From a virus, in IMG/VR virus record IMGVR_UViG_3300032053_000289, positions 1-33,395 of that record: 33,395 bases of DNA; one strand, written 5' to 3'. The notes below the pieces were generated by a model. It ran no database searches and was not told the origin of the DNA. It was given only the letters and a program-made list of their open reading frames with translations. The position numbers and the translations under genes were made by a program. Positions 1-33,395 of the stretch are shown piece after piece. Each line of letters starts with the position of its first letter. Position 1 is the stretch's first letter.

Positions 1-2
1 AA

Positions 3-434
3 GATTCGATTGTAAAGTATTTGATGACGTCAAAAAACGAGGTTGCTGATTCAGAAATTTCTGAAAATACGTCTGGTGAAAACAGAATGTTAATGAAGGT
101 CATGACAAAAAAGATCAATGAAAAATACTCTGGTTCATTGACCACGGAGCAAAAGACGCTTCTTCGAACTTATGCATACGCCTCAGCGAATGCAGACTTA
201 CAATCAATTAAATTAAAGTTAAGTGAATTAAAAGAAAATTTGCTTCCTGCGATTCTTTCATATGTCGAAGAACACAAAGATAATAAATTTATCAATAAAA
301 AACTAATAGACGTGAAGTCAAAATTAATTGAAGAAAATTTAGATGTTGTGAATGATGAAACGATTACTAGATTTATGTTATACGCAAAACTTGCATCAGA
401 GTTAACTTCAAGGGAGATTAGTGACAATGTATAG
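3..434 (+). CDS. C-terminal part of an unidentified protein (cut by left edge)
   Basis: The reading frame is open to the left edge with no stop before the first internal TTG/ATG at 21-26, so this is most likely the 3' end of a longer gene rather than a complete small one. The visible ~143 residues are charged and helix-prone (many K, E, S, L), with no cysteine, no obvious membrane segment and no motif I recognise. It ends just inside the next gene, which suggests translational coupling. In T4-like phages the portal gene and small core genes lie upstream of the prohead protease, so a head-related role is likely from position only. I cannot assign a family. Confidence 0.6.
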   Translation, partial: DSIVKYLMTSKNEVADSEISENTSGENRMLMKVMTKKINEKYSGSLTTEQKTLLRTYAYASANADLQSIKLKLSELKENLLPAILSYVEEHKDNKFINKKLIDVKSKLIEENLDVVNDETITRFMLYAKLASELTSREISDNV

Positions 435-774
435 AATTTATTGTCATACATGTACGACAACTGGAAAGTCGTATGTTGGCATGACAAAATATACAATGGA
501 ACAACGATGGAGTTCTCATGTTTTTATTGCATTTGATGAAAAGAAACGCGCAAAAATGAAAGAGTTTTGTGCTCGTCAAGATTACATTTCCCCTACATCA
601 AAAGAAATTTTGCAACTTGATGACAATGGTAATGTGATCGCGATATTTAAATCAGCCGTTGAAGCAAGCAAACAAACAAATACAAATCACGGACATTTAT
701 GTGAAGTCGCTAGAGGTCTTCGTAAACGTTCCGGGGGATTTAGATGGAAATATAAGGAATACAACAATGACTGA
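427..774 (+). CDS. GIY-YIG endonuclease-like protein, internally shortened
   Basis: Residues 3-31 match the start of a GIY-YIG nuclease domain: an RIYC strand for GIY, SYVGMT for YIG, then the conserved Arg27 and His31. Residues about 60-113 look like a NUMOD1-type DNA-binding module (ILQLDDNGNV, then AVEASKQTN, ending GGFRWKY), as in phage-borne homing endonucleases of the Seg type. The catalytic domain normally runs about 90 residues with a late catalytic Glu. Here only about 50 residues separate the start from the DNA-binding module, and I see no clear Glu in the right place, so an internal deletion is likely. ATG 427 follows AGGGAG (411-416) by 10 nt; an in-frame GTG at 421 sits only 4 nt away. 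The 3' end overlaps the protease start by 8 nt. It is probably a decaying mobile endonuclease. Family call good, activity doubtful. Confidence 0.7.
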   Translation: MYRIYCHTCTTTGKSYVGMTKYTMEQRWSSHVFIAFDEKKRAKMKEFCARQDYISPTSKEILQLDDNGNVIAIFKSAVEASKQTNTNHGHLCEVARGLRKRSGGFRWKYKEYNND

Positions 775-1366
775 ACTTAAACTTCTTCAAACGTATGAAA
801 CGTTTGAATATACACCTGAAACGATCAAAGAATCAATTGAAAAAACTGGTAAGATTCTATTGAAGGGAATTTTACAAAAAGCCGATACATTAAATCAAAA
901 TGGTCGCGTATATCCTGCTCATATCCTCGAGCGAGAAATTCGAAATTATCAGAAATTCATTATTGAAAATAGATCGCTAGGCGAGTGCGATCATCCCGAG
1001 AGCTCCGTTGTCAATCTAAAAAATGCATCCCATATTATTAGAGAGGCAATTATTAAAGACGGAACTGTTTTAGGGATTGTTGAGATTCTTGATAAGACGC
1101 CTTCAGGCGCAATCTTAAAGGGCTTAATTGAGTCTGGCGTAAAATTGGGAATTTCTTCAAGGGGCGTCGGGTCAACAAAAAAACAAGGTGATTATCACGT
1201 TGTTCAAGACGACTTTCAACTCATATGTTTCGACATGGTATCGGAACCATCCACTCCCGGAGCTTTTATGATTCCTGAGGGAAAAACCATCACCAAACGT
1301 GAGTTGAATGAATTGTTCAATAAGTCAGATCGTATCGATCGTATCTTAAATGACATTTTAAAGTAA
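767..1366 (+). CDS. gp21: Prohead core protease, T4 gp21 family
   Basis: A 199-residue protein with the layout of T4-type prohead serine proteases (Peptidase S77 group). These enzymes cut scaffold, capsid and internal proteins during head maturation, usually after I/L-x-E. Visible signatures are NQNGRVYP near residues 43-50, the His motif GECDHP (His76), the serine motif KLGISSRG (Ser130/Ser131), and a following FDMVSEPSTPGA strand typical of the family. Length is close to T4 gp21 (about 210). The ATG at 767 has AAGGA about 10 nt upstream, whereas an in-frame ATG at 659 would add 36 residues that only read through the preceding nuclease gene. It is followed closely by head genes, with scaffold and major capsid about 2.4 kb downstream. 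I am confident of the family; the exact catalytic Ser of the SS pair is not certain. Confidence 0.9.
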   Translation: MTELKLLQTYETFEYTPETIKESIEKTGKILLKGILQKADTLNQNGRVYPAHILEREIRNYQKFIIENRSLGECDHPESSVVNLKNASHIIREAIIKDGTVLGIVEILDKTPSGAILKGLIESGVKLGISSRGVGSTKKQGDYHVVQDDFQLICFDMVSEPSTPGAFMIPEGKTITKRELNELFNKSDRIDRILNDILK

Positions 1367-1377
1367 CTTAGGCTGTG

Positions 1378-1486
1378 ATGACAATTGAACAAGAATTAAA
1401 ATTCAATGCATTGTCTAAAAAATCACGTCGCAAAATACTTAACTGATGAAGATATCATATCAAAGGAAAATAAACTAGCATGTTAA
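1378..1486 (+). pseudogene. Frameshifted small gene (about 35 codons if intact)
   Basis: The ATG at 1378 opens a 22-codon frame (starts MTIEQELKF) that stops at 1444-1446. If one A is removed from the A6 run at 1417-1422, the frame continues as a hydrophilic peptide containing HVAKYLTDEDI and ending ENKLAC. It then stops at 1484-1486, overlapping the next gene's ATG at 1480 by seven bases, the tight coupling seen elsewhere in this genome. That makes a single-base insertion, a sequencing or assembly homopolymer error, or slippage at the A-run more likely than two unrelated mini-ORFs. No function is recognisable. Confidence 0.4.
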
Positions 1487-1893
1487 ATCATCCAAAATCA
1501 GCGTGGGGAAGTGTTGCGGAGTATCAAGTTTCTGCCCTACCTTTCGTTACATCAAGTCAAGCTCCAGCTTCCGCGCCCGGCAATTCTGGTTTCATTGAAA
1601 TACAATTTCCGAAAGTTACTCGTTTTATTCAAATTCAAAATACCGAAGCGGCCGCAACGTTTTTATTAATTGCATTTACTAGAAACGGTTTATTGAACGG
1701 ATTTCACTTTCGTCTAAATGGCGGTCAATCAATTTCAATGGAAAATCGTGTGCGAACGTTATTTCTTGCTGGTGAAACTAGTATGTGTAAGATGTCACTA
1801 AACGCTGGGCTTACAACAATTGACTCAACGTCAATTATGCCAATGTCTGGAACTCTTCCTGATGGCAGCGCCGGATGGACAGGTATCGGATAA
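1480..1893 (+). CDS. Small probable virion protein of unknown function
   Basis: A 137-residue protein, rich in Ser, Ala, Gly and Thr with few charges, that reads like an all-beta surface or decoration protein: alternating hydrophobic strands such as GFIEIQFPKV, RFIQIQN and TFLLIAFTRNG, then a glycine-rich tail. There are no transmembrane stretches and no catalytic motif. AAGGA lies 14-18 nt upstream of the ATG. Lying between the prohead protease and the scaffold/capsid genes, it may be a head decoration or capsid-associated component, but this is inference from position and composition. I do not recognise a named family. Confidence 0.75.
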   Translation: MLNHPKSAWGSVAEYQVSALPFVTSSQAPASAPGNSGFIEIQFPKVTRFIQIQNTEAAATFLLIAFTRNGLLNGFHFRLNGGQSISMENRVRTLFLAGETSMCKMSLNAGLTTIDSTSIMPMSGTLPDGSAGWTGIG

Positions 1894-1908
1894 TTCACGG
1901 ACATGTTT

Positions 1909-2388
1909 ATGAACATCGTAACGTACCCATCATCAATTCTTAGTTCACGTTGCGAAAGTGTTACAGTATTTGATCACAACCTAAAGACGTTATCGTTAAG
2001 TATGATTAAATTAATGCATGAGTTAAATGGCGTCGGCCTGGCCGCGCCTCAGGTTGGTGTTTTAGTTAATTTAATTGTTGTCGATGAATCCTGTGGATTG
2101 GATAAGAACGAATTAGACGTTATGGTGAATCCTAAAATCATTAATTCGTCTGTTATGAAAAAAATACAAACAGAGGGTTGTTTATCAATCCCTTTTTTTT
2201 CAACACCTGTTTCTCGTTATACGACATGCGTTGTTGAATATAATGATTTGTTGGGAAATCGTAAAGTTTCTGAATTTTTTGATTTGAAAGCTAGAATTGT
2301 GCAACATGAGATTGATCACCTTAATGGCATCACCATCATCGATACTGTCTCTAGTAGGCCCGACGATTTACTCTATGTCAATACTTAA
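1909..2388 (+). CDS. def: Peptide deformylase
   Basis: It removes the N-formyl group from the initiator methionine of nascent proteins, using a metal ion. All three family motifs are intact: motif I GVGLAAPQ, motif II EGCLSIP with the metal-binding Cys, and motif III QHEIDHLNG with the two His ligands and catalytic Glu. At about 159 residues it is near the bacterial enzyme length and lacks a long C-terminal tail, as is usual for phage deformylases. ATG 1909 gives the typical MNIVTYP start and better spacing to a weak ACGGA site; ATG 1903 would add two residues. It is placed within the head gene cluster, so it should be expressed late with the structural genes. Function is clear; the benefit to the phage is not. 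Confidence 0.93.
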   Translation: MNIVTYPSSILSSRCESVTVFDHNLKTLSLSMIKLMHELNGVGLAAPQVGVLVNLIVVDESCGLDKNELDVMVNPKIINSSVMKKIQTEGCLSIPFFSTPVSRYTTCVVEYNDLLGNRKVSEFFDLKARIVQHEIDHLNGITIIDTVSSRPDDLLYVNT

Positions 2389-2418
2389 TAAACGATTGGT
2401 TATCTTGAAGGACAAATA

Positions 2419-2880
2419 ATGAAATTTTCTCGTGAACAACTAAGGGCCCTCGTTAAAGATATTCTTGTTGAGATATTAAATGAAGGTCTAGGTACACTAT
2501 CTCAACAATCACCACTCGATACAAGAATAACTGGAGTTGCTGAATCACGTTCGACTAGACGTCAACAATCACATAAACAGAATTTTGATCCTCGTTTGGA
2601 TACACCTCTTAGCAATGAAAAACAATTAACTGAGAATTTTAAGAAAACAGTAAAAGCTGTTTCAGGTGGAAGTCAGATTATGGAATCTATTTTTGCTGAT
2701 ACAGCTCAAACGACGTTACAACAACAAATTGCTCACGGTGATTCTTCACCAACACCTTCAAACTCGACAGCAGGAAAACCTGTACAACAGGAACAATTCG
2801 CTGGAAGGCCCGAAGATGTATTTGCTGGAAGTGCAAACAAGTGGGCAGCTTTAGCATTTGCAGGTTCTGACAAGAAATAA
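2419..2880 (+). CDS. Small head-module protein with targeting-like N-terminus
   Basis: A 153-residue, Gln/Ser/Thr-rich, low-complexity protein. The first ~22 residues (MKFSREQLRALVKDILVEIL) form an amphipathic helix closely resembling the N-termini of at least five other small proteins in this window. They contain I/L-x-E sequences (ILVE, ILNE) that could be cut by a gp21-type protease. The remainder looks disordered (SRSTRRQQSHKQN, SSPTPSNSTAG), ending with an alanine-rich ANKWAALAFAG segment. AAGGA precedes the ATG. Position between protease and scaffold suggests a prohead core or internal head protein, comparable in place to T4 gp67/gp68, though no sequence match can be claimed. Function is inferred. 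Confidence 0.75.
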   Translation: MKFSREQLRALVKDILVEILNEGLGTLSQQSPLDTRITGVAESRSTRRQQSHKQNFDPRLDTPLSNEKQLTENFKKTVKAVSGGSQIMESIFADTAQTTLQQQIAHGDSSPTPSNSTAGKPVQQEQFAGRPEDVFAGSANKWAALAFAGSDKK

Positions 2881-2933
2881 ACTAAATTCATTGTACAGAA
2901 TATTTAGAGTATTACGTTTACAGGAGAAAACAG

Positions 2934-3194
2934 ATGAATACGAAAAAACTCACTTCAGCGCTACTTAAGAAAATCATTCAAGAAGAAGTATCAAAATTTG
3001 GTGATATGGAAGATACTGTTGATGCTGCAAAAGAAACAGAAGAAACAGATGCTGATGAAATTGCCGATTCTCTTGAAAAACACATTGATTATGTTAAGGC
3101 ATTGAAGATTGAAGAATCTAGACTTGTCAAACGACTACTTAAGATTCGAGAGTCAAAGACGCGAATTCTTAGAAAAATTTCAAAAAGTGTTTGA
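2934..3194 (+). CDS. Small acidic/coiled-coil core-like protein
   Basis: An 86-residue protein in three parts: an N-terminal basic amphipathic helix (KKLTSALLKKIIQEEVSKF) of the type shared by several small genes here, a central acidic stretch (ETEETDADEIAD), and a C-terminal heptad-like basic helix (ESRLVKRLLKIRESKTRILR). That charge pattern is what prohead core proteins of T4-like phages show, and IIQE fits the I-x-E cleavage pattern. CAGGAG stands 8 nt before the ATG. It lies directly upstream of another head-module gene and the scaffold gene. A core or internal head role is my inference; it could equally be a scaffold cofactor. Confidence 0.7.
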   Translation: MNTKKLTSALLKKIIQEEVSKFGDMEDTVDAAKETEETDADEIADSLEKHIDYVKALKIEESRLVKRLLKIRESKTRILRKISKSV

Positions 3195-3224
3195 TAGATA
3201 GATTTATTAGAAGGGTGAATGACA

Positions 3225-3734
3225 ATGTCAGGTACCGGTAAATACACACAATACGCGCCAGTCGCATCGGACAGAAATGCTTTATTGAATAAGTTATTTC
3301 ACAGTGAAGATGATGTCCGGGTGCCACTTGCACAAGATCTTGTTGGAAAAGAAGAAGAAACACGTCAAGCAATTTTAGAAATTGCGAGAGAATTTCTTCA
3401 ACCTGCACATCAAGTCGGCGACATGGGTCACTTCCCAGAAGGGGTTGATCTTAATTTTGCTAATGCGCCCACAATTTCTGACGTCGAATGGAAACAAGCT
3501 GGAGACCCTGCGAATTCATTTGCTCCCGATATTTCTTCGCCAGGTCCAGGAAAAACTGAAGGAACTGACAAGGACGAAAATCCAGAGATTGAAATCGCTG
3601 ACTTAAAACCAAATTATATCCCAGGAGCTCCAAGAACTGGAACTAAATCACCCTCGGCATCGAATGCAAAAATTGTTGCCGCAAACCTTTTGGGCTACGT
3701 AGGAAAACTCGGCGATTCGGGTGGAAATATATAA
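3225..3734 (+). CDS. Unknown head-module protein
   Basis: A 169-residue, Pro/Gly/Asp-rich protein. Residues 1-65 look helical (NALLNKLFHSEDD, RQAILEIAREFLQ). The middle is acidic and disordered (GPGKTEGTDKDENPEIE), and the end is a small hydrophobic segment with KIVAANLLGYVGKLG. There are no catalytic motifs or membrane spans. ATG 3225 is preferred over the in-frame ATG 3219 because AAGGG at 3211-3215 is then about 9 nt away. Its place, directly before the scaffold and major capsid genes, suggests a virion or head-assembly component. I do not recognise the family. Confidence 0.7.
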   Translation: MSGTGKYTQYAPVASDRNALLNKLFHSEDDVRVPLAQDLVGKEEETRQAILEIAREFLQPAHQVGDMGHFPEGVDLNFANAPTISDVEWKQAGDPANSFAPDISSPGPGKTEGTDKDENPEIEIADLKPNYIPGAPRTGTKSPSASNAKIVAANLLGYVGKLGDSGGNI

Positions 3735-3752
3735 GTGATTTTTATCTTTTGT

Positions 3753-3769
3753 GTTTTGCTGATACTTAT
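3753..3769 (+). promoter_or_regulatory. Shared upstream motif, copy 1 (scaffold gene)
   Basis: The gap before the scaffold gene contains GTTTTGC directly followed by TGATACTTAT. The same two blocks, split by three bases, occur before the first sheath gene, and a looser version occurs before the second sheath gene. All are on the same strand, 20-40 nt before a start codon. This could be a late-class promoter element of the phage, but it does not match the T4 late consensus TATAAATA. Confidence 0.3.
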
Positions 3770-3792
3770 CTGAGAACCAGGAACAATACGAC

Positions 3793-5694
3793 ATGTCAAA
3801 GCAACTATACGACGAAGCATTAGCAGATGTAAAACAAATCATCGAAGTAGCAGAATCAAATGCGAAACGAGATATTGTAGAAGCATTAGCTCCACGAGTT
3901 CGTGAATTGGTCGAAAAAGAATTACTTAGATTAGATGAAGATTTTGATCAAGATACTGATGAAGATTTCGGAGCACCAGGTTCAGTTGAACCTGAAGGTG
4001 ATCTAATGACTGATGCTGCGCCTGATTTCACGGATTCAATAGGTTCAACGGATGCAATATCTCTTCCTGACGAAGAAGGAAAAGTAACGTTAGATTTGGA
4101 TGCATTACAAGCTGATGACGCCGGTGTAGAAGTTCCAATTTCTGATATATCGTCATTTGAACCCGGCGACAACGACGAATATGAGTTAAGTTTAGAGTCT
4201 GCTTCTTTGTTGACACCTATGATGAAAACAAAGAAAACTAAGACAATTTCAGAAAAAGTAGACGATTTAAAAAATAAAATCAAAATAAATAATTTCAAAA
4301 TTGAGGCATTCAAGAGCACCGGAAGGCTTGTTAGAAATTCTACTGAATTTCAATTACAAATCAATAAGATGATCTCTGAAGTCGAAAATACATATGACTA
4401 TGTGCAAGCGTCAATTGGTGATTCTTCACATAAAACTTTGCTAGAAAATAAACTAGAAACACAATACAGGGAACTAAACAAGTTACAGGAGACTATGATG
4501 TCAAAGAAGACCAAGAGAATGATGAACGAGGAAGATGTCACACTTAAAATGACAGGTCTTCCAGATGACATTGACCTAGACTCTGTCGGTGTCGATTTAA
4601 TCGCTGGAGACGATGATTCTGACGATTCATTTGATTCAGACTCGGTTGATTCAGACATGTCAGATGGTGATGAAGATCTTGGTGATCTTGATTCTGGCGA
4701 TGAGTCTTCTGAAGATTCTGATGATTCTGATGACCTAGATGTTGACATGTCAGATGAAGTTGAAGAATCACAAAAAATGTCAGATGACACAGTCGTTGAA
4801 ATTGATGAAAACATGCTTCGTAGAGAGATTTCTCGTATGAGAAAACTCCGTGAAGACGCAAAGGCATGGGCATCAAATTCAGGCGTTGAGTCTTCAGTTC
4901 TTGATAATTTTGGTAATGCATCTGACGAAGGTGAACCTTTGGATGTTGATGTAGTTACTGAATCTGATGAAGAAGATTTAGACGAAGATGATAAGCCATC
5001 CTGGCACTCGCAAGATCCAACGGAAGACGATGCCGATTCGGCACTTGATGCAGCACGTACATATGCTAAGAACCCACGAAACGAATCAATGAAACGTCGT
5101 CTTGCGTTCGAATCTCGTTTACAAAAGCGTTCACTTGCAAGAGGAAGAAGTCTCAAGACTGCAATCTCTGAAGCAAGAGCACAGAGAAACGGTCGAAGAG
5201 TTGAATCTCTTAAGAGAGAATATTCAACCGTTGCTCGTCGATTCAATGAATCGGTAGTAAGAGTAAGTAAAATTTCGAAGTTGATGACTGAATCAAGAAA
5301 GCAACTTCAAAACAGATCGCGTCACAATGGCGCAGTCACACGGCAGGCGGAATCAAGAGCCGTAGCAACTCTCCGCGAAAAGTTGGTAGAAACGAATCTA
5401 ATCAACGCGAAACTAACGTACACTAATAAACTTTTGCAAAATGAGTCAATCACTGCACGTCAGAAATTGCGTATCATTGATCAACTTGATTCTGCAAGAA
5501 CTATTCGCGAAGCCAAGCTTGTATATGAAAGTCTTTCAAAGACGTTGTCAAGCCCACGTAAGCGAGTAACAGAATCAACTGAACGAAAAGTTCTTGGTTC
5601 TTCATCAAAGCCAACACGTACGGCATCATCACAGTCGATTAACGAAAGTCATGAATCTGAAAGATGGGCAAAGCTAGCAGGACTCACAAAGTAA
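3793..5694 (+). CDS. gp22: Prohead scaffold (core) protein, gp22-like, with long acidic insert
   Basis: A 633-residue assembly scaffold around which the capsid forms and which the gp21 protease then destroys. Residues 1-50 are a helical region (SKQLYDEALADVKQII). The stretch near 140-240 is coiled-coil-like. Residues about 270-330 are an almost pure Asp/Ser/Glu tract. The C-terminal third is basic and helical, and residues 527-585 hold the block typical of T4-like scaffolds (LREKLVETNLINAKL, TNKLLQNES, REAKLVYESL). T4 gp22 is about 270 residues, so this is more than twice as long, mostly through the acidic centre. Placement immediately before the major capsid gene supports the call. The start has CAGGA upstream, at loose spacing. 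Confidence 0.88.
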   Translation: MSKQLYDEALADVKQIIEVAESNAKRDIVEALAPRVRELVEKELLRLDEDFDQDTDEDFGAPGSVEPEGDLMTDAAPDFTDSIGSTDAISLPDEEGKVTLDLDALQADDAGVEVPISDISSFEPGDNDEYELSLESASLLTPMMKTKKTKTISEKVDDLKNKIKINNFKIEAFKSTGRLVRNSTEFQLQINKMISEVENTYDYVQASIGDSSHKTLLENKLETQYRELNKLQETMMSKKTKRMMNEEDVTLKMTGLPDDIDLDSVGVDLIAGDDDSDDSFDSDSVDSDMSDGDEDLGDLDSGDESSEDSDDSDDLDVDMSDEVEESQKMSDDTVVEIDENMLRREISRMRKLREDAKAWASNSGVESSVLDNFGNASDEGEPLDVDVVTESDEEDLDEDDKPSWHSQDPTEDDADSALDAARTYAKNPRNESMKRRLAFESRLQKRSLARGRSLKTAISEARAQRNGRRVESLKREYSTVARRFNESVVRVSKISKLMTESRKQLQNRSRHNGAVTRQAESRAVATLREKLVETNLINAKLTYTNKLLQNESITARQKLRIIDQLDSARTIREAKLVYESLSKTLSSPRKRVTESTERKVLGSSSKPTRTASSQSINESHESERWAKLAGLTK

Positions 5695-5754
5695 GTGATG
5701 TCTAAACGATAGATAAATTAACCAATTTTGAAAGAATAAACAGGAGAATTGAAA

Positions 5755-7632
5755 ATGAAGTTTTTTACAATGGAACAATTGTCGGAAGGTATCAAAGACC
5801 GACACGTAGGTGCTGAGCGATCACGCCTCGTAGAGAAGTGGAGCCGAACAGGTTTGCTCCGCGGTCTCGAAGGCAACCGTCGCGAAGTTATGTCGCAGTT
5901 GCTTGAAAATCAGGCTGCTCAGGTTCTTAAGGAATCAAATGCTTTGTCAACCGGCGGTGGTGCACTCGCATCATCAGGCCAGGTTCAAGGTTTCTCAAAT
6001 ATCGCGTTCCCAATCGTTCGTCGAGTATTCGGTGGTCTCGTTGCAAATGAACTAGTTTCATTGCAGCCGATGTCATTGCCGTCAGGTCTTATCTTTTATC
6101 TTGATTATACGTACGGTAACGACGTTGGTCTCATAACTGGTGGTACTACGGAAACGTACTCGCGAGGACAATCAATCTACAACAACCCAACCGGTAAGGG
6201 AATCCAGTCCGGATCACTTGCCGCTGGTGGTATGTATGATCTTGTCAACGTTGGTTTCAGCAAGGTTCACTCTGGTACTCTAGGTGTTTCAGGAACGCTT
6301 GCCGATGTTGGTGCGTGGGGTGGTGTGGATGGTACGACATGGTCGACCGGTTTGACCGTCAAGGATTCAGGCATGATGTCGGGAACGAACGGACGTATGT
6401 TGCAGTTCGATCCTCAGATTGATGCTGACTTGAGTGTCAATACTCTTGACGTCTCATTCGTTCACTTGACGATTTCACAACTTCAGACGAAGATCGTTAA
6501 GGGTGATTTCATGGCAGTTGAACAGATTGCTATCCATTCATTTGGGACTACAAACGGTGCAGTTGCGTGGGGTGATTCATATCAGTCAGGTCAAGGAATC
6601 CTCAATCTTCGTCGTCTTAATAAACGAGGAGATTGGAATGGTTCAACGTTTACATTGAATCCAATGAACGGAACGCACGTTCAATGTGTTGTTAGAATTA
6701 CGAATGCGTCAACAACGCCCGCAATTCTTGACACAACGGCATTAAGCATGGCAATTGCCGATGCGTTGGTGGCCGGTGACAGCACTGGAGCAGTCTTGAC
6801 TGTTCCATCGTTTGAAACTGACTTTGGTGCAACGCCAGCTCCTGCAATCCCAGAGATTGATATCAAGATCGAATCAATTGCAATCACTGCAACGACCCGA
6901 AAGCTACGTGCTCGTTGGTCGCCAGAACTTGCGCAGGATTTGAATGCGTATCACTCAATGGATGCTGAAGTTGAATTGACTTCAATCCTTTCAGAACAGA
7001 TTGCTCTTGAAATCGACCGCGAAATCTTGAACGACCTTGTGACGCAAGCAAATGGTGCGAATATGTACTGGAGCCGTGCTCCTGGACGGTTCGTCAACAA
7101 GCTTACCGGTCAGGTCCAGACTCTTGCTTCAAGCTTGAGCATTGGTCCTCAATTTACTGGTACGGTTCGTGAATGGTATGAAACGCTTGTCGAGACTGTT
7201 ATCGACGTCGCAAATACGATTCATAGAAAGACTCTTCGTGGAAGCGCAAACTTCATGGTCACTGGCCCTGACGTCTGCACGATCCTTGAAAGCTCAGTCT
7301 TGTACAAGCCTAAGTTCTCAATCGACGGCGAAGGACAAGTTGGTAGCCCATTCACCATTGGTGCAGAAGCTATCGGTACCGTGTCGAATCGATTCACCAT
7401 CTACAAGGACCCTTATTTCCCACGAAATAAGATTCTCGTAGGTTACAAGGGTGGAAGTTATTTGGAAACTGGGTATGTCTATGCTCCATACGTTCCGCTT
7501 ATCATCACCCCAACGATCTTCCGTCCTGAAGACTTCGCGCCTACCAAGGGTGTGATGACGAGATACGGGAAAAAAATGGTCCGCAGTGACTTTTTTGGAA
7601 CTGTCACCGTGCTCGACATGAACATCATATAG
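5755..7632 (+). CDS. gp23: Major capsid protein, T4 gp23 family
   Basis: A 625-residue capsid subunit. The N-terminus is a helical, charged pro-region. After VLKE (residues 57-60) comes SNALSTGGG, a sensible place for gp21 cleavage (L-x-E), matching the roughly 65-residue pro-peptide removed from T4 gp23. The mature part opens with FPIVRRVFGGLVANELVSLQPMSLPSGLIFYL, given here only as positions 81-112, the family hallmark. The C-terminal core includes VGYKGGSYLETGYVYAPYVP-like strands and a RYGKKMV end. CAGGAG at 5741-5746 is 8 nt before ATG 5755, so I reject the in-frame TTG six bases upstream. Base composition is visibly richer in G+C and in codons such as CGT, TTC and AAG than neighbouring genes, as expected for the most expressed protein. 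A terminator follows. Confidence 0.94.
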   Translation: MKFFTMEQLSEGIKDRHVGAERSRLVEKWSRTGLLRGLEGNRREVMSQLLENQAAQVLKESNALSTGGGALASSGQVQGFSNIAFPIVRRVFGGLVANELVSLQPMSLPSGLIFYLDYTYGNDVGLITGGTTETYSRGQSIYNNPTGKGIQSGSLAAGGMYDLVNVGFSKVHSGTLGVSGTLADVGAWGGVDGTTWSTGLTVKDSGMMSGTNGRMLQFDPQIDADLSVNTLDVSFVHLTISQLQTKIVKGDFMAVEQIAIHSFGTTNGAVAWGDSYQSGQGILNLRRLNKRGDWNGSTFTLNPMNGTHVQCVVRITNASTTPAILDTTALSMAIADALVAGDSTGAVLTVPSFETDFGATPAPAIPEIDIKIESIAITATTRKLRARWSPELAQDLNAYHSMDAEVELTSILSEQIALEIDREILNDLVTQANGANMYWSRAPGRFVNKLTGQVQTLASSLSIGPQFTGTVREWYETLVETVIDVANTIHRKTLRGSANFMVTGPDVCTILESSVLYKPKFSIDGEGQVGSPFTIGAEAIGTVSNRFTIYKDPYFPRNKILVGYKGGSYLETGYVYAPYVPLIITPTIFRPEDFAPTKGVMTRYGKKMVRSDFFGTVTVLDMNII

Positions 7633-7674
7633 TACATATTATTGAATAATATCAATACCTTAACATGATTTGAG

Positions 7675-7696
7675 AGGTCCGATTTATCGGGCCTTT
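7675..7696 (+). terminator. Rho-independent-type terminator after the capsid gene
   Basis: AGGTCCGA pairs with TCGGGCCT through an 8-bp stem (one G-U pair) around a 4-base TTTA loop, followed by TTTCGTCGTTT. It lies about 45 nt after the major capsid stop codon and would close the head transcription unit before the homing endonuclease gene. The short T-run makes it moderate rather than strong. Confidence 0.75.
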
Positions 7697-7802
7697 CGTC
7701 GTTTAAACTCAATGGATTTTGTGGCCTTAAGCTGTGATGACTTTTGATTTAGAAGTTGTGATAATCGATTATTTTGTTGAATGAACCTAATTTCACTCCC
7801 GT

Positions 7803-7832
7803 TTGTACATTCACTTCATCAATGAATAATAT
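7803..7832 (+). promoter_or_regulatory. Possible promoter for the homing endonuclease gene
   Basis: TTGTAC (7803-7808) and TAATAT (7827-7832) are separated by 18 nt, a sigma70-like arrangement with a poor -35 box. A nearly parallel pair (TTGTAC, 17 nt, TATATT) lies before the isolated gene at 10021. The -10 would sit only 10 nt before the ATG, leaving almost no leader, and no ribosome site is visible. Confidence 0.3.
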
Positions 7833-7841
7833 TGTTTCAAT

Positions 7842-8981
7842 ATGCCCAAACCACACAATTGTAAAATCTGTGATGAAAAGATTGCGGGCTTCAAAAAACT
7901 TTCAGAACACATTAAGAAGGCGCACAAGATTTCATCTCTTGATTATTATGTAAACCATAACCGCGAAGGTGTAAGACCCCTGTGCCGTCACTGTGGGCAG
8001 GAAACAAGGTTCGTGAGTCTCAGTAGGGGATTCAAACAATTCTGTCCAAACCATGCAAGGATTGCAGAATCAATCGCGGGAAAAAACAAAACACCAAAAA
8101 GTATTATTATCAAAAATATGACAAAACCATCGCCACTTCGTCAGGGAATTGTTGACTATGTAACATCACTTGGTTCTAGCATAAAAGTCGAACCATCAAT
8201 AAAAGATACATTTCCAGATTGTTCTTTTGACGTTAGCATTTGGATTCCGTCTAAAAAACTCGCGATCGACGTTCGTGACTTAGGAATGATCAGAAACGAA
8301 GAATCTGATGTTTTCGATAGAAAGCTTTCAAGGTACAAATTTCTAGAATGTAAAAAATTAGGAATTAAACTCATTCAAATTTTTTCAGATGAATGGATGA
8401 ATTCAAACGAAGTATGTAAATCAATGATTTCTCATTCGTTAGGTAAGACAAAGATATCACTCAATGCCAGGGATTGCGACGTTAAATTAATCACTGCCCG
8501 TGAAACAAAACCATTTCTTAAAGAAAGTCACGTTTCAGGACCAACAAATGCATCATACCATTTTGGATTGTTTCATTTTAAAGAAGGTCTAGTGTCTGTT
8601 GTAACTGTTAGAATTCCAATTCAAAAAAAATGGGGCAAAGTTGCCGAACTTGCAAGAATGGCTACAAAACCAAACGTCACTGTACGTGGCTCTGCTTCAA
8701 AATTGTTAGAACACGTTAAAAAATTGACAAAAGGTTTGGGATATGAAGGCGTTCTTTCGTATGCAGAGTTACGATTCGGCGAAGGTAAAGTATACGAAAA
8801 TTGTGGATTTACACTTGCCGGTGAATCAATGAATAATTATTGGTACACTGACGGCACGCGTCGATACGATAGGTTCAAGTACCGTGCCCAACCCGGAAAA
8901 ACTGAAAAAATTGTCGCTATTGAAAACGGCGTTCGTTCTGTGTGGGGTTGTGGAAATAACATATACGTTTTGAAGTTTTGA
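7842..8981 (+). CDS. Free-standing homing endonuclease, zinc fingers plus Vsr-like nuclease domain
   Basis: A 379-residue protein. Residues 7-30 are a C2H2 finger (CKIC, then HIKKAH) and residues about 48-67 a second Cys/His cluster (CRHC, then FCPNH). Residues about 120-195 follow the pattern of phage Vsr/EDxHD nucleases (FDVSIWIPSKKLAIDV, then KLGIKLIQIFSDEW). Residues about 200-360 match the C-terminal domain common in these phage endonucleases (ARDCDVKLI, FLKESHVSG, GSASKLL, YENCGF). The active-site strand is unusual: the usual AIE...NGLYWHSE is here AIDVRDLGMIRNEE, so the Glu is Asp and the His is missing. It is inserted between the capsid terminator and the next gene, a typical target neighbourhood. 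No Shine-Dalgarno site is visible. Probably catalytically weakened or dead. Confidence 0.8.
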   Translation: MPKPHNCKICDEKIAGFKKLSEHIKKAHKISSLDYYVNHNREGVRPLCRHCGQETRFVSLSRGFKQFCPNHARIAESIAGKNKTPKSIIIKNMTKPSPLRQGIVDYVTSLGSSIKVEPSIKDTFPDCSFDVSIWIPSKKLAIDVRDLGMIRNEESDVFDRKLSRYKFLECKKLGIKLIQIFSDEWMNSNEVCKSMISHSLGKTKISLNARDCDVKLITARETKPFLKESHVSGPTNASYHFGLFHFKEGLVSVVTVRIPIQKKWGKVAELARMATKPNVTVRGSASKLLEHVKKLTKGLGYEGVLSYAELRFGEGKVYENCGFTLAGESMNNYWYTDGTRRYDRFKYRAQPGKTEKIVAIENGVRSVWGCGNNIYVLKF

Positions 8982-8986
8982 ATCAA

Positions 8987-8992
8987 TATTTA
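8987..8992 (+). promoter_or_regulatory. TATTTA box 5 nt before a start codon
   Basis: TATTTA ends exactly 5 nt before the ATG of the HExxH protein gene, which has no Shine-Dalgarno site. The same hexamer stands 4 or 5 nt before three other starts (12339, 22683, 23270). It may be a promoter -10 giving a near-leaderless message, or an initiation signal. Confidence 0.3.
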
Positions 8993-8997
8993 GATTC

Positions 8998-9543
8998 ATG
9001 CAAATAAAAAAAGAAGAAGATTACGATTTCCTTAGACAGGAAATTAAATCTGAATTTCCAAAATTTAAAATCATTCGTAAAGACTTATCAACGTTTATGA
9101 AAGCGATTGATTTCTCATTAAAGATCATCACGTTTGGTAAGATGAAAACCTTTATGAATAGTTTTGTTACGACAATTGGCACAACAATGTACGTTCCCAA
9201 GTCGTGGTTAAATTCTCCTGTCACATCACGATTATCAACGATGAGACATGAACGCGTACACATGAGACAGTCAAAAAAGTATGGCTCGTTTCTATTTTCG
9301 TTCTTGTATCTTTTCTTCCCACTTCCAGTTTTGTTCGCTAGTTATAGACGTAAATTTGAACAAGAAGCGTACGAAGAATCAATTGCATCCATGTATGAAT
9401 ATTATGGAATTGATATGATTAAACAGAAGATTGTTCGAGATCGAATTATTGATCATTTTACGTCGGCTGAATATTTTTGGACGTGGCCTTGGAAGAAATC
9501 GTTGAATGAATGGTATGACACTGTCATAAGAAAGTTTGAATAA
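8998..9543 (+). CDS. Putative membrane-associated zinc metallopeptidase (HExxH)
   Basis: A 181-residue protein with HERVH at residues 84-88, preceded by MR and followed by a hydrophobic span (FLFSFLYLFFPLPVLFASY, about 98-116), then EQEAYEES at 121-128. HExxH with a downstream Glu in a helix about 35 residues later is the zinc-site arrangement of gluzincin-type metallopeptidases. The EQEA(Y)EE pattern with a membrane segment recalls small membrane proteases. The N-terminus is basic and helical with no signal peptide, so a single membrane hairpin or monotopic placement is possible. It starts 16 nt after the endonuclease gene and has no clear ribosome site. Substrate unknown; it could act on the host envelope or on membrane proteins. 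I cannot name the family. Confidence 0.65.
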   Translation: MQIKKEEDYDFLRQEIKSEFPKFKIIRKDLSTFMKAIDFSLKIITFGKMKTFMNSFVTTIGTTMYVPKSWLNSPVTSRLSTMRHERVHMRQSKKYGSFLFSFLYLFFPLPVLFASYRRKFEQEAYEESIASMYEYYGIDMIKQKIVRDRIIDHFTSAEYFWTWPWKKSLNEWYDTVIRKFE

Positions 9544-9544
9544 G

Positions 9545-9838
9545 ATGAAATTAACGAAAAGCAAATTGAGACAAATTATCAAAGAAGTAACTGTTGGTGA
9601 AAGGCTTCCGAGCGAAATTGTTACTTTTAACATTGAAGTTCAATTTGGTATTGAAGAATTGATAGATGAAGTTGGTCCTGATCGTGCAGCCGAACTTGCA
9701 TTACTTGTATTTAAGTCAAGAAACATAAATTCACAAATATCTAATATGATAGAACAAGAATTTAAAGCTGAAATGGATGATCGTGGTTTACCTTTTGCAA
9801 TTTTATTAAATACAAAAATTACAAAAAAATCTTCTTGA
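9545..9838 (+). CDS. Small protein with shared targeting-like N-terminus
   Basis: A 97-residue protein. It begins MKLTKSKLRQIIKEV, the same amphipathic pattern found at 2419, 2934, 32735, 33017 and 33263, with IIKE and VGE as possible gp21-type cut points. The remaining ~75 residues look like a folded alpha/beta unit (EIVTFNIEVQFGIEEL, AAELALLVFKSRN, PFAILLNTKI). It starts one base after the HExxH gene's stop codon (TAAG-ATG), so the two are probably co-translated. If the N-terminus is a capsid-targeting peptide, this would be an internal head protein encoded far from the head cluster. Function otherwise unknown. Confidence 0.7.
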   Translation: MKLTKSKLRQIIKEVTVGERLPSEIVTFNIEVQFGIEELIDEVGPDRAAELALLVFKSRNINSQISNMIEQEFKAEMDDRGLPFAILLNTKITKKSS

Positions 9839-9944
9839 GTTTCACGATAATCATTGAATTAAATTCAATAGTTTCCTATGTTTGATTATTTCCAAATCAC
9901 GTGTGTCATTCTGAGTGCCTCATAAAATCATTTTTACCATTTGT

Positions 9945-9973
9945 TTGTACACCGCGTCATTAGAAAGTATATT
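9945..9973 (+). promoter_or_regulatory. Possible promoter for the single-gene unit
   Basis: TTGTAC (9945-9950) and TATATT (9968-9973) are 17 nt apart in a 182-bp gene-free gap. They would give a leader of about 40 nt that contains a short CGGC/GCCG hairpin and a GGAG ribosome site before the ATG at 10021. The -35 match to TTGACA is poor, so this is a candidate only. Confidence 0.35.
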
Positions 9974-10020
9974 CAATCTAACGGCAAACAAACAAGCCGA
10001 AATAATGGAGAAAATAAAAC

Positions 10021-10287
10021 ATGAGTTACTATGATATTCAGAATAAGAACGCCCGCATTGGAACGAGACTTGATCGTTCTGGAAAGCTTCGTACTGAAAC
10101 GCAGCGTCGTGATGAGGGAACTCTTCAGATGGCGGTTTCTACCGATCAACGTGCAAACAGCACGAATCTTTTCATTGATTCGGCTGACTGGGATTCAAAC
10201 GTTCAGTTGAACGGTCGACAGGCTCGATCGTTGTATCGATTGCTTCGTAAGCATTTCGGTAAGGCTGGCAAGTCACGCACTGCCTAA
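10021..10287 (+). CDS. Small basic protein, own transcription unit
   Basis: An 88-residue, Arg-rich hydrophilic protein with few hydrophobic residues in its first half (KNARIGTRLDRSGKLR). The second half has NVQLNGRQARSLYRLLRKHF, which looks like a helix that could bind nucleic acid or a partner. Codon choice (CGT/CGA Arg, AAG Lys, TTC Phe) resembles that of the major capsid gene more than that of its neighbours, which suggests strong expression. GGAG lies about 10 nt before the ATG. A candidate promoter lies upstream and a clear terminator lies 26 nt after the stop, so it is the one gene here that appears to be its own unit. I do not recognise it. Confidence 0.75.
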   Translation: MSYYDIQNKNARIGTRLDRSGKLRTETQRRDEGTLQMAVSTDQRANSTNLFIDSADWDSNVQLNGRQARSLYRLLRKHFGKAGKSRTA

Positions 10288-10312
10288 GTTTGAGACTTTC
10301 TTAAGATAGGAT

Positions 10313-10348
10313 AAACGAACCATGATTGTGAAATTGTGGTTCGTTTTT
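10313..10348 (+). terminator. Strong rho-independent terminator
   Basis: AAACGAACCA pairs perfectly with TGGTTCGTTT through 10 bp around a 14-base loop and ends in a T5 run. It directly follows the small basic protein gene and separates it from the downstream genes and tmRNA. Confidence 0.85.
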
Positions 10349-10368
10349 AATTATACGAAGAGGTAATA

Positions 10369-10665
10369 ATGAAAAGCATTGTTGATGTTGGAATCATACC
10401 AACAAAGGTGATTAGTTCATCATTAAATGATCGATGGAGGAGCGTAGATTTAAAGTTCTCCATTGATGAAAAAATTGGACTTTTTGCGTCCGCTGAAGAT
10501 TGTTTGGGTTTGATTATCGTTGATTCGTTTATGTTTTCAAATAATGAATTAATCATTGATGAAAAAATTTCTGACAATTTGTGTTCACATAGGTTTTCAA
10601 TTTTGAAAGAAAAACAAAACGAACTTGCTTTATCATTTGAACCAAATGTGAGGTATCGATCATGA
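10369..10665 (+). CDS. Unknown small protein
   Basis: A 98-residue protein with mixed alpha/beta character and no motif I recognise. The sequence has a beta-rich start (SIVDVGIIPTKVISSSL), then a run with KIGLFASAEDCLGLIIVDSF. The ATG follows GAAGAGG by 6 nt, a good ribosome site, directly after the preceding terminator. The stop overlaps the next start by 4 nt (ATGA), so the two genes are coupled. Accessory gene of unknown role. Confidence 0.6.
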   Translation: MKSIVDVGIIPTKVISSSLNDRWRSVDLKFSIDEKIGLFASAEDCLGLIIVDSFMFSNNELIIDEKISDNLCSHRFSILKEKQNELALSFEPNVRYRS

Positions 10666-10874
10666 TAATGAATTTAAGTGCAACTGAATTATTATTTGTT
10701 TATAATCTGATTAAGCAAAAACAAACAAACCTAACTCAATCTGAAGCGTTGGTGTATGATGATTTGTTACAACGATTTCACGATAGTATAATTTACGCAC
10801 TATCAAATACATACAACAAGCAACATTTTGAACGTTGGATAAAAAACGAAGAGGAGAAAATTAGTAAATTATAG
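10662..10874 (+). CDS. Unknown small helical protein
   Basis: A 70-residue protein, probably all-helical (ATELLFVYNLIKQKQ, YDDLLQRFHDSIIYAL, HFERWIKNEEEKI), with no cysteine and no membrane span. The start overlaps the previous stop as ATGA, and an alternative ATG lies two codons in. Its stop is only 15 nt before the mature 5' end of the tmRNA, so the tmRNA may be cut from the same transcript. Function unknown. Confidence 0.6.
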   Translation: MIMNLSATELLFVYNLIKQKQTNLTQSEALVYDDLLQRFHDSIIYALSNTYNKQHFERWIKNEEEKISKL

Positions 10875-10889
10875 AAATAAATTTTATAT

Positions 10890-11280
10890 GCGCTGGTAAA
10901 GGTTTCGACAGGGTGTTAAAATTTGAGAATGCATGCACCGGTGCACGAGGGTCCGGTTAATAACCCAAATGACGTATAACTGCAAACGATAATAGCAGCC
11001 TTCCACTAAGCCTCGCGGCCTAGGTGGGATGGGCGGGAACAGCCTTGAAACAGAAAGTTCCATAACCCAATCGTGAAACAGGGGAAAGTTAACATATGCG
11101 CGAATTGAAGTATGTTAAACAGGGAATGCAACGTGGCGACAAACCTGAAGCGTCGAGGACGCTATAAAATCTGAATGTTGGCACGGTAATCTTGCTTGCG
11201 GATGAAAAATGCAATCTAAGCATGTGAATGATGTTTCAAACAAGGCATTTTGGACGCGGGTTCGACTCCCGCCCAGTGCA
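10890..11280 (+). ncRNA. ssrA: tmRNA (one-piece), phage-encoded
   Basis: Transfer-messenger RNA, which rescues stalled ribosomes and adds a degradation tag. The acceptor stem is GCGCTGG (10890-10896) with CCAGTGC (11273-11279), discriminator A 11280. The third pair is G-U (10892 with 11277), the alanyl-tRNA synthetase identity signal. The T arm is GCGGG-TTCGACT-CCCGC (11256-11272). The 5' end carries the conserved GGTTTCGACAGGG, and the 3' part has CTAAGCATGT, whose GCATGT pairs with GCATGC at 10931-10936 as in helix P2. The resume codon is GCA at 10982. The tag reads ANDNSSLPLSLAA, then TAG (11021-11023). The bases after the discriminator are CGA, so CCA is not encoded and must be added. The region between contains several G/C-rich hairpins fitting the pseudoknots. 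No smpB is seen in this window. Confidence 0.96.
10982..11023 (+). other. tmRNA tag reading frame
   Basis: Thirteen codons, GCA AAC GAT AAT AGC AGC CTT CCA CTA AGC CTC GCG GCC, then a TAG stop. The frame gives ANDNSSLPLSLAA. The start (AND) and the LAA end match bacterial tags; the C-terminal LAA is the signal read by ClpXP-type proteases. The middle is Ser/Leu/Pro rich and lacks the usual ENYAL core. Confidence 0.9.
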
Positions 11281-11315
11281 CGATAATTATCTAAACATAA
11301 ATTAGGATATAAATT

Positions 11316-11495
11316 ATGACATCGATGAAAGAAAATTTGTTAGAGTTAATTGTGATTAAAGAAAATGCAATTCATAGAGCGAACGAAAATGGCATTGATG
11401 CATCTTCTTTAAAGGAAGAATTACAAGATCTTGTTAGTAAATTCAACTCAGCAAACGAAGCTGTTGAAAGTTCAAAATCAATTTTAAAAGGATAA
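11316..11495 (+). CDS. Small helical protein (59 residues)
   Basis: The ATG at 11316 follows AGGAT by about 8 nt and opens a 59-codon frame that stops one base before the next gene's ATG. The product is acidic and helical, with a heptad-like pattern (ENLLELIVIKENAIHRANE, then SLKEELQDLVSKFNSANEAV), so it may form a short coiled coil. It begins 35 nt after the tmRNA. The spacing to its neighbour and the good ribosome site support a real gene. Function unknown. Confidence 0.65.
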   Translation: MTSMKENLLELIVIKENAIHRANENGIDASSLKEELQDLVSKFNSANEAVESSKSILKG

Positions 11496-11496
11496 T

Positions 11497-11727
11497 ATGA
11501 CACAAGAAATTCAGCGAATAGATTTATATAAACCAATTGCCAGTAATCGTATTGTGTCAGCACCCCTCGTTCTTAGAATTGGTGTTACACCAAGCGCCCC
11601 AAACGTTGAAGGTGGGACATTAAGTAGTTCAATGAAAATTGAAGAATATGTTTTACTGTCTGCTCTTCCTGAAGAAATTCAACGGCGAGTAAGAATGTCG
11701 ATTGATGTCCTAGTAGCTGGAAGGTAA
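11497..11727 (+). CDS. Unknown small protein
   Basis: A 76-residue protein without recognised motifs. The first half is beta-like (NRIVSAPLVLRIGVTPSAP); the second holds EEYVLLSALPEEIQRRVRMS, a helix that may be a protein or DNA contact. AAAGGAT precedes the start by 5 nt, and the gene abuts the 59-residue gene upstream and the methyltransferase downstream, so all three should be on one message. Role unknown. Confidence 0.65.
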   Translation: MTQEIQRIDLYKPIASNRIVSAPLVLRIGVTPSAPNVEGGTLSSSMKIEEYVLLSALPEEIQRRVRMSIDVLVAGR

Positions 11728-11732
11728 TCCGA

Positions 11733-12323
11733 GTGTCACATCACGGATATATTCCAATTGTTAAACAACGACTTCAAACATTAAAACATAGTCCATCAAT
11801 TATTGAAATTGGTGTTGATCGTGGTGTAACGTTTTTATCATTAGTAACGTTTCTTGCTAGAACACGTCCAGAATTTCTTGCCGTTGGCGTTGATATTCTT
11901 GTGCAAGAATCAGTTTCAATTCAAATGCAAAATTTAGATTTGCAATCAAAACAACAATCATTTCTTGTTACCGGTAATAGTTTAAGTGTTTTACCAAATA
12001 TGATTAATCAAGGAATGAAATTTGATGTAATCTTACTCGATGGTGATCACAATTATCACACTGTTTCGCAAGAGATGAATTTCATTACAAGTTTAATTCG
12101 TGACGATGGAGCAATTATCGTTGATGATTATGATGGTCGTTGGGGTGATCGTGATCTATTTTATCATGATCGTCCCGGATATGAAGACGTCGCATCAGCG
12201 ACAAAACCAGTTGTAACTGAAAAACATGGTGTTAGACCCGCTGTTGATGAATGGTTGGAGAAAAACACACAGTGGAAAAAAACAAAACCTTTGTTGGGTG
12301 AACCTGTTATGTTAATTCGCTAA
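11733..12323 (+). CDS. Class I SAM-dependent methyltransferase (Methyltransf_24-like)
   Basis: A 196-residue Rossmann-type methyltransferase. The SAM-binding motif I is IIEIGVDRGVTFLSL near residues 24-38. An acidic VGVDI follows the second strand. The later strand FDVILLDGDHNYHTV and the GAIIVDDYDGRW segment are typical of this family, which often modifies sugars or small metabolites. It starts with GTG after GGAAGG. Lying between small unknown genes and the endolysin, it could modify a host glycan, a virion sugar or DNA; the sequence does not tell which. The fold is secure, the substrate open. Confidence 0.8.
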   Translation: MSHHGYIPIVKQRLQTLKHSPSIIEIGVDRGVTFLSLVTFLARTRPEFLAVGVDILVQESVSIQMQNLDLQSKQQSFLVTGNSLSVLPNMINQGMKFDVILLDGDHNYHTVSQEMNFITSLIRDDGAIIVDDYDGRWGDRDLFYHDRPGYEDVASATKPVVTEKHGVRPAVDEWLEKNTQWKKTKPLLGEPVMLIR

Positions 12324-12328
12324 CAACC

Positions 12329-12334
12329 TATTTA
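12329..12334 (+). promoter_or_regulatory. TATTTA box 4 nt before a start codon
   Basis: TATTTA precedes the endolysin ATG by 4 nt. The only SD-like bases (AAGG) lie too close to the ATG to act normally. This is one of four starts with the hexamer at this spacing. Confidence 0.3.
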
Positions 12335-12338
12335 AGGT

Positions 12339-13124
12339 ATGCGAACACTATATTTGGGTTTATCAGGTGATGATGTTAAGGCTTGGGAGTATTTCTTATT
12401 AGGGCTCTCGAAAAGTGGCATTGTTGTTGATGGAAAATTTGATCAGATTACAGTTGATGAGACAAAAAAGTTTCAACAACGCGTTGGATTTAAGGGTGCC
12501 GATATTGATGGTTCGGTTGGGCCAAAAACGTTAGGTAAGGCCATGCAGATGGGATTTAATCCCATGACTGATGATCGAGTAGATGAATCAAGTCCAAATT
12601 GGCCACTAAAACCTATCGGACTTGTTCAATTGACGTCTGCACAACGTGAACAATTGTTTGGAAAATTCACGTTTGTACCGTCGCCATCTGATGCAAACCC
12701 TGAAGGAATTACGATCACAGACGATTGGGCAAAATTAAATGTTGTGACAGTGGATATTCCTCAATTAAAAAACATAACAAAAAATACAATTAAGTTTCAT
12801 AAATTAGTTGCCCCTCAGGTAAAAGCGTTTTTTGAAGAGGTTGAACGAGAGGGTCTTCTAGATTTAATTCTGACATGGAATGGTTCCTATGTTCCACGAT
12901 ATATTCGTGGTTCTCGTGAACGGTTGTCGAATCACTCGTGGGCAACGGCATTTGATATTAACGTCAAGTGGAACATGCTAGGTACACAGGGTGCACTCGT
13001 AGGTGAAAAAGGATCAATAAGAAAATTAATCCCAATTGCAATTAAGCATGGCCTCTATCCCGGGATATGGTTTGCGAACCGGCCGGATTCGATGCATTTC
13101 GAAATTTATAAAATTATAAAATAA
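12339..13124 (+). CDS. Endolysin: peptidoglycan-binding domain plus M15 peptidase
   Basis: A 261-residue cell-wall hydrolase. Residues 5-72 are a PG-binding repeat domain (GLSGDDVKAWEYFL, then KFQQRVGF, then DIDGSVGPKTL). Residues about 150-260 are an M15-type zinc peptidase: SNHSWATAFDIN supplies His199 and Asp206, and MHFEI supplies His253, together the metal site of VanY-like D-Ala-D-Ala/L-Ala-D-Glu peptidases. It probably cuts peptidoglycan stem peptides for lysis, or locally during entry if virion-bound. There is no signal peptide, so a holin or baseplate route is needed; no obvious holin is adjacent. The gene starts 15 nt after the methyltransferase. Very confident of the domain pair, less of the lysis-versus-entry role. 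Confidence 0.9.
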   Translation: MRTLYLGLSGDDVKAWEYFLLGLSKSGIVVDGKFDQITVDETKKFQQRVGFKGADIDGSVGPKTLGKAMQMGFNPMTDDRVDESSPNWPLKPIGLVQLTSAQREQLFGKFTFVPSPSDANPEGITITDDWAKLNVVTVDIPQLKNITKNTIKFHKLVAPQVKAFFEEVEREGLLDLILTWNGSYVPRYIRGSRERLSNHSWATAFDINVKWNMLGTQGALVGEKGSIRKLIPIAIKHGLYPGIWFANRPDSMHFEIYKIIK

Positions 13125-13202
13125 AATCAATCAAACGTCATTTTACGTTATCTTCCTTGTCTGACAGTGTAATATATATTAGCCAAGACTTAGGAGAAAA
13201 AA

Positions 13203-14873
13203 ATGGCGTTGATTATTGATCCAGATTATTTAACAGGTTCAGTTGCTGATGATGGTTCTAAGAACGTATATATCAATACGTTATCAGGGACAGTTAAATT
13301 GGTGACAATTGATGCCCTTACGACTGATGGTGTCACATTAAAGGCGTTATACTCATTCCTTAAAGAGCAATGGAGAAATGATCCACAGGCAAAAAATCTA
13401 GCGGCGTTTCCATTTCCACTTGTTCCCATTACTGACGAATCTTTTGAATTTGTTGATGGTTGGGACTTTGCCAACGACACTAGTCGATATTTAATTAGAA
13501 ATGCAGGCTGGACAGTTAGAAATGCCTCAGCCGCCGCCGTAACACAAAAATGGGCCGGCGTTATTGGTCTTGGCAGTATTGAATCAAATGATCAATTATA
13601 TTTTAATCAGCTCTCTGGTTCAACTAACGTTCAATTACTTGGACAAGTAAATCAAGCTGTTCAAATTTTAAGTGATTCTAACGGTGATGGTAACTATGAT
13701 TTTGACAATCGTAATTCATTCCGAATATTTGTTCGTGAACAGGCACAAATTTATGATGATGCAAACTTGGTCGACATCGGTGTTAGTCAATTAGATAGCA
13801 TTGCATATCGTTTTCCAATTGGAACATCAACAGATCTTAAGATTACAAATGCAGATAGTCTAGTTTCAGGTACAAATTATCCATATTCTGAAATTAACAT
13901 TAGATATCTTTCAGGAACATTTAGACGTGCCGTTGATACAACGGGTATTGCAAGAACATTTGGTATCGTTATTGATGTCGGAACACACTCTGGTAATGAT
14001 GGATCATTTATCGTTGGAACAAATACTCTTACGTCTTCGGCGGGTGGTATTTCAGGTTCAAATTTCGTTGGTGGTACGTTAATTGTTCACAGTGGAACAG
14101 GCGCAGGCACGTATAATTTGGCCGGCAACGTTCCTCAAAATGGACGTCAAATTGACATTGCGTCAACATTTCCTTCAACGATGACAAGTGCGTCTTTTAC
14201 GTTGTACAAATCATCGTCGCTTGCCGCAACCGCTGAAGAGATTTATGAAAAGGTTCAATATTTGTTGCGTCAAAACACAAACATTAACTCAGTTGCTACA
14301 GGTTCACAAAGTCGATTTGTAACTGGCAAAACTGCCGACCTTTTGCTTCGTTTTGTTGGTGAAACACTAGAGGCCGGTACGTACGATCCCGTGAATCCAA
14401 TTTCAGGCTCAGCGCCAGGAGTTATTATTGAAGGGTTTACCGCTGGTGACACGAACAGGTTAGTGTTTAGAGATCAAGGCGGAACGAATAGATCGTATCC
14501 TTTCGTTGCTATTTTGACACTTCAATTTGGATCAAATTTAACTACCGACACCGACGCAAGATACTGGGTATATTTCACAACGCTCCCAGGTGCTTCAGAT
14601 GATTTTGGTCAATCAGGGGCATTAATTGTTGACACTGCGGCAGGTGCAGATATGTCAGGTTCTGTTTCCGCACAATCATCAATTCAACACACATTCAATT
14701 ATGATGCTAACGTACAAGGTGGTAGAACTGCCGGTGTCGATGCAGATATTACAGTTGTTGCAATTGGATTAAACTCTGGTCAATATGTTAGAGCACTTGG
14801 TACGATTGCTAGATCTACAGCAAATACTGTTTCATTGGTTGCTGCGCTTGAACGTAACTACAGCAATCCATAA
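13203..14873 (+). CDS. Tail or baseplate structural/fibre protein
   Basis: A 556-residue protein rich in Gly, Ser, Thr, Asn and Asp, low in Cys, beta-strand heavy, with an N-terminal part (residues 1-130) that has an ordered mixed fold (ALYSFLKEQWRNDPQAKNLAA). Long beta regions follow, typical of phage virion fibres and adhesins. There is no catalytic motif. The C-terminus ends AALERNYSNP, and the next gene ends in a similar R-Q-Y-L-N-P, hinting at related trimer tips. GGAG lies just upstream of the ATG. It starts the block of tail fibre genes after the endolysin. Likely a fibre or baseplate-linked protein; family not recognised. Confidence 0.7.
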   Translation: MALIIDPDYLTGSVADDGSKNVYINTLSGTVKLVTIDALTTDGVTLKALYSFLKEQWRNDPQAKNLAAFPFPLVPITDESFEFVDGWDFANDTSRYLIRNAGWTVRNASAAAVTQKWAGVIGLGSIESNDQLYFNQLSGSTNVQLLGQVNQAVQILSDSNGDGNYDFDNRNSFRIFVREQAQIYDDANLVDIGVSQLDSIAYRFPIGTSTDLKITNADSLVSGTNYPYSEINIRYLSGTFRRAVDTTGIARTFGIVIDVGTHSGNDGSFIVGTNTLTSSAGGISGSNFVGGTLIVHSGTGAGTYNLAGNVPQNGRQIDIASTFPSTMTSASFTLYKSSSLAATAEEIYEKVQYLLRQNTNINSVATGSQSRFVTGKTADLLLRFVGETLEAGTYDPVNPISGSAPGVIIEGFTAGDTNRLVFRDQGGTNRSYPFVAILTLQFGSNLTTDTDARYWVYFTTLPGASDDFGQSGALIVDTAAGADMSGSVSAQSSIQHTFNYDANVQGGRTAGVDADITVVAIGLNSGQYVRALGTIARSTANTVSLVAALERNYSNP

Positions 14874-14882
14874 AGGCAACTA

Positions 14883-17153
14883 ATGCCAATTATTCGTGAC
14901 ATATCGTGGACGTTAGAAGCTACAGTAAGTGATGCAGGTATTGTAATTCCTATGCCTGCGTACGAAGGTGATGATCTATTATTAGCGTTTATTCAAAGTG
15001 ACACTGGTACACCTGCGGTGGCTCGTACAGGTTGGGTGACAGTGTTTGCAAGAACAAACACATGTTCTTTAACTGTTTTAAGAAAAATCGCGACTGCGTC
15101 CATAGAACCTCTCACTGCATCTTTTACTGCGGTTGTTAACGAAACGTATAATGGTGCGATCATGTCAATTTCGAACGTCGATGTTGCATCACCAATTAAT
15201 ACATTTAATGATGCGACGCAAGCGGCAGCAAGTAAATTTCAGTTTCAATCAATCACAACAACACGTGATAATTGTCTTGTTTTGTTTGCTTCAGCAAATT
15301 CAGCCGTCGGCGTACCGTCAATTATAGAAGGAGGCGTCATTGGTGTATTGGGTGCTGATGGTACAGCGGAATCTCAAGGAATTGGTTGGACAATTCAACC
15401 TTTGACCGGTGCGACGACGACTGCAATTAGTTGTTCAAACATCGCAACCGGCGCCGGTGTCAAGGCCGTGTTAGCAATCAATCCTCCTTCAACTGGCACG
15501 CTGTACGTTCCAACATATTGCGCATCAGACTCTTCAGTGTATATTGATCCCATCAATGGTACAACTGCGTACAACACCAACGCCGCGTTTGGTACGACGG
15601 CAGATACATTGTTTGGAACGTTACTAAATGGAGATACCGTTGTCGATGCCACCGTCGCCGCCGCCGCCGACGCCGGACTAAATTCGTTTCATTCAGTTGC
15701 CTTAGTGACAACAATAACGTCAGTTGTGAATTGGTCAGCCGGTTCTCTTGATCTTGCGACAGCAAATAATCTTAATGTTACAGGAAAAAACATTATCGTT
15801 CATACATCACCCTCTACAGCGGGTCAAATTCAAAGATTTCCTACTGTTGCAGCTAGTAAAAAAGGAATTGCGTTTGGAATGAAATCTGCGACCGGCCCTT
15901 ATAAAACATGGTACGTCCATGGTGCTGGTACCGCGTGGGGTCAATCGTCAAACGTTCCATTAGTAATTAATTCAAGTGCGCCGACAGGCAGTATTTTGCA
16001 ATCATCTGGTTCTTTTACGGAAACAAACGTTGATGCTTTCGGATTTTGGGTTTCATCAAAAGGTGTTGGAACGACTGCCTGGCAATTCTATTCATTATGG
16101 ATGTTAGACACGACTGTTGTTGCAGGCGGAAACGTTTCAGCGTCAGTTGATATACCGGGAATTGTGAATGCTTGCGCCACAGGTCACGAACGTCGCTCCA
16201 TTATCCAACAAGGACAAAATCAGGCATTAGTATTACAACCAGTTCAATTTGGAAATGGTGGCACCAATCCAATTTATTTGGATTTAAATGCGACAGCAAT
16301 TGAATTTCCTTCATTGTATAATTTAACACAAAAGAACATCAATTATTGTTCAGCTGAAAACGTTGCTGGTTTAACTTATTACGCCGGAAATTCAGACACA
16401 ATTAAACACAGAAATAGCGTAATTTCATCAACGTCATCATATCACTGGAGAATTCACCCATCATCCAGTTTTTCTGCATCTTATGATTTTTCAGGTTTGT
16501 CAATTATCGGTGCTGGTGACGTGATTTTACAACGTTTAACGTCATCATTTTCTCAGGTGTCATTTTCTAATTGCGGCGTTATCGTACAAAATAGCGCTTC
16601 AATTACACTTTCACGTGTGTCGACTTCAATTACGTCTTCGGCACTTAGAAGTAATGCACCCGGATTGATTAGTTATTCAACATTCACATCACCAGGAACG
16701 GGTCACGCAATCGAAATCGTTAGTCCAGGTGTTGCTTCATTTGTTGGAAATACGTTTATTGGCTATGGACTCGACAACACTACAGACTCTGCAATTTTCA
16801 ACAATTCTAGCGGTTCAGTAACATTAAATATTTCTGCCGGTGGAACATCACCAACTGTTCGGAATGGCACACTTGCTAGCACAACAATTAATAACAACGT
16901 CACTATAACGTTGACTGGATTAAGAAACCCAACCGAAGTTCGCGTATACACCGCAGGTACAAGAACAGAATTAACTGGTCAAGAAGACGTTACTACTGGC
17001 ACATATGCATTCTCCGTTGGATCTGGTGTTTTGATCGACGTTTCGATCTTGTCGCTTGGTTATCAGAATCAGCGTCTGTTGTCGTATAGTACGACAACAG
17101 ACGCTACGCTACCAATTTCACAACAAATTGATAGACAATATCTAAATCCATGA
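14883..17153 (+). CDS. Large tail fibre/spike protein with probable beta-helix
   Basis: A 756-residue, Ser/Thr/Asn/Gly-rich protein. Residues 1-210 form a beta-sandwich-like adhesin region (AYEGDDLLLAFIQSD, NCLVLFASANSA). From about 430 to 690 the sequence shows short repeated strands and turns (NPIYLDLNAT, DVILQRLTSS, ISYSTFTSPGTGHAIEI, SFVGNTFIGYG), which is how a right-handed parallel beta-helix reads. The end (TEVRVYTAGTRTELTG) is a small domain. A (GCC)n tract encodes an Ala-rich patch near residue 258. AAAGG precedes the ATG and overlaps the previous stop. Probably a host-surface-binding or depolymerising spike; no catalytic residues can be named. Confidence 0.75.
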   Translation: MPIIRDISWTLEATVSDAGIVIPMPAYEGDDLLLAFIQSDTGTPAVARTGWVTVFARTNTCSLTVLRKIATASIEPLTASFTAVVNETYNGAIMSISNVDVASPINTFNDATQAAASKFQFQSITTTRDNCLVLFASANSAVGVPSIIEGGVIGVLGADGTAESQGIGWTIQPLTGATTTAISCSNIATGAGVKAVLAINPPSTGTLYVPTYCASDSSVYIDPINGTTAYNTNAAFGTTADTLFGTLLNGDTVVDATVAAAADAGLNSFHSVALVTTITSVVNWSAGSLDLATANNLNVTGKNIIVHTSPSTAGQIQRFPTVAASKKGIAFGMKSATGPYKTWYVHGAGTAWGQSSNVPLVINSSAPTGSILQSSGSFTETNVDAFGFWVSSKGVGTTAWQFYSLWMLDTTVVAGGNVSASVDIPGIVNACATGHERRSIIQQGQNQALVLQPVQFGNGGTNPIYLDLNATAIEFPSLYNLTQKNINYCSAENVAGLTYYAGNSDTIKHRNSVISSTSSYHWRIHPSSSFSASYDFSGLSIIGAGDVILQRLTSSFSQVSFSNCGVIVQNSASITLSRVSTSITSSALRSNAPGLISYSTFTSPGTGHAIEIVSPGVASFVGNTFIGYGLDNTTDSAIFNNSSGSVTLNISAGGTSPTVRNGTLASTTINNNVTITLTGLRNPTEVRVYTAGTRTELTGQEDVTTGTYAFSVGSGVLIDVSILSLGYQNQRLLSYSTTTDATLPISQQIDRQYLNP

Positions 17154-17160
17154 GGTCGTT

Positions 17161-17547
17161 GTGTTAACATTCGATGGCCCCAACAAATTGATTATTATGG
17201 ACTTTGGTACGATTGAGGTCGACGCTATTGACATGTATTCGTTGTGGAAAGAATGGGTTCAAATAGATGACAATTCAAAATATCTTCATGCATTTACAAC
17301 GGCTGCAGGTGATCCAATTGGTGTTGGTCAAACAATTGCACCGTACTTCTTTTTAAATACAACAGACGGTTGGAGAATCAGGCCCCATGAAGATGATCAT
17401 CAATTAAATATCATAGGAAACTTATATTCTGTTGATTCTACGCTTGAAATGATTATTCCAACAATTGGATCATATGTTGTTTTGACGATAATTGAACGTT
17501 CTTCAGCTGCAATTGTTACAATTGCTGCAGGCAGGTATCTAAAATAA
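17161..17547 (+). CDS. Small tail-associated structural protein
   Basis: A 128-residue protein of a beta-rich type I associate with phage fibre clusters. Its MLTFDGPNKLIIMDFGTIEV start, EVDAIDMYSLWKEWV helix, APYFFLNTTDGWRIRP strand and DHQLNIIGNL strand look like a compact adaptor. It starts with GTG after GAGG. It is immediately followed, with a one-base gap, by another fibre-cluster gene, so the pair are probably made together. A baseplate or fibre-attachment role is plausible but inferred. Confidence 0.7.
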   Translation: MLTFDGPNKLIIMDFGTIEVDAIDMYSLWKEWVQIDDNSKYLHAFTTAAGDPIGVGQTIAPYFFLNTTDGWRIRPHEDDHQLNIIGNLYSVDSTLEMIIPTIGSYVVLTIIERSSAAIVTIAAGRYLK

Positions 17548-17548
17548 A

Positions 17549-18292
17549 GTGTGGTTTAGTAGACAACAGGATGGATTTCGTGGATGGTTCGCTGTAGCTA
17601 ACGCTGCCGGTGATATTTTTACGTTAATCCCTACTGGATCGTTTCTCATCACTGTAAGAAATCCACAAGATACGGCGTCATCATTACCCTCTGTTACAGA
17701 ATCTGGAAAATTAGGATTGTATAGATTTGATGTCACTTCGTCTTTTATGTTGACTCATGGTGTCGGTGAATATGCAGTTGTAATTGAAATTAATAAAACC
17801 ACTGCACCTAAAATTAAAGACGTTTTGTCACACGTTTTATCAATTTCACAAAATGATTTTGATTCATTAACGATATCATTATCATCATCATCAATTTCAA
17901 CAATTGTTAGTGGTGTTTGGAACGAGAATTTAAATTCATACAGTGTGACAGGTTCTGCTGGTGCGCTGCTTGTAAGCGCATCACTCGGAGGTGGTGGCAG
18001 TACGTCGATTAATTATACCGCGGTCGCAAACGCAGTTTGGGATGAACCTCTATCTGGACATCAAACGTCTGGTTCTTCAGGGTTTATTGTTTCACAGATG
18101 AGTGGAACGCTTGAAACAATTTCAACAACAACAAACCTAATGCAACAAATGGGAACAGGTCGTTGGAAAATTGAAACAAACCAAATGATTTTTTATCGTG
18201 ATGATAACGTAACAGAAGTTATGCGATTTAATTTGTTTGATGAATTTGGTGCTCCAACGATGGATGCAGTGTTCGAAAGAGTTAAGGTTTAA
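17549..18292 (+). CDS. Fibre-cluster protein with repeated strand motif and shared C-terminal module
   Basis: A 247-residue protein with two internal units of the type (V/A)W(N/D)E.L....(T)G..G: IVSGVWNENLNSYSVTG near 122 and VANAVWDEPLSGHQTSG near 157, a repeat common in phage fibres. Its last 44 residues (GRWKIETNQMIFY... FERVKV) recur in the protein at 20690 with 33 of 44 residues identical. The start is GTG with no strong ribosome site, one base after the previous stop, so it probably relies on coupling. Its N-terminal half is beta-rich (FLITVRNPQD). Likely a virion tail component. The shared module may bind a common partner such as a baseplate or fibre protein. Confidence 0.72.
   Translation: MWFSRQQDGFRGWFAVANAAGDIFTLIPTGSFLITVRNPQDTASSLPSVTESGKLGLYRFDVTSSFMLTHGVGEYAVVIEINKTTAPKIKDVLSHVLSISQNDFDSLTISLSSSSISTIVSGVWNENLNSYSVTGSAGALLVSASLGGGGSTSINYTAVANAVWDEPLSGHQTSGSSGFIVSQMSGTLETISTTTNLMQQMGTGRWKIETNQMIFYRDDNVTEVMRFNLFDEFGAPTMDAVFERVKV
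18158..18292 (+). repeat. Shared C-terminal module, copy 1
   Basis: The last 44 codons, starting at GRWKI, with GAPTMDAVFERVKV at the end. Compared with copy 2, 33 of 44 residues are identical, and the last ~35 bases before the stop are nearly identical at DNA level. Confidence 0.8.
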
Positions 18293-18294
18293 TA

Positions 18295-18981
18295 ATGACT
18301 GCAACTCGAGTTATTTCAAGTCATGATGAACTTGAAAACATTGGAATTAATTCTCATAATGACATTGATGCTCATATCACTGGCTCAGAATTCTTAATTT
18401 TATCTAGTTCATCACACGTTCCAGTAGCTTCTAGAAAATTAACTGCAGGTAGTGGAATAACTCTCGTAGATAATGGTCCCGGCAGCACGTTAGTTATTTC
18501 AACAAGCGGTTCAATAGGTCAACAATTATCAATTTCGTGGTCAGAACAACCTTCTGGCGATGTCAACGGAATTAACACGACGTATACGCTCGATAGCAAC
18601 CCAATTCCAAGTTCTTCATTGATGTTGTTTTTAAATGGTGTTCTTCAAAAACAAGGTTTGAATGATGATTACGTTGTATCAGGAAATTATGCAATTTTTA
18701 ATGATGCACCTCAAATAAGTGGTTCGCTTCAAGCAACATACCCGTACGCTGCATCTTCACAAATTTCATGGTACGAAACACCCTCTGGATTAAATGATGG
18801 AATCAATATGACATTTACGTTATTGAATATGCCAAATCCATTGTCTGGTTTGATGTTTTTTATTAACGGTATTTTACAAAAACAAGGAATTAGTTTTGAT
18901 TATACGATGTCAGGAAGTTCCGTTCAAATGATTTCGTCATATGCATCAGGAAGTAATATTGCTTCAACTTACCCGTACTAG
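18295..18981 (+). CDS. Fibre-cluster protein with a tandem 72-residue repeat
   Basis: A 228-residue protein. The first ~80 residues include SGSGITLVDNG-like beta segments and the phrase RVISSHDELENIGINSHNDIDAH, given here only as positions 4-26. The rest is two repeats of 72 residues (residues 80-151 and 157-228). Each starts ISW.E.PSG and holds the conserved LM.F.NG.LQKQG and ends TYPY. This LQKQG hairpin repeat is often seen in phage tail fibres and is thought to serve as a small adhesion or trimer unit. AAGG precedes the ATG. It lies between two fibre-cluster genes and overlaps none. Confidence 0.75.
   Translation: MTATRVISSHDELENIGINSHNDIDAHITGSEFLILSSSSHVPVASRKLTAGSGITLVDNGPGSTLVISTSGSIGQQLSISWSEQPSGDVNGINTTYTLDSNPIPSSSLMLFLNGVLQKQGLNDDYVVSGNYAIFNDAPQISGSLQATYPYAASSQISWYETPSGLNDGINMTFTLLNMPNPLSGLMFFINGILQKQGISFDYTMSGSSVQMISSYASGSNIASTYPY
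18532..18978 (+). repeat. Two tandem 216-base coding repeats
   Basis: Unit 1 (18532-18747) and unit 2 (18763-18978) encode 72-residue repeats with the pattern ISW-E-PSG, GIN-T, LM-F-NG-LQKQG, DY--SG, and a shared TYPY end. They are separated by a 5-residue linker. DNA identity is clearly lower than protein identity, so the duplication is old. Confidence 0.75.
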
Positions 18982-19007
18982 AATATATAATTGATTGAAA
19001 GTTTCGC

Positions 19008-20669
19008 ATGTCAAAAACATTAGTTAAGCAACTCCAACAACTTGCGAATTCTGAAACGTTTAACGACGACCTCGCGTCTGGATCGTTATTACAATCGAAT
19101 TCAACAAATTTGGAGAGTGATTTAAATGCGTTACGTTCACAGCTAAAACGTATTTTATGGGCTGAGTCGACAGGTTCATGGTATGATGGAATTGTAACAC
19201 CATCTGGTGAATCATCACCTGTTGGTTTAAATGATTTAATTGTTAATCTGTTTTCTACTAAAAATAAATTCTTTCTTAAAAGAGAGATTAATTTAAACGT
19301 TGTTAACGTTGCAACGGGTTCTAATTTTGCTCAGTTATCTTCATCACTGGGTACGGCCCCGGAAAGCCCGATGGCTCTCAATGGATTCGAGACCACCGGT
19401 TCTGTCACTTATAAATTGGAATCAGGTAGTTATGGTTCATTTAATCTTGGATTAATCTCGGGCTCTAATAATGAATCTATTCCAAAAAATCTTTTATTAA
19501 TTAGGGATGCCTGGACAGGTGCTCACGTAACAATCTCTGGAAACAGGGACGTCTATGGTTTGTTACAGGTTGAAAATAGTGCGACAAATGGTGATTCATT
19601 TAATAATTTAAATCGTCGTTCACAAATTTCATTTGTAATTCAAACAACTGTCAATGGGACGTCATCATTTATTTCAGCACCAACTTCGTCAATTGGTGGA
19701 AGATCAATTAATTATGCATATGCTCAAAGAAAATCTTTATCAACGTTAGATGAGGATTCTTTCACAACAGACATATCGTTTTTTGATTTTGGTGCTGTGG
19801 CCGGTTCTAATAGTGCATCAGAAACAAACGAGGGAATAGCGGAGCTTGCAACTCAAACGGAAACGAATCTCGGTATAGATGATCTACGAATCGTCACACC
19901 ACTCAAGCTTCGCGTGGCGACCGGCCCGAATCGAATCGACTATGTGCAGGGCTTCGTGGGCGATGCGGTCACAGCGGGCAACCGACGTGGCTACACACGA
20001 GGATCAGACCCGACGAGTGCTCTGACTGAGTTCACGGCGGTCGTAGTGTTCAACGCGTACTATTTTCGGACTGGGGCTGATTTCCCAGTCTTCGGCATAC
20101 AGTCATCAGCGGTCTCGGGCGCTGGCTGGAACATCCGATTCAACGGTCAGGCCATAACGTCTCGCTACCGGACAGCCACGGGTGGCGAACTCTCTATTGG
20201 GAACGATGATTCGCGCTACCAGAATAAGTGGATCGTTGCCCATCTTCGGATTTTTCGGACATCGGGCACTACTACCAACATGGAGCTTTACGTCAACGGA
20301 GCGCGAATCGGAGCCACGTCCGCCGTATCTACTGCTGGGCATATCGCTGACGCGAACCTGTGTGTCGGCGTCTACAACGAGGGTGTGAACGCCGAGGAGT
20401 TCGACGGTCGTGTTCATGGGGCGGCGTATGCAGTGACCGCCATGTCGAGAGAGGAAATCTCGGCGCACAGCGATGCCTGCACCACGGCGGGGCAGCTCGT
20501 CCAAGCCAGCTCCGGTACACAACTGGCCGATGGTTGGCGTGCGAGTGTGGACGCCTTGGAGCCGGATGCAACGGACTGGCAATCTTTTCTTGCAGGTACA
20601 GCGCTAAGTACGATCAATACGACGGCGCTCACGTTGGCAACTAAGGCTCCACCGGTTATCTACGCATGA
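19008..20669 (+). CDS. Tail fibre with imported LamG-like lectin domain
   Basis: A 553-residue chimera. Residues 1-270 are AT-rich phage-style fibre shaft (MSKTLVKQLQQLANSETFNDDLASG at positions 1-25, strand-rich to about 270). Residues 276-302 match the phage fibre junction GIAELATQTETN and then DDLRIVTPLKL. Residues about 310-500 look like a concanavalin/LamG-type jelly roll: FNAYYFRTGADFPVFGI, WNIRFNGQAITS, NMELYVNGARIG, GVYNEG, then FDGRVHGAAYAV. The tail adds TDWQSFLAG. From roughly 19840 to the stop, G+C jumps sharply (one 60-base line at 19921 has 39 G/C, versus 15 in the line at 19441) and codon use changes. A receptor-binding role for the tip is likely by analogy with phage fibres. 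Confidence 0.82.
   Translation: MSKTLVKQLQQLANSETFNDDLASGSLLQSNSTNLESDLNALRSQLKRILWAESTGSWYDGIVTPSGESSPVGLNDLIVNLFSTKNKFFLKREINLNVVNVATGSNFAQLSSSLGTAPESPMALNGFETTGSVTYKLESGSYGSFNLGLISGSNNESIPKNLLLIRDAWTGAHVTISGNRDVYGLLQVENSATNGDSFNNLNRRSQISFVIQTTVNGTSSFISAPTSSIGGRSINYAYAQRKSLSTLDEDSFTTDISFFDFGAVAGSNSASETNEGIAELATQTETNLGIDDLRIVTPLKLRVATGPNRIDYVQGFVGDAVTAGNRRGYTRGSDPTSALTEFTAVVVFNAYYFRTGADFPVFGIQSSAVSGAGWNIRFNGQAITSRYRTATGGELSIGNDDSRYQNKWIVAHLRIFRTSGTTTNMELYVNGARIGATSAVSTAGHIADANLCVGVYNEGVNAEEFDGRVHGAAYAVTAMSREEISAHSDACTTAGQLVQASSGTQLADGWRASVDALEPDATDWQSFLAGTALSTINTTALTLATKAPPVIYA
19838..20669 (+). other. GC-rich imported segment (fibre tip)
   Basis: The G+C rise begins in the GIAELATQTETN junction and continues to the stop codon, then drops back at once in the next gene (20690). 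No IS or integrase sequence is present, so a recombination within a conserved fibre junction is more likely than an insertion element. Confidence 0.75.
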
Positions 20670-20689
20670 GGTCAAATTAGGTAAATTAT

Positions 20690-21175
20690 ATGTCTTTAAC
20701 ACAACTTAAAACCTGTAATTTTGGAAAATCATACGCCAACGGCACCGGTTCTTTAGGCGTCGGTTATACAATTTATGATGAATTTGGTGCCATAGCTACG
20801 CCTCGTTCAACAACGGGTGTCATTCAAACAATTTCAGGAAGCGGAGTTTACTTTGCAAACGTAGTATTTCCTGATGATTTTAACGGACAAATATTTTGGG
20901 ATACAGGATCTGTTTTTGCATCTATTGCATATGCATCAGAACAATACAATTATGAAGAAAATAATCCAAAAATTGATGACATTTACACAAAAACGCTTCA
21001 AATAAGTTCTTCTATAGAATCAATTAAAGACATTGAATACGGTCGTTGGAAAATTCAAAGCAATCAAATGATTTTTTACAAAGAAGATAACGCAACAGAA
21101 GTTGCAAGATTTAATCTTTACAACAATGTTGGTGCTCCAACGATGGATTCAGTTTTCGAAAGAGTTAAAGTGTAA
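20690..21175 (+). CDS. Fibre-cluster protein with shared C-terminal module
   Basis: A 161-residue protein: an Ig-like or beta-sandwich N-terminal region (residues about 1-85, including GVGYTIYDEFGAIATPRSTTG, given here only as positions 24-44), a helical stretch (IDDIYTKTLQISSSIESIK), then the same 44-residue C-terminal module as the protein at 17549. AGG stands about 9 nt before the ATG. Since it follows the imported fibre tip gene, the pair could be a fibre and its partner or cap. A chaperone role is possible but no cleavage motif is visible. Function inferred from place and module. Confidence 0.7.
   Translation: MSLTQLKTCNFGKSYANGTGSLGVGYTIYDEFGAIATPRSTTGVIQTISGSGVYFANVVFPDDFNGQIFWDTGSVFASIAYASEQYNYEENNPKIDDIYTKTLQISSSIESIKDIEYGRWKIQSNQMIFYKEDNATEVARFNLYNNVGAPTMDSVFERVKV
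21041..21175 (+). repeat. Shared C-terminal module, copy 2
   Basis: The last 44 codons, again beginning GRWKI and ending FERVKV. The same module ends the protein encoded at 17549. Confidence 0.8.
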
Positions 21176-21275
21176 TTTAATACACAAGATAATGTCATGA
21201 CGTAAGTCAACTGTTATTTATATGATGTATAAATTTGAATTACGATATTCATCATTTACGTAAAGGATATAAGTC

Positions 21276-22148
21276 ATGAGAGCTCTTGTTTTATCGGGAG
21301 GTGGAGCGCGAGGCGCATTTCAAATCGGCGTTCTAAAGCGCTGGATGGGCGAACAAGGTTGCGATTATGATATTATGACTGGTGTCTCATCGGGTGCACT
21401 CAATATCGCAGGCCTTGCACATATTCCAAAAGGACGACCAAAAGAGGCAATCGAATGGTTAGAACAATTTTGGCTTACGAAAGTAGTTGATACTAGTTCA
21501 ATTTATAAACGATGGTTTCCTTTTGGGAGACTGCATGCTTTATGGGAAAAGTCAGTATATGATTCTTCGCCTTTGATTAAATTAGTCAAAAATAACATTG
21601 ACATGGAGAAAATTGTTAATTGTGGAAGAAGACTCGCCGTTGGTGCAGTCTGTCTAGACACGGGAGATTACGTTTTTGGAACTGAAAATGATGAGAATTT
21701 TCCTGATTGGGTTTTAGCATCTTCAAGTTTTCCAATATTTTTATCACCAATTGAAATTAATGGCAAATTATATAGTGACGGAGGAATTGTTAACATAACA
21801 CCACTAGGACAGGCAATTCGAATGGGTGCGACAGATATCGATGTAATCATTTGTTCAGATCCCTATCTAATAGACAAGTGGGGAAAGTCAAAAAAAGTCG
21901 CAATCCCGCACCAGCTTCTTCGAGTTGTTAATATTATGTCTGGTCAAATTTCTCGTTTTGATATTGAAGAAATTAGACTCAAGAATGATTTATCAAATAT
22001 TGATCCAAAATTTAGTCATATCAAGGTAAGGGTTATTGTACCAAGTAGGCCATTAAACGTTGATTCATTAACATTTAAACCTGAGGATACACGTCGTTTA
22101 ATTCAAATTGGATATGAAGACGCTGATAAATTTACAATTTATGAATGA
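21276..22148 (+). CDS. Patatin-like phospholipase
   Basis: A 290-residue protein with the full Ser/Asp dyad of the patatin family: the glycine loop SGGGARGAFQIG (residues 7-18), the nucleophile elbow GVSSG (Ser38), and the Asp motif DGG (Asp168) followed by IVNITPLG. These enzymes release fatty acids from membrane phospholipids. There is no signal peptide or membrane segment, so it acts in the cytoplasm, at the membrane's inner face, or as part of the virion. AAAGGA about 7 nt before the ATG is a clear ribosome site. It lies between tail genes in a gap of about 100 bases from the upstream gene. The three motifs make the family call secure; the target lipid and the timing are unknown. Confidence 0.92.
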   Translation: MRALVLSGGGARGAFQIGVLKRWMGEQGCDYDIMTGVSSGALNIAGLAHIPKGRPKEAIEWLEQFWLTKVVDTSSIYKRWFPFGRLHALWEKSVYDSSPLIKLVKNNIDMEKIVNCGRRLAVGAVCLDTGDYVFGTENDENFPDWVLASSSFPIFLSPIEINGKLYSDGGIVNITPLGQAIRMGATDIDVIICSDPYLIDKWGKSKKVAIPHQLLRVVNIMSGQISRFDIEEIRLKNDLSNIDPKFSHIKVRVIVPSRPLNVDSLTFKPEDTRRLIQIGYEDADKFTIYE

Positions 22149-22164
22149 TTAAACGAGGGTTCAT

Positions 22165-22653
22165 TTGTCACTTAATCGTATCATAACTTATGGAATGGGA
22201 ACTACTCGAATTCGACCACAACGTGCCGGTATGGTCACGACTGGGTTTGCCGGATCATTACTTGTTGTTATCATATGTAATCACATTATTACTCGAGGTA
22301 TGGGAACATCACATATTTCAGGCGAAGCAGGTTTAGTTACTCGAGGTTATGGCTGTGCAGTTCCAATTGTTGTTGTTGAGGCACCACCGGTGTCGGAGGT
22401 AGTCAGAAAAATTGCAGGAAACGGGAGAAGAGATAAAAGACGAAGAGAAGAAGAAGAGAAGCGCAGAATAATTGTTCATGCAAATTTAATTGAAATCAAC
22501 GGCGAGCTTGCAAAACAAAGTATACGTGATATCGTTAGCATGTTCATTACAGATGAAACAATCAAAACAAAAGTTGATTTCGTATCAATGAAAACTAATG
22601 AACTTCGTGAAGACATTAAAGTCGATGTTCAAATATTTAAAAAACGTAAATGA
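22165..22653 (+). CDS. Unknown protein with tandem RGMG repeats and helical tail
   Basis: A 162-residue protein. Residues 5-30 and 40-64 are two similar units: RIITYGMGTTRI...GMVTTGF, then HIITRGMGTSHI...GLVTRGYG. A linker (VVVEAPPVSEVV) follows, then a highly charged run RRDKRRREEEEKRR (about 93-106) and an alpha/beta end (IIVHANLIEINGELAKQSI). It starts with TTG after GAGGG at 5 nt; there is no nearer ATG that keeps the first unit. It lies between the patatin gene and a structural gene. Possibly a virion protein; family not recognised. Confidence 0.6.
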   Translation: MSLNRIITYGMGTTRIRPQRAGMVTTGFAGSLLVVIICNHIITRGMGTSHISGEAGLVTRGYGCAVPIVVVEAPPVSEVVRKIAGNGRRDKRRREEEEKRRIIVHANLIEINGELAKQSIRDIVSMFITDETIKTKVDFVSMKTNELREDIKVDVQIFKKRK

Positions 22654-22671
22654 TAATTTAGTGTGAGAGGG

Positions 22672-22677
22672 TATTTA
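22672..22677 (+). promoter_or_regulatory. TATTTA box 5 nt before a start codon
   Basis: TATTTA ends 5 nt before ATG 22683; GAGGG sits 11 nt before the ATG. One of four starts with this spacing. Confidence 0.25.
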
Positions 22678-22682
22678 AGACT

Positions 22683-23213
22683 ATGGAACAACAATTTGAA
22701 ACAATTGAAGTTGACTCAGAAGAAAATAATGAATTGTTATTTCGAGTCAAAGTCGAGGGTGCATCTCAAAAAAATACAAAAACTAGACTTGTGTGTGAAG
22801 ATGAAAATGTTTCATTCATGTTTAATGGAACAGTTGATTCTTCTGGTGAAGACTTGGTACAATTTAATATTCCTCCAATGAAAAATAAAATCACTGAAGG
22901 AACGTACCTTGCAAGGGTTGAAGTTCTTGTAGAAAATCGATATTTTGAACCCGTCCAATTTAAGATAAAATTCAAGAAATCAATTTCTGTTATGGCTGAA
23001 GTTGTTACTAGACAGAAATTGATTCAACGTACAATTCCTGTGTCAGTAACAGTTGAAAACGTTCAACCAAAAATTGAAAAGAAAATACCTCAAACCACAA
23101 CACCATCCGCCTCACCAACGTTAAAAGAGCGTTTTGTTTCTAAAAAACCGCAAATGAACGAACAAGAGATTCTCGCTCGCGCCGAAGCAAAATTGAAACA
23201 AAAACGTCATTAA
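22683..23213 (+). CDS. Unknown structural-type protein
   Basis: A 176-residue protein: residues 10-102 are a beta-sandwich-like domain (NELLFRVKVEGASQ, FSMFNG-like strands, TYLARVEVLVENRYF, PVQFKIKFKKS). Residues 103-176 are a flexible Pro/Thr/Lys-rich arm with ATTTPSASPTLKERF-like sequence, ending in a basic helix (ARAEAKLKQKRH). The layout, a folded domain with a basic flexible arm next to the neck genes, suggests a virion linker or neck-associated protein. No family can be named. It starts after GAGGG at a rather long distance. Confidence 0.65.
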   Translation: MEQQFETIEVDSEENNELLFRVKVEGASQKNTKTRLVCEDENVSFMFNGTVDSSGEDLVQFNIPPMKNKITEGTYLARVEVLVENRYFEPVQFKIKFKKSISVMAEVVTRQKLIQRTIPVSVTVENVQPKIEKKIPQTTTPSASPTLKERFVSKKPQMNEQEILARAEAKLKQKRH

Positions 23214-23218
23214 TTCAA

Positions 23219-23243
23219 AACGATGTCTACTATACATGTCGTT
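23219..23243 (+). other. Imperfect hairpin before the neck gene
   Basis: AACGATGT can pair with ACATGTCGTT (mostly Watson-Crick, two G-U) around a 9-base loop, just after the stop codon. There is no T-run, so I call it a hairpin, not a terminator. Confidence 0.3.
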
Positions 23244-23269
23244 ATCTAATTCGAGGACATATTTAAATC

Positions 23270-24475
23270 ATGCCAACGTTTGTAGAAACGATCAACCCGA
23301 CGCCATTCTCGTTTTTTGACGATGATTCTCAATTTCAAAACGAAGCAGATGGAATGGTTATGTTTGTTAAAAGAAAGCTTGGCGACAGTACGCTAAGTGT
23401 TGAATTAACAAAGAAAGAAATTTGGGCATGTTTTGAAGAGTCTGTTTGTGAATTCAGTCGTTTAATGCACGAAATGAAAATACAATCAGAACTTGTTAAC
23501 GTTCTTGGTTTACCAACTGCAAGCACTGATCTAACTAACAAATATCCAAGACAATCTCTTGAATTTCTTATTCGCCAAGCAGAACCATATGCATCAGAAG
23601 CGTTTTTAGGGGGCCCTTATGACGCGCAGGTCGGATATTTCGATTTGCTTCCTGGTGTACAAGATTATGATATTTACGCTGACTTAAAAGAAAACGTAAG
23701 TGGAAGTAATTTATGGTTATCGATCCCAGCCGAGTTAAGAACGAGAATTAAAATTATTGAAGTTTATCATGTGTCACCGACAGCGGCCCAACATTCATTA
23801 TTAAATGCATCAAATATAACGAATTTTCTTGCAACAAATTTTAATTACGAATCGTATGTCAATAGCACTGTATTCTATGTCTTACCGGTATTTGAAGACG
23901 TTTTACGTCGTCAAATGTTAGAGACGGCATTTCGAGTACGCAGATCAAATTACAGCTATGAAATCCTTGGAAGTAATTTACGCATCTATCCAGCACCTGT
24001 AACAAACGCCCAATTAGGTAAACTTTTTGTTAAGGTTTATGCCCAACAGGCAAACCCATTGAACCCAAGTGCCATCGGCGGAGGATTGTCTGGAAGTTAT
24101 GCCGACGGAAGTTTGTATGGAATTTCAGGCCCAAGCAACGTACCATTAGACAATCTTCCATTTTCAACTATCACGCAACCAGGAAGACAATGGATTCGTC
24201 AATATACGCTTGCGTTATCAAAAGAACTGCTTGGACTAATCAGATCTAAATTTGACACTATTCCAATTCCTAACGCAGATTTAAAATTAAATGGTGAAGC
24301 ATTACGCGCAGACGGAAGAGAAGATCAAGCTAGACTCCGTGACCAGATGCGTGAATGGTTATCAAAATTAACAAACCAAGCCCTTATGGAACAACAAGCG
24401 GTTCTTGCTGAAAATATGCAAAAACAGTTAAAGTATATCCCGATTCCCGCGGGAAAAGCGATTACTGTTGGTTAA
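23270..24475 (+). CDS. gp13: Neck protein, gp13-like
   Basis: A 401-residue protein resembling T4-type neck proteins that sit on the portal and join head to tail (T4 gp13 is about 309). The N-terminal part is helical (DGMVMFVKRKLGD, KEIWACFEESVCEFSRLMHE). The middle is mixed. The C-terminal region has the pattern RQWIRQYTLALSKELLGLIRS then IPNADLKLNGEALRADGRE, typical of this neck family, then a long helix rich in Gln/Glu. GAGGA lies 14 nt before the ATG, a little far. The following two genes fit gp14 and gp15, giving the T4 order 13-14-15. Moderate sequence support, strong gene-order support. Confidence 0.72.
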   Translation: MPTFVETINPTPFSFFDDDSQFQNEADGMVMFVKRKLGDSTLSVELTKKEIWACFEESVCEFSRLMHEMKIQSELVNVLGLPTASTDLTNKYPRQSLEFLIRQAEPYASEAFLGGPYDAQVGYFDLLPGVQDYDIYADLKENVSGSNLWLSIPAELRTRIKIIEVYHVSPTAAQHSLLNASNITNFLATNFNYESYVNSTVFYVLPVFEDVLRRQMLETAFRVRRSNYSYEILGSNLRIYPAPVTNAQLGKLFVKVYAQQANPLNPSAIGGGLSGSYADGSLYGISGPSNVPLDNLPFSTITQPGRQWIRQYTLALSKELLGLIRSKFDTIPIPNADLKLNGEALRADGREDQARLRDQMREWLSKLTNQALMEQQAVLAENMQKQLKYIPIPAGKAITVG

Positions 24476-24530
24476 AATCGAATTGATATGTTTAAATTTT
24501 TGCCTACTTAAGTAGAGAAAGAAATTTTAA

Positions 24531-25205
24531 ATGGCACGCCTTTTCATAACACCCAGAGAATTGAATTTTATCAGTGATATTACGAAAGAGCTGATTAAGG
24601 ATATTGTCGGGCAACGCATCTATCTGTACCCAATTTCAGAAACTAAAACAAAAACAAACGGCATATACAATGAATCAATGGAGAAGATTTTTGATGCACC
24701 AATAATTGTTGATGCACTTGTCGATAATAGTTTTCAAAATGAGACAAAAATTGATTCATTTGGTGTTGATACGAAATTCAAATTAGAAGTTTACATACAG
24801 TATCGAGATTTGGTTGAAAAGGGAATTAATATAAGCATCGGAGATTTTTTCTCATTTAGCGATATTTTTTATGAAATTACTGATATGACTGTAATGCGCA
24901 ACATTTACGGTTTACCAGAGCACAAAGCAGGCGTTAAAATAATTGGAACTAAGGCTAGAGACGGTCAATTTAGTTCACCAATTCTCGGTCCAACTGATAT
25001 TAAATACACGGATGAAACAGCTGTTCAAAAAACGTTTGTTCAACAACGTGGTCTATCAGAGAATAATGAAGGTCCAACGGGTGACGTTAGAGATCTTGTC
25101 AAACAGGGCGTTTTAGATCCTCCAATTTCGGGACAAAGAGAGGTTTCTGAGCGCGGTGCAGTGAATGGTGATGACAATCATGGAAGTTCGTTCTATGATG
25201 AATAG
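24531..25205 (+). CDS. gp14: Neck protein, gp14-like
   Basis: A 224-residue protein that follows the gp13-like gene, as in T4 (gp14, 256 residues), which binds gp13 in the neck. The N-terminal half has helix RELNFISDITKELIKDIVGQ and beta strands (RIYLYPISE, FKLEVYIQYRDLVEKG), then SIGDFFSFSDIFYEITDM and HKAGVKIIGTKARDG, which I recognise as the neck-protein pattern. The C-terminus is acidic and flexible (EVSERGAVNGDDNHGSS). The start has GAGAAAG about 12 nt upstream. Order and domain pattern support the call; sequence identity to T4 itself would be low. Confidence 0.7.
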   Translation: MARLFITPRELNFISDITKELIKDIVGQRIYLYPISETKTKTNGIYNESMEKIFDAPIIVDALVDNSFQNETKIDSFGVDTKFKLEVYIQYRDLVEKGINISIGDFFSFSDIFYEITDMTVMRNIYGLPEHKAGVKIIGTKARDGQFSSPILGPTDIKYTDETAVQKTFVQQRGLSENNEGPTGDVRDLVKQGVLDPPISGQREVSERGAVNGDDNHGSSFYDE

Positions 25206-25216
25206 TGTAGGTAAAA

Positions 25217-26518
25217 ATGCCAACAAGATTTAATTCAACTGGAAATGATAGATTTTTTGTACCTGGACTTAAGTCTGGTTACGAAGGTAAACCGGCACCT
25301 AGCGAACTCTCAATTCCACCCGCTGGAATTGCAGATGTCGATGCTGCGTTGTTTCATTTATTTGATAAAGAGATTCCGTTTCAAGTCAATACTGGTGATA
25401 AAAGCGTTCAGGAGTTAAAAAAGGTTCCTGTCGTTTTTGCTTCAGCTGAAAAGTGGGCGCTTAGTAAAAGATCAAGTGGGCTCCGTGATAAAAACGGTAG
25501 TTTAATTCTTCCATTAATTACTGTTGTTCGTACATCAATTGAACAATCTGGTGATTCAGATATTGCAGGCAGGGGTATTAATCAACAGACTGGGGAAATT
25601 GTTGTCAGGAGGAGGCTAGATAAATCAGATCGTGAATACCAAGGACTAATAAACAGATTATTTCTAAAACACCAGATGAATCTTGCAGTGCCTAGCGACA
25701 GCGCCGATATTGATCAGTTGGTAACCGAACGAAGTGTTGGTGATTTATCTGATGATCCTACGGTGATGGATGGTGGGTTATTGGCATCAAACAATAAAAA
25801 CAACGTTTATGAAACAATTACAATTCCTTCACCTCAATTTTTTACAGCAACTTATGATGTAACGTTCTGGACGCAATACACGGTTCAAATGTTTCAAATG
25901 ATAGAATTATTAATTGCTTCATTTTTGCCACAAGGTAATGCATGGAGACTTGATACGTCAAAAGGTTATTGGTACGTTGCAACCGTTGATGGAAATACGT
26001 ATAATTCAGAAAACAACACTGACGACATGTCACAGGAAGAAAGAATACTTAAGCATAAGTTTACCGTAAAAGTTCCTGGATACATTTTGGCCTCAGCTGT
26101 GCCAGGTGCCCCCGTACCAATTAAGCGATATATATCATCACCAATTATAACATTTGACGTTGGTTTAAATACAAACGAAATGGAAGAATCTTTAGGGGTG
26201 TCAGATCCGTTTTTGGGTTCGGATGATCCAACACTTCCAATGTCAGAAAATCAAAACAAAAGACCTGATCAAAGACAAGTAAACGACACAAAATTATACC
26301 CGAACAAGAATCAAATTTCTCAACAAGATCCCGCCTTAGCGTCTTTGCCGAGGGGAACAAAACCAAGTCGATATAAAAAAATTACTAGTGTAAATAAAAA
26401 TGGAAAAACGATAACGAAATTTGTTCGTATCACAACCACAAATAGATACTCTGGTGAAACAGTGTATGGCTCTGATTTTGATTTTGGCGGATTGACAATT
26501 TCAATTACTGATGATTGA
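25217..26518 (+). CDS. gp15: Tail completion/sheath terminator, gp15-like
   Basis: A 433-residue protein (T4 gp15 is 272) that would cap the tail tube and hold the sheath at the head end. The central region holds the family-like run FFTATYDVTFWTQYTVQMFQ (about 208-227), then LLIASFLPQGNAWRLDT, then KHKFTVKVPGYILASA, then PIKRYISSPIITFDVG. The N-terminal 190 residues are an extra domain, and the C-terminal 110 are flexible with Lys/Thr-rich repeats. Order after gp13- and gp14-like genes, and directly before the sheath, matches T4 except that no gp16/gp17 lies between. The start follows TAGG by 6 nt. Confidence 0.68.
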   Translation: MPTRFNSTGNDRFFVPGLKSGYEGKPAPSELSIPPAGIADVDAALFHLFDKEIPFQVNTGDKSVQELKKVPVVFASAEKWALSKRSSGLRDKNGSLILPLITVVRTSIEQSGDSDIAGRGINQQTGEIVVRRRLDKSDREYQGLINRLFLKHQMNLAVPSDSADIDQLVTERSVGDLSDDPTVMDGGLLASNNKNNVYETITIPSPQFFTATYDVTFWTQYTVQMFQMIELLIASFLPQGNAWRLDTSKGYWYVATVDGNTYNSENNTDDMSQEERILKHKFTVKVPGYILASAVPGAPVPIKRYISSPIITFDVGLNTNEMEESLGVSDPFLGSDDPTLPMSENQNKRPDQRQVNDTKLYPNKNQISQQDPALASLPRGTKPSRYKKITSVNKNGKTITKFVRITTTNRYSGETVYGSDFDFGGLTISITDD

Positions 26519-26539
26519 TTAAAAGTCTATAGATTTTCA

Positions 26540-26559
26540 GTTTTGCGTATGATACTTAT
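26540..26559 (+). promoter_or_regulatory. Shared upstream motif, copy 2 (first sheath gene)
   Basis: GTTTTGC, three bases, then TGATACTTAT, 40 nt before the sheath ATG. The same two blocks lie before the scaffold gene. Confidence 0.3.
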
Positions 26560-26598
26560 GTTCACTATTTCATTTTGTTTAAATAGAGGAGCGCGATA

Positions 26599-29598
26599 AT
26601 GCCCGAGCAAACTTTTAGATCACCAAATTATTTTGAACGCGAAATTGACTTGTCAACACCAAGATTACGTGGTCCTGTGGGTATACCCGCTGGCGTAATC
26701 GGAACCGCAAACAAGGGTCCCGCGTTCGTTCCTGTTACTTTTGCAAATTTTGATGAATTTGTTACAACGTTTGGAAATTTAGATCCAAAGTCGTTTGGAC
26801 CTTACGCAGTCAATGAATTTTTGAAACACCGTGCAGCTTTGACGTATTTGAGAGTCTTGGGCGCCGGAGCAAATGATTCAGATGGTGATATTGCTACAAC
26901 GCTTCAGACTGGCCGCGTTTTAAATGCCGGCTTTGCAATTGAAGGAACCGTAGCTACTCATGATTCTTCTGCCCGACACGTTGGTGCAATTCAATTTATT
27001 ACTGCTCGTCATACATCAGACTCAGATGAAGCATACGGCATGCCTATGTTTACTGACAATGACAGTTTCACAGCAGGTGCATCAAGTCTAGTTCGTGGAA
27101 TGGTTATGATGGCTTCCGGTGCAAGATTGATGATTATGGACGGAAATGAATCTGCTATTTCTGCATTTTCAACAGGTGGTCCGAATGACGTTGCTACACC
27201 CGTAAGTGGAAAGTTTAAATTAGTCATTTCATCAACGCTTGGAAATTCATTTTTTAATACTGATGGAAATCCTGGTGTTAAAATTCTTACTGCGTCATTC
27301 AATCCAACGTCAGCTGATTACTTCGCTAAGGTTTTGAACACTGATCCAGATAGATTTGTACAGGATCAACATTTATTGTATGCAGACTTTGCAGTCGATG
27401 AAGAAATTGCAATTGTAACATCGGCCGCAATTTTGTCTGGCAGCACTCAAACGAGTAACACATCAGGTGACGCTAGTTTGGTTATGCGTGATGCATTTGG
27501 TGCGTTTGATACAAGATACCAATCACCAAAGTCAACATCGTTTATTTCACAACCATTTGGTACAAATGAGTATGATTTGTTTCATATTGAAGCGCTCGAT
27601 GATGGAGAGTTTGCAAATAAACTTTACAAAGTTTCTATTACAAATTTAAAGGCGTCTCTTGACGATTCTCAACCATATGGTTCATTTACTTTGCAAGTTA
27701 GAAGTTGGGATGACACAGATCAAAATCCAATTGTTTTGGAATCATTTTCAAATTGTTCGCTTGATCCAAATTCTGAAAATTATGTTGCGCAAAAGATTGG
27801 TGATCGTAAAGTATTTTTTAACTTTGATGCATCACTTACTGATGAACGTCGTGTAGTTGCAACAGGCAAATATCAAAATATTTCGAAAATTGTTCGAATT
27901 CAAATGTCAGATGCCGTTGATAGAAAGCTTGTTCCTGCAAAGTCGCTTCCTTTTGGATTTAGGGGTATTGAAACTCTAAAAACAAATGATTCACTTACCG
28001 ACAGTATTTCATCAACATACAGACTTGGTGGAATTGTTGGAACTTCAACATTGACCGGATCTATTACTCCTCCCGTACCGTTTAGATTCAAACTAACAAA
28101 GGGTGAAATTCCTGTTGGTGGTGCATTCGTTGGCGCGCCAGGACCAACCGAATTAGCGAATAGTCAACTTCATTGGGGTGTAAAATTTGAACGAAATACG
28201 CTTCCATTGAATTCAAATTTGTCTTCTGAAAAGAATAAATTGCTAGAGTCATACACGAAATTTTTGGGAATCAAAAAATTAGATGTATTAGTGACCGGTT
28301 CCGGTGCAGATACGTTTAACAATAACAAATTCACCCTTGCTAAGGTTGCGTTTTCTAACACAAGCATTACACACCTAACGGGAACTGTCAATGATCACGT
28401 ACGTGAAGCAGCATATATTCGAAATGCAAAACTTGATCTTTCTGACTATACGGTCAATACAAACATCGGTCGCCGCATTACGTTTGCAACTGTTTTAGCG
28501 CAAGATTCTGCTGCAAATTTCAATAAGTTTTCACCTTTTATGAAGTTTACAAACTTTATGCAAGGTGGATTTGACGGCGTCAACGTTCTTGATAGAAACG
28601 CTCGTAGATTAAACGATAAAGCATCATCATTTGATGCTTCTGGTGGTGCTGAAGTGGGTTACGTTTCACCAGGCATGCTATCAAATCAAAATGGAACCGG
28701 TCAAACGAATTCAACGGTTCGTTCATTTATAACTGCAATTGATATCATGACTGATTCAATGATTGTTAATACGAATATTCTTGCAATCCCTGGGATTCGT
28801 GAATCGTTCGTTACTGATTACGCAATGAAAAAAGTTCGCGATTACGGCCTTGCATATTACGTTATGGATGTTCCATCGTATGATGATAATACGCTTAGAT
28901 TGTATGACGACTCATCAGAACGTCCAGACGTTGAAAAAACAGCGGCAATTGTTGATTCAAGAGCAATTGATAATAATTACGTTGGAACGTACTTTCCAAA
29001 CGTGTTTATTGATGACTTAACGAATAAGCGCAAACTCAAGGTTCCAGTCTCTGTTGCAGTAATGGGAGCATTAGCGTTCAACGATAGAGTGGCATATCCA
29101 TGGTTTGCTCCGGCAGGATTTAATCGTGCCTCATTAGATTTCGTTTCTAACGTTGAAGTTAGATTAAACGTAACTGACAGAGATCGATTGTATGATTCTA
29201 GAATTAATCCAATCGCAACCTTTCCAAGACTTGGATTCGTAATCTATGGACAGAAAACACTCCAGGTTTCAAAGTCGGCTCTTGATCGTGTAAATGTTCG
29301 TAGATTACTTTTGGAAGTCAAACGAATCATTATTAACATTGCTCAACAATCAACGTTTGAAAATAACACTCCTGCCGTTCGTAACAAATTTGTTTCTGAC
29401 TCAGTTTTACAACTTGGTTTGATTCAGGCTCAAGCAGGAATCGAAGAATTTAGAGTTATTTGTAATGAGACAAATAACACACAAGAAGATGCGAATTTGA
29501 ACAAAATGAATGGAAGAATTGTGGTTGTTCCAACAAGAGTTATTGAATACATCGCATTAGATTTCATTGTGACATCAGCGGGTGTCGTATTCGTCTAA
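26599..29598 (+). CDS. gp18: Tail sheath protein 1, gp18 family
   Basis: A 999-residue contractile sheath subunit (T4 gp18 is 659 residues, so this one carries large insertions). The N-terminus is the typical RGPVGIPAGVIGTANKGPAFVP, given here only as positions 24-45, followed by the embedded FGPYAVNEFL segment. The middle is variable and loop-rich. The C-terminal part has AYPWFAPAGFNRASL-like HPWFAPAG pattern, INPIATFP, YGQKTLQVSKSALDRVNVRRL, and the end IALDFIVTSAGV. GAGGAG is 8 nt before the ATG. It is followed by a second gene with the same architecture. Confidence 0.92.
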   Translation: MPEQTFRSPNYFEREIDLSTPRLRGPVGIPAGVIGTANKGPAFVPVTFANFDEFVTTFGNLDPKSFGPYAVNEFLKHRAALTYLRVLGAGANDSDGDIATTLQTGRVLNAGFAIEGTVATHDSSARHVGAIQFITARHTSDSDEAYGMPMFTDNDSFTAGASSLVRGMVMMASGARLMIMDGNESAISAFSTGGPNDVATPVSGKFKLVISSTLGNSFFNTDGNPGVKILTASFNPTSADYFAKVLNTDPDRFVQDQHLLYADFAVDEEIAIVTSAAILSGSTQTSNTSGDASLVMRDAFGAFDTRYQSPKSTSFISQPFGTNEYDLFHIEALDDGEFANKLYKVSITNLKASLDDSQPYGSFTLQVRSWDDTDQNPIVLESFSNCSLDPNSENYVAQKIGDRKVFFNFDASLTDERRVVATGKYQNISKIVRIQMSDAVDRKLVPAKSLPFGFRGIETLKTNDSLTDSISSTYRLGGIVGTSTLTGSITPPVPFRFKLTKGEIPVGGAFVGAPGPTELANSQLHWGVKFERNTLPLNSNLSSEKNKLLESYTKFLGIKKLDVLVTGSGADTFNNNKFTLAKVAFSNTSITHLTGTVNDHVREAAYIRNAKLDLSDYTVNTNIGRRITFATVLAQDSAANFNKFSPFMKFTNFMQGGFDGVNVLDRNARRLNDKASSFDASGGAEVGYVSPGMLSNQNGTGQTNSTVRSFITAIDIMTDSMIVNTNILAIPGIRESFVTDYAMKKVRDYGLAYYVMDVPSYDDNTLRLYDDSSERPDVEKTAAIVDSRAIDNNYVGTYFPNVFIDDLTNKRKLKVPVSVAVMGALAFNDRVAYPWFAPAGFNRASLDFVSNVEVRLNVTDRDRLYDSRINPIATFPRLGFVIYGQKTLQVSKSALDRVNVRRLLLEVKRIIINIAQQSTFENNTPAVRNKFVSDSVLQLGLIQAQAGIEEFRVICNETNNTQEDANLNKMNGRIVVVPTRVIEYIALDFIVTSAGVVFV

Positions 29599-29637
29599 TA
29601 TTTGAAATGAATTTATATCACATCAGAAGATTTTGTA

Positions 29638-29654
29638 GTTTGTTTGATATTTAC
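29638..29654 (+). promoter_or_regulatory. Shared upstream motif, loose copy 3 (second sheath gene)
   Basis: GTTTGTT followed by TGATATTTAC, 20 nt before the second sheath ATG. It matches copies 1 and 2 with several changes. Confidence 0.25.
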
Positions 29655-29674
29655 AATGCAGAGGAAGATAGAAA

Positions 29675-32600
29675 ATGTCACAACTAAAGTTTGGTAGTGC
29701 AGGCGTAACATCGAAAGAGATTGATATCTCGGGTCAAGTTGTACAAAAACCAACAGGTATTCCTGCTGGTGTGATTGGAACTGCGCTACGTGGCCCAGCG
29801 TTCGTTCCCGTTACAATTGGTGTTGTTAATGATTTTTATGCTAAATTTGGTTTAACGGACGGAAAGAAATTTGGTCCATTAGCTGTAACTGAGTGGTTAC
29901 GCAACGCGAAATCCGCAACGTACGTTCGAGTACTTGGTGTTGGAGATGGTAAGAAGCGAACTTCTGATGGATCTGTTACTTCTGCCGGGTTCACGGTTGG
30001 AGAAAATCAACCAAGAGATGGCGATGGCCTACTTTTTGGAAATGAATATGCAACGTCAGGTAGCAATAGCGTTTCAGGTAGAGTGTTCTTTTTAGGGGCA
30101 TTTATGTCTGAATCTGCCGGATCAAGTATTTTTTCTGACGCAGGAATTCAAGGTCAGGGAAGCATCACGCCGGGAGTTAACACCGCAGTTCCTGTAATTA
30201 GAGGACTTTTGATGGCAGCGTCAGGCGTAATATTACGTCTATCGTCATCTATTACTTCGTCAACAAATCCAGCTTCGAATCTTGTTGCCACCGAACAAAG
30301 TTCACAAGGTTCATTATTCGGTTCTGTTACGTTGATGGATCAGAATGTATCAAAACAGGATTTCGTCTTGTTATTGAATGGTCACAAAGGAACTAATTCA
30401 CTTTATCCTAACGTTATTACTGCGTCATTTGATATGACGTCACCAAATTATTTTGCAAACGTTCTAAATTTAGATCCTCTTAAGATTGAACAGGCAGGTC
30501 ACTATTTGCATTCTCATTGGGATGTACATAATTCATCTGCCGTTGTAACGGGTTCTGGTCTTGTGTCAATATTGAGTGGTGCCGGTGCTACAACAGCGCG
30601 CGCCGTAGGTAAAGAAGTTTCTGCATTCATAACAACCAGTTCACTAGCAAGAAACGTTGGTTCTGATACTGTTCCAAATTATGAATCTTGGACAGATAGA
30701 TTTTCTCACGCAAAATCACCGTGGGTTATTTCACAAAAGTTCGGTGGTATTGCAACAAACCTATTCAGGCTTCATGATTTGAACGCAGGTAAGGGAAATT
30801 CAACAACTGTAAAATTCTCTATTGAGAACATGGTTGTTTCAACTGATTTATCAGATAGATACGGGAATTTTGATCTAGTCATTAGAAACTGGAATGATCT
30901 TGACAGCAATATGCAACCTATCGAGCAATGGAGGGGTTTGAATCTCAACCCTAACTCAGATCGATATATTGCGAAAATAATTGGTGATGCTCATATTTTC
31001 TATAATTTTGATCAAACCGAATCCGGCCAAAAATTAATCGTTGAAGGAAATTACACGAATCAATCAAATTATGTTCGAGTTGAAATGTCATTAGACGTTG
31101 AAAATCAAATTGTTGATTCTACTGCACTTCCTTTTGGCGTTCGAGGTATTTCACACCTTGTCACGTCAGGCACTATGCCAATGACATCACCGGCGAGTAA
31201 TCAAATTGACATTGCGTCTGTTTTGAAACGCGCGATTCAATTGCCTGTTCCAATGAGAAAGACAATTACACAAGGATCTGGTGCGAAACTTTCTGTGAAC
31301 CCAGTTCTTTATTGGGGTCCTCGATTTGAACACGTTACCAGTCTAACAACGCCGAATGCTAGCGTAATGCATGACAAGTCACTCGATAACTTCGCTAAAT
31401 TCTTTCCAGATTTCTCTGAAACAACACAAAATATGATTGTCGGTGACAACTCAGGGACTCCTGCGACAGTGGAGAATGGAACGTTGGACTCTGATTTGTT
31501 CTGTAACAATATGTTTACACTTGAAAACATTATGGTTACTACGGGTTCAACAGGACTTGCAGATTCAACGAAGTGGGATCTTGCAACATATGTTCGAGCT
31601 GGTAACATTGGAACGAATGATGTAGCAAAAACTCGTCGACTTTCAATCGATGATTTCGTGCAAGCAAATAGACGCTTTTTGAAATATTCATTCTTTATGC
31701 AAGGTGGATTTGATGGTGTCAACGTTTTTGATAACGACGAAGCAGAAATTAATGATACTGCCGTTGTTGCAGATATGAATGATGCAAACAGAGGAAGACA
31801 AGACGGTCCATCTGTAAAGGCATATAGCAAAGCACTTGACATCATGAAAAACGTCGTCAACGTAGATGTTCAATTATTGGCAATCCCAGGAATTAGACAC
31901 CCAATCATTACGAACGCTGGTATTAACGCAGTTGAAGAAAGATTTGATGCGTTGTTCATTCTAGATGTCGAACAGGTCGATAACGACGGAAGTAACATAG
32001 TAAGTGATAATCAACTTCCATCTGTTACGTTGACTGTTTCAAATCTCAGTGACCGTGCACTTGATTCAAGTTTTGCTGCAACGTATTTCCCTGACGTTAC
32101 TGTGTCAGATCCAAATACACACACAAACGTTATTGTTCCTCCTTCGGTGGTTGTTCTTGGTGCAATGGCATTGAATGACGCAATTGGTCACCCGTGGTTT
32201 GCACCTGCTGGGTTTACTCGAGGCGCATTGCAGTCGGCACTTGAAGCAAGAGTTAAGTTGTCTAAGACAAATATGGATGCGCTTTATGATGCTGGTATTA
32301 ACCCAATCACAGCATTCCCAGGGAACGCAACAGCAGGTACGAATCCAAAGGGTGGTGTTGTTGTGTGGGGTCAAAAGACTCTTCAGGTTCAATCTTCAGC
32401 TCTTGATCGTGTAAACGTTCGTAGATTGTTGATTGACATCAGACGTCAAGTTAGAGACATCGCACAAACAATTATCTTTGAACCAAATCGTGAAGCAACG
32501 TTGGCAAAGTTCTCCTCAGCTGTAACGCCAAGACTTCAAAGAATTCAAGCGTTGTCAGGACTTGAAAGATTCAAGATCATAATTGATTCTTCAACGACTA

Positions 32601-32713
32601 CACAGTCTGATATTGAGAATAATACATTACGTGGAAAAATTTACGTACAACCAACAAAAACGATCGAACAAGTCAGTCTTGACTTCGTCGTATCAAACAA
32701 CGTTGCAGCCTAG
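29675..32713 (+). CDS. Tail sheath protein 2, gp18 family
   Basis: A 1012-residue paralog of the preceding sheath protein. It shares the N-terminal GIPAGVIGTALRGPAFVPVT region and the C-terminal block HPWFAPAGFTRGAL, INPITAFPG, WGQKTLQVQSSALDRVNVRR, then QVSLDFVVSNN. The middle has its own insertions and differs more. GAGGAAG lies 9 nt before the ATG. The two paralogs have diverged well below simple duplication, so both are probably functional. They could build a mixed sheath or two tail forms. Alternatively one could be a sheath-like head-proximal ring. The order sheath-sheath without an intervening tube gene is noteworthy, and three small genes follow it. Confidence 0.9.
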   Translation: MSQLKFGSAGVTSKEIDISGQVVQKPTGIPAGVIGTALRGPAFVPVTIGVVNDFYAKFGLTDGKKFGPLAVTEWLRNAKSATYVRVLGVGDGKKRTSDGSVTSAGFTVGENQPRDGDGLLFGNEYATSGSNSVSGRVFFLGAFMSESAGSSIFSDAGIQGQGSITPGVNTAVPVIRGLLMAASGVILRLSSSITSSTNPASNLVATEQSSQGSLFGSVTLMDQNVSKQDFVLLLNGHKGTNSLYPNVITASFDMTSPNYFANVLNLDPLKIEQAGHYLHSHWDVHNSSAVVTGSGLVSILSGAGATTARAVGKEVSAFITTSSLARNVGSDTVPNYESWTDRFSHAKSPWVISQKFGGIATNLFRLHDLNAGKGNSTTVKFSIENMVVSTDLSDRYGNFDLVIRNWNDLDSNMQPIEQWRGLNLNPNSDRYIAKIIGDAHIFYNFDQTESGQKLIVEGNYTNQSNYVRVEMSLDVENQIVDSTALPFGVRGISHLVTSGTMPMTSPASNQIDIASVLKRAIQLPVPMRKTITQGSGAKLSVNPVLYWGPRFEHVTSLTTPNASVMHDKSLDNFAKFFPDFSETTQNMIVGDNSGTPATVENGTLDSDLFCNNMFTLENIMVTTGSTGLADSTKWDLATYVRAGNIGTNDVAKTRRLSIDDFVQANRRFLKYSFFMQGGFDGVNVFDNDEAEINDTAVVADMNDANRGRQDGPSVKAYSKALDIMKNVVNVDVQLLAIPGIRHPIITNAGINAVEERFDALFILDVEQVDNDGSNIVSDNQLPSVTLTVSNLSDRALDSSFAATYFPDVTVSDPNTHTNVIVPPSVVVLGAMALNDAIGHPWFAPAGFTRGALQSALEARVKLSKTNMDALYDAGINPITAFPGNATAGTNPKGGVVVWGQKTLQVQSSALDRVNVRRLLIDIRRQVRDIAQTIIFEPNREATLAKFSSAVTPRLQRIQALSGLERFKIIIDSSTTTQSDIENNTLRGKIYVQPTKTIEQVSLDFVVSNNVAA

Positions 32714-32734
32714 TAGGAATTTTAAAATTGCCTT

Positions 32735-33001
32735 ATGAAACTTACACAAAAACAACTTAGATTAATTATTGAAAACGTTATCGCTGAAAGTGGTGTAAAA
32801 AACGAAGAAACGTTGTTGCTAAAAAAATCTAATGAACATATTTCCGCCGCTACGGACATGTTTTTCAAAGCAGCTGAAATATCAAATGTTGAAGATACTT
32901 ACGTAAAGAAAGAATATTATCGTCTTAAAGGCGTTCTTGATGAATTAACATTGAGTGTTCATAATCTTAAAAATGACGTCATTAGATCAAAAAAATCATA
33001 A
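32735..33001 (+). CDS. Small protein with targeting-like N-terminus, tandem copy 1
   Basis: An 88-residue protein starting MKLTQKQLRLIIENVIAES. Its VIAE-S sequence fits the T4 gp21-type I/L-x-E consensus very well. The rest is helical (NEETLLLKKSNEHISAATDMF, then EYYRLKGVLDELTLSVHNL, each shown only in part as positions 23-43 and 64-82). It follows the second sheath gene by 21 bases. The AGGA is 16 nt upstream of the ATG, a rather long spacing. The next two genes share the N-terminus, so this is the first of a tandem family. Likely an internal head protein, by inference. Confidence 0.72.
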   Translation: MKLTQKQLRLIIENVIAESGVKNEETLLLKKSNEHISAATDMFFKAAEISNVEDTYVKKEYYRLKGVLDELTLSVHNLKNDVIRSKKS

Positions 33002-33016
33002 TTTGAAGGGTAAAAT

Positions 33017-33256
33017 ATGAAACTAACACAAAAACAATTGAGATTAATTATTGAAAGTGTTATCGCTGAGAGCGGTACGCGTAATGAAGAAGAATTGTTA
33101 TTGACTCAGGCAAGTACGTATGCTGATAAAATCTATGATTTCGTTAACAAGGCGTCACACTTGACTCAGAGTGATGAAAATTCAGAAAAGTATGTTGAAA
33201 TGCAACGTGCCATCGATCGTCTTCAATCTTTGATCAATGAACTTGAAAACAGCTAA
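33017..33256 (+). CDS. Small protein with targeting-like N-terminus, tandem copy 2
   Basis: A 79-residue protein whose first 19 residues differ from copy 1 at one position (ES for EN), again with VIAE-S. The first ~30 codons also align well at DNA level. The remainder is helical (ASTYADKIYDFVNKASH, MQRAIDRLQSLINELEN), differing from copy 1. GAAGGG precedes the ATG by 7 nt. The reading that these are paralogs with a conserved leader and free-to-change cargo fits well. Confidence 0.72.
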   Translation: MKLTQKQLRLIIESVIAESGTRNEEELLLTQASTYADKIYDFVNKASHLTQSDENSEKYVEMQRAIDRLQSLINELENS

Positions 33257-33262
33257 AATCAA

Positions 33263-33395
33263 ATGAAACTAACACAAAAACAATTGAGAATGCTGGTTGA
33301 AAATACGATCAACGAAGAGCGCTTTAAGAATAAATCACTTGGAAATTTAGTTGGCAAAGCCACTGCAATTTCTTTGAATTTAAAATTAAATGAAG
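33263..33395 (+). CDS. Small protein with targeting-like N-terminus, tandem copy 3 (cut by right edge)
   Basis: The frame starts MKLTQKQLRMLVENTINEE and runs off the window after 44 codons. The first nine residues equal those of copies 1 and 2, and INE-E is a plausible I-x-E cut site. The body (KSLGNLVGKATAISLNLKLN) differs. It starts six bases after the previous stop with no visible ribosome site, so it probably depends on coupling. Confidence 0.65.
   Translation, partial: MKLTQKQLRMLVENTINEERFKNKSLGNLVGKATAISLNLKLNE

Follow-up and report, generated by a model that had tools for sequence, protein, structure and literature searches.

tmRNA is the RNA that frees stuck ribosomes. Phage-encoded copies, including those of huge phages, have already been published: ten phages with tmRNA were listed in 2014, a 2025 database held 79 unique bacteriophage sequences (PMC4131195, PMC11915505), and a survey that included two-piece forms, mostly from marine or aquatic phages, reported tmRNA in 402 of 18,146 phages (PMC9004378). 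tmRNA has also been described in the Sinorhizobium jumbo phage AP-J-162 and in Bradyrhizobium elkanii phages (PMC11242549, PMC12656738), and huge phages can carry both tmRNA and SmpB (PMC7162821). The methylophage Melnitz and related marine phages encode a tmRNA of alphaproteobacterial affinity, which in Melnitz is two-piece and occurs with a glutamine riboswitch (PMC9004378). The mitochondrial tmRNA of Jakoba libera was described as 're-permuted' (PMC11915505), and T-loop deviations in Caulobacter and in the Reclinomonas mitochondrion were noted in a 2005 comparison (PMC1168896). The open-access papers searched describe no phage tmRNA that is one-piece and bears alphaproteobacterial marks; as far as they show, a phage family pairing the one-piece architecture with an alphaproteobacterial tag, and in some members with the alphaproteobacterial T-loop, is new.

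The locus studied here lies in IMG/VR record IMGVR_UViG_3300032053_000289, an incomplete phage fragment of 33,395 bases that was analysed as a whole (the window). The only RNA gene that ARAGORN called in the window is a one-piece, unpermuted tmRNA (ssrA) on the + strand at 10890–11281, with the tag ANDNSSLPLSLAA followed by a stop; the 5' tRNA-like half, the tag and the 3' tRNA-like half follow each other in a single uninterrupted gene. The Rfam model RF00023 matched end to end (model positions 1–374) at 10890–11283; its 85.8 bits (E = 3.7e-32) exceed the gathering score of 47. The initial annotation had proposed a complete one-piece tmRNA gene at this site, to be checked with ARAGORN and a covariance model. 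Both searches agreed with it, as did the covariation, the conserved tag and the conserved synteny described below, and all the parts it had named were found. Its description of phage tmRNAs as uncommon is fair in view of the published 402 of 18,146 phages (PMC9004378). The 7-bp acceptor stem consists of GCGCTGG (10890–10896) and CCAGTGC with the discriminator A (11273–11280); its third pair is G-U (G3-U70), the alanine identity element, and pairs 2 and 4 showed compensatory differences to the relatives. The conserved 5' motif, GGTTTCGACAGGG (10901–10913), is a TTCGAC-type motif that aligned to RF00023 and is also present in phage relatives. The motif near the 3' end, CTAAGCATGT (11216–11225), was seen in the sequence; as a comparison with controls showed, standard tmRNAs have this motif in their 3' P2 strand. 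By sequence and stem layout, the T-arm GCGGG-TTCGACT-CCCGC (11256–11272) has a canonical T-loop and completes the tRNA-like domain. Between the two halves, the tag frame (10982–11023) comprises the resume codon GCA and the codons of ANDNSSLPLSLAA (10982–11020), with a hydrophobic, degron-like end, and the stop TAG (11021–11023). It is followed by a hairpin, GGAAC-AGCCTTGAAACAGAAA-GTTCC (11036–11061), of which the middle part is the loop. The bases after the discriminator A are CGA, so CCA must be added post-transcriptionally rather than being encoded. Taken over the entire RNA, the minimum free energy was uninformative (z = -0.20); the case for a tmRNA rests on homology and covariation.

With standard tmRNAs of the E. 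coli ssrA type (RF00023), the window gene shares the gene order, the end-to-end model match, G3-U70, the TTCGACT T-loop, CTAAGCATGT and a coded tag ending in LAA. Unlike these, its tag starts with ANDN, the loop of the post-tag hairpin is alphaproteobacteria-like and CCA is not encoded. The tag start and the hairpin loop, with its CCTnGnAACAGAA-type sequence, are instead shared with the two-piece tmRNAs of Alphaproteobacteria (RF01849), and seven phage relatives, but not the window, additionally share the T-loop GGC[AG]GT[AG]. The window gene differs from RF01849 in its standard 3' P2 strand and TTCGACT T-loop and in not being circularly permuted with the acceptor piece first, as were all 27 called alphaproteobacterial controls. 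The phage-encoded tmRNA of Melnitz and its relatives has a similar alphaproteobacterial affinity but is two-piece in Melnitz, whereas the window tmRNA is one-piece; no riboswitch was found in the window at the Rfam threshold. The tmRNA of Jakoba libera likewise belongs to a usually permuted, alphaproteobacteria-related lineage and has a gene order other than the usual permuted one. It is, however, mitochondrial, and mitochondrial tmRNA apparently has no tag frame; the 3' half of the window gene has the look of a standard tmRNA and not that of re-fused alphaproteobacterial pieces.

The alphaproteobacterial character of the tag was assessed with the pattern ANDNxxAPxALAA, which was scanned over 84,980 bacterial and archaeal species with one genome each. 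The scan gave 81 stretches, of which 80 were fetched as loci. All matches were in records titled Alphaproteobacteria (Devosia, Pelagibacterium, Rhodospirillales, Micavibrio, Azospirillum and others) or, for a few metagenome-assembled genomes, 'uncultured proteobacterium', and wherever ARAGORN called a tmRNA in these loci, it was a permuted two-piece gene. Of the 24 matches to the same pattern in viral contigs, ARAGORN or RF00023 identified 23 as one-piece; the remaining one is a Devosia-like two-piece gene. The prokaryotic tags all read APVALAA (80/80), while 22 of the 24 viral tags had L, M or F at the position of the bacterial V. In samples not chosen by tag, ANDN was the tag start in 24 of 27 called alphaproteobacterial two-piece tmRNAs versus 0 of 30 standard Pseudomonadota tmRNAs; these control samples were modest, and bacteria outside Pseudomonadota were covered by the tag pattern only. 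Full-length standard tmRNAs were present in only 6 of 385 alphaproteobacterial genomes, with quite different tags. Judged by these sequence comparisons, the window tmRNA belongs to a phage family that has a one-piece form together with a tag that is elsewhere characteristic of Alphaproteobacteria, a group with two-piece tmRNAs. GcrA as a marker for an alphaproteobacterial host gave one sub-threshold match and was unusable, as the control also matched an archaeon. BLAST of the locus and the window against 50,697 phages gave no DNA-level relative, and the tmRNA queries gave no isolate phage with a close copy. A weak tmRNA-query match led to the Rhodobacter phage RcRudolph (OP009285.1; L306, 2728–3142), which has a two-piece tmRNA with the tag ANDNVRMDAQALAA; the tmRNA has no annotation in the record, and part of it is covered by the annotated hypothetical protein UUV44828.1.

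The alphaproteobacterial two-piece T-loop, GGC[AG]GTA by pattern in 26 of 27 controls, recurred in five phage one-piece copies (L042, L327, L335, L347 and L348), and L341 and L344 have GGCAGTG. The window and most other phage copies have TTCGA-type T-loops. The T-loops of L057 (14360–14734) and L014 (14152–14518) fit neither TTCGA nor GGC[AG]GTA. A post-tag hairpin with an AACAGAA-bearing loop (ACCTGGCAACAGAA and variants) was present in all 27 alphaproteobacterial controls, the window and many relatives, and absent from 30 standard non-alphaproteobacterial and six one-piece alphaproteobacterial controls. As an alphaproteobacteria-specific mark it was down-weighted, since comparable loops were also found in certain other permuted genes. 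Of the 29 phage copies, 26 have the 3' P2 motif AAGCnTGT, which is of the standard type: all 30 standard proteobacterial controls carry it and none of the 27 alphaproteobacterial two-piece tmRNAs does.

Alphaproteobacterial signatures in an unpermuted form suggest that this phage tmRNA family is adapted to, or descended from, alphaproteobacterial trans-translation. For adaptation, to which we give about an even chance, a phage ancestor would have captured a standard proteobacterial tmRNA, the tag of which would since have been tuned to host proteases and SmpB, along with its T-loop in some lineages. Such convergence on the host machinery would account for the standard 3' half, with its AAGCnTGT motif, and for switches of T-loop type within one phage clade, where L063 has TTCGATT while L348 and L410, the latter from the same contig as L347, have GGCAGTA. 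It also fits the full-length profile matches of the phage copies to standard proteobacterial tmRNAs, although this colinear comparison favours unpermuted genes, and the similar hairpin loops of other permuted genes. Convergence is harder to reconcile with the agreement of three separate features (tag, hairpin loop and T-loop) with Alphaproteobacteria in part of the family, and with the absence of the hairpin loop after the tag in the standard non-alphaproteobacterial and one-piece alphaproteobacterial controls. For descent, a lineage of large phages would have kept an unpermuted alphaproteobacterial tmRNA outside bacterial chromosomes, either never permuted or rejoined, for use in hosts with a two-piece permuted tmRNA. 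We regard this as a tentative possibility; a never-permuted or re-linearised alphaproteobacterial-type gene would account for the shared details, and if this were true, these phages would harbour a missing intermediate in the evolution of tmRNA. The standard type of the 3' P2 strand speaks against a simple re-fusion of pieces from modern alphaproteobacterial genes. The family is useful for asking whether the tag tracks the host proteolysis system and how the two-piece tmRNA arose.

The window is, by its Pfam and phrog matches, a piece of a T4-like phage genome, with a head maturation protease, a peptide deformylase, a phrog_138 capsid protein, an endolysin-type peptidase, a tail fibre match and two tail sheath genes. 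The T4-like major capsid protein (5749–7632, + strand; phrog_138, E = 8.9e-71) served as the phylogenetic anchor, and contigs with capsid relatives in IMG/VR were up to 309 kb in size. In the tmRNA-bearing relatives the tmRNA gene lies on the same strand approximately 2–4 kb downstream of the capsid gene, between homologues of two small ORFs of the window, one of 88 aa on its left (10021–10287, +; 45–77% identity by tblastn) and one of 76 aa on its right (11497–11727, +; 44–54% identity). The next conserved gene downstream encodes a methyltransferase (Methyltransf_24; 11733–12323, +; Pfam E = 2.3e-11). One flanking homologue was missing in each of L016, L042 and L413, and some contigs stop early. 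The initial annotation had placed the gene in an accessory region; by synteny, the site is instead a conserved position in the late structural (head/tail) gene block. Both flanking genes were kept without a tmRNA in L020, L026, L033, L043 and L048. A profile search of the tmRNA-less relatives revealed no additional degenerate copies; the sole exception was a weak match (E = 0.85) over 30 bases where contig L017 ends. In the capsid tree, tmRNA presence was clustered, with 5 changes versus 11.3 with shuffled labels, and all members of the group closest to the window (window, L337, L411 and L002) had a tmRNA. Such tmRNAs also occurred in four large phage contigs (L328, L330, L333 and L335) in which no relative of the window capsid protein could be recognised, and the one-piece ANDN-type tmRNA may thus be common to more than one phage lineage.

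Selection on the gene was apparent from both the tRNA-like domain and the tag. Across 19 distinct phage copies, 228 of 228 acceptor-stem and T-stem cells were standard pairs, a figure biased in favour of pairing because the stems were laid out by best-pairing register and the ill-fitting L344 and L057 were left out. Independent of register choice and omissions, 8 of the 12 stem pairs had both-sided changes. The covariation score was 0.623, compared with 0.120 ± 0.024 after shuffling; sliding the partners gave no more than 0.154. Across 29 phage copies, the ANDN start and the small hydrophobic end of the tag were kept despite synonymous codon changes. Most of these copies were retrieved by the tag pattern, which imposed ANDN on them, but it was independently present in all 11 copies retrieved via capsid homology. 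The resume alanine was written with four different codons, and among 26 distinct tag sequences the aspartate codon was GAT in 14 and GAC in 12. The C-terminus was LAA or IAA in all 29 copies except L014 (ALVA) and L348 (11978–12351), where no stop follows ...FALAA and the frame continues for many residues. The tag kept through synonymous codons and the covarying stems make it close to certain that the tmRNA gene is under selection. A chance passenger, that is, a host gene or attachment-site remnant now drifting, would be in line with the use of ssrA as a common integration site of mobile elements (PMC9004378, PMC11915505) and with the odd T-loops of some relatives. We consider it very improbable given the strong covariation, the single syntenic site shared by related contigs and the clustering in the capsid tree.

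No SmpB gene (PF01668) was detected in 28 and 18 related or tag-matched viral records (partly overlapping sets), some of them of 140–446 kb and including records of 309, 361 and 446 kb; ten control bacteria were all positive. The huge phages of Al-Shayeb et al. (2020), among which both tmRNA and SmpB are reported, likewise combine tmRNA and peptide deformylase in large phages (PMC7162821). Owing to the absence of SmpB from the searched records, the phage tmRNA probably works with host SmpB; the window genome is incomplete, and a phage SmpB encoded elsewhere is possible. The locus is very likely a working phage-encoded one-piece tmRNA that takes part in ordinary trans-translation with host factors, which is the best-supported mechanism at the sequence level. 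The initial annotation had offered three uses: freeing ribosomes late in infection, taking the place of a host tmRNA, or marking host proteins with the phage's own tag; ribosome rescue with host SmpB would be the most economical. For its expression, charging, SmpB use, proteolysis and benefit we infer the following course, in which the roles of RNase P, AlaRS, EF-Tu and ClpXP follow general knowledge of trans-translation. The tmRNA would probably be transcribed together with the surrounding head genes and matured by host enzymes, with RNase P acting at the 5' end and CCA being added by the host. Host AlaRS would charge it with alanine via G3-U70, and host SmpB and EF-Tu would deliver it where ribosomes have stalled because an mRNA is broken or non-stop. 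After resuming at GCA, translation would append ANDNSSLPLSLAA, whose LAA end should mark the product for degradation by ClpXP or another host protease, and ribosomes would thereby stay in circulation during infection. Adaptation by convergence as the origin of the gene is compatible with trans-translation as its function. If the host is alphaproteobacterial, its own tmRNA would have the T-loop GGC[AG]GTA versus TTCGACT in the window, which counts against the favoured reading of a working tmRNA. Near relatives with TTCGA or GGC[AG]GTA loops are natural paired material for studying the matching of SmpB and T-loop.

The lack of SmpB genes in the relatives' records would also fit a decoy that dampens trans-translation in the host by binding its SmpB or stalled ribosomes. 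A precedent is the tag-less tmRNA of mycobacteriophage DS6A, which is little more than a tRNA-like domain and reportedly inhibits tmRNA (PMC4131195, PMC11915505). A decoy would need neither the tag frame nor the degron-like end that are conserved here through synonymous codon changes, and the G3-U70 acceptor was retained in 18 of 19 distinct stems, so that we regard this role as improbable and trans-translation with host factors as the preferred reading. The exception, L016 (11610–11965), has G-C as its third and G-U as its fourth acceptor pair, a shifted alanine identity element.

Further observations concern the neighbourhood of the gene. A sigma-70 scan for promoters gave 10 promoter-like sites versus 8.3 in shuffles, none of them clear, which also counts against a working tmRNA, and a search of the window for T4-type late promoters gave a single TATAAATA, on the other strand at 21215, and no above-chance signal. 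Approximately 540 bases upstream of the tmRNA there is a strong terminator-like hairpin (10313–10346) whose 15-pair stem closes a 4-base loop and precedes a T-rich tail. The peptide deformylase gene (1903–2388) in the head block was present in most tmRNA-bearing relatives and absent from most tmRNA-less ones by tblastn, with the exceptions L042, L065 and L068; this association is probably confounded by phylogeny. The ORF at 7842–8981 matched HNH/homing endonuclease families and also the Mom DNA-modification family. Two large tail-sheath-like genes are arranged in tandem at 26599–29598 and 29675–32713 (999 and 1012 aa), and both matched phrog_23.
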